Assembly: GCF_014243445.1 (NCBI RefSeq)
Contig: NZ_JACLQD010000002.1
Location: forward strand, 558,001-622,000
Reading direction: 5' to 3'
DNA from: Paragemmobacter straminiformis
Lineage (GTDB): Bacteria; Pseudomonadota; Alphaproteobacteria; Rhodobacterales; Rhodobacteraceae
Length of the DNA stretch: 64,000 nucleotides
Below are positions 1 to 64,000 of the stretch, one piece after another (the stretch's first letter is position 1; each line of letters opens with the position of its first letter). The notes under the pieces were generated by a model. It saw only the letters and a list, made by a program, of their open reading frames with translations. It was not told the DNA's origin and did not search any database. A program made the position numbers and the translations under genes.

Positions 1-497
1 TCTCCGCCGATCTGGCGGAACTGGCGCAGACGGCCGTGACGGTGGTGGCCGCAGGGGCGAAGGCGATTCTCGACCTGCCCAAGACGCTGGAATATCTGGA
101 AACGGCGGGTGTGCCGGTGATCGCCTACGGGCAAGACGATTTTCCCGCCTTCTGGTCGCGGTCATCGGGGTTGAAGGCGCCCTTGCGGATGGACAGTGCC
201 GAAGCGATTGCCGCCGCGCACCGGATGCGGGGAAGGCTTGGCCTGCCGGGCGGGCAATTGGTGGCCAATCCGATTCCGGCGGGTGACGAGATCGCGCGGG
301 GCGAGATCATGCCCGTGATCGAGGCGGCGCTGGCCGAGGCCGCTGCCAAGGGGATCGCCGCGAAGGCGGTGACGCCCTTTCTGCTGGGACGCATCTTCGA
401 GCTGACCGAAGGGCGGTCGCTGGCGGCCAATATCGCCCTTGTGCTGAACAATGCGCGTCTGGGCGCAAGGATCGCGGCGGCGCTCTCCAAAGGGTGA
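1..497 (+). CDS. psuG: Pseudouridine-5'-phosphate glycosidase, C-terminal part
   Basis: The frame is open from the left edge, so the N-terminus lies outside the window. PsuG reversibly cleaves pseudouridine 5'-phosphate to uracil and ribose 5-phosphate in pseudouridine breakdown. The visible 165 or so residues match the family C-terminal half: a SADL...GAK-ILDLPKTLEYLET stretch near the start, then GVPVIAYG, the LVANPIP segment, and a C-terminal VTPFLLGRIFELT helix followed by NIALVLNNA. The product ends in LSKG and a TGA stop. The partner kinase psuK is usually adjacent and would be upstream, out of view. Identification rests on family knowledge of these motifs and is firm. Confidence 0.93.
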   Translation, partial: SADLAELAQTAVTVVAAGAKAILDLPKTLEYLETAGVPVIAYGQDDFPAFWSRSSGLKAPLRMDSAEAIAAAHRMRGRLGLPGGQLVANPIPAGDEIARGEIMPVIEAALAEAAAKGIAAKAVTPFLLGRIFELTEGRSLAANIALVLNNARLGARIAAALSKG

Positions 498-550
498 TTG
501 TGCGGCGCGGTTCCGCTTCATAGATTGGGCGGAATGGAAAAGGCGCGCAG

Positions 551-1234
551 ATGACAGTGAATACGGGGCCGAAGCGGGGTTTCCTTGCAGGGCTGAGGAC
601 GAGTTTCCTGACGGGGCTGGTGGTGGTTCTGCCTGTCGGGCTTACGCTATGGCTGACATGGTCGGCGATAGGGTGGCTTGATGGCTGGATTCTGCCGCTG
701 ATTCCGGCGGCCTATCAGCCCGAGGCCATCGTCCACCGGATCTTCGGACCCGAGGCGACCTTTCCGCTGCGCGGTGTGGGCGTCGCGGTGTTTCTGGTCT
801 TTACCGTCATCATCGGCTGGATGGCGCGGGGGCTGATCGGGCGGTCGCTGGTGCGGCAGGCCGAGGCGCTGGTCGACCGCGTTCCGGTGGTGCGGTCGGT
901 CTATGGCGGCTTCAAGCAGATCGCGGAAACCGTGTTCAGCCAGAAGGAAAAGAGCTTTGACCGGACCTGCCTGATCCGCTTTCCGCAAGAGGGGACATGG
1001 GCGGTCGGGCTGGTGGCGAGCAAGCCGCGCGGCGAGATCGCGATGAAGCTGCCGCAGGGCGAGGAGATGATCGCGGTCTTCGTGGCGCTGACGCCGCTGA
1101 CGTCGGGGATGCTGCTTTACGTGCCGGCGGCGGATGTGGTGATGCTGGACATGAAGCCGGACGAGGCGGCCAAGCTGATCGTCTCGGGCGGGCTGGTCTA
1201 TCCGGCGCATAAAGAGCCGTTGCTGGCGAAGTAA
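551..1234 (+). CDS. DUF502 family membrane protein
   Basis: This is a 227-residue conserved protein of unknown function. Two hydrophobic spans are visible: residues about 15-37, containing GLVVVLPVGLTLWLTW, and about 75-97, containing VAVFLVFTVIIGW. They are followed by the family signature VPVVRSVYGGFKQ and a soluble C-terminal domain with TPLTSGMLLYVP. Length and layout are typical of DUF502. An AAGG sequence about 8 bases upstream supports the ATG at 551. The gene stands alone behind psuG, and a pair of palindromes follows its stop. The DUF502 assignment is confident; no biochemical role can be read from the sequence. Confidence 0.9.
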   Translation: MTVNTGPKRGFLAGLRTSFLTGLVVVLPVGLTLWLTWSAIGWLDGWILPLIPAAYQPEAIVHRIFGPEATFPLRGVGVAVFLVFTVIIGWMARGLIGRSLVRQAEALVDRVPVVRSVYGGFKQIAETVFSQKEKSFDRTCLIRFPQEGTWAVGLVASKPRGEIAMKLPQGEEMIAVFVALTPLTSGMLLYVPAADVVMLDMKPDEAAKLIVSGGLVYPAHKEPLLAK

Positions 1235-1237
1235 GCA

Positions 1238-1280
1238 GAATTTGACGCAAATTCCGCGACGATTTCTGGTGCAGAAATCG
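1238..1280. repeat. Paired palindromes, copy A
   Basis: Two adjacent hairpins lie between the convergent DUF502 and bdhA genes. The first is GAATTTG-ACG-CAAATTC (1238-1254) and the second CGATTTCTG-GTG-CAGAAATCG (1260-1280). The design is shared with copies near 15.4, 16.5, 35.4 and 48.6 kb. The likely role is transcript 3'-end formation or a dispersed palindromic repeat; neither hairpin has a run of T. Confidence 0.7.
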
Positions 1281-1345
1281 GGGGCGCGGGGCTGGCCGCC
1301 GGAGTTTGCGCCAGAGTCCGGTGCGGGCCCGGACGTCAGACTTTG

Positions 1346-2119
1346 CTAGAGCGCCGTCCAGCCGCCGTCGACGCTGATCGTGGTGCCGGTGATCTGGTCG
1401 GCGGCGGGCGAGCAGAGGAATAGGGTCGTGCCGCCGATCTGTTCGGTGGTGGCGAATTGGCGCGAGGGCTGGCGTTGCAGCATCACCTCGCGGATCACCG
1501 TTTCGCGGTCCATGTTGTGGACCTTCATCTGGTCGGGAATCTGCGCCTCGACGAGGGGGGTCAGGACGTAGCCGGGGCAGATGGCGTTGCAGGTGATGCC
1601 CTGCCCCGCGGTTTCGAGTGCGACGGTCTTGGACAGCCCGACCACGCCATGCTTGGCGGCGATATAGGCCGATTTGAACGGGCTTGCCGTCAGGCCGTGG
1701 GCCGAGGCGATGTTGACGATGCGGCCCCAGCCGCGCTGGCGCATGAAGGGAAGCGCCGCCGCCGAGGTGTGGAAGGCGGACGAGAGGTTGATCGCGATGA
1801 TCTGGTCCCATTTCTCGGCCGGGAATTCATCGACCGGGGCGACGAACTGGATGCCGGCGTTGTTCACGAGGATGTCGCAGCCCCCTGCCCGTTCGACCAG
1901 GGCGCGGCACGCGTCGCCGCGCGACATGTCGGCGGCGATGTAGCGCGCCTTGATGCCGAAGTTCGAGCCGATGCGGGCGGCGAGCGCGTGGTCTTCGGGG
2001 CGGTCGGTGAAGCTGTTCAGGACGATGTCTGCCCCTGCCCGCGCCAGTTCCTCGGCCACGCCGAGACCGATGCCCGAGTTCGAGCCGGTGACGATGGCGG
2101 TCTTTCCCTTGAGGATCAT
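1346..2119 (-). CDS. bdhA: 3-hydroxybutyrate dehydrogenase (SDR family)
   Basis: A 257-residue short-chain dehydrogenase expected to oxidise D-3-hydroxybutyrate to acetoacetate with NAD+, in polyhydroxybutyrate and ketone-body turnover in the cytoplasm. The cofactor motif TGSNSGIG lies near residues 9-16, NNAG follows in the central region, and the catalytic YxxxK is Tyr152/Lys156 (YIAAK). The C-terminal TGTTISVDGGW is the standard SDR ending. The start is the ATG at 2119, preceded by GGGAG; the reading frame stays open further upstream, but that sequence does not look coding. The length matches bacterial BDH1-type enzymes. A different SDR substrate cannot be excluded. Confidence 0.85.
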   Translation of the reverse strand: MILKGKTAIVTGSNSGIGLGVAEELARAGADIVLNSFTDRPEDHALAARIGSNFGIKARYIAADMSRGDACRALVERAGGCDILVNNAGIQFVAPVDEFPAEKWDQIIAINLSSAFHTSAAALPFMRQRGWGRIVNIASAHGLTASPFKSAYIAAKHGVVGLSKTVALETAGQGITCNAICPGYVLTPLVEAQIPDQMKVHNMDRETVIREVMLQRQPSRQFATTEQIGGTTLFLCSPAADQITGTTISVDGGWTAL

Positions 2120-2247
2120 CTGACGCTCCCGCTTCATGCTGCTTTGCGGCAGGATGGCATGCTGCGGGTGCGAAATCCAGCGCTGCGGATTCGCGGATCG
2201 CGTGATTTTTCGGCAGGGAAGGCCCGCGACGGATGCGCATCGGGCAG

Positions 2248-2275
2248 AAAAAAACGCCGGCACAAGGCCGGCGTT
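2248..2275 (-). terminator. Intrinsic terminator of small-RNA candidate 1
   Basis: Reading the minus strand, a 9-bp stem AACGCCGGC / GCCGGCGTT with a CTTGT loop runs directly into a T run (seven T in all, two of them in the stem). It lies upstream of bdhA and points towards it, so it ends either an independent small RNA or an attenuated bdhA leader. Confidence 0.85.
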
Positions 2276-2322
2276 CAGTTATTGAGGCAGGTTTCATACA
2301 GGCAAGAAACCTATCGAGCAGT
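2248..2322 (-). ncRNA. Candidate small RNA 1 (about 75 nt)
   Basis: The minus strand from about 2322 to 2248 has a complete small-RNA gene layout. A promoter (TTGGCC, 17 bp, TATATA) lies just upstream. A 7-bp hairpin AGGTTTC / GAAACCT with a 10-base loop occupies 2312-2289, a short unpaired linker GCCTCAATAACTG follows, and a strong intrinsic terminator closes it. No coding frame fits. It sits 128 bp upstream of bdhA on the same strand, so a bdhA leader with an attenuator is the main alternative. I do not recognise the RNA as a named family. The structure is seen in the sequence; the function is unknown. Confidence 0.6.
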
Positions 2323-2328
2323 GGGTCT

Positions 2329-2357
2329 TATATACGCCGCCTGATCGCGGGGGCCAA
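2329..2357 (-). promoter_or_regulatory. Sigma70-type promoter for small-RNA candidate 1
   Basis: On the minus strand, TTGGCC (2357-2352) and TATATA (2334-2329) are separated by exactly 17 bp. The -10 element stands out in this GC-rich DNA. Transcription would start near 2322. Confidence 0.65.
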
Positions 2358-2435
2358 GTTAAAAGTTTGAAACTGCTGGGATGCGGGCTTAGGCTTGCCC
2401 CCAAGCAGGAAAGACCGTGGAGGATTGTTGCCAGT

Positions 2436-4259
2436 ATGAGACACGTTGTTTTGCAGGCATTGCGTGGTGCTGCCGTAGCTTTCGCAATCTGGATGCCCGA
2501 GGCGGCGCTTCGGGCCGAGGAGGTGGTGCCGACTCATGGCATAGCTATGTATGGCGCCCCTGCCCTTCCCCCTGATTTTGTGTCTTTGCCCTATGCCAAC
2601 CCCGATGCACCCAAGGGCGGGAAGATCATCTTCGGGGAAAGCGGTGGTTTCGATTCGCTCAACCCGTTCATCGTGAACGGCATCGCGCCGAGCGGGATCA
2701 CCGGCTACACGGTCGAGACGCTGATGGGCCGGTCGATCGACGAACCCTTCACGCTTTACGGGCTTTTGGCAGAATCGATTCGCACCGATGCCGCGCGGAG
2801 TTACGTGGAATTCACGCTCAATCCTGCGGCCCGATTCTCGGACGGCAGCCCCGTGACGGTCGAGGATGTGATCTGGTCTTTCGAGACGCTCGGCACGCTG
2901 GGGCAGCCGCGCTATGCCGCAGCATGGAAGAAGATCGCCAAGACGGAACAGACGGGCGAGCGGTCGGTCAAGTTCACCTTCAACACCGAGGACCGCGAGT
3001 TGCCGCTGATCCTCGGCCTGCGCCCCGTTTTGAAAAAGGCGCAGTGGGAGGGGAAGGATTTCACCGCCTCGACGCTTGAAGCGCCCATCGGGTCGGGGCC
3101 TTATGTGGTGGACGCGGTCGATCCGGGCAAGTCGATCAGCTACAGGCGCAATCCCGACTGGTGGGGCCGCGACCTGCCGTTCAACCGCGGGCTCTATAAC
3201 CTCGACGAAATCCGCTACGAGTATTTCGGGGACGCGGGCGTTGTGTTCGAGGCGTTCAAGGCGGGCGACATCACCAGCTGGCGCGAGACCAATCCGGTGA
3301 AGTGGGAGCAGAACTATACCTTCCCCGCCGTGACCGAAGGCAGCGTGGTCAAGGAGGTCATCCCGCACAAGCGGCCCTCGGGGATCGAGGGGTTCGTGTT
3401 CAACACGCGCAAGCCGATGTTTGCGGATTGGCGGGTGCGCGAGGCGCTGACCTATGCGTTCAACTTCGAGCTGGTGAACAAGACGCTGAACGGGGGCATT
3501 CCGCCGCGCATCACATCCTATTTCGCCAATTCGACGCTGGGGATGCAGGCGGGTGCGCCTGCCGAAGGGCGGGTCGCGGAATTGCTGGCCCCGTTCAAGG
3601 ACCAGCTTTTGCCCGGTGCGCTGGAAGGCTACAGCCTGCCGGTTTCGGACGGGAGCGAGGCCAACCGCAAGAACGTGCGCGCGGCGGCGAAGCTGCTGGA
3701 AGAGGCCGGATGGACGGTGCAGGACGGTGCGCTGAAGAACGCCAAGGGCGAGCCTTTTGCCTTTGAGATCCTGATCACCAACGGGGCCGATGACATCATC
3801 AACGCCGCGACGATCTATGTCGAGGCGTTGAAGCGGCTGGGGATCGACGCGCGGGTGACCACGGTGGATTCGGCGCAATACAAGGAACGGACGACGAATT
3901 ACGATTTCGACATGACGCATTACGTCCGGTCGCTTTCGCTGTCGCCGGGGAACGAGCAGACCCTGTATTGGGGGTCGGCGGGTGTGACCGAGCCGGGATC
4001 GCGCAACTGGATGGGGATGAATTCGCCCGCCGCCGAGGCGCTGATCGCGGGGCTGCTGGCTGCCGCCGATCCGGCCGAGTTCCGCGACCATGTCGAAGCA
4101 CTGGATCGTGTCTTGACCACGGGGCGCTACGTTATACCCATCTGGTATTCGGATGTGTCGCGCTTGGCCTATGCCAAGGGCTTGCACCATCCCGACCGTT
4201 TGCCGATCTATGGCGATTGGCCGGGGTTCCAGCCGGATGTCTGGTGGTATCAGGAATGA
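2436..4259 (+). CDS. Peptide-type ABC transporter solute-binding protein (family 5)
   Basis: A 607-residue periplasmic binding protein of the SBP_bac_5 family, of the YejA-like group that delivers oligopeptides to an ABC importer. The start at 2436 gives a signal peptide: MRH, a hydrophobic stretch, then cleavage around ALRA-EE. GGAGG lies 12 bases upstream. The mature protein opens with the typical HGIAMYG...YANPDAPKGGKI segment and GGFDSLNPF, and ends in the DVWWYQE tail common in this group. No permease or ATPase gene is adjacent, so the partner transporter must be elsewhere. A small lipopeptide gene follows after 7 bp. Confidence 0.88.
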   Translation: MRHVVLQALRGAAVAFAIWMPEAALRAEEVVPTHGIAMYGAPALPPDFVSLPYANPDAPKGGKIIFGESGGFDSLNPFIVNGIAPSGITGYTVETLMGRSIDEPFTLYGLLAESIRTDAARSYVEFTLNPAARFSDGSPVTVEDVIWSFETLGTLGQPRYAAAWKKIAKTEQTGERSVKFTFNTEDRELPLILGLRPVLKKAQWEGKDFTASTLEAPIGSGPYVVDAVDPGKSISYRRNPDWWGRDLPFNRGLYNLDEIRYEYFGDAGVVFEAFKAGDITSWRETNPVKWEQNYTFPAVTEGSVVKEVIPHKRPSGIEGFVFNTRKPMFADWRVREALTYAFNFELVNKTLNGGIPPRITSYFANSTLGMQAGAPAEGRVAELLAPFKDQLLPGALEGYSLPVSDGSEANRKNVRAAAKLLEEAGWTVQDGALKNAKGEPFAFEILITNGADDIINAATIYVEALKRLGIDARVTTVDSAQYKERTTNYDFDMTHYVRSLSLSPGNEQTLYWGSAGVTEPGSRNWMGMNSPAAEALIAGLLAAADPAEFRDHVEALDRVLTTGRYVIPIWYSDVSRLAYAKGLHHPDRLPIYGDWPGFQPDVWWYQE

Positions 4260-4266
4260 GGGCGTG

Positions 4267-4389
4267 ATGCGCAAGCTGCTGATTTTGGGTGTGGTGGCTG
4301 TGGTCCTTGCGGGCTGCAACACGGTTTCCGGCGCGGGGCAGGATATCTCTGCCGGTGCCAACACGGTTCAGGGGTGGTTCAACCGCTGA
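4267..4389 (+). CDS. Entericidin-like small lipoprotein
   Basis: A 40-residue lipopeptide beginning MRKLLILGVVAVVLAGC. A lipobox (LAGC) places the modified cysteine at residue 17. The tail NTVSGAGQDISAGA...VQGWF matches the entericidin EcnA/EcnB family, small cell-envelope lipoproteins whose best-known members form a toxin/antidote pair in E. coli. In alphaproteobacteria they usually occur singly and their role is unclear. The gene starts 7 bp after the solute-binding-protein stop and is probably co-transcribed. A hairpin without a T run follows at 4396-4419. Confidence 0.85.
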   Translation: MRKLLILGVVAVVLAGCNTVSGAGQDISAGANTVQGWFNR

Positions 4390-4395
4390 CGACGC

Positions 4396-4419
4396 GGGCC
4401 GGACCGTTGCGTCCGGCCC
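4396..4419. terminator. GC-rich hairpin between convergent genes
   Basis: A 9-bp perfect stem GGGCCGGAC / GTCCGGCCC with a CGTTGC loop lies between the entericidin gene and the convergent membrane-protein gene. No T run follows on either strand, so termination strength is uncertain. Confidence 0.5.
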
Positions 4420-4446
4420 CCGTTCGCCTGCCGTGGCAAAAGCCGG

Positions 4447-5058
4447 TCAGGCCCGGGCCAGCCTTTCGGCAAAGCGGACAAAGACCACCAGCAGGAACAG
4501 GGACGCCACGACGCCGGTGACATCGCCCAGGAACCGCGCCGATGCGGTGGTAAGGTCGTTGCCGTAAAACAGGGCCGTGCCGATCCCGTTGATGATCGAG
4601 GCAAGGCCGCCGACCAGCGCCAGTTCGAGCCAATGCACGCGCTTGCCCTTGGCGGGATAAAGATCGACGCCGAGGCGCAAGAGCGCCTCGAACACCATGA
4701 CGGCGCAGACGACCCCGGCCAGAGAGGCGAGGAGTTCGGAAAGCGCGAAGTCGAACCCGTCAAGATAGACATGACCTGCCAGCGAGGCGGGAAGCAGCAG
4801 GATGACCGAGCGCCAGCGGTAGAGCCACGCCGTCAGAACCCGCACCCCGTGGGGCAGGAACAGAAGGCTGGCGTGATTGGCATATTCGGGCAGGACTTTC
4901 AGTTGCAGCGGCATGAGAAGCGCAAAGGTCGCGACCATCGCCAGACCGTAGGCGAGCATCACGAGGGCGGCAGGAATGAGATAGCGCGAGGCGAGTCTAT
5001 GCACGTGCAGGCTTTCGGGCGGAGTGGTAGGCCACATTCGTCGGAACGGGGTCTGCAA
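4447..5058 (-). CDS. Hypothetical multi-pass membrane protein, MASE1-like
   Basis: This 203-residue protein has about six hydrophobic segments, for example PAALVMLAYGLAMVATFALLM near residues 30-50 and ASLFLLVVFVRF near the C-terminus. The segment LFLPHGVRVLTAWLY resembles the WPP-x-G loop of MASE1-type sensor domains, but no output domain is attached. The start is uncertain: the ATG at 5058 is used here, and an internal ATG eight codons later is possible. It is convergent with the entericidin gene, and its neighbours do not suggest a function. Membrane location is well supported; the MASE1 relation is an inference from one short motif. Confidence 0.6.
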   Translation of the reverse strand: MQTPFRRMWPTTPPESLHVHRLASRYLIPAALVMLAYGLAMVATFALLMPLQLKVLPEYANHASLLFLPHGVRVLTAWLYRWRSVILLLPASLAGHVYLDGFDFALSELLASLAGVVCAVMVFEALLRLGVDLYPAKGKRVHWLELALVGGLASIINGIGTALFYGNDLTTASARFLGDVTGVVASLFLLVVFVRFAERLARA

Positions 5059-5158
5059 TCCATAGATACTTTCGACATATCCCTACTCGGCCGGATAGCG
5101 GTCGCGCCGCAAGGCAGGCGTGTCTGATGCATGTGTGGGGGGGCGGGCGGCCTGCTGC

Positions 5159-5782
5159 CTAGACCAGCGAGGTGACCCAGAGGATGGTCGCATCCTCGTC
5201 GGACAGGCTGATGACGTTATGGCCCATGCTGGCATCGTAATAGGCGCTGTCGCCGCGGCGCAGGTCTACGGGTTCGTAGAATTCGCTGTAAAGGCGGATG
5301 ACGCCGGTGAGGACATAGAGAAATTCCTCGCCATCGTGGCGGACCCAGCCGTTGAATTCGTCGATGTCGCGGGCGCGGATGCGGGCGCGGTAGGGCAGCA
5401 TCTGCTTGCGCGTCATCTGCGCGGCGAGGAGTTCGTGTTCGTAAGTGGCGGTGGCGTGGCCCTGCCCCTCGCCCGCCTTGGTCGTGGTCATGCGGCCGGA
5501 AACCTGCGCCTTGGACGGCGGGGTGAAAAGCTGGGGCACGGTGATGGACAGGCCTTCGGCCAGTTTCTTGAGCGCCTCGTAGGTGGGCGACATCTGGCCG
5601 TTTTCGATTTTCGAGAGGGTCGAGCGGGCGAGACCGGCCTGTCCTGCGGCCTGTTCCAGCGTCCAGCCGCGCGCCTTGCGCAATTCGCGGACCCGTTCGC
5701 CCAGGTTGAGGGGGGCGACAGGGGTATCGGCACCGCTTTCGCGGGCGATGCGGATCATAGATTTTGGATCGCTACCAGCCAT
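5159..5782 (-). CDS. XRE-family regulator with C-terminal cupin domain
   Basis: A 207-residue transcription factor of the HTH-cupin class. Residues about 28-82 form the Cro/C1-type helix-turn-helix (RELRKARGWTLEQAA followed by LARSTLSKIENG). Residues about 130-200 form the cupin barrel, with DGEEFLYVLTGVIRLY and the RRGDSAYYDAS turn. Such proteins often sense a small metabolite and repress an amino-acid, polyamine or detoxification operon nearby. It is divergent from the AMP-ligase gene at 5846 across 63 bp, so that gene is the natural candidate target. The ligand cannot be inferred. Confidence 0.88.
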   Translation of the reverse strand: MAGSDPKSMIRIARESGADTPVAPLNLGERVRELRKARGWTLEQAAGQAGLARSTLSKIENGQMSPTYEALKKLAEGLSITVPQLFTPPSKAQVSGRMTTTKAGEGQGHATATYEHELLAAQMTRKQMLPYRARIRARDIDEFNGWVRHDGEEFLYVLTGVIRLYSEFYEPVDLRRGDSAYYDASMGHNVISLSDEDATILWVTSLV

Positions 5783-5845
5783 GCAGAGCGATTACAGGGG
5801 TGCGGGCCGCCTTGCAACCTTGGTTACGGTGGTTAGAACAGGGGC

Positions 5846-7324
5846 ATGGATATCTGGCCCCCCTGCCCCGCGCCCTTCAACCTTGCCCATCATGTGCTGG
5901 CAGCGTCTGCAGCGCGATTGCCCGACAAGTCGGCCTTGCAGATCGTGACGCCCACGGGGGCCGAACGCTGGAGCTATGCCCGGCTGGAAGCGGCGGTGCG
6001 CGGATGCGGCACGGGGCTTCTGGCGCTGGGGCTGGAACCGGGGGACCGCGTGCTGATGCGGCTGGGCAATGGCGTGGCCTTTCCGGTGCTGTTTCTGGGG
6101 GCGATCGCGGCGGGGCTGGTGCCGGTGCCGACGAATGCCGCCCTGACCACCGCCGAAATCGGGCGGATGGCGGCGGTGATCGGGCCGAAGCTGATCGTGG
6201 CCGATGCGGGCGTGGCGCTGCCCGATCCGCTGCCTTGCGCGGTGGTGATGGCCGAGAGGCTGGCGCAATGGGAGGCGCTGCCGCCCTGCGACTGGGCGAT
6301 GGGCGATCCGGAGCGGCTGGCCTATGCCGTCTTTACCAGCGGCACCAGCGGGCGGGCGATGGCGGTCGGCCATGCGCATCGGGCGATCTGGGCGCGGGGG
6401 ATGATGCATCAGGGCTGGGAGGGGCTGGGGGAAAGCGACCGGCTGCTGCATGCGGGCGCGATGAACTGGACCTATACGCTGGGCACGGGGCTGATGGACC
6501 CCTGGACGCTGGGGGCCACCGCGCTGATCCCTGCGGCGGGGGTGAAGGTCGAGGCCTTGCCGCTGCTGTTGAAGCGGTTCGACGCGACGATCTTTGCCGC
6601 AGCCCCCGGCGTGGTGCGGCAGATGTTGCGCGCGCCCCTGCCCCCCCTGCCCAAGCTGCGCCATGCGCTGGTGGCAGGAGAGGCGATGCCCGCGGCACTG
6701 GCCCGCGACTGGCATGAAAAGACCGGAACCGGCGTTTACGAGGCGCTTGGCATGTCGGAATGTTCGACCTTTGTTTCGGCATCACCGCGCCGCCCCGCCC
6801 CCGAGGGAGCTGCGGGATATGCGCAGGACGGTCGGCGGGTGACGGTGCTTGATGCCGAGGAGGGCGCGGGGGTGCTGGCGGTCCACCGGTCAGACCCCGG
6901 TTTGATGCTGGGCTATCTGGGCGACGAGGCGGCCACGGCGGCGCGCTATCGGGGCGAGTGGTTCGTGACCGGCGACATGGTGCGGATGGCGCCGGACGGG
7001 GCGATCACCTATCTGGGGCGCGGTGACGAGATGATGAATGCGGGCGGCTACCGTGTCTCGCCGCTGGAAGTGGAGGCGGCCTTTGCAGGGCTGGCCGAGG
7101 TGGCCGTGACCGAGATCGAGGTCAAGGCCGGGGTGCGGGTGATCGGCGGCTTCTATGTGGGCGATGCCAGCGAGGCCGAGATGCAGGCCCGCGCCGAGGA
7201 ACGGCTGGCCCGCTGGAAGCAGCCGCGCCTGTGGGTCCGGCTTGACGCCCTGCCGCGCAATGCCAACAACAAGCTGAACCGACGCGCCCTTGTGGCGCTT
7301 TATGCCGAAAGGGGCAGGCCGTGA
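5846..7324 (+). CDS. AMP-dependent acyl-CoA synthetase/ligase family protein
   Basis: A 492-residue adenylate-forming enzyme expected to activate a carboxylic acid with ATP, usually forming a CoA thioester. The family motifs appear in order: FTSGTSGRAMAVGH (phosphate loop, about residue 163), YEALGMSEC, the GEWFVTGDMVRMAPDG hinge, GRGDEMMNAGGYRVSPLEVE, and the C-terminal catalytic lysine in NANNKLNRR. The protein is somewhat shorter than standard acetyl-CoA synthetases and closer to benzoate/cyclohexanoate-type ligases. The substrate is unknown. Its stop overlaps the start of the DsbA-like gene by 4 bp. Divergence from an XRE-cupin regulator suggests local control. Confidence 0.85.
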   Translation: MDIWPPCPAPFNLAHHVLAASAARLPDKSALQIVTPTGAERWSYARLEAAVRGCGTGLLALGLEPGDRVLMRLGNGVAFPVLFLGAIAAGLVPVPTNAALTTAEIGRMAAVIGPKLIVADAGVALPDPLPCAVVMAERLAQWEALPPCDWAMGDPERLAYAVFTSGTSGRAMAVGHAHRAIWARGMMHQGWEGLGESDRLLHAGAMNWTYTLGTGLMDPWTLGATALIPAAGVKVEALPLLLKRFDATIFAAAPGVVRQMLRAPLPPLPKLRHALVAGEAMPAALARDWHEKTGTGVYEALGMSECSTFVSASPRRPAPEGAAGYAQDGRRVTVLDAEEGAGVLAVHRSDPGLMLGYLGDEAATAARYRGEWFVTGDMVRMAPDGAITYLGRGDEMMNAGGYRVSPLEVEAAFAGLAEVAVTEIEVKAGVRVIGGFYVGDASEAEMQARAEERLARWKQPRLWVRLDALPRNANNKLNRRALVALYAERGRP

Positions 7325-7956
7325 TCCGACTGGACATCTTTTCCGACATCGTCTGCCCGTGGTGCTACATCGGCAAGACCCATCTGGACCGCGCGCTCGA
7401 AAGCCGTGCGGCGCATCCGTTCCGCATCGAATGGCATCCGTTCCAGCTGAACCCCGACATGCCGCCTGCGGGTGTGGGGCATGTGGAGTATCTGGCCCAG
7501 AAATTCGGCGGGCGCGAGCGGGCGCTTTCGATGATGCAGAACGTGGCCAAGGCGGCGCGCGAGGCGGGGGCCGAGATGGAGATCGAGAAGGTGGCCCATC
7601 TGCCCAACACGATGGACGCGCACCGGCTGATCCACTGGGCGGGGATCGAGGGCAAGCAGAACGCGATGGTGTCGCGCCTGTTCCGCGCGCATTGGCGCGA
7701 GGGCGAGAATGTGGGCGATGCAGCGACACTTGCGCGGATCGCCGGAGAGGTCGGCATGGAAGCCGCAGCCGTGGCGCGGCTGCTCGCGACGGATGCGGAC
7801 CGCGACGATCTGCTGGCGCGGGACCAGGACGCGCGGTCGAAGGGGGTTTCGGCGGTGCCGACCTTTCTGATCGCGCAGCAATATGTGGTTTCGGGCGCGC
7901 AGCCCGTGCAATTGTGGCAGGGCGTGATCGACGAGTTGACATCGACGGCGGGCTGA
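7321..7956 (+). CDS. DsbA-family thiol oxidoreductase (FrnE-like)
   Basis: A 211-residue thioredoxin-fold protein beginning at a GTG that overlaps the upstream ligase stop, so the two are translationally coupled. The active site C-P-W-C is residues 12-15, right after DIFSDIV, as in the FrnE/2-hydroxychromene-2-carboxylate-isomerase-like branch. The cis-proline loop is KGVSAVPTFLIAQQYVVSGAQ, with a helical insertion (residues about 60-150) between. There is no signal peptide, so it acts in the cytoplasm, unlike classical DsbA. The final codons and stop are tandemly repeated downstream (7943-7998). A role in disulfide or glutathione chemistry is likely; the substrate is unknown. Confidence 0.88.
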   Translation: MIRLDIFSDIVCPWCYIGKTHLDRALESRAAHPFRIEWHPFQLNPDMPPAGVGHVEYLAQKFGGRERALSMMQNVAKAAREAGAEMEIEKVAHLPNTMDAHRLIHWAGIEGKQNAMVSRLFRAHWREGENVGDAATLARIAGEVGMEAAAVARLLATDADRDDLLARDQDARSKGVSAVPTFLIAQQYVVSGAQPVQLWQGVIDELTSTAG

Positions 7957-7998
7957 CGACGGCGGGCTGACGACGGCGGGCTGACGACGGCGGGCTGG
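7943..7998. repeat. Four tandem 14-bp repeats over the dsbA-like stop codon
   Basis: The unit CGACGGCGGGCTGA occurs four times in a row; the last copy ends in G instead of A. The first copy contains the final codons and TGA stop of the preceding gene, so the array duplicates the gene terminus including its stop. Confidence 0.95.
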
Positions 7999-8013
7999 GG
8001 CCGCCGGAGACAA

Positions 8014-8081
8014 GGGGGGCTGTCTGCCCCCCTCGGGCCGTTCCGGCCCTCACCCCCCGAGGATATTTGGGGCAAGAGGAA
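8014..8081 (+). repeat. Dispersed repeat with GGATATTT core, copy 1
   Basis: The element has a hairpin GGGGGGC-TGTCT-GCCCCCC, a second hairpin GGGCCG-TTC-CGGCCC, and the conserved tail CACCCCCCGAGGATATTT followed by GGGCAAGAGGAAG. An inverted, slightly diverged copy is at 35323-35387 and a shortened relative at 29577-29620. It lies between a stop codon and the MFS start. Confidence 0.8.
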
Positions 8082-8165
8082 GCGGGGCCGATTGGGCGCA
8101 GGCGGCGGGGTCTTTGTGCATTGCCGCGCATGGTGGCGGGTCAGGCCCTGTGCTATGGCGCGCGG

Positions 8166-9401
8166 ATGACCGACATGACCGCCCTGCGCCCCGCCCAGCA
8201 ACGCCCCGACGTTCCCCGTCTGGGGCAGACCGAATTCATCGCGATGATCGCGATGCTTTTCGCCACCATCGCCTTTTCCATCGACTCCATGTTGCCCGCC
8301 CTGCCCCAGATCGCGCGGGAACTGACGCCGGATGCGCCGAATGCGGCGCAGCTGATCCTGACCTCGTTCGTTTTCGGGATGGGGCTGGGCACGCTGTTCG
8401 CGGGGCCGCTGTCGGATACGTTCGGGCGCAAGCCGGTGATCATGGCGGGGGCGGTGCTGTACTGTCTGGCGGCCGTGGCGGCCTATTTCGCGCCGACGCT
8501 GGAAACCGTGCTGCTGGCGCGGGTGGTGCAGGGGCTGGGGGCTGCCGGGCCGCGCGTGGTGTCGCTGGCGCTGGTGCGCGACCTGCACAAGGGGCGCGAG
8601 ATGGCGCGGATCATGTCCTTTGCCATGATGGTCTTCATGCTGGTGCCGGCGGTGGCCCCGTTCATCGGCGCGGGGATCATCGCGCTGGCGGGGTGGCGGG
8701 CGGTGTTCCTTGGCTTTTTGCTGTTCTCGCTGGTGTCCTGCCTGTGGCTGGGGCTGCGGCAGGCCGAGACGATCCACCCCGAGGACCGCCGCCCGCTGCA
8801 GGCCGCAGCGCTGTGGGAGGCGCTGAGGATGGTGCTGTCGCATCGGGTGGTGGTGGTGTCGACGGCGATGCAGACGCTGTTTCTGGCGGGGCTCTTCGCC
8901 ACGCTGTCGGCCACGCAGCCGATCTTCGATGTGACCTTCGGGCGGGCTTCGGAATTTCCGATGTGGTTTGCGCTGATCGCGCTGATGTCGGGGACGGCGT
9001 CGTTCCTGAATGCGCGGCTGGTGATGCGGATCGGGATGCGGGGGATGATCGGGCGGGCGCTTCTGGCCCATACGCTGTTCACCGCCGCGATGACGGCGGC
9101 CTGGGCCTTTGGTCTGTGGCCCGAGGCTGCGGCCTTCTGGGCGCATCTGGTCTGGACGATTTCGGTCTTTTTCGTCACCGGGCTGACGATGGGCAACCTG
9201 AACGCGCTGGCGATGGAGCCGGTGGGGCATCAGGCAGGGATGGCGTCGAGCGTGATCGGGGCGATTTCGACGGTGCTGTCGGTCGTGCTGGCGGTGCCGG
9301 TGGGGCTTGCCTTTGACGGCTCGCCCCTGCCCTTGATGATCGGGGTGCTGTGTTTCGGGATCGTCTGTCTTGGCCTGATGCGGGTGCTGCCCAAGCGTTG
9401 A
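8166..9401 (+). CDS. MFS drug-resistance transporter, Bcr/CflA family
   Basis: A 411-residue, twelve-helix major facilitator. It starts MTDMTALRPAQ before a first helix containing AMLFATIAFSIDSMLPALPQIA, the typical Bcr/CflA opening. The loop 2-3 motif GPLSDTFGRKP and the helix 4 sequence LARVVQGLGAAGPRVVSLALVRD are family hallmarks for drug:H+ antiport. Members export bicyclomycin, chloramphenicol, sulfonamides or short peptides; the substrate here is not predictable. The frame is open upstream to 8067, but the ATG at 8166 begins the conserved region. A tandem array starts on its stop codon and leads directly to the convergent mfd. Confidence 0.87.
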   Translation: MTDMTALRPAQQRPDVPRLGQTEFIAMIAMLFATIAFSIDSMLPALPQIARELTPDAPNAAQLILTSFVFGMGLGTLFAGPLSDTFGRKPVIMAGAVLYCLAAVAAYFAPTLETVLLARVVQGLGAAGPRVVSLALVRDLHKGREMARIMSFAMMVFMLVPAVAPFIGAGIIALAGWRAVFLGFLLFSLVSCLWLGLRQAETIHPEDRRPLQAAALWEALRMVLSHRVVVVSTAMQTLFLAGLFATLSATQPIFDVTFGRASEFPMWFALIALMSGTASFLNARLVMRIGMRGMIGRALLAHTLFTAAMTAAWAFGLWPEAAAFWAHLVWTISVFFVTGLTMGNLNALAMEPVGHQAGMASSVIGAISTVLSVVLAVPVGLAFDGSPLPLMIGVLCFGIVCLGLMRVLPKR

Positions 9402-9480
9402 GCGCGGGGTCACGTTAAGCGCGGGGTCACGTTAAGCGCGGGGTCACGTTAAGCGCGGGGTCACGTTAAGCGCTGGGTCA
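9401..9480. repeat. Tandem 17-bp repeats filling the gap between convergent stop codons
   Basis: The unit AGCGCGGGGTCACGTTA is repeated four times exactly (9401-9468). A fifth degenerate copy (AGCGCTGGGTCA) contains the mfd stop codon, and the first copy begins on the last base of the MFS stop. The array occupies the whole intergenic space, has no spacers and shows no other feature. Confidence 0.97.
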
Positions 9481-12400
9481 GGCCTTTTCCTTGGGCCTGA
9501 CCACCTTTTCCGCCAGATCGCGGGCGATGGCGAAGGCGCCCTTGATGCGGTCGCTTTCGGTTTTCCAGTCGCGTTGCATGACGATCTTGTTGCCCGCCAC
9601 GCGGGCGGCGGGATCGGCCTTGATGAAATCGACCAGCCCTGCGGGGTTGGCGAATTTGTCGTTGTGGAATTGCACCGTTGCCCCCTTTGGCCCCGCGTCG
9701 AGCCGGCTTATCCCTGCGCGTTTGCACATCGACTTGATGCGGACGATGAGGAGCAGCGTGTTCACCTCGCGCGGGAGGGCGCCGAAACGGTCGATGAGTT
9801 CGGCGGCGAAGCCTTCGAGTTCGACCTTGGTTTGCAGGCTGGAGAGTCGGCGGTAGAGGCCCAGACGCACGTCGAGGTCGGTCACGTAATCTTCGGGAAT
9901 GAGGACCGGCACGCCGAGGTTGATCTGCGGCGCCCATTGGTCATCGAGCGGGGTGAGGCCCGACAACTCGCCCGATTTGATCTTGGCGATCGTGTCCTCG
10001 AGCATCTGTTGATAGAGTTCGTAGCCGACTTCCTTGATGTGGCCGGACTGTTCCTCGCCCAAGAGGTTGCCTGCCCCGCGCAGGTCGAGGTCGTGCGAGG
10101 CGAGGTTGAAACCTGCGCCAAGGCTGTCGAGACCGCCCAGAAGGCGCAGGCGTTTCATGGCCTGCGGTGTCAGGGGGGCGCGGGGCTTGGTGGTCAGGAA
10201 GCAATAGGCGCGGGTCTTTGAGCGGCCGACGCGGCCACGGATCTGGTAGAGTTGCGACAGGCCGAACATGTCGGCGCGGTGGATGATCATTGTGTTGGCG
10301 GTCGGGATGTCGAGGCCGGATTCCACGATGGTCGTGGACAGAAGCACATCGTATTTGCCGTCGTAGAATTCGTTCATCCGCTCGTCGAGGTCGCCCGCGG
10401 CAAGCTGGCCGTGGGCGATGACGTAAGAGCATTCGGGAACATGGGTGCGCAGGAAATCCTCGATCTCGGGCAGGTCGGCGATGCGGGGGACGACGATGAA
10501 GGATTGGCCGCCGCGGAACCGTTCGCGCAAGAGCGCCTCGCGCAGGGTGATGCTGTCGAATTCGGAAATATAGGTGCGTATGGCGAGGCGGTCGACGGGC
10601 GGGGTGGCGATGATCGAAAGATCGCGCACGCCGGTGAGCGAGAGTTGCAGGGTGCGCGGGATGGGCGTGGCGGTCAGCGTCAGCACGTGGATTTCGGAGC
10701 GCATCTCTTTGAGGCGTTCCTTGTGGGTGACGCCGAAGTGCTGTTCTTCGTCGATGATGAGAAGGCCCAGCGATTTGAAGCGGATGCCCTTGGCCAGAAG
10801 GGCGTGGGTGCCGACGCAGATGTCGACCGACCCGTCGGCCAGCCCCTCGCGGGTGGCGTTGGCCTCTTTGGTGCCGACGAAGCGCGACAGCGGGCGGATG
10901 TTGATGGGAAAGCCGCGGAAGCGCTCGGCAAAGCTGCGGTAGTGCTGGCGGGCCAGAAGCGTGGTCGGGCAGATCACCGCGACCTGCATGCCGGCAAGGG
11001 CCGCGACGAAGGCGGCGCGCATCGCCACCTCGGTCTTGCCGAAGCCGACGTCGCCGACGATGAGGCGGTCCATCGGGCGGCCGGATTCGAGATCGGCCAC
11101 GACATCGGCGATGGCGGAAAGCTGGTCGTCGGTTTCGGTATAGGGAAAGCGGGCGGCGAAAGCCTCCCACATCGAATGGGGGGCCTCGAGGATCGGGGCG
11201 TGGCGCAGGGCGCGTTCGGCGGCGATGCGCATGAGGCGGTCGGCGATTTCGCGGATGCGTTCCTTGAGCTTGGCCTTCTTGGCCTGCCATGCACCGCCGC
11301 CCAGACGGTCAAGCAGCCCCTCTTCATGGCCGTAGCGCGACAGCAGTTCGATATTCTCGACCGGAAGGTAGAGTTTCGCGCCTTCGGCATATTCGAGCGA
11401 TACGCAGGCATGGGGCGCGCCGAGGGCGGTGATGGTTTCCAGACCGAGGTAGCGTCCGACGCCGTGTTCGACATGGACGACCAGATCGCCGGGGGTCAGG
11501 GTGTCGGCGTCGCGCAGGAAATTCTCGGCCTTGCGGCGGCGTTTGGGTTTGCCGACGAGGCGGTCGCCCAGAACATCCTGTTCCGAGACGACGGCAAGGC
11601 CCGGTGCGGTGAAGCCTGCGTCAAGCGCCCAGACCATGAGGTAGAGCGCGCCTTTGCCTTCGGGGATGTCGCGGAAATCTTTGGCGTGTTTCAGGCCAGT
11701 TACGCCCTGATCTTTGAGCAACCCCTCAAGACGTTCGCGCGCGCCTTCGGACCATGAGGCGATGACCACGTTGCCATCTTGAAGCAATGCTTTCACGTGA
11801 TCGGCCAAAGCACCGAAAAGACTAAGGCTTTCCTGCTGGCGTTCGGGCGCGAAGTTGCGGCCCATGCGACCGCCCGCATCAAGCACGCCGGGACCGGGGG
11901 CCTGCGGGTTGGGCGAAAGCTGGATGACGCGGTGGGGGGCGATTGCGGCCTCCCATGCCGCGTCGTCGAGGTAGAGAAGGCCGGGGGCGCAGGGTTTGTA
12001 GACGGAATCGAGCCGGCCACGGGCGGTCAGCGCCTCGCGCCGCGCGTCATACTGGTCTTCGATCCCCTCCCAGCGCGAGAGGCGGGCGGGTGTCAGCTGG
12101 TCGTCGAGCATGACGGTGGCATCGGGGAGATAGTCGAAGAGCGTTTCGAGCCGGTCATGGAAGAAGGGCAGCCAATGCTCCATCCCCTGATGCTTGCGGC
12201 CCGCGCTTACCGCCTCATACAGCGGGTCGTCGGTGCCGGCGGCGCCGAATTCGATGCGGTAGGTCTGGCGGAAGCGGGTGATCGCGGCCTCGTCGAGAAT
12301 GACCTCGGACATGGGGGCGAAATCGATGGAGGAGAGTTTCTCGGTCGTGCGCTGGGTTTCGGGGTCGAAGCGGCGCGCGCCGTCGAGCACGTCACCGAAG

Positions 12401-12924
12401 AAATCGAGCCGGATCGGCGTGCGGCTGCCCGGGGGCCAGATGTCGATGATGCCGCCGCGCAGCGCGTAATCGCCCGGTTCGGCCACGGTGGACGAGGGCG
12501 AGAAGCCCATGCGGACAAGGAAGGTCTTGAGACGCGCCTCGTCGACCCTGTCGCCCACGCGGGCGGAAAAGGCGGCGTCACGGATCACCGCGCGGGTGGG
12601 CAGGCGCTGGGTGGCGGCGGACAGCGTGGTGAGCAGGATGAAGGGGCCGCGCACCCCTTCGGCAAGGGCCGCAAGGGTCGACATGCGGCGGGCCGAGATA
12701 TCGGGGTTGGGCGAGACGCGGTCGTAAGGCAGGCAATCCCATGCGGGCAGGTCCAGCACCACGGCACCGGGCGCCATGACGGCCAGCGCGGCACGCATCG
12801 CCTCGGCCCGTTTGTCATCGCGGGCGATGTGGATGAGGGGCTGGCCCTTGGCCAGTTCGCGGGCGAGCAGACGCGCGTCGAAGCCTTCGGGCGCGCCACC
12901 GAGGAGAATGCGGGATGCTGTCAT
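9478..12924 (-). CDS. mfd: Transcription-repair coupling factor
   Basis: Mfd is an ATP-driven DNA translocase that dislodges RNA polymerase stalled at lesions and recruits UvrA. The start at 12924 gives 1148 residues, the usual length. The N-terminal third is the UvrB-like module. The CarD/CdnL-type polymerase-interacting domain begins near residue 478 (VVHVEHGVGRYLGLE). The superfamily 2 translocase follows, with the Walker A motif GDVGFGKT near 621, the DEEQHFG box near 722 and TATPIPRTL. The C-terminal TRCF domain ends in RPKEKA. A small membrane-protein gene lies 41 bp upstream on the same strand, and the MFS gene converges on its 3' end. Confidence 0.98.
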   Translation of the reverse strand: MTASRILLGGAPEGFDARLLARELAKGQPLIHIARDDKRAEAMRAALAVMAPGAVVLDLPAWDCLPYDRVSPNPDISARRMSTLAALAEGVRGPFILLTTLSAATQRLPTRAVIRDAAFSARVGDRVDEARLKTFLVRMGFSPSSTVAEPGDYALRGGIIDIWPPGSRTPIRLDFFGDVLDGARRFDPETQRTTEKLSSIDFAPMSEVILDEAAITRFRQTYRIEFGAAGTDDPLYEAVSAGRKHQGMEHWLPFFHDRLETLFDYLPDATVMLDDQLTPARLSRWEGIEDQYDARREALTARGRLDSVYKPCAPGLLYLDDAAWEAAIAPHRVIQLSPNPQAPGPGVLDAGGRMGRNFAPERQQESLSLFGALADHVKALLQDGNVVIASWSEGARERLEGLLKDQGVTGLKHAKDFRDIPEGKGALYLMVWALDAGFTAPGLAVVSEQDVLGDRLVGKPKRRRKAENFLRDADTLTPGDLVVHVEHGVGRYLGLETITALGAPHACVSLEYAEGAKLYLPVENIELLSRYGHEEGLLDRLGGGAWQAKKAKLKERIREIADRLMRIAAERALRHAPILEAPHSMWEAFAARFPYTETDDQLSAIADVVADLESGRPMDRLIVGDVGFGKTEVAMRAAFVAALAGMQVAVICPTTLLARQHYRSFAERFRGFPINIRPLSRFVGTKEANATREGLADGSVDICVGTHALLAKGIRFKSLGLLIIDEEQHFGVTHKERLKEMRSEIHVLTLTATPIPRTLQLSLTGVRDLSIIATPPVDRLAIRTYISEFDSITLREALLRERFRGGQSFIVVPRIADLPEIEDFLRTHVPECSYVIAHGQLAAGDLDERMNEFYDGKYDVLLSTTIVESGLDIPTANTMIIHRADMFGLSQLYQIRGRVGRSKTRAYCFLTTKPRAPLTPQAMKRLRLLGGLDSLGAGFNLASHDLDLRGAGNLLGEEQSGHIKEVGYELYQQMLEDTIAKIKSGELSGLTPLDDQWAPQINLGVPVLIPEDYVTDLDVRLGLYRRLSSLQTKVELEGFAAELIDRFGALPREVNTLLLIVRIKSMCKRAGISRLDAGPKGATVQFHNDKFANPAGLVDFIKADPAARVAGNKIVMQRDWKTESDRIKGAFAIARDLAEKVVRPKEKA

Positions 12925-12965
12925 GGCGCCTGACTTAACCGCCGCGGCGGCAGGGTCAAGCGGGC

Positions 12966-13493
12966 TTAGCCGTAAACCCCGATCAGCATGTTCTGATACA
13001 TGCCGAAAACCGCCGTCAGGAAGATCGCGACCATGCCCATGATCTGCACGACCATGCGGTGCCGGCGCAGGCGGCGCAGCAGCGCGGGGCCGTGGGTGTC
13101 GCCCGCCTCGATCAGGCGGGCGGTGCGCAGGGTCAGCAGGAAAATCACCGTTGCGGGAAGAAGCAGGCACAGCAGGGCCTGCGCGAATTCGACACGGTAG
13201 GCCACGGCCAGAAGCCCGAGCCCGCTGAGGACGAAGGACAGGCCCGCGACGAGCCAGACCCCGGCGGTGCGGGTGATGAAGAGAAGGCGGCGGACGTAGA
13301 TGGCGGCGAGCGCCTCGACATCGTGCAAGGCGTGGGGATCGTCGCGGTTCTCGGCGCGGCGGATCATGTCATGGGGGACGCCCAGCACCCAATGGCCGAC
13401 GGTGGACCAGAAAATCGAGAGACCGAGCCAATACCACAGGTTCGAGAACGACCGCAGGTCGATGAGTTCGAAGATCTTGTCATACCACTGCAA
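12966..13493 (-). CDS. Conserved Rhodobacteraceae membrane protein
   Basis: This 175-residue protein has four predicted membrane segments, around SIFWSTVGHWVLGV, GVWLVAGLSFVLSGLGLLAV, ALLCLLLPATVIFLL and VVQIMGMVAIFLTAVFGMY. The N-terminus MQWYDKIFELIDLRSFSNLWYW and the VPHDMIRRA loop are typical of a group widely kept in Rhodobacteraceae. From memory, some database entries label it a component of the SufBCD complex, but nothing here links it to iron-sulfur assembly: its neighbours are mfd downstream and hemB divergent. Function is therefore unassigned; membrane location is clear. Confidence 0.7.
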   Translation of the reverse strand: MQWYDKIFELIDLRSFSNLWYWLGLSIFWSTVGHWVLGVPHDMIRRAENRDDPHALHDVEALAAIYVRRLLFITRTAGVWLVAGLSFVLSGLGLLAVAYRVEFAQALLCLLLPATVIFLLTLRTARLIEAGDTHGPALLRRLRRHRMVVQIMGMVAIFLTAVFGMYQNMLIGVYG

Positions 13494-13619
13494 AGCATTC
13501 TCCGCCGGTTTCCCGACCCGAGCCCGCGCTTTGTTGCGACATGGCTTGAGGCGCGACCTCTTCTCTGGCAGTCAGAGAGCAATATCGCAAGCCCCTGCAA
13601 CCCGAGAGAGGAACCGCCC

Positions 13620-14633
13620 TTGCGCCCCATCGCCGCCCCGACCCCGATGACACGCTTTCGCCGGTTGCGGCGCAGCCCTGCCCTGCGTGCGCTTGCGCAA
13701 GAGACGGTGATCTCGACCGGTGACCTGATCTGGCCGGTGTTCGTGCGCGACGGGGTGGGCATGCGCGAGCCGATCCATTCGATGCCGGGGGTCGAGCGGC
13801 TGTCGGTCGATCTGGTGGTGAAGGCGGCCGAGGAGGCGGCGGCGCTGGGCATTCCGGCCATTTGCCTGTTTCCCTATACCGACCCCGCGCTGAAAACCGA
13901 AGGCTGCGAGGAAGCGTGGAACCCCGACAATCTGGCCAACAAGGCGATCCGCGCGATCAAGGCGGCGGTGCCCGAGATTGCGGTGATGACCGATATCGCG
14001 CTGGACCCCTATAACGCCAACGGCCATGACGGGCTGGTGCGCGACGGGGTGATCCTGAACGATGAGACGATCGAATGCCTTGTGCGGATGGCGCTGGTGC
14101 AGGCCGACTGCGGGGCCGATATCCTTGGCCCTTCGGATATGATGGACGGGCGGATCGGCGCGATGCGGCAGGCGCTCGAGGCGGCGGGGCACAGGGATGT
14201 GGCGATCCTGTCCTATGCGGCGAAATACGCGAGCGCCTTTTACGGGCCGTTCCGCGATGCGGTGGGGGCTTCGGGCGCGCTTAAGGGCGACAAGAAAACC
14301 TATCAGATGAACCCCGCCAATGGCGACGAAGCCCTGCGGCTGGTCGAGCGTGACCTGCGCGAGGGGGCGGACATGGTCATGGTCAAGCCGGGGATGCCCT
14401 ATCTCGATATCTGCCGGCGGGTGAAGGACGCCTTTGGCGCGCCGACCTATGCCTATCAGGTGTCGGGCGAATACGCGATGATCACGGGCGCGGCCGAGCG
14501 CGGCTGGATCGACGGCGAGAAGGCGATGATGGAAAGCCTGATGGGGTTCAAGCGGGCAGGATGCGACGGGGTGCTGACCTATTTCGCCCCCGCCGTGGCG
14601 AAAAAGCTGCGCGCGGGATGGGTCTGGGGATAG
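13620..14633 (+). CDS. hemB: Delta-aminolevulinic acid dehydratase (porphobilinogen synthase)
   Basis: HemB condenses two 5-aminolevulinate molecules into porphobilinogen, an early tetrapyrrole step. The two active-site lysines lie near residue 201 (YAAKYASAFYGPF) and 256 (VMVKPGMPYLDI). The metal region reads DIALDPYNANGHDG, without the three cysteines of zinc enzymes, as in Rhodobacter-type Mg/K-dependent HemB. The preferred start is TTG at 13620 because a GAGAGAGGA ribosome-binding site precedes it and the residues encoded next, RPIAAPTP, look like the family N-terminus. The first in-frame ATG is 13647, giving 328 rather than 337 residues. It is divergent from the membrane protein at 12966. 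Confidence 0.96.
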   Translation: MRPIAAPTPMTRFRRLRRSPALRALAQETVISTGDLIWPVFVRDGVGMREPIHSMPGVERLSVDLVVKAAEEAAALGIPAICLFPYTDPALKTEGCEEAWNPDNLANKAIRAIKAAVPEIAVMTDIALDPYNANGHDGLVRDGVILNDETIECLVRMALVQADCGADILGPSDMMDGRIGAMRQALEAAGHRDVAILSYAAKYASAFYGPFRDAVGASGALKGDKKTYQMNPANGDEALRLVERDLREGADMVMVKPGMPYLDICRRVKDAFGAPTYAYQVSGEYAMITGAAERGWIDGEKAMMESLMGFKRAGCDGVLTYFAPAVAKKLRAGWVWG

Positions 14634-14806
14634 GGCGCGGGCGCTTTTGACGGTTGCGGGTGCCCCTGCGGGTGCCTGCAACGTGATCGGCGGGGCTTTG
14701 CCTGAGGCGATGGCGGGGCATGACAGGCCCGCGCAAAGAGGTTAATCTTGGCGCAACGAGCGGGGCCGGCACGAGAGCCCCGAATGAGGCAGGAGAGGGC
14801 GGAACG

Positions 14807-15364
14807 ATGGAACATGTGACACGCAGGGCTTTGCTGGGCGGTGCGGGCGCGGCGGTGCTGCTGACGGCGGCTTGCGCCAATGGCGTGGGGTCGAACGGCG
14901 CGGGGCAGATCGACGCGCGGGTCGACGCGACGCGCGACTATCTGTTCGGGCGCTATCCCGGCACGCGCGAGTTGTCGCAGCGGGCGGCGGGCGTGCTTTA
15001 CATGCCGCTCGTGACCGAGGCGGGCTTCATCTATGGCGGGGCCTATGGGCGCGGTGCGTTGCGCATCCGCGATGTGACGGTGGATTACTATTCGGCCACC
15101 AAGGCCAGCATCGGGTTGCAGATCGGGGCGCAGCAATATGCGCATGCGCTGTTCTTCATGACCGACGAAGCCTTGGCCGAGTTCCGGCGCGGGTCGGGCT
15201 GGGCGGCATCGGGCGATCTGCGCTATGCGACGCCGGAACAGGGCGCCAGCATCGGCAAGGAGACGACCGAGCTGGATCCGGTCATTCCCTTTGTCTTTGG
15301 CCAGCAGGGGCTGATCGCGGGGGCAACGCTCGCCGGGGTGAAATACACGCGGATCATCCCGTAA
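14807..15364 (+). CDS. SYLF-domain (YSC84/DUF500) lipoprotein
   Basis: A 185-residue exported protein. The N-terminus MEHVTRRALLGGAGAAVLLTAAC contains a twin-arginine-like RR and a lipobox-like TAAC, so it is probably a Tat-exported or Sec-exported lipoprotein. The rest is the SYLF lipid-binding domain: AAGVLYMPLVTEAGFIYGGAYGRGAL, a central VDYYSATKASIGLQIGAQ, and a C-terminal GLIAGATLAGVKYTRI. Eukaryotic relatives bind phosphoinositides; bacterial function is unknown. AGGAGAG about 12 bases upstream supports the start. A single palindrome follows the stop, before the convergent TDT gene. Confidence 0.88.
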   Translation: MEHVTRRALLGGAGAAVLLTAACANGVGSNGAGQIDARVDATRDYLFGRYPGTRELSQRAAGVLYMPLVTEAGFIYGGAYGRGALRIRDVTVDYYSATKASIGLQIGAQQYAHALFFMTDEALAEFRRGSGWAASGDLRYATPEQGASIGKETTELDPVIPFVFGQQGLIAGATLAGVKYTRIIP

Positions 15365-15368
15365 GCGG

Positions 15369-15389
15369 CGATTTTTCTGCGAAAAATCG
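15369..15389. repeat. Single palindrome, copy B of the family
   Basis: CGATTTTTC-TGC-GAAAAATCG is a 9-bp perfect stem that starts 5 bp after the SYLF-gene stop and ends 6 bp before the stop of the convergent TDT gene. It resembles the second arm of copy A and could end transcription in both directions. Confidence 0.7.
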
Positions 15390-15395
15390 GGCGCC

Positions 15396-16391
15396 CTAGG
15401 CTTCGGCCGCGTTGGTCTTGGCGGCAAGGGTGCCCGCCCCCCAGAGGGTGAAGATGCGCCACGCGATGGCGGGGATGGCAAGGGTTGCCACCGCAAGCAG
15501 GAAAAGGCCGCCCAAGGCAAAGGGCCCTTTCAGCGCAAGAAGTGCGGCGGAAAAGGCCGCGAGCGGAAAGGTGAAGGCCCCCCACATCGGCGAAAACCCT
15601 GCCGCCGTGATCCAGCGCGCCTGCGACAGAAGCGCCACCAGCAGCGCCGTTCCGAAGGCCGCGAAGGCCAGCGCCAGCATGGGCCAGCCGTTGACCGTTG
15701 CGGTCGTGGACAAAAGCGCCGCGGGCGACAGGTGGATGGCGAGCAAGGGGCGCAGCGGTGCCGGAGGTGTCGCCTTGGCGAATTGCAGGGCCGAGGCGAC
15801 CCAGATCAGGACCGCCGCAGTCAGCGACAGGCCGAAAAGCGCATCGGACAGGCCGTGCAGGCCAAGCGGTTCGGCGGCCAGTCCGCCGACGATGGCCCCG
15901 ACATAGACCAGATGCCAGCCCGGATCGACCGGGCGGGCAGCGGCGGGCAGCCGCAGGAAAAGGGCTGTGACCGTAATTGCCAGCGCCAGATGCGCGGCCA
16001 GCGCGGCGACCAGCAGCGCAAAGGCCAGAGCCGGCGCCACGGGAACCAGCGCCGCGGCGACCGCCATGCCGCCCATCGTGGCGGTGGCAAGGCCGTTGCG
16101 GCCGGGCAGCACGCGCAGATCCTGCGCCACGACCCCTGCCCTTTGCGCGCATTTGGCAAGATAGGCGAACAGGGCAAAGGCCCAGAGCATCGCAGCCATG
16201 CCAAGCAGAAGGTCCGCGATTTCGGCCGGAAGCGACAGCGCCGCGAAGCCGCGCCGCAGGGCAAGGCCAAGACCGAGCAGGCCGAGGATCGGCGGAAAGA
16301 TCGCGGGGGGCGTGCGGGCAAAGCGGCGCGGCTTGCGCGGCGGGAATTCCGGCGGGGGGAACATCTTGGGTCGGTGGCGGGCGGGTTCCAT
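15396..16391 (-). CDS. TDT-family membrane exporter (TehA/SLAC1-like)
   Basis: A 331-residue protein with about ten transmembrane helices, matching the tellurite-resistance/dicarboxylate transporter (TDT) family of anion channels and exporters. After a proline-rich cytoplasmic start (KMFPPPEFPPRKPRRFARTPPAIFP) the first helix is LGLLGLGLALRRGFAAL. The family's segment GWHLVYVGAIVGGLAA follows mid-protein, with PMWGAFTFPLAAF near the end. The substrate (tellurite, C4-dicarboxylate, sulfite or malate in relatives) cannot be inferred. The ATG at 16391 has a GGAG site 6 bases upstream. Four palindromes lie in the 186 bp between it and the upstream phyH-like gene. Confidence 0.82.
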   Translation of the reverse strand: MEPARHRPKMFPPPEFPPRKPRRFARTPPAIFPPILGLLGLGLALRRGFAALSLPAEIADLLLGMAAMLWAFALFAYLAKCAQRAGVVAQDLRVLPGRNGLATATMGGMAVAAALVPVAPALAFALLVAALAAHLALAITVTALFLRLPAAARPVDPGWHLVYVGAIVGGLAAEPLGLHGLSDALFGLSLTAAVLIWVASALQFAKATPPAPLRPLLAIHLSPAALLSTTATVNGWPMLALAFAAFGTALLVALLSQARWITAAGFSPMWGAFTFPLAAFSAALLALKGPFALGGLFLLAVATLAIPAIAWRIFTLWGAGTLAAKTNAAEA

Positions 16392-16466
16392 GACGTCTCC
16401 TTCTGCGTCCCGCCACGATAGGGATTGGCGCGGGAAGCGAAAGGGGCATCGGGTCGCAGGCGGGCT

Positions 16467-16577
16467 GCGAATTCTGACGCAGAATTCGCAACGTTTTCTG
16501 CACGCAGAAAACGGCTGCCCCGCGTGGGACCGCATTCTGCGTGCAGAATGCGTCGCGTTTCCTGCGTCAGGAAACGC
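16467..16577. repeat. Four tandem palindromes, copy C of the family
   Basis: Two palindrome pairs lie back to back. The arms are GCGAATTCTG/CAGAATTCGC (16467-16489), CGTTTTCTGC/GCAGAAAACG (16492-16513), CGCATTCTGC/GCAGAATGCG (16531-16552) and GCGTTTCCTG/CAGGAAACGC (16555-16577). All are perfect 10-bp stems with 2-3 base loops. The last one abuts the stop codon of the phyH-like gene. Confidence 0.9.
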
Positions 16578-17366
16578 TTAGCCGCGCAGCACGGGGAACC
16601 AGTCTTCCCGCAGGGTCTGGCCTGCCTGCATCTCGTGTCCCGGATAGGGGGGCGAGGTGCGGCCGGGGCGTTCGACATAGCGCGCATCATCGCCCACCAA
16701 CCGCAGCGAAAAGGCGCGGCGGCGCTGGGCGGTCTCGTTTCCGCGCGCGCCATGCAGCGTCAGGTAATCGAAGGCCACGGCATCGCCCGGCTCCATCTCC
16801 CATTCCAGCACGCGCATGCCTTCGGCGTCGGGGTCCGGCACGGGCATGTATTTGTCGCTGTCGGGATAGAAGCTCGTCTCGGCCAGCCAGCGGGTGGGAA
16901 GCACCTCTTTCTCCCAGCGGTGCGAGCCTGCGACACAGCGCAGCGAGGCTTCGCGCACGGGATCGAGCGGCGACCAGAAGCTGACGGTCTGGCGGCCCGC
17001 GACGAAGTAATAGGGGCCGTCCTGATGCCAGGGCGTGGGTTTCGAGGTGCCCGGCTCTTTGACCAGAACGTGGTCGTGGAACAGCTGCACGCGGCGCGAC
17101 GACATGAGGCGCGCGGCCACATCGGCCACCTGCGACTCGCGGATCACGCGTTCGAATTCGGGGATGCGGTTCCAGTTGCAGTAATCGTCGAAGAAACGCC
17201 CGCCCTCGCCGGGTTTGAGGTTCTCGGCCGCGTAGGGCCCCGGTTCGGCCATGTTGCGGGCGACACCCTCGCGCAGGGTTTCGACCCAATCGGCCCAAAG
17301 GCCCTTGATCAGGACCGCGCCGTCGCGCTGGAAATCCGTGACCATCTGATCGGTTATGGTGACCAT
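16578..17366 (-). CDS. Phytanoyl-CoA dioxygenase (PhyH) family 2-oxoglutarate/Fe(II) oxygenase
   Basis: A 262-residue oxygenase expected to hydroxylate a small substrate using Fe(II), 2-oxoglutarate and O2. The iron ligands are visible as His114-x-Asp116 (PTPWHQDGPYYF) and a distal His near 205 (LTLHGARGN), followed by the RRRAFSLRL arginine that binds 2-oxoglutarate. The N-terminus MVTITDQMVTDFQRDGAVLIKGLW is typical of PhyH proteins. It is divergent from a LysR regulator that overlaps a ureohydrolase gene, so a guanidino or amino-acid substrate is plausible by inference. Direct evidence for the substrate is absent; it lacks obvious ectoine-hydroxylase context. Confidence 0.85.
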   Translation of the reverse strand: MVTITDQMVTDFQRDGAVLIKGLWADWVETLREGVARNMAEPGPYAAENLKPGEGGRFFDDYCNWNRIPEFERVIRESQVADVAARLMSSRRVQLFHDHVLVKEPGTSKPTPWHQDGPYYFVAGRQTVSFWSPLDPVREASLRCVAGSHRWEKEVLPTRWLAETSFYPDSDKYMPVPDPDAEGMRVLEWEMEPGDAVAFDYLTLHGARGNETAQRRRAFSLRLVGDDARYVERPGRTSPPYPGHEMQAGQTLREDWFPVLRG

Positions 17367-17450
17367 GACTTGCCCCTTATCTTCGGTCTGGCCTGTCTGG
17401 CAGCGGGGCTTTATAGTTTCAAATAATATGTTCTGATATGGGTCATAGCA
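17367..17450. promoter_or_regulatory. Divergent promoter region, phyH-like/lysR
   Basis: An 84-bp gap separates two divergent starts. The part 17411-17441 is strikingly AT-rich (TATAGTTTC, AAATAATATG, TGATATG) for this GC-rich chromosome. That fits overlapping promoters and a LysR-type binding site, although I cannot define one T-N11-A box with confidence. Confidence 0.5.
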
Positions 17451-18374
17451 ATGATTAATGGCACCTTGCGGCAGATCGAATATGCCTGCGCGGTCGGTCG
17501 CTTTGGCGGGGTGACGGCGGCGGCCGAGGCGTTGCATGTCTCGCAGCCGGCGCTTTCGGTGGCGCTGGGGCAGCTTGAGGCGGCCTTGGGGCAACCCCTG
17601 TTCCAGCGGCGCGCCGGTGGGCGGGTGGTGCCGACGGCCTTTGGCCGTGGCTGGCTGGCCGAGGCGCAGGCGCAGCTTGGCGCGATGGAGCGGCTGATGG
17701 CGGGGGCGGTGGTGCAGGCCCCTGTGCGGCTTGCCTGTTTCGAGGATCTGGCCCCTGCCCTTTTGGCGCGGGTGTTGCGCGGGTTGGAGGGCACGGGGAT
17801 TGCCGTGGAGCCCGCCGTGCTGGGGTTCGAGGCGATTACCGAAGGGCTGCGGCTGGGACGGATCGACCTTGCGCTGACATGGGACCTCGGGCTTGGGACA
17901 GAGGTGGCGCGGCAGGTGCTGACGCGGGTCGTGCCCCATGCGGTTCTGGCGATCGACCATCCGCTGCTGCGGCGGCGGCGGTCGGTGACTCTGGCCGAAC
18001 TGGCCGAAGTGCCGTTGATCCTGACCGATCAGGGCCTGTCGGTCGGGCATATCCGCGGGCTGTTCAGCCAGGCGGGGCTGAGCCCGCGCATCGCGCACCG
18101 GACGGCGAGCCTTGAGTTGATGCGGAGCTTCGCGGCCAACGGTCTGGGCGTGGGCATAAGCTATGCGCGGCCGCTTGCGCGGCACAGCCATGACGGGCAG
18201 CGGGTGATGACGCTGCCGATTTCGGACGCGGGAAGCGAGCCGGTGGTTCTGGCGCATCATGCCGGGCATCCGCCCACGGGGGCGGCGCATCGGCTGGTGG
18301 AATTGCTTCCCGCCCTCTTGCCCTTTGGCAGGGAAGCCGACAGCATGGCGGCATCAGAACAGGATACAGCATGA
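17451..18374 (+). CDS. LysR-family transcriptional regulator
   Basis: A 307-residue LysR regulator. The N-terminal winged helix reads TLRQIEYACAVGRFGGVTAAAEALHVSQPALSVALGQLEAALG, a standard LysR recognition helix. The effector-binding domain spans residues about 90-295. It is transcribed away from the PhyH-like gene and its stop overlaps the ATG of the ureohydrolase by 4 bp (ATGA), so it is co-transcribed with that gene. It probably controls both, with the substrate or product of the pathway as effector (inference from arrangement). Confidence 0.9.
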   Translation: MINGTLRQIEYACAVGRFGGVTAAAEALHVSQPALSVALGQLEAALGQPLFQRRAGGRVVPTAFGRGWLAEAQAQLGAMERLMAGAVVQAPVRLACFEDLAPALLARVLRGLEGTGIAVEPAVLGFEAITEGLRLGRIDLALTWDLGLGTEVARQVLTRVVPHAVLAIDHPLLRRRRSVTLAELAEVPLILTDQGLSVGHIRGLFSQAGLSPRIAHRTASLELMRSFAANGLGVGISYARPLARHSHDGQRVMTLPISDAGSEPVVLAHHAGHPPTGAAHRLVELLPALLPFGREADSMAASEQDTA

Positions 18375-19330
18375 GCGGAAATACCTATGACAGCGGGCGG
18401 TTGAACCTGCCCTTCGTCGGCATCTCGACCTTTGGCAAGCGGCCCTATGTGGGCGACTGGGACAGGATCGACGCGGATATCGCGGTGATGGGCGCGCCCT
18501 TCGACTTTGGCACGCAGTTCCGGTCGGGCGCGCGTTTCGGCCCGCGTGCGGTGCGCGAGGCGTCGACGCTGTTCTCGTTCGGGCATGCGGGCGCTTACGA
18601 CCACGAGGATGACGCGATCTATCTGGGGCCGGAGGTGAGCATCGTCGATATCGGGGACGCCGATATCGTGCATACCGACACCGAAACCAGCCATGCCAAT
18701 ATCGAAAAGGGCGTGCGGGCGATCCTGAAGGCGGGGGCGCTGCCCGTGACCATCGGCGGGGACCATTCGATCAACATCCCCTGCATCCGCGCCTTTGACG
18801 ACCAGGGGCCGATCCATATCCTGCAAATCGACGCGCATCTGGATTTCGTCGATGTGCGCCACGGGGTGCGGCACGGGCATGGCAACCCGATGCGGCGGGC
18901 GGCGGAAAAGGACTATGTGACGGGGATCACCGCGCTGGGGATCCGCAATGTCTCGTCCACCAGCAAGGACGGTTACGATGCGGCGCGGGCGATGGGGGAT
19001 GATATCCTGTCGGTGCGGCAGGTGCGCAAGCTGGGGGTCGAGGGTGTTCTGGCCCGCATTCCGGCAGGGGCAAGGCTTTACGTGACCATCGACATCGACG
19101 GATTTTGCCCGTCAATCGCGCCGGGAACGGGCACGCCGAGCCACGGCGGGTTCCTGTACTACGAGGTGCTGGAGATTTTGCAGGCGGCAGCCAAGGCGCA
19201 TGACGTGGTGGGAATCGATCTGGTCGAGGTGGCGCCCGATTACGACCGCGACGGGACGACCGCCATTCTGGCCGCGCAGGTGTTGCTGAACTTTCTGGGC
19301 TTCATCTTTCACGCGAGAAAATCGCGCTAA
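18371..19330 (+). CDS. Ureohydrolase (agmatinase/guanidinobutyrase-like)
   Basis: A 319-residue member of the arginase/agmatinase fold, which hydrolyses a guanidino group to release urea using a binuclear metal centre. The metal ligands are visible: His135 in GGDHS, Asp154, His156 and Asp158 in DAHLD, and Asp241/Asp243 in TIDIDGFCPS followed by PGTGTP. The IDGFCP sequence differs from the usual DxDxxDP core. It is translationally coupled to the LysR gene. Candidates are agmatine, guanidinobutyrate, a hydroxylated guanidino acid or guanidine; sequence alone does not decide. An intrinsic terminator follows at 19361. Confidence 0.85.
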   Translation: MSGNTYDSGRLNLPFVGISTFGKRPYVGDWDRIDADIAVMGAPFDFGTQFRSGARFGPRAVREASTLFSFGHAGAYDHEDDAIYLGPEVSIVDIGDADIVHTDTETSHANIEKGVRAILKAGALPVTIGGDHSINIPCIRAFDDQGPIHILQIDAHLDFVDVRHGVRHGHGNPMRRAAEKDYVTGITALGIRNVSSTSKDGYDAARAMGDDILSVRQVRKLGVEGVLARIPAGARLYVTIDIDGFCPSIAPGTGTPSHGGFLYYEVLEILQAAAKAHDVVGIDLVEVAPDYDRDGTTAILAAQVLLNFLGFIFHARKSR

Positions 19331-19360
19331 CAGCTTGCAGATAAGCCATAAAAGGAACTG

Positions 19361-19383
19361 AAGGGGGCTTTCGCCCCCTTTTT
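19361..19383 (+). terminator. Intrinsic terminator after the ureohydrolase gene
   Basis: The stem AAGGGGGC / GCCCCCTT with a TTTC loop is followed by further T. It lies 30 bp after the ureohydrolase stop and just before the convergent aglK stop. Confidence 0.88.
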
Positions 19384-19385
19384 CC

Positions 19386-20474
<1,089 letters not shown>

Positions 20475-20485
20475 CGTCTTCCCCC

Positions 20486-22111
20486 CTAGGATCTTTTCGC
20501 AATGACGAAGCCCCAACCTGTCAGGCGGGCAGCGCCCCCCGTGACGGCGGCGCCGTGAAGTTCGGATGCCAAGGCCGTCCAGTTGCCCGCGGGCAAGGTG
20601 ACGGTGGCGCTGTCGTCGGACAGGTTGAAGGCACAGAAGAGGTCTTCTCCGCCGTGCCTTTGGAACGAGAACACGGCGCCGTCGCTGTGCCATGCGGTCA
20701 TCGTGCCGTCGCGGAGGGCGGCATGGGCGCGGCGGAAGGCGAGTGCGGCGCGGTAATGTTCGAGCATCGAGCCCGCCTGCCCCGTTTGGGCGGCGACCGA
20801 AAGCGGGCGGTGCGGGGCGGTGACGGGAAGCCACGCCTTGGTCGCAGAGGAAAAGCCGCAAAGGGAATTGTCGGTCGTCCAGATCATCGGGGTGCGGCAG
20901 CCGTCGCGGCCCTTGAATTCGGGCCAGAACTGGATGCCGTAGGGATCTTGCAGCTCATCAAAGGCGATGTCGGCTTCGGGCAGGCCCAATTCCTCGCCCT
21001 GATAGAGGCAGACCGAGCCGCGAAGGCACATGAGCATCGTCGCATAAGTCTTTGCTGCCGCTTCGGAAAGGTTCCAGCGGGTGATATGGCGCACGGTGTC
21101 GTGGTTGGAATAGGCCCAGCAGGGCCATGCATCGGGCGCGGCTTTGGCCAGACGGTCGAAGGTTGTGGCGGCAAGGTCGGCGGTCAGGCGTGCGGGTTGC
21201 AGCATCTCGAACGGGTAGCACATCTGCACCTTGTCACCGCCCGAGGTGTATTCGGCCATGATCTCGAGCCCGCGCTGGGCATCGCCCACCTCGCCCACGG
21301 CGGCGGCGCCGTAGGGGTTCAGCTCGGCGCGGAATTTACGCAGGAATTCAAGGTTTTCGGGCTGGTTCTTCGAAAAGAGGTGCAACTGGTGGTTATAGGG
21401 GTTCACCGAAGGGGCGATGGAATCGTTGCGCAGCTCTTTCGGCAGCGAAGGATTGTCGCGCAGGTATTTGTCGGCGAAGTAGAAGTTGATCGTATCCAGG
21501 CGGAAGCCGTTGACCCCGCGCTTGAGCCAGAAGCGCGCGACGTCGAGAAGCGCGTCCTGCACGGGGGCGTGGTGCAGGTTGAGGTCGGGCTGCGAGGTGA
21601 GGAAGTTGTGCAGGTAATACTGCTCGCGCCGCGCGTCCCATTGCCACGCGCTGCCGCCAAAGACCGACAGCCAGTTGTTGGGCGGGGTGCCGTCGGGCTT
21701 CGGATCGGCCCAGACATACCAGTCTGCTTTCGGGTTGGTCTTGTTCTTGCGGCTTTCCGCGAACCACGGATGCACATCGGCGGTATGCGACAGGACGAGG
21801 TCGATCATCACCTTGAGGCCGAGGTCGTGGGCGGTTTTCACCACGCGGTCGAAATCGGCCAAGGTGCCGAACATCGGGTCGATGTCGCAGTAATCCGACA
21901 CGTCGTAGCCGAAATCCTTCATCGGAGAGGTGAAGAAGGGGCTGATCCAGATGGCGTCGGCGCCGAGGGCGGCGATATGGGGCAGACGGTCGGCGATACC
22001 GGCAAGGTCACCGATCCCGTCGCCGTTGCTGTCCTGAAAGCTGCGCGGGTAGATCTGGTAGATCACCGCGCCGCGCCACCAACCGGCGTCTGTGCCGATA
22101 ACGTCTTGCAT
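20486..22111 (-). CDS. aglA: Alpha-glucosidase (GH13)
   Basis: A 541-residue cytoplasmic GH13 enzyme that hydrolyses imported alpha-glucosides (sucrose, maltose, trehalose and similar) to glucose. The N-terminus WWRGAVIYQIYPRSFQDSNGDG is diagnostic. The catalytic triad lies at Asp about 205 (FRLDTINFYF), Glu about 272 (VGEVGD) and Asp about 337 (SNHDTVRH). There is no signal peptide, so hydrolysis occurs after uptake by AglEFGK. It lies between aglG and aglK in the order known from Sinorhizobium agl clusters. The ribosome-binding site (AAGAAAG) is weak, suggesting coupling to aglG. Confidence 0.95.
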   Translation of the reverse strand: MQDVIGTDAGWWRGAVIYQIYPRSFQDSNGDGIGDLAGIADRLPHIAALGADAIWISPFFTSPMKDFGYDVSDYCDIDPMFGTLADFDRVVKTAHDLGLKVMIDLVLSHTADVHPWFAESRKNKTNPKADWYVWADPKPDGTPPNNWLSVFGGSAWQWDARREQYYLHNFLTSQPDLNLHHAPVQDALLDVARFWLKRGVNGFRLDTINFYFADKYLRDNPSLPKELRNDSIAPSVNPYNHQLHLFSKNQPENLEFLRKFRAELNPYGAAAVGEVGDAQRGLEIMAEYTSGGDKVQMCYPFEMLQPARLTADLAATTFDRLAKAAPDAWPCWAYSNHDTVRHITRWNLSEAAAKTYATMLMCLRGSVCLYQGEELGLPEADIAFDELQDPYGIQFWPEFKGRDGCRTPMIWTTDNSLCGFSSATKAWLPVTAPHRPLSVAAQTGQAGSMLEHYRAALAFRRAHAALRDGTMTAWHSDGAVFSFQRHGGEDLFCAFNLSDDSATVTLPAGNWTALASELHGAAVTGGAARLTGWGFVIAKRS

Positions 22112-22124
22112 TCGATAGGCTTTC

Positions 22125-23264
22125 TTATTTCACGGACCCGGCCAGAAGGCCGCGGACAAGGTATTTCTGCATGGCAAAGAACACCACGAGGGGAATGGCG
22201 ATCGAGATGAAGGCCGAGGCCGATAGAATTTCCCAATCGCCGCCGCGCGAACCCATCAGGTTGACGAGGTTGCCGGTCAGCACCTGCTGGTCATTGCCCG
22301 TGCCAAGGAAGACGAGCGCGACAAGCAGGTCGTTCCACGTCCAGAGGAACTGGAAAATGGCAAAGGAGGCGAGCGCCGGGAAGGACAGCGGCAGGATGAT
22401 CTTGACGAAGATCTGGAAATCGGTCGCGCCATCGACGCGGGCGTTTTCGATGATGTCGCGGGGAAGCCCGGCCATGTAGTTGCGCAAAAGGTAGATGGCG
22501 AGCGGCAGGCCGAAGCCGGTATGGGCCATCCAGATGCCGAGATAGCTTTTGCCGATGCCCATCATGTTGTGCAGTTGCAAAAGCGGGATCAACGCCAGTT
22601 GCAGCGGCACGACAAGCAGGCCCACCACGATGGCGACCAGCAGGGCGCGGCCCGGAAACTCCATCCATGCCAGCGCATAGGCGGCAAAGGCGGCGATCAG
22701 GATCGGGATGATGGTGGCGGGGATCGAGACGGTGAGCGTGTTGAGAAAGGCCTGACCGATGGTTTGCCCCGCCAGCGGGCTGAACAGCACCAGGGAATAG
22801 TTGTTGGTGGTGAATTCGGGCGGTGTCGCGGCAGTGACGAACACCCGCGGCATGCGCATGTCGGCCATCGAGGCTGCCGATTTCAGGGCGAAGCTGCCTG
22901 CCGCCGTGACGGTGAGGGTGACGCCGTCGTTGAGCGTGGCGGTTTCGTCGGCACCATAGGCCTCGGGTTCCTTGGAGGAGGTGCCCCAGCGGCTGATTTC
23001 GGCCCCTGCCCCGTCGAAAAGCTGGCCTTCGATGACATAGGCGCCGTCTTTCTGCACCTCGTCTCCGGCAAGGCGGATGGCGGGGAGCTGGCTTTCCTGC
23101 GTCATGAGCGAACGCCACCAGCCCGAGGAGCTGATCTGGTCACCCGTGCGGAAGGACGAGACCAGAAGGCCGAAGGTGGGCAGCACCCAGAGCGCCACGA
23201 GGAGCAGCGTCGAAAGATGCACAGCCCAGACGAGGCCGGATTTCTTGCCTGCGATATTGTCCAT
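22125..23264 (-). CDS. aglG: Alpha-glucoside ABC transporter permease
   Basis: A 379-residue MalG-type permease. It has an N-terminal membrane segment (LVWAVHLSTLLLVALWVLPTFGLLV). A periplasmic insertion of roughly 130 residues follows, larger than in MalG and characteristic of AglG-type proteins. Five further helices come next, with the EAA loop near ENARVDGATDFQIFVKIILPL that contacts the ATPase. The C-terminus is MQKYLVRGLLAGSVK, typical of MalG-like subunits. It is 11 bp downstream of aglF and 13 bp upstream of aglA. Confidence 0.93.
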   Translation of the reverse strand: MDNIAGKKSGLVWAVHLSTLLLVALWVLPTFGLLVSSFRTGDQISSSGWWRSLMTQESQLPAIRLAGDEVQKDGAYVIEGQLFDGAGAEISRWGTSSKEPEAYGADETATLNDGVTLTVTAAGSFALKSAASMADMRMPRVFVTAATPPEFTTNNYSLVLFSPLAGQTIGQAFLNTLTVSIPATIIPILIAAFAAYALAWMEFPGRALLVAIVVGLLVVPLQLALIPLLQLHNMMGIGKSYLGIWMAHTGFGLPLAIYLLRNYMAGLPRDIIENARVDGATDFQIFVKIILPLSFPALASFAIFQFLWTWNDLLVALVFLGTGNDQQVLTGNLVNLMGSRGGDWEILSASAFISIAIPLVVFFAMQKYLVRGLLAGSVK

Positions 23265-23275
23265 CTTCGGCCCCC

Positions 23276-24499
23276 TTAGCGCATTTCTTTGCGTGCGTTG
23301 TAGACGTTCCAGACAAGGATCGGCGTGACCAGAAGCATGATCACCATCGCCGAGGCCGAGCCGACGCCCCAGTCGAGCGAGCGGAAGAGCTTGTCATACA
23401 TGTAGTTGGCAAGGACCTGCGTTTCCCATTGGCCGTTGGTCATGGCCAGCACGATGTCAAAGACCTTGAGGACGACGATGGTGATGGTGGTCCAGACCAC
23501 GACGATGGTGGACATGATCTGCGGCACCTTGATCTGGAAGAAGATCTGGAAGGGGTTCGCGCCGTCGATGATGGCGGCCTCGACCGTGTCTTCGGGCACG
23601 CCGCGCAGGGCGGCGGACAGGATGACCATTGCGAAACCCGTCTGGATCCAGACGAGGACGATCATCAGGAAGTAGCTGTTCCAGTAAGGCAGCGTCAGCC
23701 ATGTCTGCGGCGTGCCATAGGGCAGCGGTCCGGCAAGGCCCGCGAGCCATGTGACCAGCTCGAACACGAAGAACAGGATCAGCGCGATGCCGAGCGCGCG
23801 GGCCGCCATGACCCAGACCCCCTCGCGCCGGGGGGTGGTGACAAGGGGGCGCAGCAAGAGCCAGCCGACATAGGCGAAAGCGGCGACCAGCGACAAAAGG
23901 AACAGCGCGGGCAGCACCTTGAGGAGCAGGAGCGAGCCGATGCCGCCATCGAATTTCAGCCAGAGCGCGTTGAGAAGGCCGATCTGGGCCTGCCCTTCGG
24001 GGCGGGTGTCGTAGATCAGCTTCCAGATGACCGAGGCACCGACGAACGAGATCGCCATCGGCATGAAGATCAGCGACTTGGCGATGCTGCCCCAGCGGAT
24101 GCGGTCGGAGAGCTGGGCCGCAAGCAGGCCGAAGGCGGTGGACAGCGCGGGCACAACGATCAGCCAGAGCATGTTGTTGCGCATGGATTCCCAGAACTTC
24201 GCTTCCGACATCATCTGGCTGTAGTTGGCCAGACCGACGAAATCGCCGTTCTTGCCCTTGAGCGACAGCCAGGCGGTCGCGAAAACGGGATAGGCGAGAT
24301 AAAGCCCGAGGGCGACCAGCGCGGGCATGAGAAAGAGCCACGGGCGGATCATGTTGGCGCGGTTGATGTTGCGCCCCGCATGGGGACCGCGCGCCGGATA
24401 GAGCACTTTATCCAGAAACAGGTTCGAGAAGTAGAAATAGCCCACACAACCGCCGACACCGATGACGATCACGAACAGGGCCTGCACTGCAGGATGCAT
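23276..24499 (-). CDS. aglF: Alpha-glucoside ABC transporter permease
   Basis: A 407-residue MalF-type permease with an extended N-terminal region. It begins with a membrane segment (VQALFVIVIGVGGCVGYFYF), then the RANMIRPWLFLMPALVALGLYLAYPVF helix, and further helices to a total of about eight. The EAA loop is EAAIIDGANPFQIFFQIKVPQI. A GGGGGGAGGGG sequence upstream of the ATG at 24499 provides a strong ribosome-binding site. It pairs with AglG to form the membrane channel. A large inverted repeat separates it from aglE. Confidence 0.93.
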   Translation of the reverse strand: MHPAVQALFVIVIGVGGCVGYFYFSNLFLDKVLYPARGPHAGRNINRANMIRPWLFLMPALVALGLYLAYPVFATAWLSLKGKNGDFVGLANYSQMMSEAKFWESMRNNMLWLIVVPALSTAFGLLAAQLSDRIRWGSIAKSLIFMPMAISFVGASVIWKLIYDTRPEGQAQIGLLNALWLKFDGGIGSLLLLKVLPALFLLSLVAAFAYVGWLLLRPLVTTPRREGVWVMAARALGIALILFFVFELVTWLAGLAGPLPYGTPQTWLTLPYWNSYFLMIVLVWIQTGFAMVILSAALRGVPEDTVEAAIIDGANPFQIFFQIKVPQIMSTIVVVWTTITIVVLKVFDIVLAMTNGQWETQVLANYMYDKLFRSLDWGVGSASAMVIMLLVTPILVWNVYNARKEMR

Positions 24500-24552
24500 T
24501 CCGAACCCCTCCCCCCTATGCGCGGCGCATGGGCCGCAGCCTTGTTTGAAGT

Positions 24553-24580
24553 GGCAGGCCCGGACGGGGCCGGACCTGCC
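24553..24580 (-). promoter_or_regulatory. Inverted repeat between aglE and aglF
   Basis: The arms GGCAGG-C-CCGG and CCGG-A-CCTGCC pair as 10 bp with one mismatch around an ACGGGG loop. It lies 20 bp after the aglE stop. Hairpins in this position, after the binding-protein gene, are known from mal-type operons to stabilise the upstream mRNA or partly stop transcription. Confidence 0.65.
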
Positions 24581-24600
24581 GTTGACGTCGTTGCGTCAGA

Positions 24601-25947
24601 TCACTTGGGCCACGAGGCTTCGATACCGTCGGCCACTTCCTGCGCGGACTTGCCGCCGGTGTAGTCGACCATGCCGGTCCAGAAGGTGCCCGCGCCGACA
24701 GCGCCCGGCATCAGGTCGGAACCGTCGAAGCGGAAGGTCGTGGCGTTGAGCAGGATTTCGCCCTGCTTCTTGAGCGCCGCGTTGGCATAGGCTTCGGTGT
24801 TGGCCGATTTCAGCGGGGTCAGGAAGCCGGAACCGGCCATCCAGATCTCGTGTGCGATCGGGGTTTTCAGCCATTCGATGAAGGCGCGGGCGCCTTCGCC
24901 GTCTTTGGTGATGAAGGCGAGCGTGCCTGCACCCAGAACCGGCTTGCCGAGGTCTTTTCCTTCATAGGCGGGGAAGTAGAAGAAGTCGGCGTCGGTGCCC
25001 AGTTCGGTTCCTTCGGGGAAGAAGGAGGGGATGAACGAAGCCTGCTTGTGCATGTAGCACTGCGGGGGCGAGGAGAAGAGGCCCTTGGGGCTGTCGCGGA
25101 AGTCGGTCGAGGCGACGGCGGCAGCGCCACCGGCGACGTATTTGTCGTTCTTGGCGAAGGCGCCGAATTCATCGATGGCGGCCACGACGGCGGGATCGTT
25201 GAACGGAATCTCGTGCTTGATCCACTTGTCGTAGGTTTCCGGCGACTGCGTGCGCAGCATCATGTCCTCGACCCAGTCGGTCGCGGGCCAGCCGGTCGCG
25301 CCGCCCGAACCCAGACCGATGCACCACGGGGTGCCGCCATCGGCCACGATCTTGTCGGTCAGGGCCTTCAGCTCTTCCATCGTCTGCGGCACTTCGTAGC
25401 CCGCATCGGCGAAGGTGTCGGGCGAATACCAGACCAGCGACTTCACGTCGATCTTGTAGGGGAAGGCGTAAAGCGCATCGGCGCCGTCCTTGCCCTTGTA
25501 CGTCCCGAGGCTGACCCACGAGGAGCCGGCAGCGTAGTTGTCGTTGAGCCAGTTCTTCGTCTCGTCACCCAGCGGGGCGATGTAGCCCTTGGAGGCGAGG
25601 TCGGCGATCAGGCCGGGCTGCGGCAGGATCGCGATATCGGGCGGGCTGCCCGCTTCGGTGTCGATCACGATCTGCTGTTCGTAGTTCTCGGACGAGGAGT
25701 ATTCCACCTTCACGCCCGAAGCGGCGGTGAAATAGGCCAGCATGGTTTCGACCAGAACCTGGTCTTCGCCGCGCCACGGGCCGAACATCTTGATGGTCTG
25801 GCCATCGAGGTTCGTCGCCTCGTCATAGGCTTTGTAGCTGTCCCAGTTGAACGGGCCTTCGCCCACGGGGAATTTCAGGTCCTGCGCCGAGGCAGCACCG
25901 GAAAGAAGCGCGAGCGCGGCTGCGCTGGCGAAGAGTTTCGATTTCAT
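24601..25947 (-). CDS. aglE: Alpha-glucoside ABC transporter solute-binding protein
   Basis: A 448-residue periplasmic binding protein of family 1. The start at 25947 gives a clean signal peptide (MKSKLFASAAALALLSGAASAQD), with GGGAGG 8 bases upstream. The mature N-terminus LKFPVGEGPFNWDSYKAY and IKMFGPWRGEDQ are typical of AglE. It captures alpha-glucosides for AglFGK. It is the first gene of the minus-strand agl operon and faces aglR across 267 bp holding LacI-type operator candidates. Confidence 0.94.
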   Translation of the reverse strand: MKSKLFASAAALALLSGAASAQDLKFPVGEGPFNWDSYKAYDEATNLDGQTIKMFGPWRGEDQVLVETMLAYFTAASGVKVEYSSSENYEQQIVIDTEAGSPPDIAILPQPGLIADLASKGYIAPLGDETKNWLNDNYAAGSSWVSLGTYKGKDGADALYAFPYKIDVKSLVWYSPDTFADAGYEVPQTMEELKALTDKIVADGGTPWCIGLGSGGATGWPATDWVEDMMLRTQSPETYDKWIKHEIPFNDPAVVAAIDEFGAFAKNDKYVAGGAAAVASTDFRDSPKGLFSSPPQCYMHKQASFIPSFFPEGTELGTDADFFYFPAYEGKDLGKPVLGAGTLAFITKDGEGARAFIEWLKTPIAHEIWMAGSGFLTPLKSANTEAYANAALKKQGEILLNATTFRFDGSDLMPGAVGAGTFWTGMVDYTGGKSAQEVADGIEASWPK

Positions 25948-26014
25948 GCGTATTCCTCCCAGAATACCCCGCCCTCTCGCGGGGCATGTTACCAACACCG
26001 GCAGAATCAATGGT

Positions 26015-26026
26015 CAAACCGCTTTG
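26015..26026. promoter_or_regulatory. Candidate AglR operator O1
   Basis: CAAACCGCTTTG fits a LacI-type core CAAA-N-CG-N-TTTG. On the minus strand its TTG is shared with a possible aglE -35 element (TTGACC at 26017-26012), so a bound repressor would block aglE transcription. Confidence 0.6.
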
Positions 26027-26065
26027 GATGGCGCACAGTCGCCGATTGCCCCGCACCTGTCAATC

Positions 26066-26077
26066 CAAAGCGCTGTG
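26066..26077. promoter_or_regulatory. Candidate AglR operator O2 (one half conserved)
   Basis: CAAAGCGCTGTG keeps one CAAA half-site and the central CG. With its flank ATCCAAAGCG it shares ten bases with the reverse complement of O1. It could act as an auxiliary site. Confidence 0.35.
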
Positions 26078-26114
26078 AAGTGCCGCAAAAGGCGGGATTA
26101 CGGCGCTATGCGGC

Positions 26115-26132
26115 TGCGAAATCGTTTTCGCA
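26115..26132. promoter_or_regulatory. Candidate AglR operator O3
   Basis: TGCGAAATCGTTTTCGCA is a near-perfect 18-bp palindrome with the AAA-N-CG-N-TTT core of LacI/GalR operators. It is the most symmetric of the four sites in the aglE-aglR gap. Confidence 0.65.
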
Positions 26133-26188
26133 AAGGTCGGGTTTGGCTTTGACCTTGCAGCCCATCCTGTCTAGTGTCTTGCCGAATT

Positions 26189-26200
26189 GAAATCGGTTTG
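26189..26200. promoter_or_regulatory. Candidate AglR operator O4
   Basis: GAAATCGGTTTG keeps the AAA-N-CG-N-TTT core and lies 14 bp before the aglR start codon, a position suited to autoregulation. Confidence 0.5.
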
Positions 26201-26214
26201 GGTGTTGTGCCGCC

Positions 26215-27246
26215 ATGAATCTGAAGGAATTGGCATCGCAGCTCGGTCTGTCGCCGACCACCGTGAGCCGTGCGCTGAACGGCTATCCCGAAGTGAACGA
26301 GGATACGCGCGAACGGGTGATGGCGGCGGCGAAGCGGCACAACTATCGCCCCAACACCAAGGCGATCCGGCTTGCGACGGGCCGCGCCTTTGCCATCGGC
26401 CATGTGATCCCGCTGGCGACGCGGCACGAGATCATGAACCCGATCTTTGCCGATTTCATCGCGGGCGCCGGCGAGACCTATTCCAAGAACGGCTATGACA
26501 TGGTGCTGTCGGTCGTGCCGGACGAGGACGAGACGCAGACCTATCGCGACCTCAAGGCGCGGGGCACGGTGGACGGGATGATCCTGCACGCGCCGCAGAT
26601 GGACGATGCGCGGATTCCGCTTCTGGTGGAGATCGGCATTCCCTTTGTGGTTCATGGCCGGGCGACCGGCGCCGCCCTGCCCTATTCCTGGGTTGACGTG
26701 AACAACCGCCGCGCCTTCCAGCGCGCGACCGAGTTCCTGCTTGACCTCGGGCATCGGCGGATCGCGCTGGTGAACGGGCTGGAAAACATGGATTTCGCCA
26801 TCCGCCGCCGCACCGGATTTACCGATGCGCTGCTGGCGCGGGGGCTGGCACCGGACAGCGCGATCATGGCATCGGACGAGATGACGGAAGTGTCGGGCTA
26901 TCGGGCGGCCAAGGCGATGCTGGCGATGGACGCGCCGCCGACGGCCTTTCTGGCCGCGTCGATGATTTCGGGCATGGGCGTGCGGCGCGCGGTCGAGGAG
27001 CGCGGCCTTGCCATCGGACGCGACATCTCGATCATCATCCATGACGACGACCTGTCCTACATGAAGAACGGCGAGGATGTGCCGATCTTCACCGCCACCC
27101 GGTCATCGGTGCGCGAGGCGGGGCGGCTGGCGGCGGAGATGCTGCTCGACATCATCGCGCATCCCGACCATGCGCCGCAGCAAAGGCTGCTCGAGGCGGA
27201 ACTGATCATCGGCCAGTCGACCGGACCGGCCCCTGCGAGGAATTGA
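26215..27246 (+). CDS. aglR: LacI-family regulator of alpha-glucoside use
   Basis: A 343-residue LacI/GalR regulator. The N-terminal helix-turn-helix reads MNLKELASQLGLSPTTVSRALNGYPEVNE and is followed by the hinge region NYRPNTKAIRLATG. The periplasmic-binding-like effector domain occupies residues about 62-335. It is divergent from aglEFGAK and lies directly upstream of a GH1 gene and glk. It most likely represses the agl operon and its own transcript until an alpha-glucoside or glucose derivative binds. The position matches aglR in Sinorhizobium. The next start lies 1 bp after its stop. Confidence 0.92.
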   Translation: MNLKELASQLGLSPTTVSRALNGYPEVNEDTRERVMAAAKRHNYRPNTKAIRLATGRAFAIGHVIPLATRHEIMNPIFADFIAGAGETYSKNGYDMVLSVVPDEDETQTYRDLKARGTVDGMILHAPQMDDARIPLLVEIGIPFVVHGRATGAALPYSWVDVNNRRAFQRATEFLLDLGHRRIALVNGLENMDFAIRRRTGFTDALLARGLAPDSAIMASDEMTEVSGYRAAKAMLAMDAPPTAFLAASMISGMGVRRAVEERGLAIGRDISIIIHDDDLSYMKNGEDVPIFTATRSSVREAGRLAAEMLLDIIAHPDHAPQQRLLEAELIIGQSTGPAPARN

Positions 27247-27247
27247 C

Positions 27248-28570
27248 ATGCTGTCCCGTTTCGACTTTCCCGAAGGCTTCGTTTTCGGGGCCGCGACGGC
27301 GGCCTACCAGATCGAGGGCAGCGCGTTCGGCGGCTGCGGGCCGTGCCATTGGGACAGCTTTGCCGCGACGCCGGGCAATGTGGTGCGCGCCGAGGACGGG
27401 GCGCGCGCCTGCGACCATTACCACCGATGGCCCGAGGATCTTGACCTGTTGAAACGGGCCAATATGGACGGCTACCGCTTTTCCACATCCTGGGCGCGGG
27501 TGATGCCGGACGGGCGGACGGTGAACCCCGAAGGCATGGCCTTTTACGACCGGCTGGTCGACGGGATGCTGGAGCGCGGGTTGAAACCCTTCCAGACGCT
27601 CTACCACTGGGAGATGCCCTCGGCGCTGGCCGATCAGGGCGGCTGGACCAACCGCGACACCTGCCTGCGCTTTGCGGATTTCGCGCAGGCCGTCACCGAA
27701 AGACTGGGCGACCGCGTCGCCGCCATCGCCACGATCAACGAGCCGTGGTGCGTGGCGTGGCTGTCGCATTTCATGGGGGTCCATGCGCCCGGCCTGCGCG
27801 ATATCCGCGCGGCGGCGCGGGCGATGCATCACATCCTGCTGGCGCATGGTCTGGCGGTCGAGCGGATGCGGGGCATGGGTCAGGGCAATCTGGGGATCGT
27901 GCTGAACTTCGACCACGCCAATGCCGCAAGCGACGACCCGAGGGATGTGGCCGCCGCCGACCGCTGGGACGGCATCTTCAACCGCTGGTTCATCGAAGCC
28001 ATCACCAAACGCAGCTACCCCGCCGCCGTGCTTGAGGGGCTTGCCCCGCATATGCCCGCCAAATGGCAGGACGACATGGCCGTGATCGGCCAAAAGCTCG
28101 ACTGGCTGGGGGTGAACTATTACACGCGCCACATCCAGAAACATGTCGAGGGGCCGTGGCCCAATATCGGCGATGTTGCGGGCGACCTGCCGAAAACCCA
28201 GATGGGCTGGGAAATCTATCCCGACGGCCTGCACCATTTCCTGACGCGCCTTGCGCGGGACTATGTCGGCGATCTGCCGATCTACGTGACCGAGAACGGC
28301 ATGGCGAATGCAGACGAGCTGGCGGGCGGTGCGGTGACCGACACAGTGCGCGAGGATTATCTTTTCGCCCATCTTGCCGCGACGAAGCGGGCCATTTCGG
28401 ACGGGGCCAATGTGAAGGGCTTCTTCTACTGGTCGCTTCTGGACAATTACGAATGGGCCGAGGGCTATGAAAAACGCTTCGGACTGGTGCATGTGGATTT
28501 CGACAGCTTGGCAAGGGTGCCCAAATCCTCGTACCACGCGCTGGCACGGGCATTGGCCCGCAACGACTGA
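27248..28570 (+). CDS. bglB: Beta-glucosidase (GH1)
   Basis: A 440-residue GH1 enzyme that cleaves terminal beta-glucosides. The family N-terminus FPEGFVFGAATAAYQIEG is intact. The acid/base is Glu165 in TINEPW and the nucleophile Glu349 in YVTENG. The C-terminal WSLLDNYEWAEGYEKRFGLVHVDF is the classical GH1 ending. There is no signal peptide, so it acts on imported substrates. It starts 1 bp after aglR and is followed by glk, so the unit converts both alpha- and beta-linked disaccharides to glucose and then glucose 6-phosphate. The gene symbol is by similarity. Confidence 0.92.
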   Translation: MLSRFDFPEGFVFGAATAAYQIEGSAFGGCGPCHWDSFAATPGNVVRAEDGARACDHYHRWPEDLDLLKRANMDGYRFSTSWARVMPDGRTVNPEGMAFYDRLVDGMLERGLKPFQTLYHWEMPSALADQGGWTNRDTCLRFADFAQAVTERLGDRVAAIATINEPWCVAWLSHFMGVHAPGLRDIRAAARAMHHILLAHGLAVERMRGMGQGNLGIVLNFDHANAASDDPRDVAAADRWDGIFNRWFIEAITKRSYPAAVLEGLAPHMPAKWQDDMAVIGQKLDWLGVNYYTRHIQKHVEGPWPNIGDVAGDLPKTQMGWEIYPDGLHHFLTRLARDYVGDLPIYVTENGMANADELAGGAVTDTVREDYLFAHLAATKRAISDGANVKGFFYWSLLDNYEWAEGYEKRFGLVHVDFDSLARVPKSSYHALARALARND

Positions 28571-28582
28571 GGGACCTCGACC

Positions 28583-29557
28583 ATGACGCTTGCCATCCTT
28601 GCCGATATCGGCGGAACCAATACACGTGTGGCGCTGGCCGATGGAACCGTGGTGCGGACCGACTCGATCCGGCGCTATCCGAACGGTGACTACAAGGCCG
28701 CGGGAAAGGATATCGCGGATATCCTGCGTGACTATCTGGCGGAAACGGGGGCGGCCGTGTCGGGCGTCTGTGTCGCGGCGGCGGGGCCGGTGCAGGACGG
28801 GGTCGCGGTGATGACCAACCTGCGCTGGGCGATGGATGCGCCGATGCTGCGGGCAGTCACGGGGGCAAGCCGGGTCGCGATCCTGAACGACCTGCAGGCG
28901 CAGGGGCATGCCTTGGGCCATATTCCGGCGGCCAATCTGCGCCCCGTGATCGAGGGGCCGCAACAGGCCGGGGCGGCCATGCTGGTCGTGGGGCTGGGCA
29001 CGGGTGTGAACGCGGCCCCCGTGCATGGCAGCGGCGCGGCGCGGGTGGTGCCGCCGTCGGAATGCGGGCATGTCAACATGCCGGTGCGGTCCGAGGAAGA
29101 CCTTGCGCTGATGCGCTTCATCGAAAGGCTGCTTGCCGCGCGCGGAGAGACCGCGCATTGCGGGGTCGAGGAAGTGCTGGCCGGGCGGGGGCTTGCCAAT
29201 CTTTACGCCTTTGCGGCCAGCGTGGCGGGCAAGGCGGGGGCGCTCGCCTCTGCCGATGTGCTGGCAGCGCTGGATGCGGGCGATGCGGTGGCCGAACATG
29301 CCGCGCGGCTTTACACGCGCATTCTGGCGCAGGCCCTTGCCGACCTTGCGCTGATCCACCTGCCCTATGGCGGCATCTACCTGATCGGCGGCATGTCGCG
29401 CGCCATGACCCCGCATTTCGCGCGCTTCGGCCTGACGCAGACCTTCCGCGAGGCGCGGCGGGTCGATCTGTTGCAAACGGCCTTTTCGGTCACTGTGGTC
29501 GAGGATGATTTCGCGGCATTGACGGGCTGCGCCGCCTATCTTGCCGCCACCACCTGA
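28583..29557 (+). CDS. glk: Glucokinase
   Basis: A 324-residue glucokinase of the bacterial Glk type, which phosphorylates glucose with ATP. The phosphate-1 motif is LADIGGTNTRVAL (residues about 5-17). NDLQAQGHAL in the central part carries the catalytic Asp, and LVVGLGTGVNAA is the adenosine/phosphate region. The sequence ESG-equivalent ECGHVN is also visible. Located 12 bp after the GH1 gene, it completes glucose assimilation for the agl module. A GC hairpin terminates the region. Confidence 0.95.
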   Translation: MTLAILADIGGTNTRVALADGTVVRTDSIRRYPNGDYKAAGKDIADILRDYLAETGAAVSGVCVAAAGPVQDGVAVMTNLRWAMDAPMLRAVTGASRVAILNDLQAQGHALGHIPAANLRPVIEGPQQAGAAMLVVGLGTGVNAAPVHGSGAARVVPPSECGHVNMPVRSEEDLALMRFIERLLAARGETAHCGVEEVLAGRGLANLYAFAASVAGKAGALASADVLAALDAGDAVAEHAARLYTRILAQALADLALIHLPYGGIYLIGGMSRAMTPHFARFGLTQTFREARRVDLLQTAFSVTVVEDDFAALTGCAAYLAATT

Positions 29558-29597
29558 CGCGGCCTTCATACTCGTCCAAATATCCCGCGGGGGGTTC

Positions 29598-29620
29598 AAG
29601 GGGGGCGCGAAGCCCCCCTT
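29598..29620. terminator. Bidirectional hairpin after glk
   Basis: AAGGGGGGC-GCGAA-GCCCCCCTT forms a 9-bp perfect stem between the convergent glk and hydrolase genes. The preceding AAATATCCCGCGGGGGG links it to the dispersed GGATATTT repeat. Confidence 0.7.
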
Positions 29621-29623
29621 CTG

Positions 29624-30289
29624 CTAGGCCTGCGGCAGATGTTCGCGCAGGAATTGCAGTGCCACGCCAAGCCCGTCGGGGGCGATGCCGTGGCCCGAGC
29701 CTTTCATCACATGGCCATAGGTGTCGAAGCCCGCGCCGACCAGCGCATCGCCGGCATCGGCCATGTCGGAAAAGGGCACGACATCGTCGCGGTCGCCATG
29801 CATCAGCAGGACCGGCGGCTTGACCCGCATCTCGGCCTGAAGCCTTTCGGGCGCGAGCAGGCGACCGGAGCAGGCGACGACGCCCGCGATGGCCCTGTCG
29901 CGGCGCGGGGCGACGTGAAGCGACATCATCGCCCCCTGCGAAAAGCCGAACAGCGCAAGGGCTTCGGGGCCAAGCCCTTCGTCCGCGAGGCGGGCGTCGA
30001 GGAAAGCGTTCAGGTCGTCTGCTGCATCGGCCAGCCCCTGACGGGCCTGCGCCTCGGTCGAGCCGTCGAAGCGGGGGATGGGAAACCACTGGAAGCCGAA
30101 GGGATTGCCCGCGCAGGGTTCGGGGGCGTCGGGGGCGAAAAAGGCGGTGCCGGGAAGGTGCGGGGCCAGCGGGTCGGCAAGGCCGAGCAGGTCGTCGCCA
30201 TTCGCGCCGTAGCCGTGGACCAGCACGACGATCGAGCGGGCCTTGCCCGAAGGGGCCCCTGCCCGTTTGAAGCTGAGTTGGCGCGTCAT
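29624..30289 (-). CDS. Alpha/beta-hydrolase, phospholipase/carboxylesterase family
   Basis: A 221-residue esterase of the acyl-protein-thioesterase-like group. The oxyanion strand is VVLVHGYGANGDDL, the nucleophile elbow is GFSQGAMM, the acid is in LMHGDRDDVVPF, and the catalytic histidine is in GSGHGIAP near the C-terminus. No signal peptide is visible. Its start overlaps the alkA stop by 4 bp, so the two are co-translated. The natural substrate is unknown; short-chain esters or lysophospholipids are usual for this family. Confidence 0.87.
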   Translation of the reverse strand: MTRQLSFKRAGAPSGKARSIVVLVHGYGANGDDLLGLADPLAPHLPGTAFFAPDAPEPCAGNPFGFQWFPIPRFDGSTEAQARQGLADAADDLNAFLDARLADEGLGPEALALFGFSQGAMMSLHVAPRRDRAIAGVVACSGRLLAPERLQAEMRVKPPVLLMHGDRDDVVPFSDMADAGDALVGAGFDTYGHVMKGSGHGIAPDGLGVALQFLREHLPQA

Positions 30290-30915
30290 GTGATCCCCTC
30301 GCGGCTTTTGGCAACGTGGTAATAGGCCCAGAGCATCTGCGCCGCAACCGACCGCCACGGGCGCCAGTCTTCGGCCATGCGGCGCAGGTCCTTTTCCGTG
30401 GGGCGTGCGGGCAGGTCGAAAAGCAGGCGGGCGGCTTCCTGAAGGGCAAGATCATTGGCCGCGAACACATCGGCGCGGCCAAGGGCGAACATGGCGTAGA
30501 TCTCGGCCGTCCAGCGGCCGATGCCGGGAACGGCGGTGAGGGTGGTGACGATATCCTCTTCGGGCATAAGCCGCAGGGCGTCGAAGTCGATTCCCGCGCG
30601 GGCGAGTTCGCGGGCATAGCGGGCCTTTTGCCGCGACAGGCCAAGCGCGCGCAGCGCCTCGTCGCTGGCCGTGGCAAGGGATGAGGGGTGGATCATGCCC
30701 GCCGCTTCCAGACGCGCCATGATCGCCCGGGCCGAGGCGACCGAGACCTGCTGGCTGACGATGGCCCCCAGAAGGGCCGCGAACCCTTCGTCCCTGCGGC
30801 GCAGCGGCAGCGGGCCATGCAGGGGGATGACGCGGGCAAAACGCGGATCGCGCGCGGCAAGCCATGCGGCGCCCTCGGCCAGACAGTCAGGGGTTGAAAG
30901 GATGCGACCGACCAT
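30286..30915 (-). CDS. alkA: DNA-3-methyladenine glycosylase II
   Basis: A 209-residue base-excision glycosylase of the HhH-GPD superfamily that removes alkylated purines. The helix-hairpin-helix segment is TAVPGIGRWTAEIYAMFALG and the catalytic aspartate is Asp155 in FAANDLALQ. It is short and lacks the N-terminal domain of E. coli AlkA, as is normal for alphaproteobacterial forms. The ATG at 30915 has GGGGGAA about 10 bases upstream. It overlaps the downstream hydrolase by 4 bp. No ada gene is nearby. Confidence 0.88.
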   Translation of the reverse strand: MVGRILSTPDCLAEGAAWLAARDPRFARVIPLHGPLPLRRRDEGFAALLGAIVSQQVSVASARAIMARLEAAGMIHPSSLATASDEALRALGLSRQKARYARELARAGIDFDALRLMPEEDIVTTLTAVPGIGRWTAEIYAMFALGRADVFAANDLALQEAARLLFDLPARPTEKDLRRMAEDWRPWRSVAAQMLWAYYHVAKSREGIT

Positions 30916-31009
30916 GCGCCCAGCATTCCCCCATGCGGCAAGATGTGCAAGCCATGTGTCGCTGGCAGGCTTGCGCCAAAGCCGGAGCATGGCCTAGACA
31001 AGGCGCATC

Positions 31010-32242
31010 ATGACCACCACATCCCCCCTTCCCGCCGCCGCGTCCGACCGTTTGGCCAAGCGCAATGTCCTTGTCCTTGTCGCGGCGCAGGCTGTGATGG
31101 GGTCGCAGATGCCGATGATCTTCATCGTAGCGGGGCTGGCGGGGCAAAGCCTTGCGCCCAATGCCTGCTGGGCGACGCTGCCGATCAGCTTTGCGGTGAT
31201 CGGCTCGATGCTGACGGCGACGCCGCTGTCGGCCCTGATGCAGAAATACGGGCGCAAGGCCGGGTTCGCCGTCGGGGCGCTGGGGGGCGCTGCGGGCGGG
31301 GCCATCGGGGCTTATGGCCTTTTGACGCAAAGTTTCCTGCTGTTCGTGATCGGCGCGCTGTTCACGGGCATCTACATGTCGGCGCAGGGGTTCTACCGCT
31401 TTGCCGCCGCCGACACGGCGTCAGAGGCGTTCCGCCCCAAGGCGATTTCATGGGTGATGGCGGGGGGGCTTTTGTCCGCCGTGGTCGGCCCGCAGCTGGT
31501 GAAGCTGACGGCGGATGCGATGGTGGTGCCCTTTCTTGGCACCTATATCGCGGTGATGCTGCTGAACCTGCTGGGCATCTTCCTGTTCACGCTGCTCGAC
31601 ATTCCCAAGCCGAAACCGCCCGTCGAGGGCGCGTCCAAGGGGCGGACGCGGATGGAGATGATCCGCACGCCGCGCATCGTGGTCGCCATGATCTGCGCGA
31701 CCGTGTCCTATGCGCTCATGAACCTTGTGATGACCTCGTCGCCGCTGGCGGTGGTGGGCTGCGGCTATACCAAATCCAACGCGGCCGATGTGGTGACGGG
31801 CCATGTGCTGGCGATGTATATCCCGTCGTTCTTCACCGGCCACCTGATCGCACGGTTCGGGGCCGAGAAGGTGGTGGCGGTGGGTCTGTTCATTCTTGCG
31901 GGCGCGGGCGCGGTGGCGATGAGCGGCTTTGACCTTGAGCATTTCTTCATCGCGCTCGCCCTGCTTGGCCTTGGCTGGAACTTTGGCTTCATCGGGGCCA
32001 CGACCATGCTGACGGCCGAACAGAGCCCCGCCGAAAAGGGCCGTCTGCAAGGGCTGAACGATCTTGTCGTCTTTGGCGGGGTGACGATGGCGTCGTTCTC
32101 GTCGGGGGGGTTGATGAACTGCTCGGGCGGATCGGTGCATGCGGGCTGGCAGGCGGTGAACCTTGCCATGCTGCCCTTCCTTGTCCTTGCGGGGGGCGCG
32201 CTGATCTGGCTGGCGCTGCGGCCCGCGACGGAAAAAGCCTAA
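31010..32242 (+). CDS. MFS transporter
   Basis: A 410-residue major facilitator with twelve predicted helices. Features include the first helix NVLVLVAAQAVMGSQMPMIFIVAGLAG, loop 2-3 LMQKYGRKAGF, and a central loop KPKPPVEGASKGRTRMEM between the two six-helix halves. The family is common and its substrate is not predictable. Its stop codon overlaps the stop of the convergent Hint gene (CTAA), an unusually tight 3' arrangement. Confidence 0.85.
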   Translation: MTTTSPLPAAASDRLAKRNVLVLVAAQAVMGSQMPMIFIVAGLAGQSLAPNACWATLPISFAVIGSMLTATPLSALMQKYGRKAGFAVGALGGAAGGAIGAYGLLTQSFLLFVIGALFTGIYMSAQGFYRFAAADTASEAFRPKAISWVMAGGLLSAVVGPQLVKLTADAMVVPFLGTYIAVMLLNLLGIFLFTLLDIPKPKPPVEGASKGRTRMEMIRTPRIVVAMICATVSYALMNLVMTSSPLAVVGCGYTKSNAADVVTGHVLAMYIPSFFTGHLIARFGAEKVVAVGLFILAGAGAVAMSGFDLEHFFIALALLGLGWNFGFIGATTMLTAEQSPAEKGRLQGLNDLVVFGGVTMASFSSGGLMNCSGGSVHAGWQAVNLAMLPFLVLAGGALIWLALRPATEKA

Positions 32243-32781
32243 AGCGACAGGCGCAGCAAGCGCCCATCGGCGGGGCTGAGGCTGGGAACGGCGGCGCAGC
32301 CCTGCGCCAGCAGCAGGCCATCGACCACCAGGAGCGCGGGGCGTTCGAGCGTCAGGTTGTGCCAAGTCAGGCCCGACGGCAATTCGATGACCGCGACATC
32401 CTCGCCATTGGCAAGGGCCTCGACGGGAACCAGCGCCTCGTCCAGCCCGAAATGCAGCGACAAGGCATCGCCCGCGACCAGCATCGCGGCATCATGGGGC
32501 AGAAGCACGGGGCGTTCGGGGCAGCCGTAGCCGCAGGCATCGGCGGCGACACGCAGCACGGTGGCGGCGCGGCCGCGGACATGGACGGTCTCGATCGCCG
32601 CGATGCAGGTTGCATGGCCATCACGGTCGGTCACCAGATCGCCGGGAAGCAGGTCTTCGACCGCGCACCAGCCAAAGGGCGTCAGCAGACGCGCGCCCTG
32701 CGCAAGGCCGCAGGGTTCGGGCTGGATGGAATAGGCGACCGAAGCGGCGCTTCTTACGGGAATGGCTCGGCTCGGGCGCAT
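32239..32781 (-). CDS. Hint-domain (Hedgehog/intein-type) protein
   Basis: A 180-residue protein of the Hint_2 type common in Rhodobacteraceae. The Hint N-terminal motif is visible as CGLAQGARLLTPFGWCAVEDLLPGDLV, including a GARLLTPxGWxxVE strand and the PGDLV turn. Further on are RPVLLPHDAAMLV and a C-terminal LERPALLVVDGLLL. The start is uncertain: the ATG at 32781 has GCAGGA upstream, while an ATG at 32847 would lengthen the protein. No secreted N-terminal domain precedes the Hint module, so whether it self-processes is unclear. It lies convergent with the MFS gene. Confidence 0.75.
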   Translation of the reverse strand: MRPSRAIPVRSAASVAYSIQPEPCGLAQGARLLTPFGWCAVEDLLPGDLVTDRDGHATCIAAIETVHVRGRAATVLRVAADACGYGCPERPVLLPHDAAMLVAGDALSLHFGLDEALVPVEALANGEDVAVIELPSGLTWHNLTLERPALLVVDGLLLAQGCAAVPSLSPADGRLLRLSL

Positions 32782-32919
32782 TTCGGGGCGGTTCCTGCAA
32801 TGGCGGCTACACGGAAAGACAAAAGCGTTAACGGCAGAGACAATCATTTCCTTAGGGAAAGATTGACGCCGCTTTGCGACGCAGAGCCGACGCAAAGAAG
32901 GTAAGTTTGCGGCAGAGGG

Positions 32920-33690
32920 TCAGAGACCGAGGAGCGAAAGCCGGGTCAGGCCGAAACGGCGGGCAAATTCCGAAAGCGCAAGCGTGCCGTCGGCAACGCG
33001 CAGGGGTTCGCGCGCGGCAAGGCGCAGCAGGGCCGGGGCCTGCCAACCGGCATGAAGCGCCGCACGGGCCGGTTGCGGAATGGCAGCGCGGGTTCGGGCA
33101 TAGTCGTCAAGGCGCGCCAGACCCTCGCGCGCGAGGGCGGCCACGGCTTCGGCGCGTCCGTCGATCAGCGGCACCCTGCCACGGTCTTCCAGTGCGGGCA
33201 CGGCGCGAAGATAGGCGGCAAGGCCGGCAGCCCAGCCGAAGGCGCGGACCGGTGCCTCGGCTGCGGCGGGGGCGCCAAGGGCGCAAGCGCCGGCCCAGAA
33301 CAGCCCTGCGGCGGTGTCGTCGAGATAGGCGTCAAAGGCGGCGCGGTCCTCGAACGGGTCGGCGTAGATGTCCCAGCGGCGGGCTTCGACCAGACGGTCC
33401 AGCAGCCCGGCGGGCAGGTCATTGTCGCGGATCAGCGCGGCAAGGGGGCCTGCCACTTCATGCGCCCGCGACTGGCCCCTCGCCGCCTCGGCCAGAATGT
33501 CGCGCCACCATTGCAGACGCATCTCGGCGATCATCGCCTCTTTCGTCACCCAAGGGGCGCGGGCAACTTCGAGGTTGAAGGCGTAAAGCACGAAAAGCGG
33601 CGCGCGGGCCGCGACGGGGGCGGTCATCGTGGCGGCGAAACGGTCGGGGTCGCCGCGTTGGACCAGTGCCGCGCAGGCGTCGACGGTCAT
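32920..33690 (-). CDS. Squalene/phytoene-synthase-like protein
   Basis: A 256-residue all-helical protein of the squalene/phytoene synthase superfamily. Features include MRLQWWRDILAEAARG, EARRWDIYADPFED, and GWAAGLAAYLRAVPALEDRGRVPL in place of the second aspartate motif. These resemble the NDUFAF6-like branch, which in mitochondria assists complex I assembly, more than true prenyl synthases. Its start overlaps the cimA stop by 4 bp. No carotenoid or hopanoid gene is nearby. I assign the superfamily firmly but not an enzymatic role. Confidence 0.8.
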   Translation of the reverse strand: MTVDACAALVQRGDPDRFAATMTAPVAARAPLFVLYAFNLEVARAPWVTKEAMIAEMRLQWWRDILAEAARGQSRAHEVAGPLAALIRDNDLPAGLLDRLVEARRWDIYADPFEDRAAFDAYLDDTAAGLFWAGACALGAPAAAEAPVRAFGWAAGLAAYLRAVPALEDRGRVPLIDGRAEAVAALAREGLARLDDYARTRAAIPQPARAALHAGWQAPALLRLAAREPLRVADGTLALSEFARRFGLTRLSLLGL

Positions 33691-35312
33691 GCGCCGACCG
33701 GCTGGCCGTGGTCGCGGATCAGCTTCCATGTGATGGCGTCAAGCAGCGCCTCGAACGAGGCGTCGACGATATTGGCGCTGACCCCCACGGTCGACCAGCG
33801 GCGGCCCGCGCTGTCCTCGCTGTCGATGATGACGCGGGTCACGGCCTCGGTGCCGCCCTGGGTGATGCGCACCTTGAAATCGACCAGATGCATGTCGTCG
33901 ATGCAGGCCTGATAGGGGCCGAGGTCCTTGGCCAGCGCCTTGGCAAGCGCGTTGACAGGGCCGCGGTCGGTGCCGGTCTCATCCATCGATTCCGAGACCG
34001 AAAGCATCTTCGTCTCGCCGATCTTCACCACCACCACGGCCTCGGACAGGCTGACCATCCGGTTGTACTTGTTCTTCCGCCGCTCGACGGTGACGCGGTA
34101 GCGCTTGACCTCGAAGAAGGTGGGCAAAAGGCCAAGCTCGGCGCGGGCGACAAGCTCGAAACTCGCCTGCGCGCCGTCATAGGCGTAGCCCTGATCCTCG
34201 CGCTCCTTGACGATCTCGAGGATGCGGCCAAGGCGGGGGTCTTTCGGCTCGACGGCAATGCCTGCCGAGGCGAGGCGGGCGCGCAGGTTCGACTGGCCTG
34301 CCTGATTGCTCATCGGGATGACGCGCTCGTTGCCGACGCGGGCGGGGTCGATATGTTCGTAGGTGGTCGGATCCTTGAGGATCGCGCTGGCATGCAGCCC
34401 CGCCTTGTGGGCAAAGGCCGAAGCGCCCACGTAAGGGGCCGAACGCAGCGGCACGCGGTTCAGGATGTCGTCAAGCTGGCGCGACACGCGCAGCAGGTTG
34501 GCAAGCGCGGCTTCGGTGATGCCGGTGCGGAAGCGGTCCTTGTAGGGGGCCTTCAGCAACAGGGTCGGGATCAGCGTGGTGAGGTTGGCGTTGCCGCACC
34601 GCTCGCCCAGACCGTTCAGCGTGCCCTGGATCTGGCGCGCGCCCGCATCCACCGCCGCCAGCGAATTGGCCACCGCATTGCCCGTGTCGTCATGGCAATG
34701 GATGCCAAGCCGCTCACCGGGGATGCCCGCCGCGATCACCTCGGCCACCACGCGGCCCACTTCGGCGGGAAGGGTGCCGCCGTTGGTGTCGCAAAGCACG
34801 ATCCAGCGCGCGCCCGCGTCGAGTGCCGCGCGCAGGCAGGACAGCGCATAGGCCGGATCGGCACGATAGCCGTCGAAGAAATGTTCGGCATCGAGCAGCG
34901 CCTCGCGCCCCTTGGCCACGCAATGGGCGACACTGGCGCGGATGGCCTCGACATTCTCTTCGAGCGTGCAGCCAAGCGCGGTGCGGACATGGAATTCATG
35001 CGCCTTGCCCACCAGACAGACAGCAGGCGTGCCCGCATCCAGCACGGCCGCCAGCACATCGTCATTCTCGGCCGAACGGCCCACGCGCTTGGTCATGCCA
35101 AAGGCGGTCATCGTGGCGCGGGTTTTCGGGGCGGCGGCGAAAAAGTCGCTGTCGGTCGGGTTCGCGCCCGGCCAGCCGCCCTCGATGTAATCCACGCCAA
35201 GGTCATCGAGCGCCGTCGCGATCAGGCGCTTCTCGGCGGTGGAAAACTGCACCCCCTGCGTCTGCTGCCCGTCGCGCAGGGTGGTGTCGAAGAGGGTGAG
35301 TGTCTCGGTCAT
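33687..35312 (-). CDS. cimA: Citramalate synthase
   Basis: A 541-residue enzyme of the LeuA/CimA family, expected to join pyruvate and acetyl-CoA to form citramalate on the threonine-independent route to 2-oxobutyrate and isoleucine. The N-terminus LFDTTLRDGQQTQGVQFS is diagnostic of the CimA type. HCHDDTGNAVANSLAAVDAGA holds metal-binding histidines, and GLGERCGNANL is the family glycine-rich loop. The C-terminal regulatory dimerisation domain covers residues about 400-541. The frame runs upstream into repeat DNA; the ATG at 35312 is the real start. Confidence 0.92.
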   Translation of the reverse strand: MTETLTLFDTTLRDGQQTQGVQFSTAEKRLIATALDDLGVDYIEGGWPGANPTDSDFFAAAPKTRATMTAFGMTKRVGRSAENDDVLAAVLDAGTPAVCLVGKAHEFHVRTALGCTLEENVEAIRASVAHCVAKGREALLDAEHFFDGYRADPAYALSCLRAALDAGARWIVLCDTNGGTLPAEVGRVVAEVIAAGIPGERLGIHCHDDTGNAVANSLAAVDAGARQIQGTLNGLGERCGNANLTTLIPTLLLKAPYKDRFRTGITEAALANLLRVSRQLDDILNRVPLRSAPYVGASAFAHKAGLHASAILKDPTTYEHIDPARVGNERVIPMSNQAGQSNLRARLASAGIAVEPKDPRLGRILEIVKEREDQGYAYDGAQASFELVARAELGLLPTFFEVKRYRVTVERRKNKYNRMVSLSEAVVVVKIGETKMLSVSESMDETGTDRGPVNALAKALAKDLGPYQACIDDMHLVDFKVRITQGGTEAVTRVIIDSEDSAGRRWSTVGVSANIVDASFEALLDAITWKLIRDHGQPVGA

Positions 35313-35322
35313 GCGCGGTCCC

Positions 35323-35387
35323 CTTCCTCTTGCCCGAAATATCCTCGGGGGGTGAGGCCGCAGGCCGAGGGGGGCAGACAGCCCCCC
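35323..35387 (-). repeat. Dispersed repeat with GGATATTT core, copy 2 (inverted)
   Basis: Read on the minus strand this matches copy 1 at 8014-8081: GGGGGGC-TGTCT-GCCCCCC, a short inner GC palindrome, then CACCCCCCGAGGATATTT and GGGCAAGAGGAAG. The tail lies directly upstream of the cimA start, so GAGGAAG may serve as its ribosome-binding site. Confidence 0.82.
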
Positions 35388-35429
35388 TGCCCCGCGTTCG
35401 CCAAGGCAAAGGCCGGACGGGTCGCGCGA

Positions 35430-35473
35430 CAAATTCCTTCGAAGGAATTTGCAAATTTCTTCAAAGAAATTTG
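35430..35473. repeat. Paired palindromes, copy D
   Basis: A perfect 22-bp palindrome (CAAATTCCTTC and its complement, 35430-35451) is followed at once by CAAATTTCTT-CA-AAGAAATTTG (35452-35473). The second ends 2 bp from the cysS stop codon. Confidence 0.9.
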
Positions 35474-35475
35474 CG

Positions 35476-36867
35476 TCACAGCAGGCCCTCCAGTTTCGCC
35501 GCATCGAAACCGGCACCGGCCAGCAGGTCAACGCCCGCCTTTGACATGCGCACCTCGACCCCTGCCGCCAGAAGCGCGGCCTTCATCGCGTCGACGGGGG
35601 CGAAATCCTTGGCCGCCATCGCCGTCTCGCGCAGGGCGGCGAGTTTCGCGGCATAGGGGGCAAGGTCCACCCCCGCCGTCGCCCATGCGCCAAGGTCGTC
35701 CGAAAGCAGCCCGAGGAGTGCGGCAGAGGCCTTGAGCGCCTGCGCATCGCCATTGGCCGCAAGGGCGTGGAGTTCGGCGATTGCGCCTGCGGTGTTCAGA
35801 TCGTCGGACAAGGCGGCAAGAACGGCCTGCGCAGGAGAGGACGGGGCCACGCCAGCGGTCAGGCTGCGCCATTTGCGCAAGGTGGCTTCTGCCTGCGCGG
35901 CCTTTTCCGCCGTCCAGTCCATCGGGCGGCCGTAATGCGTGCCGAGAAAGACGAAGCGGATCACCTCGCCCGGGATGCCCTGATCCAGAAGATCGCGCAC
36001 GGTGAAGAAGTTGCCCAAGCTTTTGGACATCTTCTTGCCCTCGACCTGAAGCATCTCGTTGTGCATCCAGACGCTGGCAAAGCCCGATTGCGGGTGGGCG
36101 CAGCAGCTTTGCGCGAGTTCGTTCTCGTGATGCGGGAATTGCAGGTCGATGCCGCCGCCGTGGATGTCGAAGGAGGCGCCGAGCAACTCGTAGCTCATGG
36201 CCGAGCATTCGATGTGCCAGCCGGGGCGGCCGCGGCCCCAGGGGCTGTCCCATCCGGGGGTTTCGGCGTCGGACGGCTTCCAGAGGACGAAGTCCATCGG
36301 GTCTTCCTTGAAGGGCGCGACCTCGACCCTTGCGCCTGCGATCATGTCATCGACCGACCGGCCCGAGAGGGCGCCGTAATTCGCATAGGACCGCACGCGG
36401 AACAGGACGTGCCCTTCGCGCGCATAGGCGTGGCCGCCTGCGATCAGGGTTTCGATCATGGCGATCATCGGGCCGATATAGGCGGTCGCGCGGGGTTCAT
36501 GGTCGGGCCGCAGCGCGCCGAGCGCGTCCATGTCGGCGTGATACCAGCCGATCGTTTCCTCGGTCCGTTCGGCGATCAGCTCTTCGAGCGTGCCGCTTGC
36601 GCCTGCCTGTTTTCGCGACAGGGCGGTGGCGTTGATCTTGTCATCCACATCGGTGAAATTGCGGACGTAAGTGACATGATCCGCGCCATAGACATGGCGC
36701 AGCAGGCGGTAAAGCGTGTCGAACACCACCACGGGGCGGGCGTTGCCAAGGTGGGCGCGGTCATAGACCGTGGGGCCGCAGACATAGAGGCGCACATTCG
36801 CGGGATCGAGGGGAAGGAATTCCTCTTTCTTCCGTGTCTTCGAATTGTGCAGGCGGATCGTCGCCAT
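35476..36867 (-). CDS. cysS: Cysteinyl-tRNA synthetase
   Basis: A 463-residue class I aminoacyl-tRNA synthetase. The HIGH-equivalent is HLGN in [12 protein letters not shown], after the zinc-region motif YVCGPTVYD. The KMSKS loop is [23 protein letters not shown] and [17 protein letters not shown] are further cysteine-specific landmarks. The C-terminal anticodon-binding part is somewhat shorter than the E. coli version but complete. The start at 36867 is the usual MATIRLHN. It is followed by paired palindromes and preceded by a tandem array. Confidence 0.97.
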
Positions 36868-36940
36868 CGTTTACCCCTATGCAGTCCGTGGCGCGGTCTA
36901 GCAACTTCGCGGCGGCTTGAAAACGTGCATCTGCACATGG

Positions 36941-36988
36941 CCTTGCACGGGCCCTTGCACGGGCCCTTGCACGAGCCCTTGCACGGGG
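36941..36988. repeat. Four tandem 12-bp repeats upstream of the decarboxylase
   Basis: The unit CCTTGCACGGGC occurs twice exactly and then twice with one change each (CCTTGCACGAGC, CCTTGCACGGGG). It fills part of the 162-bp divergent gap between cysS and the decarboxylase gene, so copy number could affect either promoter. Confidence 0.93.
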
Positions 36989-37029
36989 CGGCGCGGCGTG
37001 GCCTTGTCTCGGCAAAAAGGGGGGGGCAG

Positions 37030-38409
37030 ATGAATCACGACGATTTGCGCGACTGGTCGAAACGGGCTGCGGATTGGGCGCATGGCTATCATGCGGGGCT
37101 GCGCGACCGCCCCGTGCGCGCGCCGCTGGTGCCGGGGGCGATTGCGGGGCAGTTGCCCCCCGCCCCGCCCGAAGCGGCCGAGCCGATGGAGACGATCTTT
37201 GCCGATTTCGAGCGGATCGTGCCCGATGGCATGACGCATTGGCAGCACCCGAGGTTCTTTGCCTATTTCCCCGCCAATGCGGCACCCGCCTCGATGCTGG
37301 CCGAGCAATTGGCCAATGCCATCGCGTCGCAGGGGATGCTGTGGCAAACCTCGCCGGCGGCGACGGAAATCGAACAGGTGATGGTGTCGTGGCTGGCGCA
37401 GGCGCTGGGGTTGCCCGCGCGGTTCACGGGAACGATCCATGACAGCGCCACGACCGCCACGCTGTCGGCGGTGCTGACGATGCGCGAGCGGGCGCTTGAC
37501 TGGGCGGGGGTGCAGGCGGGGCTTTCCGGGCAGCCGCGGTTGCGGCTTTACGCCAGCGCCGAGACGCATTCGAGCGTGGACAAGGCGGCGCGTGTTGCGG
37601 GGATCGGGCAAGAGAACCTTGTGAAGATTCCGACGGATGCACGGCTGTCGATGAAGCCGGGGGCGCTGGCGGGGGCGATTGCGGCGGACCTGAAGGCAGG
37701 GTTCGTGCCTGCGGGCGTGGTGCTCTGCGCGGGGGGCACCAGCGTGGGGGCCTTTGACCGGATCGCCGATTGCATCGCTGTGGCAAAATCGCACGGACTG
37801 CCCGTGCATGTCGATGCGGCATGGGCGGGGTCGGCCATGATCTGCCCCGAGTTCCGCAGCCTGTGGGACGGGGTCGAGGGGGCGGATTCGGTGGTGTTCA
37901 ACCCGCACAAATGGCTGGGCGCGCAGTTCGATTGCGCGGTGCAGTTCATCGCGGACCCTGCCCCGCAGATCAGGACGCTTGGCCTGCGGCCGACCTATCT
38001 CGAAACGGCAGGGCGCGAGGAGATCACCAATTTCAACGAATGGACCGTGCCTTTGGGCCGCCGCTTCCGCGCATTGAAACTGTGGTTCACGCTGCGGGCC
38101 TACGGGTTGGAGGGGTTGCGCGCGCGCATCCGCAACCATGTGGCCTGGGCGCGCGATGCGAGGGATGCCCTCGCGGCGATCAAGGGGATCGACATCGTGA
38201 CCGAACCCTCGCTGTCGCTGTTCAGCTTTGCGCTGGCAGACGAGGCCGCGACCGAGGCGCTTCTGGCGCGGATCAACGATGACGGGCGGATCTATCTGAC
38301 GCAGACGCGGCATCAGGGGCGCTATGTCATACGGGTGCAGGTGGGGCAGTTCGACTGCACGCAAGAGGATGTGGCGATGATCGCAAAGGTCGTGGCCGAG
38401 ATGATGTGA
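37030..38409 (+). CDS. PLP-dependent group II decarboxylase
   Basis: A 459-residue aromatic-L-amino-acid-decarboxylase-like enzyme. The N-terminus matches the family (MTHWQHPRFFAYFPAN, then GMLWQTSPAATEIEQVMVSWL). The PLP lysine is Lys294 in FNPHKWLGAQFD, and VHVDAAWAGSA contains the Asp that contacts the pyridine nitrogen. It removes CO2 from an amino acid, likely tryptophan, tyrosine, phenylalanine or Dopa, to give an amine. A GGGGGG site lies just before the ATG at 37030. The frame is open far upstream but overlaps cysS there. No transporter or amine-using gene is adjacent. Confidence 0.88.
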   Translation: MNHDDLRDWSKRAADWAHGYHAGLRDRPVRAPLVPGAIAGQLPPAPPEAAEPMETIFADFERIVPDGMTHWQHPRFFAYFPANAAPASMLAEQLANAIASQGMLWQTSPAATEIEQVMVSWLAQALGLPARFTGTIHDSATTATLSAVLTMRERALDWAGVQAGLSGQPRLRLYASAETHSSVDKAARVAGIGQENLVKIPTDARLSMKPGALAGAIAADLKAGFVPAGVVLCAGGTSVGAFDRIADCIAVAKSHGLPVHVDAAWAGSAMICPEFRSLWDGVEGADSVVFNPHKWLGAQFDCAVQFIADPAPQIRTLGLRPTYLETAGREEITNFNEWTVPLGRRFRALKLWFTLRAYGLEGLRARIRNHVAWARDARDALAAIKGIDIVTEPSLSLFSFALADEAATEALLARINDDGRIYLTQTRHQGRYVIRVQVGQFDCTQEDVAMIAKVVAEMM

Positions 38410-38411
38410 GA

Positions 38412-38437
38412 AAGGGCGGGCTGCATCGCCCGCCCTT
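38412..38437. terminator. Bidirectional hairpin, decarboxylase/outer-membrane protein
   Basis: AAGGGCGGGC-TGCATC-GCCCGCCCTT is a 10-bp perfect stem just after the decarboxylase stop and just before the convergent barrel-gene stop. Short T tracts occur on both strands. Confidence 0.75.
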
Positions 38438-38443
38438 CCGGCA

Positions 38444-39061
38444 TCAGAAGCGGAAGTTGACCCGCGCCTGAACCGTGGTCATGTCGAAATCGGCCGCGTC
38501 GTTGCTGAGGCTGTGCTGAAGCACCTCGCCGCCGACCGAGAGTTGCTCGCTGAGCGCATATTCCGCGCCCAGACCGGCAAAGCGGCCTTCGAGCGTGTCG
38601 TTGCCGGCCAGCGTGTCCGAGAAATCGGCGCCGACGCGCGACATGCCGACGGTGCCATAGGCGAGCCACTGGCCGAAATCGACGCCGCCCATCAGCTTGA
38701 GGCTGGCCATGTTGTCGAAGCTTCCGGTAGCACCGTTGCCGATCTCGATGTTGGTCAGATCGTAGGCGAGTTCGGCGCCGCCGACGAAGGTGCCCCAGTC
38801 CATGCGGTAGCCGGCGTGGATGCCGCCGATCAGGCCGTCACCGCCGAAATCGAGCGCGTTCTCGACGGTGGCATTGCCGTTCACGCTGCCGTAGCCAAGC
38901 TGCGCACCGCCGTAGAAGCCGCCCCAGTCACCCGAGGGCGCGGGCGCGCGCATCGGCGCGGGGGCCGCCACGACCGCATCGTCGGCCACGATCACCGGAC
39001 CGCCGGCAAAGGCCGGAGCGGCGCCAAGGATCGCGATCGAAAGCACTGCAAGTTTCATCAT
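38444..39061 (-). CDS. Outer-membrane beta-barrel protein
   Basis: A 205-residue small porin-like protein. The signal peptide is MMKLAVLSIAILGAAPAFA-GG, followed by a proline/alanine-rich linker (VAAPAPMRAPAPSGDW). WGGFYGGAQLGYGSVNG is the opening strand typical of the Omp25/OmpA-like eight-stranded family. Alternating strands continue to the terminal phenylalanine (ARVNFRF), the signal for BAM insertion. GGAG lies 7 bases before the ATG at 39061. It is probably a structural outer-membrane protein; no transport role is evident. Confidence 0.87.
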   Translation of the reverse strand: MMKLAVLSIAILGAAPAFAGGPVIVADDAVVAAPAPMRAPAPSGDWGGFYGGAQLGYGSVNGNATVENALDFGGDGLIGGIHAGYRMDWGTFVGGAELAYDLTNIEIGNGATGSFDNMASLKLMGGVDFGQWLAYGTVGMSRVGADFSDTLAGNDTLEGRFAGLGAEYALSEQLSVGGEVLQHSLSNDAADFDMTTVQARVNFRF

Positions 39062-39220
39062 CTGTCTCTCCTTCAAGTTCCATCGGCGGCCCCCGTGTCA
39101 GGAGGTCGGGGCTGCCAGAGGGTTCACACCTGCGGGCTATCGATTTGAGAAACAAGACAACTTAAGCCGCCGATGCCGAAGGGGGCGGGACTTGGGCGGG
39201 AAGCCGCGATGCGCGACATG

Positions 39221-39247
39221 CCCTTTCGGCCAAAGATGGCCGAAGGG
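39221..39247. terminator. Hairpin upstream of the barrel gene and downstream of the ABC-F gene
   Basis: CCCTTTCGGCC-AAAGAT-GGCCGAAGGG forms a stem with one bulged T, followed on the plus strand by TTTGTAATT. It lies 35 bp after the ABC-F stop on the minus strand. The rest of the 221-bp gap holds the leader of the barrel gene, with no other feature I can support. Confidence 0.5.
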
Positions 39248-39282
39248 TTTGTAATTATTCACATATCCGCGATAGGCGGGAA

Positions 39283-41085
<1,803 letters not shown>

Positions 41086-41131
41086 GCGCGAGGGGTTAGT
41101 CGGGCCGCGCGGGAAGGTCAATCAGGCTTGG

Positions 41132-41872
41132 TCAATCGGGCATGGTGGCCAGAGCGCGCAGAAGGCGGGCGCGGGCGGGCGGGATGCGGGCGATCTCGAC
41201 GCCGGTAAAGACGTGGAGCGTGTTCAGATCGCGGTCGATCACGGCGTGGTCGCTGACCCATCCGCCCATCGCGAGATAGGTGCGCAACAGGGGCGGCAGC
41301 GATGCGACGCCCTGCTTGGGGTCGGCGCGGTATCCCCGCGTCAGGGCGGGATAGTCGAGCGCGTCGGCCCCTTGCAGGGGGGCGCGGTCGGACGGGGCGC
41401 GGTGGCGGGCCGCCAGATGGGCGAAGGCGTCGAGATGCGGCGCGGGATCGGTGCCGGAAAAGGAGGTGCAGCCGAAAAGCAGGGTCACGCCGTGGGCGTC
41501 GACGATCCGGGTCAGCCCCGCCCATGCGAGGCGCAGGATATCGGGGTCATGCCAGTCGGGATGCAGGCAGAAGCGGCCCAGTTCGAGGAAGGGGCCGGAC
41601 AGGGCCGCGAGGCGTGCCAGGTCGTAGAAGCGGGCCGCGTAGCTTTGGCGCAGGGCGGCGGCATCGGGCAGAAGCTGGATGCGGAAGGCGGCGACGGTCG
41701 TGCCGGTGGCGGTGTCGGTGACGGTCGGATGCTGGCACAGCGCGTCGAGCGCGTCGCGGTCGCTTGCGCCCCCGCGAAAGCACAGCGCGCGCAGGGCGAA
41801 AGCGGCGTCGGGACGCTCGGTCAGGCTGTAGCGGCCCAGTTTCAGGGCGGGAAACGCGGCTGTCACGATCAC
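41132..41872 (-). CDS. olsB: L-ornithine N-alpha-acyltransferase
   Basis: A 246-residue acyl-ACP-dependent N-acyltransferase of the OlsB/GNAT-like fold, making lyso-ornithine lipid. Visible family landmarks are ALRALCFRGG near residue 30, AFRIQLL, the block FLELGRFCLHPDWHDPDILRLAW, and LLFGCTSFSGTDPAPH. The product is the precursor of phosphate-free ornithine lipids. OlsA, the second enzyme, is often next to olsB in Rhodobacter but is not in this window. A GGGGGGG stretch precedes the ATG. Confidence 0.85.
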   Translation of the reverse strand: MIVTAAFPALKLGRYSLTERPDAAFALRALCFRGGASDRDALDALCQHPTVTDTATGTTVAAFRIQLLPDAAALRQSYAARFYDLARLAALSGPFLELGRFCLHPDWHDPDILRLAWAGLTRIVDAHGVTLLFGCTSFSGTDPAPHLDAFAHLAARHRAPSDRAPLQGADALDYPALTRGYRADPKQGVASLPPLLRTYLAMGGWVSDHAVIDRDLNTLHVFTGVEIARIPPARARLLRALATMPD

Positions 41873-41976
41873 TTGCCCCCCTTTCCCTTGGCGCGGCGGC
41901 TTGGCCGGATTAGATATGGCAGGCTGCGGGCGCGGGCTGCAAGCCGGTAGGTGCGCCGCAAGGATGGAGCGGGTGG

Positions 41977-42369
41977 ATGGACAAGATCGTCAAATCGGAT
42001 GCGGAATGGCGGGCGCAATTGCCCGAGCTGGCCTATAAGGTCACGCGCAAACACGCCACCGAGCGGGCCTTTACGCATGACAATTTTCCCAAGGAGGCCG
42101 GCACCTATATGTGCGTCTGCTGCGGTGCGCCGCTTTTCGAGCAGGCGACCAAATTCGACAGTGGCACCGGATGGCCCAGTTTCTGGAAACCGATCGACCC
42201 CGAGATGGTGGGCGAGCAAGAGGACCGCACGCTGTGGATGCGGCGGACGGAAGTGCATTGCAACCGCTGCGACGCGCATCTGGGCCATGTGTTTCCCGAC
42301 GGCCCTGCCCCGACCGGCCTGCGCTATTGCATCAACGGCGTGGCGCTGACCTTCGAGCCGGAAAGCTAG
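41977..42369 (+). CDS. msrB: Peptide-methionine (R)-S-oxide reductase
   Basis: A 130-residue MsrB that reduces methionine-R-sulfoxide in proteins with thioredoxin. The catalytic cysteine is Cys118 in [10 protein letters not shown]. Two zinc-binding pairs are present: CCGAPLF preceded by MCVC, and [15 protein letters not shown] and [10 protein letters not shown] are other family blocks. It is complete at standard length, with no MsrA fused. A GC hairpin follows. Confidence 0.96.
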
Positions 42370-42380
42370 GAAGAAACCGG

Positions 42381-42404
42381 CGCGGCCCCCGCTGCGGGGC
42401 CGCG
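42381..42404. terminator. GC hairpin between msrB and bamE
   Basis: CGCGGCCCC / GGGGCCGCG form a 9-bp perfect stem between the convergent msrB and bamE genes. There is no T run, so it may act with Rho or merely protect 3' ends. Confidence 0.5.
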
Positions 42405-42432
42405 TGGCGGCGATGGCAGGCCGGTTGCCGTG

Positions 42433-42924
42433 TCAGTTGTCGGCAAAGGCGCTCGGGCCGATCTTGCCGAAGCTGCCCAGAAGCTGGCGGATGAAGCCGA
42501 TGCCCTTGATGTTGGTTTCGGTCACGCGGCGCGAGAGTTGCACGACCTTGCCGCGCTCGAGACCGAATCGCTCGATATTGGCGACCTTGCCGCCCTGATC
42601 GAAGGTGATCGAGACGACCTGACGGTCGATCTCGCGCGGCTCGAACGCGCCGCGATAGGCAAAGCGGCTTTGCACGTAGAACCAGCCCACATCGTTCAAC
42701 AGGCCCGAGGCGGTGGGGCGACCGATCTTTTCGGTCACGGCATCGCGGCTGTCGCCCACCTGCACCAAGGCCAGTTCGTCATCGGTCGGGACGTAGCCGT
42801 GGTTGCGGTACAGGGTGGTGCAGGCGGTCACGACAATGAGCAGAAGGCCGATCAGGCCGAACCGGCCAGCCCCTGCGCCCGCGCGCTGCACCGTCTTTGC
42901 GATGAAACCCATCCCCGTCCCCAT
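42433..42924 (-). CDS. bamE: Outer-membrane protein assembly factor BamE
   Basis: A 163-residue SmpA/OmlA-family lipoprotein of the BAM complex. The hydrophobic N-terminus RFGLIGLLLIVVTAC contains a lipobox (VTAC). The conserved BamE core follows: VQVGDSRDAVTEKIGRPTASG, then VGWFYVQSRFAYRG and VSITFDQGGKVANIERFGLERG. The start may be the ATG at 42924 or the second ATG four codons later. It is divergent from yceD. Confidence 0.92.
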   Translation of the reverse strand: MGTGMGFIAKTVQRAGAGAGRFGLIGLLLIVVTACTTLYRNHGYVPTDDELALVQVGDSRDAVTEKIGRPTASGLLNDVGWFYVQSRFAYRGAFEPREIDRQVVSITFDQGGKVANIERFGLERGKVVQLSRRVTETNIKGIGFIRQLLGSFGKIGPSAFADN

Positions 42925-43121
42925 AGCTTTTGCCGCTTCGCCTTGTCACGCGCCTGCAAGCGACGTAATTGCCAAAGGGATTGCAGCCCCGGCGGCTTGT
43001 GGCTTCAGGCTTACAGAAGAGCGGCCCAGTGTTCAAGAATGGAACGGGGCCGGAAGGGCGGAGTTGCCCGCTTTGCCCGCAGCGGCCGCCGCCGCGACAA
43101 GGACGAAAAGGAGAAACGGTC

Positions 43122-43709
43122 ATGTCCGATGCCCTGCCGCATGGCGCAGATGCCAAAGCCGACCTGCCGCTGTCGCATCCCTTGCGCGTGGCGAACCTGC
43201 CCAACCGCAAGCCGGTGCATTTCGACCTGAAGCCCGATGCGGCGACACGGGCGGCGATGGCCGAGGCGCTAGAGATCACCGCCCTGCCCGCCTTTCGCTT
43301 CAAGGGCGAGTTGCGGGCGGCCGGAAAGCGCGACTTCGTGTTGCAGGCCCAGATGGAGGCCACGGTGGAGCAACCCTGTTCGGTGACGCTGGCCCCGGTG
43401 GTCACGCCGCTACAGGAAGCGGTGGCGCGGCGCTATGACGCCGACTTTGCCTTTCCCGACGGCGAAGAGGCGGAGATGCCCGAGGATGACACGACCGAAC
43501 CCCTGCCCGAGGTGATCGATCTGGGGGCTGTCGCCCTCGAGGCGCTGGCGCTGGCGCTGCCGCTCTATCCGCGCGCGCCGGGTGTGGAACTGGGCGAGGC
43601 CGTCTTTACCGCGCCCGGACAGGCCCCGCTGCGTGACGGCGACCTGAAACCCTTTGCCGGTCTGGCCGCGCTGAAAGACCGTCTGGGCGGGGGGGAAACG
43701 CCCGAATGA
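43122..43709 (+). CDS. yceD: YceD-family (DUF177) protein
   Basis: A 195-residue DUF177 protein. In E. coli the homologue is linked to 23S rRNA accumulation, and the gene commonly precedes rpmF. VEQPCSVTLAPV carries the conserved Cys, and the acidic patch EEAEMPEDDTTEPLPEVIDLGAVALEALALALPLYPRAPG is typical. AAAGGAG precedes the ATG at 43122 by about 7 bases. It heads the yceD-rpmF-plsX-fabH cluster, so it may share a promoter with rpmF, 161 bp downstream. Confidence 0.9.
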   Translation: MSDALPHGADAKADLPLSHPLRVANLPNRKPVHFDLKPDAATRAAMAEALEITALPAFRFKGELRAAGKRDFVLQAQMEATVEQPCSVTLAPVVTPLQEAVARRYDADFAFPDGEEAEMPEDDTTEPLPEVIDLGAVALEALALALPLYPRAPGVELGEAVFTAPGQAPLRDGDLKPFAGLAALKDRLGGGETPE

Positions 43710-43870
43710 GGCGGTTGGAAAGGCGGGCAAGAAAGGGGCTTGCGCCCGTGCCAAATCCCGCTATTTTCCGCGCCTCGTTCGATGGCTGGACCACGCTCGC
43801 GATGCAGCGGGCAACCCACTGATCGCAAAGATAAATCCAGGGGCATGTCCCCGCTACCCGAGGTTGAGAC

Positions 43871-44077
43871 ATGGCTGTCCCTCAGAACCGAGTCACCCGT
43901 TCGCGCCGCAACATGCGTCGTTCGCATGACTCTTTGGTCGCAGGCAATCCGCAGGAATGCTCGAACTGTGGCGACCTGAAGCGCCCGCACCACGTGTGCC
44001 CCGCTTGTGGCCACTATGACGCGCGCGAAATCGTCGCCGTGGCGAAAGAAGTCGATCTGGACGAGGACGCGGCGTAA
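43871..44077 (+). CDS. rpmF: 50S ribosomal protein L32
   Basis: A 68-residue L32. [22 protein letters not shown] is the standard start, and two cysteine pairs ([18 protein letters not shown]) form a zinc ribbon. The C-terminal extension EVDLDEDAA is usual in alphaproteobacteria. It lies 26 bp upstream of plsX, the widely conserved rpmF-plsX link. Confidence 0.98.
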
Positions 44078-44103
44078 GCCGCCCCCGAGCCTAGCGTCGC
44101 ATC

Positions 44104-45219
44104 ATGGCCAACGGAACCACTCCGGAAACCAAGGCTGCGACGCCGGTCGTCATTTCCATTGACGCGATGGGCGGAGATCGCGGACCGGCAGCGGTGGTTG
44201 CCGGTCTTGTGCTGTCTGCCGAAACCTTTCCCGATATCGCCTTTCTGCTGCATGGCAACGAGGTCGAGCTTGGCAAACTGGTGTCGCGCGAGCCTGCGTT
44301 GCGGGGTCGCGTGACGCTTTGCCATGCCGAGCGCGTGGTCACCATGCATGACAAGCCCGCGCAGGTGATGCGCAACGGCGAAGGCACCAGCATGTGGTCC
44401 TGCATCGAAAGCGTGAAGCGTGGCGATGCGGCGGTGGCGGTGTCTTGCGGCAATACCGGCGCGTTGATGGCGCTTTCGCTGATCCGGCTGCGGCGTCTGC
44501 CGGGAATCAACCGTCCGGCCATCGCCAGTTTCTGGCCGTCGCGCAACCCGACCGGCTTCAACGTGATGCTGGACATGGGGGCCGACATCAAGGCCGACGC
44601 CGATGATCTGGTGCAATTCGCCACGATGGGCGCGAGCTATGCCCGCAACGGGCTGAAACTAACGCGGCCGCGCGTGGGCCTGTTGAATGTGGGCACCGAG
44701 GAACACAAGGGCCGCGCCGAGCTGAAAGAGGCGCAAGAGCGCCTGATCGCGCTGCAAGAGGTGGGCGATTTCGAATATGTCGGCTTTGTCGAGGGCAGCG
44801 ATATCACCACGGCATCGGTCGATGTGATCGTGACCGACGGATTCACCGGCAATATCGCGCTGAAAACCGGCGAAGGCGTTGCCAAGCTGATCGCCGATGT
44901 GCTGCGCGAGGAATTCACCCGTTCAATCTGGTCGAAGATCGCGGCGGCGGTTGCGATGGGCACGCTGAAGCGGTTCCAACGGCGGATCGACCCGCGGCGG
45001 GCCAATGGCGGGGTGTTCCTTGGCCTGAACGGAACGGTCGTGAAATCGCATGGCTCGGCCGATGCGACGGGCGTCGCGGCGGCGGTGCGGCTGGCCTATC
45101 AGCTTGCGAAATCGGGCTTTCTGGAACGGCTGGCGGCACGGGTTGCTTCGGCCGATCAGGCGGGGCAGGATGCCGCGGCAAGAGCGGCCCCGTCGGGGGC
45201 AGAGGGCGGGACCACGTAA
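44104..45219 (+). CDS. plsX: Phosphate acyltransferase PlsX
   Basis: A 371-residue peripheral membrane enzyme that converts acyl-ACP to acyl-phosphate, the first step of PlsX/PlsY phospholipid synthesis. ISIDAMGGDRGPAAVVAGL is the family start. SCGNTGALMALSLIRLRRLPGI and VGLLNVGTEEHKG follow, then DGFTGNIALKTGEGVAK. The C-terminal residues past about 345 are alanine-rich and variable. fabH begins 1 bp after its stop. Confidence 0.97.
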   Translation: MANGTTPETKAATPVVISIDAMGGDRGPAAVVAGLVLSAETFPDIAFLLHGNEVELGKLVSREPALRGRVTLCHAERVVTMHDKPAQVMRNGEGTSMWSCIESVKRGDAAVAVSCGNTGALMALSLIRLRRLPGINRPAIASFWPSRNPTGFNVMLDMGADIKADADDLVQFATMGASYARNGLKLTRPRVGLLNVGTEEHKGRAELKEAQERLIALQEVGDFEYVGFVEGSDITTASVDVIVTDGFTGNIALKTGEGVAKLIADVLREEFTRSIWSKIAAAVAMGTLKRFQRRIDPRRANGGVFLGLNGTVVKSHGSADATGVAAAVRLAYQLAKSGFLERLAARVASADQAGQDAAARAAPSGAEGGTT

Positions 45220-45220
45220 A

Positions 45221-46192
45221 ATGACGATACGCGCCGTAGTAAAAGGCGTCGGGCATTACCTGCCCGAAAGGCTTGTCCCGAATTCCGAGTTGGAAACACT
45301 GGTCGAAACCTCGGACGAGTGGATCCGGTCGCGTTCGGGAATCGAGCGGCGGCATTTCGCGGCCGAGGGGCAGACCACCTCGGACCTTGGCACGCGGGCG
45401 GCGCAGGCGGCGCTGGCGGATGCGGGGCTGGTGGCGGACGATATCGACGCGATCATCCTTGCCACCTCGACCGCCGATCTGACCTTTCCGTCGGCGGCGA
45501 CGATGATCCAGGCCAATCTGGGCATGACGCGGGGCTTTGCCTTTGACGTGCAGGCGGTCTGCGCGGGATTCGTTTTCGCCATGGCCAATGCCAATGCGCT
45601 GATCATCTCGGGTCAGGCCGAGCGGGTGTTGGTGATCGGGGCCGAGACCTTCTCGAAGCTGATGGACTGGACCGATCGCGGCACCTGCGTTTTGTTCGGC
45701 GACGGGGCGGGCGCGGTGGTGCTGGAGCGGGCCGAAGGCACCGGCAGCACCGAGGATCGCGGGATCCTTTCGACCGATCTGCATTCGGACGGACGGCACA
45801 GGGACATTCTTTACGTCGATGGCGGGGTTTCGACGGGACAGACCGGCCACTTGCGGATGCAGGGCAAGGAAGTCTTTCGCCATGCCGTTGAAAAGCTTGC
45901 GGAAACAGCGCATGCGGCTTTGGACAAGGTCGGGTTGACGGGCGGCGATGTCGACTGGATCGTGCCGCATCAGGCCAATATCCGCATCATCGAAGGCACG
46001 GCCAAACGCATGCAGGTGCCGATGGACCGCGTGGTGGTGACGGTGCAGGACCACGGCAACACCTCGGCCGCGTCGATCCCGCTGGCGCTTTCAGTGGGCA
46101 AGAGCCGCGGCCAGATCAAGCAGGGCGACCTGCTGGTGACCGAGGCGATTGGCGGCGGATTGGCATGGGGATCGGTGGTCCTGCGCTGGTGA
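45221..46192 (+). CDS. fabH: 3-oxoacyl-ACP synthase III
   Basis: A 323-residue ketoacyl synthase that condenses acetyl-CoA with malonyl-ACP to start fatty-acid elongation. The catalytic triad is Cys114 (VQAVCAGFVFAM), His250 (VPHQANIRI) and Asn280 (DHGNTSAASIPLAL). TSDEWIRSRSGIERRH and the C-terminal GGGLAWGSVVLRW are family landmarks. The 1-bp gap to plsX implies coupling. It sits in the conserved lipid-synthesis cluster. Confidence 0.97.
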   Translation: MTIRAVVKGVGHYLPERLVPNSELETLVETSDEWIRSRSGIERRHFAAEGQTTSDLGTRAAQAALADAGLVADDIDAIILATSTADLTFPSAATMIQANLGMTRGFAFDVQAVCAGFVFAMANANALIISGQAERVLVIGAETFSKLMDWTDRGTCVLFGDGAGAVVLERAEGTGSTEDRGILSTDLHSDGRHRDILYVDGGVSTGQTGHLRMQGKEVFRHAVEKLAETAHAALDKVGLTGGDVDWIVPHQANIRIIEGTAKRMQVPMDRVVVTVQDHGNTSAASIPLALSVGKSRGQIKQGDLLVTEAIGGGLAWGSVVLRW

Positions 46193-46282
46193 GCGCCTGA
46201 AAACACCCCTGCAAGCTGTTGATATTGACTTGAGAAACCATTCCGACCATCCTTTGGTTAAATGCCGGGGGAGGTTTTGGTG

Positions 46283-46585
46283 ATGAGCGAGAAGACTCTG
46301 ACGCGGATGGACCTGAGCGAAGCGGTGTTCCGCGAGGTCGGTCTGTCGCGCAACGAAAGCGCGATGCTTGTCGAAAGCGTGCTGCAACACATGTCGGAAG
46401 CGCTGGCTTCGGGCGAGGTCGTGAAGATTTCGTCCTTTGGCACCTTTTCGGTCCGTGACAAGACGGCCCGCGTGGGCCGCAACCCCAAGACAGGCGACGA
46501 GGTGCCGATCAGCCCGCGCCGCGTGCTGACCTTTCGCCCCTCGCATCTGATGAAGGACCGGGTCGCCGCCGGATCGAAGAAGTAA
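46283..46585 (+). CDS. ihfA: Integration host factor subunit alpha
   Basis: A 100-residue DNA-bending protein, one half of the IHF heterodimer. [22 protein letters not shown] is the IhfA N-terminus, [13 protein letters not shown] is the body, and [14 protein letters not shown] forms the DNA-contacting arm with the intercalating proline. The ATG at 46283 is chosen over one seven codons upstream because GGGGGAGG lies at the proper distance. merR follows within 16 bp. Confidence 0.95.
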
Positions 46586-46600
46586 GGGTCGCCGGCGCGG

Positions 46601-47344
46601 ATGGACAAATCGCCCGACGCATTCCGCACGATCAGCGAGGTGGCCGAGCATCTCGACACGCCCGCCCATGTGCTGAGGTTCTGGGAAAGCCGCTTTCCCC
46701 AGATCCGGCCCGTGAAGCGGGCGGGCGGGCGGCGCTATTACCGCCCCGCCGATATGGCGCTGCTGGCGGGAATCAAGAAGCTGCTGCATGAGGACGGGCT
46801 GACCATACGCGGCGTGCAGAAGATCTTGCGCGAGCAGGGCGTGCGCCATGTGGCGGCCCTTGGCGGGATGGGTCCGGCCGCAGTGCCCGAGGCGGATGTC
46901 GAGGCTGTGCTGGCCGCCGAATTCGGCGTTGCGGCCGAGACGGCCAGCGATACGGCCGAGGTGCAGACGGCGCAGGTGATTTCGCTGGAAGCCGCCCTTG
47001 CGCGGCAGGCGGCCGCAACCGAAGCCCCTGCCCCGCCCGAGCCGGAGGACATTCCCGAAGCGCCCTTTGTCGAGGTCGAGGAAGCCCCCCTGCCCGAGCC
47101 GATCGCCTTTGCGCCGCCCCCTGCCCCGGAGGCGGCACAGGCCGATGACGCGACCGAGGAACGGGGCGAGGACGATTCGAAGCAGCCTGTTGAAACCCTT
47201 GGGGAAACCACCCTTGCCATGCGGTTGCGGCAGGCCGATCCGGCCGATCTTACGGCCAGCCGTGCCGAATTGGCGGCGATCCGCGCGCGTCTGGTCGAGC
47301 TGCGCGGGCGTCTGGCACTGGGCGTGCGGCGTCGGGCGCGGTGA
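46601..47344 (+). CDS. MerR-family transcriptional regulator
   Basis: A 247-residue regulator. The winged helix lies at residues about 10-80 ([40 protein letters not shown]), followed by [19 protein letters not shown]. The C-terminal 140 residues are low-complexity, rich in Ala, Pro and Glu, then a short helical end ([24 protein letters not shown]). It lacks metal-binding cysteines. This MerR protein downstream of ihfA is a constant feature of alphaproteobacteria; its target is unknown. Confidence 0.9.
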
Positions 47345-47407
47345 TTGACGTTTTGGCGGTTTTTCCTGCTTGCCCCTGCCCCGAAAAGCGGTATGTAGGC
47401 GGCGTGT

Positions 47408-47485
47408 CGGGCCGTGGCGCAGCCTGGTTAGCGCGTCCGTCTGGGGGGCGGAAGGTCGAGAGTTCGAATCTCTCCGGCCCGACCA
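47408..47485 (+). tRNA. tRNA-Pro (GGG anticodon)
   Basis: The 78-nt gene has the acceptor stem CGGGCCG / CGGCCCG, the anticodon loop CTGGGGG giving anticodon GGG, a T-arm with GTTCGAATC, and an encoded CCA end. It reads proline CCC codons. The position after merR is typical of the clade. Confidence 0.97.
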
Positions 47486-47555
47486 ACACCGAAACCGCCC
47501 GCCTGCCATCCGGCAGCGCGGGCGGTTCCGTTTCAGGCCTGCGGGGGGATGGGTC

Positions 47556-48632
47556 ATGGTGACGACAGGCGTACTTCCGGCGCAGGCCATCTGCGGTTTG
47601 ATCGGCACGGGCGCGATTGCGGCCCATCCGGCGGTGATCGAGGCGCAGGTGCAGCCGGCGAGCCTCGATCTGCGGTTGGGCACGGTGGCTTACCGCGTGC
47701 GGGCCAGCTTTCTTGCAGGGCACGGGCGGACGGTGGCCGAGCGCATCGCGGAATTCGAGATGCACGCGGTAGACCTGTCGAATGGCGCGGTTCTGGAAAA
47801 GGGCTGCGTCTATGTGATTCCGCTGATGGAGGGGCTGGCCCTGCCTGCGGGGATCACGGCGGTGGCCAATGCGAAATCCTCGACCGGGCGGCTGGATCTG
47901 CTGACGCGGACCATCACGGATGGCGGCGCAGAGTTCGACCGGATTCCCGACGGATACAAAGGCCCGCTTTACGCCGAGGTCTGCCCGCGCAGTTTTTCGG
48001 TGCTGGTGCGGCCGGGAATGCGGTTGAACCAGATCCGGTTCCGCAGCGGGCAAGCCGTGGTGTCGGATGCCGAACTGGCAAGGCTGCATGCCAGCGAGGG
48101 GCTGGTGTCGGGCGAGGCGGTGATTTCGGATGGCTTGGGCTTTTCGGTCGATCTGCGGCCCGCGACAGGCGATCTGGTGGGCTATCGCGCCAAGCCGCAT
48201 ACGGGGGTGATCGATCTGGACAGGATCGGGCATTATCCGGCGGGCGAGTTCTGGGAGGAGGTCCGCACCAGCGAGGGGCGGATCATCCTTGACCCCGGTG
48301 CCTTCTACATTCTGGTCAGCCGCGAGGCCGTGACGATCCCGCCCGACTATGCGGCCGAGATGGCCCCCTATCTGGCGATGGTGGGCGAATTCCGCGTGCA
48401 TTACGCAGGCTTCTTCGACCCCGGTTTCGGCCATGCGGCGGCGGGGGGCGCGGGGTCGCGCGGCGTGCTGGAAGTGCGCTGCCACGAGGCGCCCTTTGTG
48501 CTGGAACACGGGCAGGTCGTGGGGCGGCTGGTCTACGAGCATATGGCCGAGCGGCCCGATACGCTTTACGGCCGCGAGATCAGATCGAACTATCAGGGTC
48601 AGGGTCTGAAACTGGCGAAACAGTTCAAATAG
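47556..48632 (+). CDS. dcd: 2'-deoxycytidine 5'-triphosphate deaminase
   Basis: A 358-residue protein of the dCTP-deaminase/dUTPase superfamily, about twice the usual length. This long form, a tandem of two related halves, is common in Rhodobacteraceae. The first half has QPASLDLRLGTVAYRV and the active-site block NAKSSTGRLDLLTRTITDGG; the second half has the strand EFRVHYAGFFDPGFG. It forms dUTP from dCTP for thymidylate synthesis. The ATG at 47556 follows GGGGGGATGGG; the frame is open upstream across the tRNA, which is not coding. Paired palindromes start 4 bp after its stop. Confidence 0.9.
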   Translation: MVTTGVLPAQAICGLIGTGAIAAHPAVIEAQVQPASLDLRLGTVAYRVRASFLAGHGRTVAERIAEFEMHAVDLSNGAVLEKGCVYVIPLMEGLALPAGITAVANAKSSTGRLDLLTRTITDGGAEFDRIPDGYKGPLYAEVCPRSFSVLVRPGMRLNQIRFRSGQAVVSDAELARLHASEGLVSGEAVISDGLGFSVDLRPATGDLVGYRAKPHTGVIDLDRIGHYPAGEFWEEVRTSEGRIILDPGAFYILVSREAVTIPPDYAAEMAPYLAMVGEFRVHYAGFFDPGFGHAAAGGAGSRGVLEVRCHEAPFVLEHGQVVGRLVYEHMAERPDTLYGREIRSNYQGQGLKLAKQFK

Positions 48633-48635
48633 CGC

Positions 48636-48679
48636 GCAAATTCCTTGGAAGGAATTTGCAAATCCGTTCGAACGGAATT
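48636..48679. repeat. Paired palindromes, copy E
   Basis: GCAAATTCCTT-GG-AAGGAATTTGC (48636-48659) is followed at once by an imperfect palindrome centred on CCGTTCGAACGG (48660-48679). The pair exactly fills the space between the convergent stops of dcd and the small gene at 48682. Confidence 0.88.
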
Positions 48680-48681
48680 GG

Positions 48682-48870
48682 CTACCAGAGTTTGCGGCCG
48701 ATGCGGATCGACTGGTTCAGCCGTTTTATCGTCGCCCGCGTCTGCGGATCGGGCTTTGCGCCCTTTTCTTCCGGCCCCGCGAAGCGGTCGAAGCCTGCGT
48801 CGATGCCGCGGTTGACCAGACGGCGGATGATCGGGTTCAGGATCATCATCAGAAGTTTCGACAGGTCCAT
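48682..48870 (-). CDS. Small conserved protein downstream of scpB
   Basis: A 62-residue basic protein, MDLSKLLMMILNPIIRRLVNRG at the start and ATIKRLNQSIRIGRKLW at the end. The N-terminal third is amphipathic and may contact the membrane. I choose the ATG at 48870, because GAGGA lies 9 bases upstream; a GTG overlapping the scpB stop at 48876 is possible. It follows scpB directly and is probably part of that operon. In related genomes a short gene sits between scpB and the tat genes, but tat is absent here. Function unknown. Confidence 0.65.
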   Translation of the reverse strand: MDLSKLLMMILNPIIRRLVNRGIDAGFDRFAGPEEKGAKPDPQTRATIKRLNQSIRIGRKLW

Positions 48871-48875
48871 TTTCA

Positions 48876-49523
48876 CTAATCCTCGAACAATTCGCTTTGG
48901 CCGGTGGTGGCCTCGTCCTCGTCATCCTGTTTTTGCATGCTGCCCGGGAGGGGGCGGTTGTCGAGCAGGCCCGCCGCGCGCAATTCCTTGAGGCCCGGAA
49001 GATCGCGGGCGGATTCAAGGCCGAAATGGTCGAGGAAATGTTCGGTCACGACAAAGGTGACGGGGCGACCGGGGGTCATGCGGCGGCGGCCAAGGCGGAT
49101 CCAGTCGAGTTCGAGAAGCTGGTCGATGGTTCCGCGCGAGACGGCGACGCCGCGGATTTCCTCGATCTCGGCGCGGGTGACGGGCTGGTGATAGGCGACG
49201 ATGGCAAGGGTTTCGATGGCGGCGCGCGACAGTTTGCGCTGTTCCACGGTTTCCTTTTGCAACAGGTGGCCAAGATCGGCGGCGGTGCGGAAGGCATGGG
49301 CATCCCCCACGCGCACCAGATGCACGCCGCGCCCTTCGTAGCGTTTGCGCAGGTGGACCAAAGCTTCGGCCGGGTCGCAGCCGTGGGGCATGCGGGCCTG
49401 AAGCTCGGACACGGTGACGGGGTCTGCGCTGGCAAAGAGGATGGCTTCGACCATGCGCTCTTGCTCGCCCATCGGGGGGGCTTCGAACAGGGTCTTTTCG
49501 ATGGGTTCGGGCGTGTCGGTCAT
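48876..49523 (-). CDS. scpB: Segregation and condensation protein B
   Basis: A 215-residue winged-helix partner of SMC and ScpA in chromosome condensation. MVEAILFASADPVTVSELQARMP opens the first winged helix. The second contains ETLAIVAYHQPVTRAEIEEIRGV and LLELDWIRLGRRRMTPGRPVTF, both strongly family-specific. The C-terminal tail is acidic. Its start overlaps the scpA stop by 4 bp. Confidence 0.96.
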   Translation of the reverse strand: MTDTPEPIEKTLFEAPPMGEQERMVEAILFASADPVTVSELQARMPHGCDPAEALVHLRKRYEGRGVHLVRVGDAHAFRTAADLGHLLQKETVEQRKLSRAAIETLAIVAYHQPVTRAEIEEIRGVAVSRGTIDQLLELDWIRLGRRRMTPGRPVTFVVTEHFLDHFGLESARDLPGLKELRAAGLLDNRPLPGSMQKQDDEDEATTGQSELFED

Positions 49524-50308
49524 GCGCCGTCCCTTCGGCGAAGCTGGATCGGCGAGAAGGTTTCGCCCTGCCGCAGTTCGACCTGTCCGCGTTTGGCAAG
49601 TTCGAGGATGGCGGCGAAATGCGCGGCGGTCGATGACCGGCGGCGCATCGGGTTCACGTCCCAGCCTTCGGGCAGGAAAGAGGTGAGGTCGGCCCAGTCA
49701 CCGGCATAGCCGATCAGGCCGCGCATCCGGTCGAGCGCCTGTTCCATCGTGAAAACGTGGTCGCGGTCCATCACGAAGGGGCGGAATTCGTCCTTGGTGC
49801 GGATGCGGGCATAGGCGCGCATCAGGTCGATCAGGGTGGCGGTATAGGTCACGGTGCGGTGGCGGGTGACGTCTTCCGGCACGCCACGGGCAAAGATATC
49901 GCGGCCCAACTGGTCGCGCGCCATCAGGCGGGCGGCGGCTTCGCGCATGGCTTCGAGGCGTTCGAGCTGGAAGGCGAGATGTGCGGCGAGTTCTTCGGCC
50001 GAGGGGCCGTCATCGCCGGGATCGGGCGGCAGCAGGAGGCGCGATTTCAGGAAGGCAAGCCAGGCGGCCATGACAAGGTAATCGGCGGCAAGCTCGATCC
50101 GCAGCGCGCGGGCGCGTTCGACGAAAACCATATACTGGTTGGCAAGTTCCAGAACCGAGATGCGGCGCAGATCGACCTTTTGCGTGCGCGACAGGGTCAG
50201 CAGCAGGTCGAGCGGGCCTTCGAAGCCGTCGACATCGACGATCAGCGCCTCGGAGGCGAGGCGTTCGGCCGGGGTGAGGCGTTCGGCTTCGCTCCAGTCA
50301 TCGGACAT
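49520..50308 (-). CDS. scpA: Segregation and condensation protein A
   Basis: A 262-residue kleisin that bridges the SMC heads. FEGPLDLLLTLSRTQKVDLRRISVLELANQYMVFVE is the N-terminal SMC-binding domain. The middle region is rich in acid and glycine (PPDPGDDGPSAEE). The C-terminal winged helix contains HFAAILELAKRGQVELRQ. The start at 50308 overlaps nagZ by 11 bp. Confidence 0.95.
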   Translation of the reverse strand: MSDDWSEAERLTPAERLASEALIVDVDGFEGPLDLLLTLSRTQKVDLRRISVLELANQYMVFVERARALRIELAADYLVMAAWLAFLKSRLLLPPDPGDDGPSAEELAAHLAFQLERLEAMREAAARLMARDQLGRDIFARGVPEDVTRHRTVTYTATLIDLMRAYARIRTKDEFRPFVMDRDHVFTMEQALDRMRGLIGYAGDWADLTSFLPEGWDVNPMRRRSSTAAHFAAILELAKRGQVELRQGETFSPIQLRRRDGA

Positions 50309-51314
50309 GGGCGGCACCGGAGAGGGCGTTGAATTCGGCCAGAAGCGCGTCGATGTCGGCAGGTTCCGGGTCGCGGCGGCAGCGCAGGGCCGCGGCGGCA
50401 CGGGTGGCCGTGGCGGCGGACATGCGGCCTGCGGCGGCGGCGACGGCCTGCATTTCGGCCATGTCGCCCTTGCAATGCAGGGCGATGTCGCAGCCTGCGG
50501 CGATGGAGCGGGCCGCACGTTCGGCCAAGGTGCCGGACAGGGCCTGCATGTTGAGGTCATCGGTCATGAGAAGGCCGGAAAAGCCGATCTCGTCGCGGAT
50601 CACGCGGATCATTTCGGGCGATTGCGTGGCGGGATGATCCGCATCATGCGCGGCAAAGACGATATGGGCCGTCATCGCCATAGGCAGGTCGTTCAGGGCG
50701 CGGAAGGGGGCGAAATCGGTGTCGCGCAGGGTGGCCCTGTCTACGGTGACGGTGGGCAGGTCGTGATGCGTGTCGGCCGATGAGCGGCCATGTCCGGGAA
50801 GGTGCTTGATGACGGGCAGCACGCCGCCGGCAAGGAAGCCGTCGGCGACGGCGCGGGCGATGCCGGTCACAAGGCCGGGGTTGCCGCCGTAGCAGCGGTT
50901 CTTCAGGAAAGGATGGGTTTCGGGCAGAGCCAGATCGGCGCAGGGGGCGCAATTGGCGTCGATGCCCACGGCACGCAATTCGGCCGCCATGACCCGCGCG
51001 CGCAGGGCCATGACCAGTGCCGCATGCGGGCCAGCGGCTTCGACCTGATCGAGCGGGGGCAGCCATTCGCGCCAATGCGGCGCGCGCAGGCGCTGGACGC
51101 GCCCCCCTTCCTGATCGACCAGAACCGGAGCCTCGCGCCCGACGCTGTCGCGCAGGTCAGAGGTGAGGCGGCGCAGCTGGTCGGGGGTTTCGACGTTGCG
51201 GGCAAAGACGATGAAACCGAAGGGGTCGGCGTCACGGTAGAAGGCGCGTTCGTCGGCGGTCAGCACAGGCCCGGAACAGCCGAAGATCGTGGCCCCTGTC
51301 GGTCGGGCTGTCAT
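50298..51314 (-). CDS. nagZ: Beta-N-acetylhexosaminidase (GH3)
   Basis: A 338-residue cytoplasmic GH3 enzyme that trims N-acetylglucosamine from peptidoglycan fragments during recycling. The family signature is KHLPGHGRSSADTHHDLP, which carries the acid/base histidine loop. The nucleophile aspartate lies in GLLMTDDLNMQAL, and LVDQEGGRVQRLR is a third block. It overlaps both neighbours: the SPOR-protein stop by 4 bp and scpA by 11 bp. The nagZ-scpA-scpB order is standard. Confidence 0.95.
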   Translation of the reverse strand: MTARPTGATIFGCSGPVLTADERAFYRDADPFGFIVFARNVETPDQLRRLTSDLRDSVGREAPVLVDQEGGRVQRLRAPHWREWLPPLDQVEAAGPHAALVMALRARVMAAELRAVGIDANCAPCADLALPETHPFLKNRCYGGNPGLVTGIARAVADGFLAGGVLPVIKHLPGHGRSSADTHHDLPTVTVDRATLRDTDFAPFRALNDLPMAMTAHIVFAAHDADHPATQSPEMIRVIRDEIGFSGLLMTDDLNMQALSGTLAERAARSIAAGCDIALHCKGDMAEMQAVAAAAGRMSAATATRAAAALRCRRDPEPADIDALLAEFNALSGAAHVR

Positions 51315-52330
51315 CGTTGTTCGACCGGAATGCAGGCGGCGTTCTGTTCGAGCAGCGTCAGGCAGAAACTGCGGGTTTCGGCCTCGTCCGCGAAGCCGTG
51401 GGCGCGCAGGCGGAAAAAGGTGGAGCCGCCGCTTTCGGCGGATTGCACGACCATCGCCTTGCCCGCAAAGGCGGGGCCGAACTGGTTGGTCAGCTTGAGC
51501 CATTCGCCCCGCGCCTGATCGGCGGTGTCGAAGGCGCCAAGCTGGACAAGGCGCGTGCCGACGGGAATGGCGGAAGGGTCCACCTCGACCACGGGCGGCG
51601 GGGCGGCGGTTTCGGCCAAGGCGGGGGCGGTGTCGGTGGCGGCGGGGTCGGTTGCCACGGACGCGGCGCCAAAGCTGGCCGGACGCGCGAGAGGGCGCGT
51701 CGACGGCGCGGCGGCGGCGGCTTCGGGTGCGGCGGTTTCGGGCGTTGCGACATCGGTCGCGGCAAGGGTGGTATCAACGCTGCCCACGTCTTCCTCGATG
51801 CTGGCGGCATCGGGATCGGCGGCGAGGGCTTCGGCAAGGGCCTTGGCCACGGCGTCGGCATCGGCCCCGCCTTCGGTGGCGGCAAGGGGGGCCACGGGGG
51901 CCACGACGGGGGCAAGGGCGGTGTCTTGCAACGGGGTAGCAGGGGCCGCGCCGTTCAGGTCTTCGGCGGCGGCGTCCTCATCGGTCAGTTCGACGGGGCG
52001 CGGGGCGAGGATGAGCTGTTCGGGCGGGGGCGCTGCGGCGCCGAGGGCTGCGACGTCATTGACGGCAAGACCCTGATGGGCGGCCACCTCGCCGCCCGGA
52101 TTGGCGGGGGCCATGCGCATCGGCCCCTCGAGCGCGCGGACGACGGGAATGCCGTTCACGTCGCGCACGGCGAGTTTGTAGCCCCAGACACCAAGGCCGA
52201 TCACCAAGGCGACCGAGCTGACGGCACCCGCGATGTTCACCAGCCGCGAGGGTTGCAACCCCCGCGCCTCGGTCCGCCCGTCGGCTGCACCGTAGCCGTC
52301 ATCGAAATCTTCGAAGTCCACGTCCGCCAT
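51311..52330 (-). CDS. SPOR-domain protein
   Basis: A 339-residue bitopic protein. A short acidic cytoplasmic tail (MADVDFEDFDDGYG) precedes one membrane helix (IAGAVSSVALVIGLGVWGYKLAV). A long Ala/Pro-rich periplasmic linker covers residues about 90-250. A C-terminal SPOR domain (GTRLVQLGAFDTADQARGEW ... FFRLRAHGFADEAETRSFC) binds glycan strands lacking stem peptides at division sites. Immediately followed by nagZ, it is probably a divisome-associated peptidoglycan-binding protein. Confidence 0.9.
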   Translation of the reverse strand: MADVDFEDFDDGYGAADGRTEARGLQPSRLVNIAGAVSSVALVIGLGVWGYKLAVRDVNGIPVVRALEGPMRMAPANPGGEVAAHQGLAVNDVAALGAAAPPPEQLILAPRPVELTDEDAAAEDLNGAAPATPLQDTALAPVVAPVAPLAATEGGADADAVAKALAEALAADPDAASIEEDVGSVDTTLAATDVATPETAAPEAAAAAPSTRPLARPASFGAASVATDPAATDTAPALAETAAPPPVVEVDPSAIPVGTRLVQLGAFDTADQARGEWLKLTNQFGPAFAGKAMVVQSAESGGSTFFRLRAHGFADEAETRSFCLTLLEQNAACIPVEQR

Positions 52331-52401
52331 GCCCTGCCTCATACGGGGTGGTTGGACCCGCCCCGCCAAATGCCCGCCTTCTCTGGTCGGACGCTTGTTT
52401 T

Positions 52402-54147
52402 TCAGCGCATTTCCTCGACCGGAGTGACGCCCAAGATAGCAAGACCGCTGCAAATCACAACCGAAACGGCCCGGGCAAGGGCGATTTTCGCTTGGGACGT
52501 TGCCGATTCACCTTCCTGAATGAAGCGGAGCGAGGTGTCGTCGTTGCCACGGTTCCACAGGCCGTGGAAATCAGAGGCGAGTTCGTAGAGGTAGAAGGCG
52601 ACGCGGTGCGGTTCGTTGTTGCGGGCGGCGATTTCGACAAGGCGCGGCCATTCGGCGAGTTTCTTGGCGAGGGTCACTTCGGCCTCGTGGGTCAGGCCCG
52701 CAAGGTCAGCGGCGGAAAGCGTGGCGTCATCGACGGCAAGCCCGGCCTCGCGCGCTTTGCGCAGGACGGAATTGATGCGGGCGTTGGCGTATTGGACGTA
52801 GAAAACGGGGTTGTCCTTGGACTGTTCCAGCACCTTGTCGAAGTCGAAGTCGAGTGCTGCGTCGTTCTTGCGGGTCAGCATCACGAAGCGCGTGACGTCT
52901 GCCCCCGCCTGTTCGACCACATCGCGCAGGGTGACGAAGGTCCCTGCCCGCTTGGACATCTTGAAGGGTTCGCCGTTCTTGTAAAGCTTCACAAGCTGGA
53001 TCAGCTTGATGTCGAGCGGCACGCGGCCGTTCGACAGGGCCGAGACGGCGGCCTTCATGCGTTTGACGTAGCCGCCGTGGTCGGCCCCGAAAATGTCGAT
53101 CAGCGCGTCGAAGCCGCGACGCACCTTGTTGTAGTGATAGGCGATGTCGGGGGCGAAATAGGTCCATGAGCCGTCGGATTTCTTGACCGGGCGGTCGACA
53201 TCGTCGCCATGCGCGGTCGAGCGGAACAGCGTCTGGATGCGCGGTTCCCAGTCGTCGGGTTCCTTGCCCTTGGGCGGTTCGAGCGTGCCTTCGTAGATCA
53301 GGCCCATGCTGCGCAGGGTTTCGATCGCGGCCTCGATCTCGCCCGTGCCGTAAAGCGCCTTTTCGGAGGAGTAGACATCCATCTGCACGCCGAGCAGGGC
53401 GAGGTCGCCACGGATCTCCTCCATCATCATGGCCGAGGCGAAGTCGCGCACGTCCCTGAGCCAGACGGATTCGGGCTGGTCGAGAAGCGAGGTGCCGTAT
53501 TTGGCCTTGAGCGCCTCGCCCACGGGGATGAGATAGTCGCCGGGGTAAAGGCCTTCGCGGATTTCGGGAGAGAGGCCGTTCGCCTCGCGGTAGCGTTCAA
53601 AGGCGGAGCGGGCGAGGACATCGACCTGCGCGCCGCCGTCGTTGATGTAATATTCGCGCGTGACGTTCCAGCCGGCAAAGGCCAGCAGGCGGGCGAGCGC
53701 ATCGCCGAATACCGCGCCGCGCACATGGCCCACGTGCATCGGCCCCGTGGGGTTGGCCGAGACGAATTCGACGTTGACCTTGAGCCCCGCGCCAAGGTTG
53801 GCGCGGCCATAGGCGATGCCTTGGGTCAGCACCGAACGCACGAGGCCCTGCCAGATCACCGGATTGAGCCGCAGGTTGAGGAAGCCCGGCCCGGCCACAT
53901 CGGCCCCCGCGATGCGCGGATCGGCCATCAGGCGGGATGCGAGGGCATCGGCGATGGCGCGGGGTTGCAGCCCTGCGGGCTTGGCCAGCACCATCGCGGC
54001 ATTGGTTGCCATATCGCCGTGGGCGGCATCGCGCGGGGGTTCGACGGCAACGGCAGCGAAATCGAGACCTGCGGGAAGTTGGCCTTCGGCGGCCATTTCG
54101 TTCAGCGCGGCAAGGACGAGGTCCCGGATATCCGAGAAGAGGTTCAT
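52402..54147 (-). CDS. argS: Arginyl-tRNA synthetase
   Basis: A 581-residue class I synthetase. The HIGH-equivalent is [18 protein letters not shown], preceded by SANPTGPM, and the KMSKS-like region is [18 protein letters not shown]. The N-terminal additional domain contains [22 protein letters not shown]. The C-terminal anticodon-binding helices end in VTPVEEMR. The ATG at 54147 is preceded by AGGAAC; a longer frame from 54192 lacks homology. Confidence 0.97.
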
Positions 54148-54215
54148 TTGATCAAGTTCCTGTCTGGTTGCCTTTGGCAATGCCAGAGGCATCCCGACAG
54201 GTCAAGGACGGCCCG

Positions 54216-54614
54216 TCAGGGTTGGGCCTTTTGCCAGTCATCCAAGGCGGCATTGGGTTCCGCCGGTGCCGATTGCGGCGGGCTGGCGGGACGGTTGCGC
54301 AGGTAATGGGTTTCGCGCGCGCCAAAGGTAAAGGTTATGACCCCGCCGATCAGCCACCACAGCGCCTCGGGCATGTTGGCAAGCGCGGTCATGCGGGCCG
54401 AGAACCCCGCAGGGTCAAGCATGGCGTAGCCGACAAGCAAAAGCGCGCCAAGCGCCATGATCGGGCGCGGCAGGCGGTTCACGGCGTCGACCATCTGGTC
54501 ATAGCGCCCTGCCCGTTTGGCGGCGGCCGGCATTTCGGCGTTCAGCGCATCGGCAAGGGCGCGCAGGGTGGCGGTCGCCTCGGTCGAGGAAAGAAGGCGG
54601 TCGATCAGGCCCAT
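54216..54614 (-). CDS. Putative holin
   Basis: A 132-residue protein with two clear membrane segments (PIMALGALLLVGYAMLDPAGF and ALWWLIGGVITFTFGARETHYL) and a possible amphipathic N-terminus. LINK-type residues GGVITFTFGARETHYLR match the holin family with predicted three-helix topology seen in gene-transfer-agent and phage lysis genes. Its start overlaps the endolysin stop by 10 bp. A holin-endolysin pair is therefore likely. It is not accompanied by phage structural genes. Confidence 0.78.
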   Translation of the reverse strand: MGLIDRLLSSTEATATLRALADALNAEMPAAAKRAGRYDQMVDAVNRLPRPIMALGALLLVGYAMLDPAGFSARMTALANMPEALWWLIGGVITFTFGARETHYLRNRPASPPQSAPAEPNAALDDWQKAQP

Positions 54615-55213
54615 GTGGCTGTCCTTTCGCGGTGTTGGCTGTCGGTGAGGTGGTAGCGCGGGGCGATGAAACGCTCGGCGCGGGTGATCCAGCCGCCCTT
54701 GCCGCCATCGCGCCGGCGGGCAAAGCGGCGCAGGACGGGGCGGGCGCCGGCAAGGGCGTAGTAGTAATTGCGCCGCGCGATGCCATAGGCGCAGGCGAGA
54801 TGGTCGGGTGCGGCGCGGGCGGCGGCGGCGGCGGCCCGGGCGGTCTGCGGGCCGACATGGCCATCGACGGCGCAGGGAAAGCCCATTCTGTTCAGAAGTT
54901 TCTGAAGGATACGAACCGCTTGCGCGCCAGAGTTCACCTGCATGTCAAAGACCGAAGGTTGCAGGATTTCAGGCAGCAGGGACAGGCGCGGGCGGTGGAA
55001 GAATTCCGCCACATAGATCTCGGCCGTCTGGTCAAGCGTCAGGGCAAGAAGATCGGCGGTGTCGCAGCGGCCATCATGGTTCAGGTCGAGATGCAGGCGG
55101 CGCAAGGTCGAGAGGGTCACGCCGCGATGGGTCGGCCCGCCCGGATCGGCCGGATCATCGACGTAGCCGCCTTCGGATTGCGCGATGTCGCGGGCCAGTG
55201 CTGCGATGTCCAT
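54605..55213 (-). CDS. GH108 N-acetylmuramidase (endolysin-like)
   Basis: A 202-residue peptidoglycan hydrolase of glycoside hydrolase family 108. The N-terminal SEGGYVDDPADPGGPTHRGVTLSTL carries the EGGY catalytic Glu and the GGPT block. The C-terminal peptidoglycan-binding part contains FDMQVNSGAQAVRILQKLLN and VDGHVGPQT. No signal peptide is visible, so release would depend on the downstream holin. In Rhodobacter capsulatus, lysis genes of this type serve the gene transfer agent and lie away from its structural cluster; the same role here is an inference. Confidence 0.88.
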   Translation of the reverse strand: MDIAALARDIAQSEGGYVDDPADPGGPTHRGVTLSTLRRLHLDLNHDGRCDTADLLALTLDQTAEIYVAEFFHRPRLSLLPEILQPSVFDMQVNSGAQAVRILQKLLNRMGFPCAVDGHVGPQTARAAAAAARAAPDHLACAYGIARRNYYYALAGARPVLRRFARRRDGGKGGWITRAERFIAPRYHLTDSQHRERTATWA

Positions 55214-55281
55214 GATGCCCCCATTCCGTTCGGGGGCAGCATGGCAAAGCGGGGTTAACGCGGGCCTAGGGCTGCGCGCGC

Positions 55282-55740
55282 CTAGCTGCCGGGTTTCGGC
55301 TCGACATAGACGCCCTGTTCCTTCAGCGCGTCGACGACCTCTTTGGGCATGTAGGTTTCGTCATGTTTGGCAAGGATTTCGGTGGCGACGAAGGTGCCGT
55401 TCACCATGCTGCCGGTGCCGACCATGCCCTGGCCTTCGGCAAAAAGGTCGGGCAACACGCCGGTATAGCTGACGGGGACCGAGGTTTTGGTGTCGGTGAC
55501 GCTGAAACTGATGGTGCTGCCCTGACCGCGTTTGAGCGAGCCTTCCTCGACCAGTCCGCCGATGCGGAACACCTCGCCCTCGGCGGGGGCCTTCTCGGCG
55601 ATCTGGCTGGGCGAGCGGAAAAAGTTGATCCCGTCGCGCATGGCATAGCCGATCAGCGCGGTCGAGCCGACCAGAAGCACCGCGGCCAGCGCGATGATCT
55701 GGATGCGGCGCTGCTTCTTGAGGCCCTTCATTCCGGCCAT
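55282..55740 (-). CDS. ccmE: Cytochrome c maturation protein CcmE
   Basis: A 152-residue membrane-anchored heme chaperone. One N-terminal helix (IQIIALAAVLLVGSTALIGYAM) anchors an OB-fold domain in the periplasm. The heme-attachment motif is His126-x-x-x-Tyr130 (KHDETYMP), after GTFVATEILA. FRIGGLVEEGS is the family's first strand. It is 10 bp downstream of argC. Other ccm genes are not in the window. Confidence 0.96.
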   Translation of the reverse strand: MAGMKGLKKQRRIQIIALAAVLLVGSTALIGYAMRDGINFFRSPSQIAEKAPAEGEVFRIGGLVEEGSLKRGQGSTISFSVTDTKTSVPVSYTGVLPDLFAEGQGMVGTGSMVNGTFVATEILAKHDETYMPKEVVDALKEQGVYVEPKPGS

Positions 55741-55750
55741 GGCATTCTCC

Positions 55751-56779
55751 TTACGGGAAGACCGGAGCGAGCATAAGCCCGTCGGTTTCCCCAAGCCCAA
55801 GGATCAGGTTCGCGTTCTGGATGGCCTGACCCGACGAGCCTTTGGTCAGGTTGTCCAGAACCGCGATCACCACGGCGCGTCCGGCGATGCGGTCGCCGAT
55901 CACGCCGATATGGCAGAAGTTGGAGCCTGCGATGTCGCGTGTCGAGGGGAGTGCGCCGAAAGGAAGCACCCTAAGGAAGGGTTCGTCCGCATAGGCGGCG
56001 GCCAGCGTGGCATGGACCGCCTTCGCATCGCCCCGCACATAGGTCGTGGCAAGGATGCCGCGGTTCATCGGCAGAAGGTGCGGGGTGAATTGCACCAGCA
56101 CGGGACGGCCCGCGATTTTCGAGAATTCCTGATCGAATTCGCCCAAATGACGGTGCTTGCCGCCCGCCGAATAGCTGTGCGTGCCGCCCGAAAGCTCGGC
56201 GTGGAGCAGATTTTCCTTGAGCGAGCGCCCCGCGCCGGACACCCCGGCCTTGAGGTCGATCAGGATATCGTCAAGGTCGATCACCCCGCCCGCAATCAGC
56301 GGGCGCAGGGCATATTGGCCGGTGGCCGCGTTGCAGCCCGTGCCCGCGATCAGCCGGCCCTTGCGGATGTCGTCGCGGTAGAATTCGGTCAGGCCGTAGA
56401 CCGCTTCCTTTTGCAGATCGGGCGCGGCATGGGGCTGGCCATACCATTTTTCGTATTCCGCCACGTCGCGCAGCCGGAAATCGGCGGAAAGATCGACGAT
56501 CTTGAGGCTGCGCGGCAGCTCTTTGATGACGGCCTGTGTGGTGGCATGCGGCAGGGCGCAGAAGCACAGGTCGATGCCGGAAAAGTCGATCTCGTCGATC
56601 TTCACCAGCTTGGGCAGGGTCAGGTGACGCAGGAAGGGGAAGACATCGGCCATCTCCATCCCCGCCTTGCGGTCGGCCGAAAGCGCGGTGATGCGCAGAC
56701 CCGGATGGGTTGCGATGAGGCGGACAAGCTCTGCCCCCGTGTAGCCGGAAGCGCCGAGGATGGCGACGGATGCGGTCAT
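55751..56779 (-). CDS. argC: N-acetyl-gamma-glutamyl-phosphate reductase
   Basis: A 342-residue NADPH-dependent reductase, the third step of arginine synthesis. [15 protein letters not shown] is the cofactor motif (residues about 7-21). The catalytic Cys149 lies in [11 protein letters not shown], and HLGEFDQEF and [11 protein letters not shown] are family blocks. It begins a probable operon with ccmE and is 7 residues into the minus-strand run; murI ends 153 bp upstream. No other arg biosynthesis gene is adjacent, though argS is nearby. Confidence 0.96.
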
Positions 56780-56931
56780 GGGCTTACCCCCCTTGGCATG
56801 GATGGGGCTGTGATGGGGGAAAACAGATTGGAGGGCAAGGGGTCAGAGGCCCGCCGCCCGACGCGGGGCTTCATTGATCCGTGATGACAAGCAGGCTGCG
56901 GCGGCTATGACACCGCAAGGCTGGTTGCGGG

Positions 56932-57744
56932 TCACGCCGCTTCAAACACCACCCGCTTGCGCAGGAATTGCGTGGCGCGGTCCGAGACGCTTCTTGCGTC
57001 GCCCGTTGTCAGGAACTTCGAGTCCGTCCCCGAGCCCAGAAACTCGGGCCGGCGTGCCAGATAGTCGGCCAGCGACTCGGCCACGAGGTTGGCTTGGGAA
57101 TAGACCTTGACCCCCTGCCCCAGCGCCTCTTGAAACACCTTTTGCATCAGGGGGTAGTGGGTGCAGCCAAGGATGGCGGCTTCGGGTGCGGGCATGCGGC
57201 GTTTGAGGGCTTCGACATGGCTGCGCACCAAGGCCTCGGCCAGAATCTCGTCGCCCTGTTCGATGGCGTCGACCACGCCGCCGCAGGGTTGCGCCTCGAC
57301 ATCGACGCCGATGGCGCGGTAGGCCAGTTCGCGCTGGAAGGCGCGGCTTGCGACGGTGGCGGGAGTGGCGAAAAGGGCCACATGCTTCACCGCAACCTCG
57401 CGCGGGGGAGAGTTGTCGCCCCATTGGCGTTCGGTCAGCGCCTCGATCAGGGGGACGAAGACGCCAAGGACGCGCTTGTTGGGCGGCACCCAGGTTTCCT
57501 GCATCCGTTTCAATGCGGCGGCGGATGCGGTGTTGCAGGCGAGGATGACAAGATCGCAGCCCTCGGCCCAGAGACGTTCGGTCGCGGCGCAGGTGAGGTT
57601 GAAGATATCCTCGTGGTCGCGCACGCCATAGGGCGCGTGGGCATTGTCGCCAAAGTAGACAAAGGGCACATCGGGCAGGCGGCGCGCCACGGCGTCATAG
57701 ACGGTCAGGCCGCCAAGGCCACTGTCGAAGATGCCAACCGCCAT
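56932..57744 (-). CDS. murI: Glutamate racemase
   Basis: A 270-residue cofactor-independent racemase supplying D-glutamate for peptidoglycan. The start is [18 protein letters not shown], the two catalytic cysteines are Cys70 ([12 protein letters not shown]) and Cys194 ([11 protein letters not shown]), and [11 protein letters not shown] is the second family block. The ATG at 57744 is preceded by GGGGG. The frame is open upstream into the LysR promoter region, which is not coding. Confidence 0.95.
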
Positions 57745-57915
57745 ATCTGCCCCCTGCCCCGCCCTTTGGCGTGTTCGCTGCTGCCTGTGGCCGATCATAG
57801 GCGCTAAGTGCCGCCTGCGAAAGACGGTTGCGCCGCCAAGGCGGGCGACGGACGCCGGATTTGCCCATGCGGCGTGCAATCGCAGGTTTTGTGGCAGCAA
57901 GCGACCTATGCAGGA

Positions 57916-57944
57916 TTTACATGGCTGCTATACTGTTTACATGG
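57916..57944 (+). promoter_or_regulatory. Direct repeat upstream of the LysR gene
   Basis: TTTACATGG occurs at 57916-57924 and again at 57936-57944, a period of 20 bp or about two helical turns. TATACT lies between them (57929-57934). The arrangement could be a promoter with a two-site operator for the LysR protein or another regulator. Confidence 0.45.
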
Positions 57945-57989
57945 GGGCTGGGGACAGCGGGGGTTGGCACGGGCAGAAGGACGGGCGCG

Positions 57990-58883
57990 ATGGACTGGGA
58001 CAAGCTGAGGATTTTCCATGCGGTGGCGGACAAGGGATCGCTGACCCATGCGGGCGAGGTGTTGCACCTGTCGCAATCGGCGGTCAGCCGGCAGATCCGC
58101 GCGCTTGAGGAAAGCCTGAATGTCACGCTGTTCCACCGCCACGCGCGGGGGCTGATCCTGACCGAACAGGGCGAATTGCTGTTCGATGCCACGCAACAGA
58201 TGGTCAAGCGGCTCGATGCCACCGCCGCCCGCATCCGCGACAGCGAGGACGAGGTTTTCGGTGAATTGCGGGTGACCACGACCACGGGCTTCGGCACGCT
58301 GTGGCTGGCCCCGCGCCTGACGGCGCTTTACCAGAAATATCCGGGGCTGAAGATCGACCTGATGCTGGAAGAGCGCGTGCTTGACCTGCCGATGCGCGAG
58401 GCGGATGTGGCGATCCGGATGAAAGAGCCGTCGCAGGCCGACCTGATCCGCAAGCGGCTGATGAACATCAAGATGCGGCTTTACGCGACACCGGAATATC
58501 TGGCGGAACATGGCACGCCGCTGACGATGGCCGAATTCAACAGCCACCGCCTGATCTGCCAGCACCCCGGCACGGCGCAGGTCGCGGCGGGGGCGACGCT
58601 GGTGCAGCAGCTGATGTCGAACGACATTCCGTCGATGCTGACGGTGAACAACTACTTCGGCGTGCTGCAAGGGGTGATAAACCATATCGGCATCGGGGTT
58701 CTGCCCGATTACATCACCGAGGACCTGCCGCATCTGGTCAGGGTGCTGCCCGAGGTGGAAAGCGGCGAGGTGCCGGTGTTCCTTGCCTACCCAGAGGAGC
58801 TGCGCCATTCCAAGCGGGTCGCGGCGTTCCGCGAGTTCGTGACCGAGGAAATCTTCAAATACCGCAAGCGCGAACAGGCCTGA
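57990..58883 (+). CDS. LysR-family transcriptional regulator
   Basis: A 297-residue LysR regulator. The winged helix is MDWDKLRIFHAVADKGSLTHAGEVLHLSQSAVSRQIRALEESL. The effector domain starts near residue 90 with ELRVTTTTGFGTLWLAPRL. It is divergent from murI, with a 245-bp gap. There is no metabolic gene next to it on its own strand, so the target could be itself, murI or distant genes. Unusually, the sequence around its stop (GCCTGAGAA) is duplicated 12 bp later. Confidence 0.9.
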   Translation: MDWDKLRIFHAVADKGSLTHAGEVLHLSQSAVSRQIRALEESLNVTLFHRHARGLILTEQGELLFDATQQMVKRLDATAARIRDSEDEVFGELRVTTTTGFGTLWLAPRLTALYQKYPGLKIDLMLEERVLDLPMREADVAIRMKEPSQADLIRKRLMNIKMRLYATPEYLAEHGTPLTMAEFNSHRLICQHPGTAQVAAGATLVQQLMSNDIPSMLTVNNYFGVLQGVINHIGIGVLPDYITEDLPHLVRVLPEVESGEVPVFLAYPEELRHSKRVAAFREFVTEEIFKYRKREQA

Positions 58884-59009
58884 GAAGGCGCCTGAGAACG
58901 GGCAACGCGGCAAGCCCGAGGGTGGCCCGAGGGTGGCCCAGACGGCCACGCGAAACAAGCCATGCAAGAAATGCATAGCGGCAATGCTGCGTTCGCAGCA
59001 TGGTTTGTC

Positions 59010-59038
59010 TTGCGGCACCGCGCCCCAGACCCTAAATG
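59010..59038 (+). promoter_or_regulatory. Sigma70-type promoter for small-RNA candidate 2
   Basis: TTGCGG (59010-59015) and TAAATG (59033-59038) are separated by 17 bp. A hairpin ATGCTGC-GTTC-GCAGCAT lies just upstream (58984-59001). Transcription would start near 59045. Confidence 0.5.
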
Positions 59039-59044
59039 CATCGG

Positions 59045-59124
59045 CGAGGCGGTGATTGAGGTTTCTCTCACCACCTCATACCTCCCTGTTGGACTTGGCC
59101 GAGCGGAACCTCGGCCTTTTTTTT
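59045..59124 (+). ncRNA. Candidate small RNA 2 with CCTC/CCTCC motifs (about 80 nt)
   Basis: Downstream of a promoter-like pair, the RNA would fold a hairpin GGTGA / TCACC extended by GAG / CTC around a GTTT loop (59051-59072). Next is an unpaired stretch containing ACCTC and ACCTCCC (59073-59086), then an intrinsic terminator (59097-59124). Exposed CCTCC sequences are complementary to ribosome-binding sites and are the hallmark of anti-Shine-Dalgarno small RNAs in alphaproteobacteria. No coding frame fits. It lies between the LysR gene and purL, with 229 bp before the purL start, so it is probably independent. Assignment to a named family would need a covariance search. Confidence 0.62.
59097..59124 (+). 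terminator. Intrinsic terminator of small-RNA candidate 2
   Basis: GGCCGAG-CGGAAC-CTCGGCC forms a 7-bp stem followed by eight consecutive T. It is the clearest intrinsic terminator in the window. Confidence 0.92.
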
Positions 59125-59272
59125 GCTTTCGCCCCAACTATCGCCACCGCTGCACGCCAAAGCGACAGGGCGGGGCCGGGGCGACCAAAATCAGGGCAGA
59201 GATGAAAGACCGCGCCTGCGGGTTCTGGCGGGGACGATTCGGCTTTGCAGAAAATTCGGCGGCAAGGCCGCA

Positions 59273-59299
59273 GGGAAAGGCTTGGCCCCTTTCCCTTTT
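59273..59299 (+). promoter_or_regulatory. Terminator-like hairpin in the purL leader
   Basis: GGGAAAGG-CTTGGCC-CCTTTCCC is an 8-bp perfect stem followed by TTTT, 54 bp before the purL start. It could end upstream transcripts or attenuate purL. The rest of the 229 bp between the small RNA and purL shows no open frame or repeat that I can support. Confidence 0.5.
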
Positions 59300-59353
59300 G
59301 GGGGGTTGACGGTAAAGCGCCTGCAAGGACGCCGTCTTGCAAGGGATGCAACC

Positions 59354-61513
59354 ATGACCGAACCCGCCATCACACCGGAACTGATCGCATCCCACGGGCT
59401 GAAGCCCGACGAATACCAGCGGATCCTGCAGATCATCGGGCGCGCGCCGACCTTTACCGAGCTTGGCATCTTCTCGGCCATGTGGAACGAGCATTGTTCC
59501 TATAAGTCGTCGAAGAAATGGCTGCGCACGCTGCCGACCACGGGGCCGCAGGTGATTTGCGGGCCGGGCGAGAATGCGGGGGTTGTCGATATCGGCGACG
59601 GTCAGGCGGTGATCTTCAAGATGGAGAGCCACAACCACCCCAGCTACATCGAACCGCATCAGGGGGCGGCGACGGGTGTGGGCGGCATCTTGCGCGATGT
59701 GTTCACGATGGGCGCGCGGCCGATCGCTGCGATGAACTCGTTGTCTTTCGGGGTGCCGGAACACCCCAAGACCAGCCATCTGGTGAAAGGCGTCGTCGAA
59801 GGCGTGGGCAGCTATGGCAATGCCTTTGGCGTGCCGACGGTCGGGGGCGAAGTGCGCTTTCACCGCAGCTACAACGGCAACTGCCTTGTGAACGCATTCG
59901 CCGCCGGATTGGCCGATGCGGACAAGATCTTCTATTCGGTCGCCAGCGGCGTCGGCATGCCGGTCGTCTACCTTGGCGCCAAGACGGGGCGCGACGGGGT
60001 GGGCGGTGCCACGATGGCATCGGCCGAATTCGACGACACGATCGAGGAAAAGCGCCCCACCGTGCAGGTCGGCGACCCCTTTACCGAAAAGCGTCTGCTC
60101 GAAGCCTGCCTTGAGCTGATGGCCTCGGGCGCGGTGATTTCGATTCAGGACATGGGGGCTGCGGGTCTTACCTGTTCGGCGGTCGAGATGGGCGACAAGG
60201 GCGGCTTGGGCATCAAGCTGCAATTGAATGACGTGCCGCAGCGCGAGGCGAACATGACCGCCTATGAAATGATGCTGTCGGAAAGCCAGGAGCGGATGCT
60301 CATGGTGCTGAAGCCGGAGCTCGAGGATGTGGCGCGGGCGATTTTCGTCAAATGGGACCTCGATTTCGCCATCGTGGGCGAGACGATCCCCGAGGACCGC
60401 TTCCTGATCCTGCATGGAACCGAGGTCAAAGCCGACCTGCCGCTGTCGAAACTGTCGTCGAGCGCGCCGGAATATGACCGCCCCTGGGTGGAAACGCCCG
60501 CCGCCGCACCGCTGGCCGATGTTCCGGCGATTGGCGCGATTGCGGGGCTGCGGGCGCTGATCGGGTCGCCCAGCTACGCGCAGAAGGCATGGGTCTACGA
60601 GCAGTATGACAGCATGGTCATGGCCGATACCGTGGTGGCCCCCGGCGCGGGTGCGGGCGTGGTGCGGGTGCATGGCACGGGCAAGGCGCTGGCCTTCACC
60701 AGTGACGTGACGCCGCGCTATGTGAAGGCCAACCCCTTCGAGGGCGGCAAGCAGGCCGTTGCGGAAGCCTATCGCAACCTCTGCGCCGTGGGGGCGAGGC
60801 CTTTGGCGACGACCGACAACCTGAACTTCGGCAACCCCGAAAAGCCCGAGATCATGGGGCAGTTCGTGGGTGCGATCAAAGGCATCGGGGCTGCGGTCGC
60901 GGCGCTGGATATGCCCATCGTGTCGGGCAACGTGTCGCTTTACAACGAAACCGACGGGTCGGGCATTCTGCCGACGCCGACGATCGGCGCGGTGGGGATT
61001 TTGTCGTCGCTGGACGAGCTGATCGCGGGGCGTCCGGTTGCGGGCGATGCGGCGGTGCTGATCGGTGTGACCGAGGGGCATCTGGGCCAATCGGCGGTGC
61101 TGGCCGAGATGTTCGGGATCGAGGCGGGCGATGCGCCGCGCATCGATCTGGCGGCCGAGCGCAGGCATGGCGAATTCCTGCGGGCGAACCGTGCGCTGGT
61201 GCGGGCGGCGACCGATCTGGCCGATGGCGGCCTTGGGCTGGCGGCCTTTGAAATGGCCGAAGGCGCGGGGCTGGGTGTCACGCTTCCCGTTTCGGAAGCG
61301 GGCTTCCTGTTCGGCGAGGATCAGGCGCGCTATCTGGTGGCCTGTTCGGCGGCAAATGCCGAAAAGCTGGTGGCGGCAGGCAAGGCGGCAGGTGTGCCCG
61401 TTGCGGTCGTGGGCAGCTTTGGCGGCGAGGTCGTGGCCTTCGGGTCCGAGGCCGCGTCTTTGGCGGAGCTGTCGAACCTTTATCGCAGCGCATTCGCCAA
61501 GGCGGTGGCGTGA
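59354..61513 (+). CDS. purL: Phosphoribosylformylglycinamidine synthase subunit PurL
   Basis: A 719-residue small-type PurL, which makes formylglycinamidine ribonucleotide using ATP and ammonia supplied by PurQ with Pur[16 protein letters not shown] (residues about 40-54) and [25 protein letters not shown] hold the active site. [19 protein letters not shown] and the C-terminal AIR-synthase-like half ([17 protein letters not shown]) complete it. The ATG at 59354 is the clear family start; a longer frame from 59123 crosses the leader. A GNAT gene overlaps its stop. Confidence 0.97.
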
Positions 61514-62019
61514 AGCTTCGCGCCGCGACCCCGGACGATTTCCCATTCATCCGGTCGCTGGCGCAGCGGCCGGACTATGCGCCCTTTATCACCGACGAGG
61601 ACGAGGTGGCGCTGGCGGCCTATCTGGCCGATCCCAAGGCGCGGCTGCTGATTGCCGGGGATGACGCGGGGCCGATGGGGTCGGCCCTGTTTTGCGAGAT
61701 TGGCGACCCTTCGGGACGGGTGGAATTGCGGCGTCTTGCCCTTGCGCGGGCGGGTCGTGGCGAGGGTGCGGCCTTTGTGCGGATGCTGGTGGATTACGCA
61801 TTTGCCGAATTCCAGGCGGGCAAGCTGTGGCTTGACGCCTCGGGCGAGAATCTGCGCGCGCAAAAGGTTTACGAACGGGCGGGTTTCACGCTTGAAGGGC
61901 GGTTGCGCGACCACTGGTTCCGGCCTGTGCTGGGGCGCAACGTCGACGTCATGCTTTACGGGATGCTGCGGTCGGAATGGGCGGCATTGACCCTTGCGGC
62001 CCCTGCCCCGCGCGCCTAA
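61510..62019 (+). CDS. GNAT-family N-acetyltransferase
   Basis: A 169-residue acetyltransferase starting from a GTG that overlaps the purL stop (GTGA). The acetyl-CoA region is [28 protein letters not shown], a Q/RxxGxG/A-type loop. [27 protein letters not shown] is the C-terminal GNAT core, similar to ribosomal-protein and small-molecule acetyltransferases. The acceptor is unknown. Coupling with purL is positional only. Confidence 0.87.
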
Positions 62020-62044
62020 ATTCGGCTCAAAGAGGGAGACCGCA

Positions 62045-62281
62045 ATGGCCGTTGACGCGCGCGATATCGAAAACCTTATCCGGGCCAGCTTTCCGAATGC
62101 CAAGATCACGGTCGAGGGCGATGACGGGCAGCATTTCGCGGCGGAAGTGATCGATGCGAGTTTCAAGGGCATGAACCGTGTCCAGCAGCAGCGGGCGGTC
62201 TATGCCGCGCTGAAGGGCAAGATGGATGGCGCGCATGGAGAGCTGCATGCGCTGGCGCTGACGACCAAGGCGCCGGAATGA
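62045..62281 (+). CDS. bolA: BolA-family protein
   Basis: A 78-residue BolA/IbaG protein. MAVDARDIENLIRASFPNAKITVEGDDGQHFAAEVIDASFKG contains the conserved helix and the H-F site that coordinates a shared [2Fe-2S] cluster with monothiol glutaredoxins. GRVQQQ-type RVQQQRAVYAALK closes it. GAGGGAG lies 7 bases upstream. The monothiol glutaredoxin gene follows 153 bp later, the usual functional pairing. Confidence 0.95.
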   Translation: MAVDARDIENLIRASFPNAKITVEGDDGQHFAAEVIDASFKGMNRVQQQRAVYAALKGKMDGAHGELHALALTTKAPE

Positions 62282-62285
62282 ACGC

Positions 62286-62438
62286 ATGGGGCGGAGCGGC
62301 ATCTATGCCGAATGCCTGCGCTGGATAGGTGAGAATTGGGGAGTTGCCGCGATGCTTATCGCCTTTCCCCTGGTTGTCTGGGCCAGACTTTGGCCATATA
62401 TCTTAACATTGAAACGTAAGTCCAAGGACGAGCCATGA
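62286..62438 (+). CDS. Possible 50-residue membrane microprotein between bolA and grxD
   Basis: An open frame from the ATG at 62286 encodes [19 protein letters not shown], then one hydrophobic span ([23 protein letters not shown]) and a basic tail KRKSKDEP. It begins 4 bp after bolA and its TGA overlaps the grxD ATG (ATGA), the arrangement of a translationally coupled gene. Against it, the ribosome-binding site is weak, several codons (ATA, TTA, AGA) are rare in this genome, and the same AT-rich stretch could be the grxD promoter. I regard it as possible rather than established. Confidence 0.35.
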
Positions 62439-62797
62439 CCTCTGCGACAGACCAGATCCGCGAGACGATCGAAAAGAACGATGTCGTTCTGTTCATGAAG
62501 GGCACCAAGATGATGCCGCAATGCGGGTTCTCGTCCCGCGTGGCGGGGGTGCTGAATTACATGGGCGTGAATTTCGCCGATGTGAACGTGCTGGCCGATG
62601 CCGAAATCCGCCAAGGCATCAAGGATTTCAGCGACTGGCCGACCATTCCGCAGCTTTACGTCAAGGGCGAGTTCGTGGGCGGCTGCGATATCGTCACCGA
62701 GATGACGCTTTCGGGCGAGCTCGACACGCTGTTCGAGACGAAGGGCGTGGCCTTTGACAAGGACGCGGCCGAAAAGATCAGGGCTGCAAACGGCTGA
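62435..62797 (+). CDS. grxD: Monothiol glutaredoxin, Grx4 family
   Basis: A 120-residue glutaredoxin that carries a labile [2Fe-2S] cluster with glutathione. The active site is Cys30 in PQCGFSSRV, preceded by [11 protein letters not shown]. The glutathione-binding loop is [23 protein letters not shown]. It partners BolA, encoded just upstream. An intrinsic terminator lies 21 bp after its stop. Confidence 0.97.
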
Positions 62798-62818
62798 ACC
62801 GCCGCCAAGCGCCGCAAG

Positions 62819-62843
62819 AAAGCCCGCCTTGTGCGGGCTTTTT
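62819..62843 (+). terminator. Intrinsic terminator of grxD
   Basis: AAAGCCCGC-CTTGT-GCGGGCTTT is followed by further T. It reaches the convergent stop of the MliC-like gene. Confidence 0.9.
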
Positions 62844-63175
62844 CAGTTTTGCAGGGTGCAGCCCGACAAGAGCGGGACTTCGCTGCCCGCTTCGCCGTCT
62901 TTCCAGTAAAGCGTGGCCGTATCGCCCTTGGTCCACCACACATAGGACGACCCGTCTGACGGCCAGCCGTAGCGCGCCCCCGAGGCGGCGGGTTCGGAAT
63001 AGAGCAGAATCTGGCTGCCCTCGACCACAAGCACGGCAAGCGACGGGTCGTCGCCGTTCACATAGACGACGGGCACGGTCACGCCACGGTCGCAGGCATA
63101 GCGCGCGGTGGTGGCCTGCGTTTCGGCATAGGCCGGTGCGGCAGCGACCACGAGGGCGAGAAGCGCCGCCTTCAC
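62843..63175 (-). CDS. MliC-family lysozyme inhibitor-like protein
   Basis: A 110-residue exported protein. The signal peptide MKAALLALVVAAAPAYA-ET is followed by a MliC-like fold: ARYACDRGVTVPVVYVN (with the conserved Cys), LAVLVVEGSQILLY, ARYGWPSDGSSYVWWTKGDTATLYW, and a final Cys in LLSGCTLQN. The two cysteines probably form a disulfide. It lacks a lipobox, so it is likely a periplasmic PliC-type form. It overlaps the zapA stop by 4 bp. It probably binds c-type lysozymes, but this is inferred from fold motifs only. Confidence 0.78.
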   Translation of the reverse strand: MKAALLALVVAAAPAYAETQATTARYACDRGVTVPVVYVNGDDPSLAVLVVEGSQILLYSEPAASGARYGWPSDGSSYVWWTKGDTATLYWKDGEAGSEVPLLSGCTLQN

Positions 63176-63543
63176 GCGCGGCGTTCCTCGATGCGGGCGG
63201 CAAGCGCCTCGGCACGGGCGGCGATTTCGGCCAGCGTCTCGCCCACCTGCGGCGGGATCACGGGAACCTCGATCCGCTGCGGTTCGGGCGTGGGGCGCTG
63301 TTCGAGTTCGGTCAGACGCGCCTTGAGGGTGCGGTTCTCATCCTCGACCGCTGCGGTCCGGTCGGCGAGCATCAGCCCCGCCATCAGAAGCAGGCGCGCT
63401 TCGGGCAGACGCCCCATGCTGGACAGAAGCGGCTGCGCTTCGGTGTCGAGCATGGCGGCGGCGGTCTGGAGGAAGTGTTCCTCGCCCGACTGGCAGGCGA
63501 CCTGGAAATTGCGGCCGCCAATGGTGATGGTCAGTTCGGGCAT
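63172..63543 (-). CDS. zapA: Cell-division protein ZapA
   Basis: A 123-residue FtsZ-ring stabiliser. MPELTITIGGRNFQVACQSGEEHFLQTAAAMLDTEAQPL is the ZapA globular head, with the I-x-I-x-G-R start. ARLLLMAGLMLADRTAAVEDENRTLKARLTELEQR begins the coiled coil. The C-terminal half is extended and less conserved. It follows the coiled-coil gene with a 1-bp overlap, a standard Rhodobacteraceae arrangement. Confidence 0.92.
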   Translation of the reverse strand: MPELTITIGGRNFQVACQSGEEHFLQTAAAMLDTEAQPLLSSMGRLPEARLLLMAGLMLADRTAAVEDENRTLKARLTELEQRPTPEPQRIEVPVIPPQVGETLAEIAARAEALAARIEERRA

Positions 63544-64000
63544 CAGGACACCTCGGCAATCAGGGGATCGAGTTCGGCGATGATTTCATCGAGTTCGGCC
63601 ATTTCGGCAAAGCGGGTGACGCGGATCGATTCAAGCTCGGCCATCATGGCGCGGTTGATCTGGTCGGAGTCGGGAATCTTGTCGGCAGCGGCGCGGCGCA
63701 GGGCGCGCAGGTTCTCGCGCAGTTGCACCACGTTCTTGCGCATGCGCTGCATTTCCAGCCCCTGCACGTCGATCTGGCGCGTCAGCTTTTCGACGCGGGC
63801 TTCGAGTTCGCCCGGTGTGGCGGGGCGCGCTGCGGCCTTGGGGGCGGCGGCAAGCTGGGCGCGAAGGTCGGCGGTCTGCTGGCGTTCGGCGGCGAGTTCG
63901 GCTTTCAGGCGGGCGATTTCGGCGGATGCGGCCCCGTCTGCGGGGGCTGTTCCCTCGACTCCGGCGGCGATGCGCTGGAGGGCCGCGTTGATCCGGCGTT
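63543..64000 (-). CDS. Coiled-coil protein upstream of zapA, C-terminal part
   Basis: The frame is open to the right edge, so the N-terminus is outside the window. At least 152 residues are visible. They form long heptad-type helices (AEIARLKAELAAERQQTADLRAQLAA; ELEARVEKLTRQIDVQGLEMQRMRKNVVQLRENLRALRRAA), separated by an Ala/Pro stretch. The end is DEIIAELDPLIAEVS. No enzymatic domain is present. Its stop overlaps the zapA ATG, implying a shared division-related role. I do not recognise a named family. Confidence 0.75.
   Translation of the reverse strand, partial: RRINAALQRIAAGVEGTAPADGAASAEIARLKAELAAERQQTADLRAQLAAAPKAAARPATPGELEARVEKLTRQIDVQGLEMQRMRKNVVQLRENLRALRRAAADKIPDSDQINRAMMAELESIRVTRFAEMAELDEIIAELDPLIAEVS

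Follow-up and report, generated by a model that had tools for sequence, protein, structure and literature searches.

A SorY-type small RNA gene between a LysR-type regulator gene and purL in Paragemmobacter straminiformis, with a candidate PhaR-type operator at its promoter

A conserved RNA gene between a LysR-type regulator gene and purL

The window, a 64,000-nucleotide stretch of the P. straminiformis genome, carries a LysR-type regulator gene at 57996-58883 (plus strand; PF00126, PF03466) and purL at 59354-61513 (plus strand; NF002290 and TIGR01736 over cut-off). Between these lies a gene for a SorY-type small RNA of about 81 nt at 59044-59124 on the plus strand, with a promoter and an 18-bp palindrome ahead of it. 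Aligning the RNA with R. sphaeroides SorY, whose published start is 1,632,642, put the 5′ end at 59044. The folded RNA (59044-59124; −31.5 kcal/mol, z −3.09, as good in 1 of 200 shuffles) begins with a 5′ hairpin and ends in a terminator, with an open core between the two. The 5′ stem-loop occupies 59046-59077 (plus strand) and is followed at 59080-59096 (plus strand) by a single-stranded core, ACCUCCCUGUUGGACUU (DNA ACCTCCCTGTTGGACTT), which includes the anti-Shine-Dalgarno motif CCUCCC as presumed seed, with unpaired probabilities across these six bases of 0.7, 0.7, 0.7, 0.7, 0.3 and 0.6. The intrinsic terminator at 59097-59124 (plus strand), identified by a terminator scan, the fold and covariation, comprises a 7-bp stem at 59097-59116 and a T8 run up to 59124. 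An initial annotation of this DNA had described an RNA of about 80 nt, which the +1 at 59044 turns into about 81 nt, with two exposed motifs, CCTC and CCTCC. The exposed CCUCC stretch is borne out, as ACCUCCC at 59080-59086, and is the only open motif of the two; the CCTC at 59074-59077 pairs with GAGG at 59046-59049 in the 5′ stem.

Across 42 distinct orthologs the core and the CTTG of the −35 element were invariant (the core in places nearly so), an invariance of the core that is partly selected for, as these rows were gathered by the core motif. For covariation we used the 33 similar orthologs (alignment A1), leaving out nine with divergent 5′ parts (L022, L025, L026, L028, L029, L031, L039, L043 and L083); L030 (from G031), which lacks the core motif, belongs to neither set. 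Among the 33, 95.9% of cells in the 5′ hairpin and terminator were paired. Changes on both sides occurred at 9 of 18 pairs, amounting to 35 cells compared with 11.5 in shuffles (0 of 500 shuffles as high), and in the outer helix of the 5′ stem 7 of 8 pairs had changed on both sides. Fold and covariation thus uphold the 5′ stem-loop and strong terminator of the initial annotation. A chance juxtaposition of promoter and terminator producing no functional RNA, in favour of which we found nothing, is refuted by the conservation and covariation of the ortholog alignment, and its probability is practically nil; at the level of comparative sequence analysis, the RNA gene at 59044-59124 is confirmed.

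The position of the RNA, 230 nt before purL and on the same strand, would also suit a purL leader or attenuator. The RNA has its own promoter and terminator, however, and in several genera purL lies 1-2.6 kb off or outside the fetched flank while the LysR gene still adjoins the RNA, so that we regard a leader as very improbable. The earlier description of an RNA standing alone before purL without a DUF1127 gene was right about the latter; what regularly adjoins the RNA is the LysR gene on its upstream side, with purL often farther away.

The RNA is a SorY ortholog below the Rfam cut-off

An Rfam scan of the 64-kb window at gathering thresholds returned only a tRNA. Below threshold, the SorY model (RF02651) matches the RNA end to end over 59047-59124 (55.2 bits, E 2.6e-8; gathering score 111 bits), and the SorX model (RF02784) matches the same place with 38 bits (E 1.4e-5). 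At E 0.001, SorY matches were found in 53 of 61 family genomes and in 0 of 14 control genomes, with the gathering score being reached only in G093 (115 bits). We took G093 to be, presumably, R. sphaeroides 2.4.1, as both of its RNA coordinates agree with those published: its SorY match begins at 1,632,645, 3 nt past the reported start of 1,632,642, and its SorX match lies at 2,598,225, 1 nt past the reported RNase E cleavage site at 2,598,224 (PMC6238624). Because this presumed R. sphaeroides genome is the only one among the 61 to reach it, the SorY cut-off is near species level. RF02651 appears under-seeded, its cut-off hiding 52 of the 53 matching sample genomes.

The order LysR-sRNA-purL-bolA-grx is common to this locus and the SorY locus of G093. 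More broadly, the LysR gene was present in 57 of the 61 family genomes (E 1e-90), and in 50 of the 53 SorY-positive genomes it preceded the best SorY match by less than 600 bp, the exceptions being G064, whose matches are possibly SorX-type, G070 and G076. Three genomes with no match in the SorY search (G022, G026 and G035) also have an RNA with CCTCCCT and a terminator behind the LysR gene; in G032, G071 and G101, a SorY-trained model found no such RNA in the fetched stretch. In L244 (G022), the LysR gene adjoining the SorY-like RNA has an in-frame TGA.

With R. sphaeroides SorY the RNA shares the gene order, the core, the hairpin and terminator, and an equally spaced CTTG...CCTAAAT promoter; it differs in a diverged 5′ hairpin sequence (55.2 of 111 bits), in a weaker predicted pairing with takP, and in a better upstream dyad (14 compared with 12 of 16 matches). 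Synteny and sequence show it to be an ortholog of SorY, if not an Rfam-grade member. The RNA itself is therefore not novel, SorY being already known from R. sphaeroides, and the novelty first proposed for it largely falls with the SorY match, below gathering score as that match is. Kinship with CcsR-type or cuckoo RNAs, likewise suggested at first because an exposed CCUCC is common to them, did not hold up either: the nearest relatives found by Rfam were SorY and SorX, the neighbours are LysR and PurL genes with no DUF1127 gene alongside, and synteny with SorY disfavours CcsR, leaving such an identity only a very slight chance. An identity as StsR was set aside on Rfam's match to SorY. A fourth SorY match in the same genome (C9:624285, 31 bits) was rejected as a terminator hairpin without the core.

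The promoter elements resemble RpoH-type promoters

The −35 element CTTGCGG (59009-59015, plus strand) contains the CTTG invariant in the 42 orthologs, and the −10 element CCTAAAT (59031-59037, plus strand) stands at the distance that R. sphaeroides SorY shows in the alignment, with a CCTAAAT-like −10 mostly kept across the orthologs. The promoter elements originally annotated, TTGCGG at 59010-59015 and TAAATG at 59033-59038 with 17 nt between them, are all present; a σ70 reading of them is not sustained, as a σ70 scan of 58800-59400 found no promoter. In RpoHI/RpoHII promoters, TTG at the −35 is reported to be the part that is conserved and, as mutations show, required (PMC3441632), and R. 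sphaeroides SorY is reported to be RpoHI/RpoHII-dependent and bound by Hfq (PMC5036791), with induction by singlet oxygen also described in that species. The elements here look RpoH-type rather than σ70-type in sequence.

A PhaR-like dyad lies at fixed distance from the −35 element

Seven base pairs upstream of the −35 lies an 18-bp perfect palindrome at 58984-59001, ATGCTGCG-TT-CGCAGCAT, of PhaR-like form (CTGCN4GCAG); it also came up in the terminator scan, as a hairpin resembling a terminator. The corresponding N4 dyad, ATGCTGCA-NN-TGCAGCAT (ATGCTGCR-NN-YGCAGCAT), occurred with at least 11 of 16 matches upstream of 25 of the 42 orthologs, always exactly 7 bp before CTTG, and was absent at that threshold upstream of 17. 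Another count, over 41 orthologs, placed a dyad at offset 7 in 26, 24 of them with at least 11 matches. In the P. straminiformis genome the sole zero-mismatch place of the degenerate pattern ATGYTGCRNNYGCRGCAT is 58984-59001, and among 12 genomes scanned a zero-mismatch place fell at sorY in seven, while G023, G034 and G076 have one elsewhere.

Dyads with the same half-sites occur in the phaP-phaR region. In 15 of 16 PhaR loci, ATGCTGCR-N-YGCAGCAT occurs with at least 14 of 16 matches in a stretch that lies 560-1000 bp ahead of phaR, the N4 version scoring at most 11; that the phaP start falls within this stretch was taken from two loci read, with the phasin-like phaP named by eye. The half-site consensus ATGCTGCA is common to the sorY and phaP dyads, with one extra spacer base in those of sorY. 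The fifth base is the exception: among the 52 sorY half-sites, a set in which one place figures twice, 28 have T there and 22 have C. For R. sphaeroides PhaR, the published site has the form CTGCN3GCAG; in S. meliloti, gel shifts have demonstrated binding of PhaR to the promoter of mmgR (PMC12542648). The sorY dyad thus resembles the PhaR operators of phaP and mmgR in its consensus half-site (ATGCTGCR/YGCAGCAT) and in its place beside the −35, and differs from them in having two bases rather than one between the YGCR halves, so that the window has CTGCN4GCAG and not the published R. sphaeroides consensus.

The neighbouring gene offers another candidate regulator for this site. LysR boxes have the form T-N11-A, which the dyad also fits, and in 50 of the 53 SorY-positive genomes the gene immediately preceding the RNA encodes LysR; the dyad might accordingly be a LysR site, with LysR and not PhaR controlling the small RNA. 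Against this, the dyads at sorY and phaP agree in their consensus half-site, and in two orthologs (L028 and L042) the dyad at this offset has the N3 spacing of PhaR sites. Furthermore, a dyad with at least 12 of 16 matches preceded sorY in 23 of 42 cases compared with 0 of 57 within 200 bp before lysR (the 57 loci include some places fetched twice, and scores of 11 do occur there), and in G076 a dyad with one mismatch stands at sorY with the LysR gene 174 kb away. We consider control by LysR unlikely, if a serious contender, and infer that 58984-59001 is a PhaR-type operator.

G076 and G063 have similar dyads ahead of bdhA-like genes. Within the window, two weaker PhaR-like dyads (13 and 12 of 16 matches) lie at 2136-2176 on the minus strand, just upstream of the 3-hydroxybutyrate dehydrogenase gene bdhA (TIGR01963 over cut-off).

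Predicted pairing with takP and phaR leaders

We predicted duplexes between a 20-nt open part of the core and mRNA leaders, comparing each energy with those for 44 leaders from the window; this background, taken from one genome for all species and applied to several genes tried, is a rough one. The takP mRNA is a SorY target in R. sphaeroides (PMC6238624, PMC9670543), and the P. straminiformis genome encodes a takP ortholog that shares 86.6% identity with its G093 counterpart across 365 aa (best solved match 2hzk). For R. sphaeroides, the core paired at the takP Shine-Dalgarno sequence with −24.1 kcal/mol, and none of the 44 background leaders was as good. The P. straminiformis takP leader gave −15.0 kcal/mol with 12 of 44 as good, which is no better than background, and among 14 takP leaders two beat all 44, two beat all but one and ten were unremarkable (9 to 27 as good). 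Pairing with takP at GGGAGG in P. straminiformis is plausible in this model. Of 28 genomes selected because they carry sorY, 8 gave no takP match at E 1e-100, and takP is therefore unlikely to be the sole or ancestral target. Duplexes with the whole 57-nt 5′ part were discarded as long and meaningless and replaced by those of the 20-nt part (own takP, −31.1 kcal/mol, equalled by 124 of 300 shuffles; R. sphaeroides takP, −45.0 kcal/mol, by 12 of 300).

The phaR leader of P. straminiformis scored −19.9 kcal/mol, a value equalled by 0 of 44 background leaders and 4 of 200 shuffles, and that of R. sphaeroides −26.4 kcal/mol, equalled by 0 of 44 leaders and 0 of 200 shuffles. Across 16 genomes, five phaR leaders beat all 44 background leaders and the other 11 were matched by 4 to 34 of them. 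For these two species the model predicts better pairing of the core with the phaR leader than with that of takP. Other leaders of the same genome gave −15.2 kcal/mol for purL (11 of 44 as good), −12.6 for bdhA (27 of 44) and −11.9 for phaP (30 of 44); R. sphaeroides phaP gave −11.8 (30 of 44).

A search of eight genomes for the seed complement TCCAACAGGGAGG with at most one mismatch returned 18 zero-mismatch places, which are the SorY- and SorX-type genes themselves, and 12 one-mismatch places that were inspected by eye, three of which (TCCGACAGGGAGG) resemble further copies of the core.

Direct pairing of core and leader has been published for SisA, an alpha-r8 RNA (PMC12559287). In P. straminiformis, an RpoH-type stress promoter would drive the SorY ortholog, the 5′ hairpin and terminator would keep ACCUCCCUGUUGGACUU single-stranded, and the core, together with Hfq, would pair with purine-rich ribosome-binding sites and thereby lower translation or stability of the target, a mode of action published for takP in R. 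sphaeroides. The SorY RNA thus probably blocks ribosome-binding sites. With a PhaR-like operator beside the −35, its output would probably also be tuned by PHB or carbon status, as for alpha-r8 MmgR. Taken jointly, we consider it likely that the RNA is a SorY ortholog acting by Hfq-assisted anti-Shine-Dalgarno pairing, whose promoter is also tuned by PHB and carbon status through the PhaR-like operator.

Relation to SorX and the alpha-r8 RNAs

SorX (RF02784) has in common with the RNA ACCUCCCUGUUGGAC, UGGCCG and the terminator, and differs in being a cleavage product of an OmpR-type gene's 3′ UTR, whereas the RNA at 59044-59124 has its own promoter; the SorX score here is 38 bits against a gathering score of 46.6. 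The P. straminiformis genome contains SorX over cut-off elsewhere (84.5 bits; G000:C10:237160, L080 5161-5235), in tandem with a second SorX-type RNA just under cut-off (42.1 of 46.6 bits; C10:237318, L080 5319-5384). Both tandem RNAs lie downstream of an OmpR-type regulator gene, named by eye.

The alpha-r8 RNAs (MmgR of S. meliloti, SisA-D of C. crescentus; Rfam suhB, RF00519) likewise combine a hairpin, single-stranded CCUCCCU, GACUU and a terminator, and the RNA at 59044-59124 has their layout of weak hairpin, single-stranded anti-Shine-Dalgarno stretch and terminator. At the promoters, the half-sites of the sorY dyad match those of the PhaR-type sites of alpha-r8, with a spacer one base longer. 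For alpha-r8, a conserved 10-mer, UUUCCUCCCU, and an adjacent N-formylglutamate amidohydrolase gene in most species have been reported (PMC12559287). In P. straminiformis, by contrast, the 10-mer is replaced by AUACCUCCCU (8 of 10), the neighbours are the LysR gene and purL, and the RF00519 score is 16.6 bits against a gathering score of 41.

The alpha-r8 16-mer TTTCCTCCCTAGACTT, searched for as an exact string, occurred in at least 120 stretches, 80 of which were listed, mostly Hyphomicrobiales by title. Over these 80 we ran a model (R1) built from the 33 SorY orthologs only. Among the matches listed, R1 found 84 of 89 16-mer sites, and its first 49 matches comprised 48 such sites and one CCTCCCTGGACTT variant; these loci were picked by a string with CCTCCCT and GACTT as in SorY, so that the result is not independent of the core. 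The PhaR motif YGCRNYGCR was present in 58 of 79 unique alpha-r8 upstream stretches among the matches listed; comparison stretches had it in 1 of 79 cases when taken farther upstream and in 10 of 79 when taken downstream, and shuffled sequences had it in 3%.

The suhB model scored over cut-off in 8 of the 61 family genomes; it matched 2 of the 14 controls, one of them over cut-off. By eye, the suhB RNA in L249 and L250 lies between a DNA polymerase IV gene and an N-formylglutamate amidohydrolase gene. As G033, G019 and G099 have both RNAs, suhB RNA and SorY are separate loci. In G035 the LysR-linked RNA stays below the cut-off of both models that it matches, with 44.9 bits for SorX and 32.7 bits for suhB; that of G026 reads CCTCCCTGTCTAGACTT and is intermediate between the SorY and alpha-r8 types.

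From these sequence comparisons we infer that SorY is a PHB-linked cousin of the alpha-r8 RNAs, through common descent or a shared module. MmgR and SorY are both named in PMC9670543, in unrelated passages of the text. A wider proposal, which we advance tentatively and hold to be rather doubtful, is that SorY, SorX and alpha-r8 form one ancient alphaproteobacterial anti-Shine-Dalgarno clan with promoters tied to PhaR, in which Rhodobacteraceae SorY would combine a PhaR input with an RpoH promoter and close the loop via the phaR ribosome-binding site. Were this clan to exist, storage-polymer state and oxidative stress would set one and the same RNA. If PhaR binds the promoter, SorY in photo-oxidative stress and MmgR/Sis in PHB storage and carbon starvation would become one question, and there would be a possible explanation for genomes that have SorY but no close takP. 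The RNA being a known stress regulator of another genus, it is the candidate operator for PhaR and the proposed kinship with alpha-r8 that merit testing.

Further candidate RNAs near PHB genes

A second candidate small RNA in the window, at 2230-2380 on the minus strand, precedes bdhA and comprises a hairpin, TGCCTCAATAACTGAAC and a strong terminator, with CTTGG...TATATAA; a counterpart in another genus (L193) shares 85% identity with it over 132 nt, and it matches SorX weakly (24.1 bits, below cut-off). In the phaP-phaR intergenic region of the same genome (L257 1686-1753, minus strand), a hairpin with CCTCCCTGTC and a terminator follows the phasin-like gene and gives a weak SorX match of 27.1 bits; it is possibly a 3′-UTR-derived small RNA inside the PHB regulon. 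In G008 and G076, a CCTCCCTGTCGGA stretch occurs 120-140 bp upstream of the phaR match.
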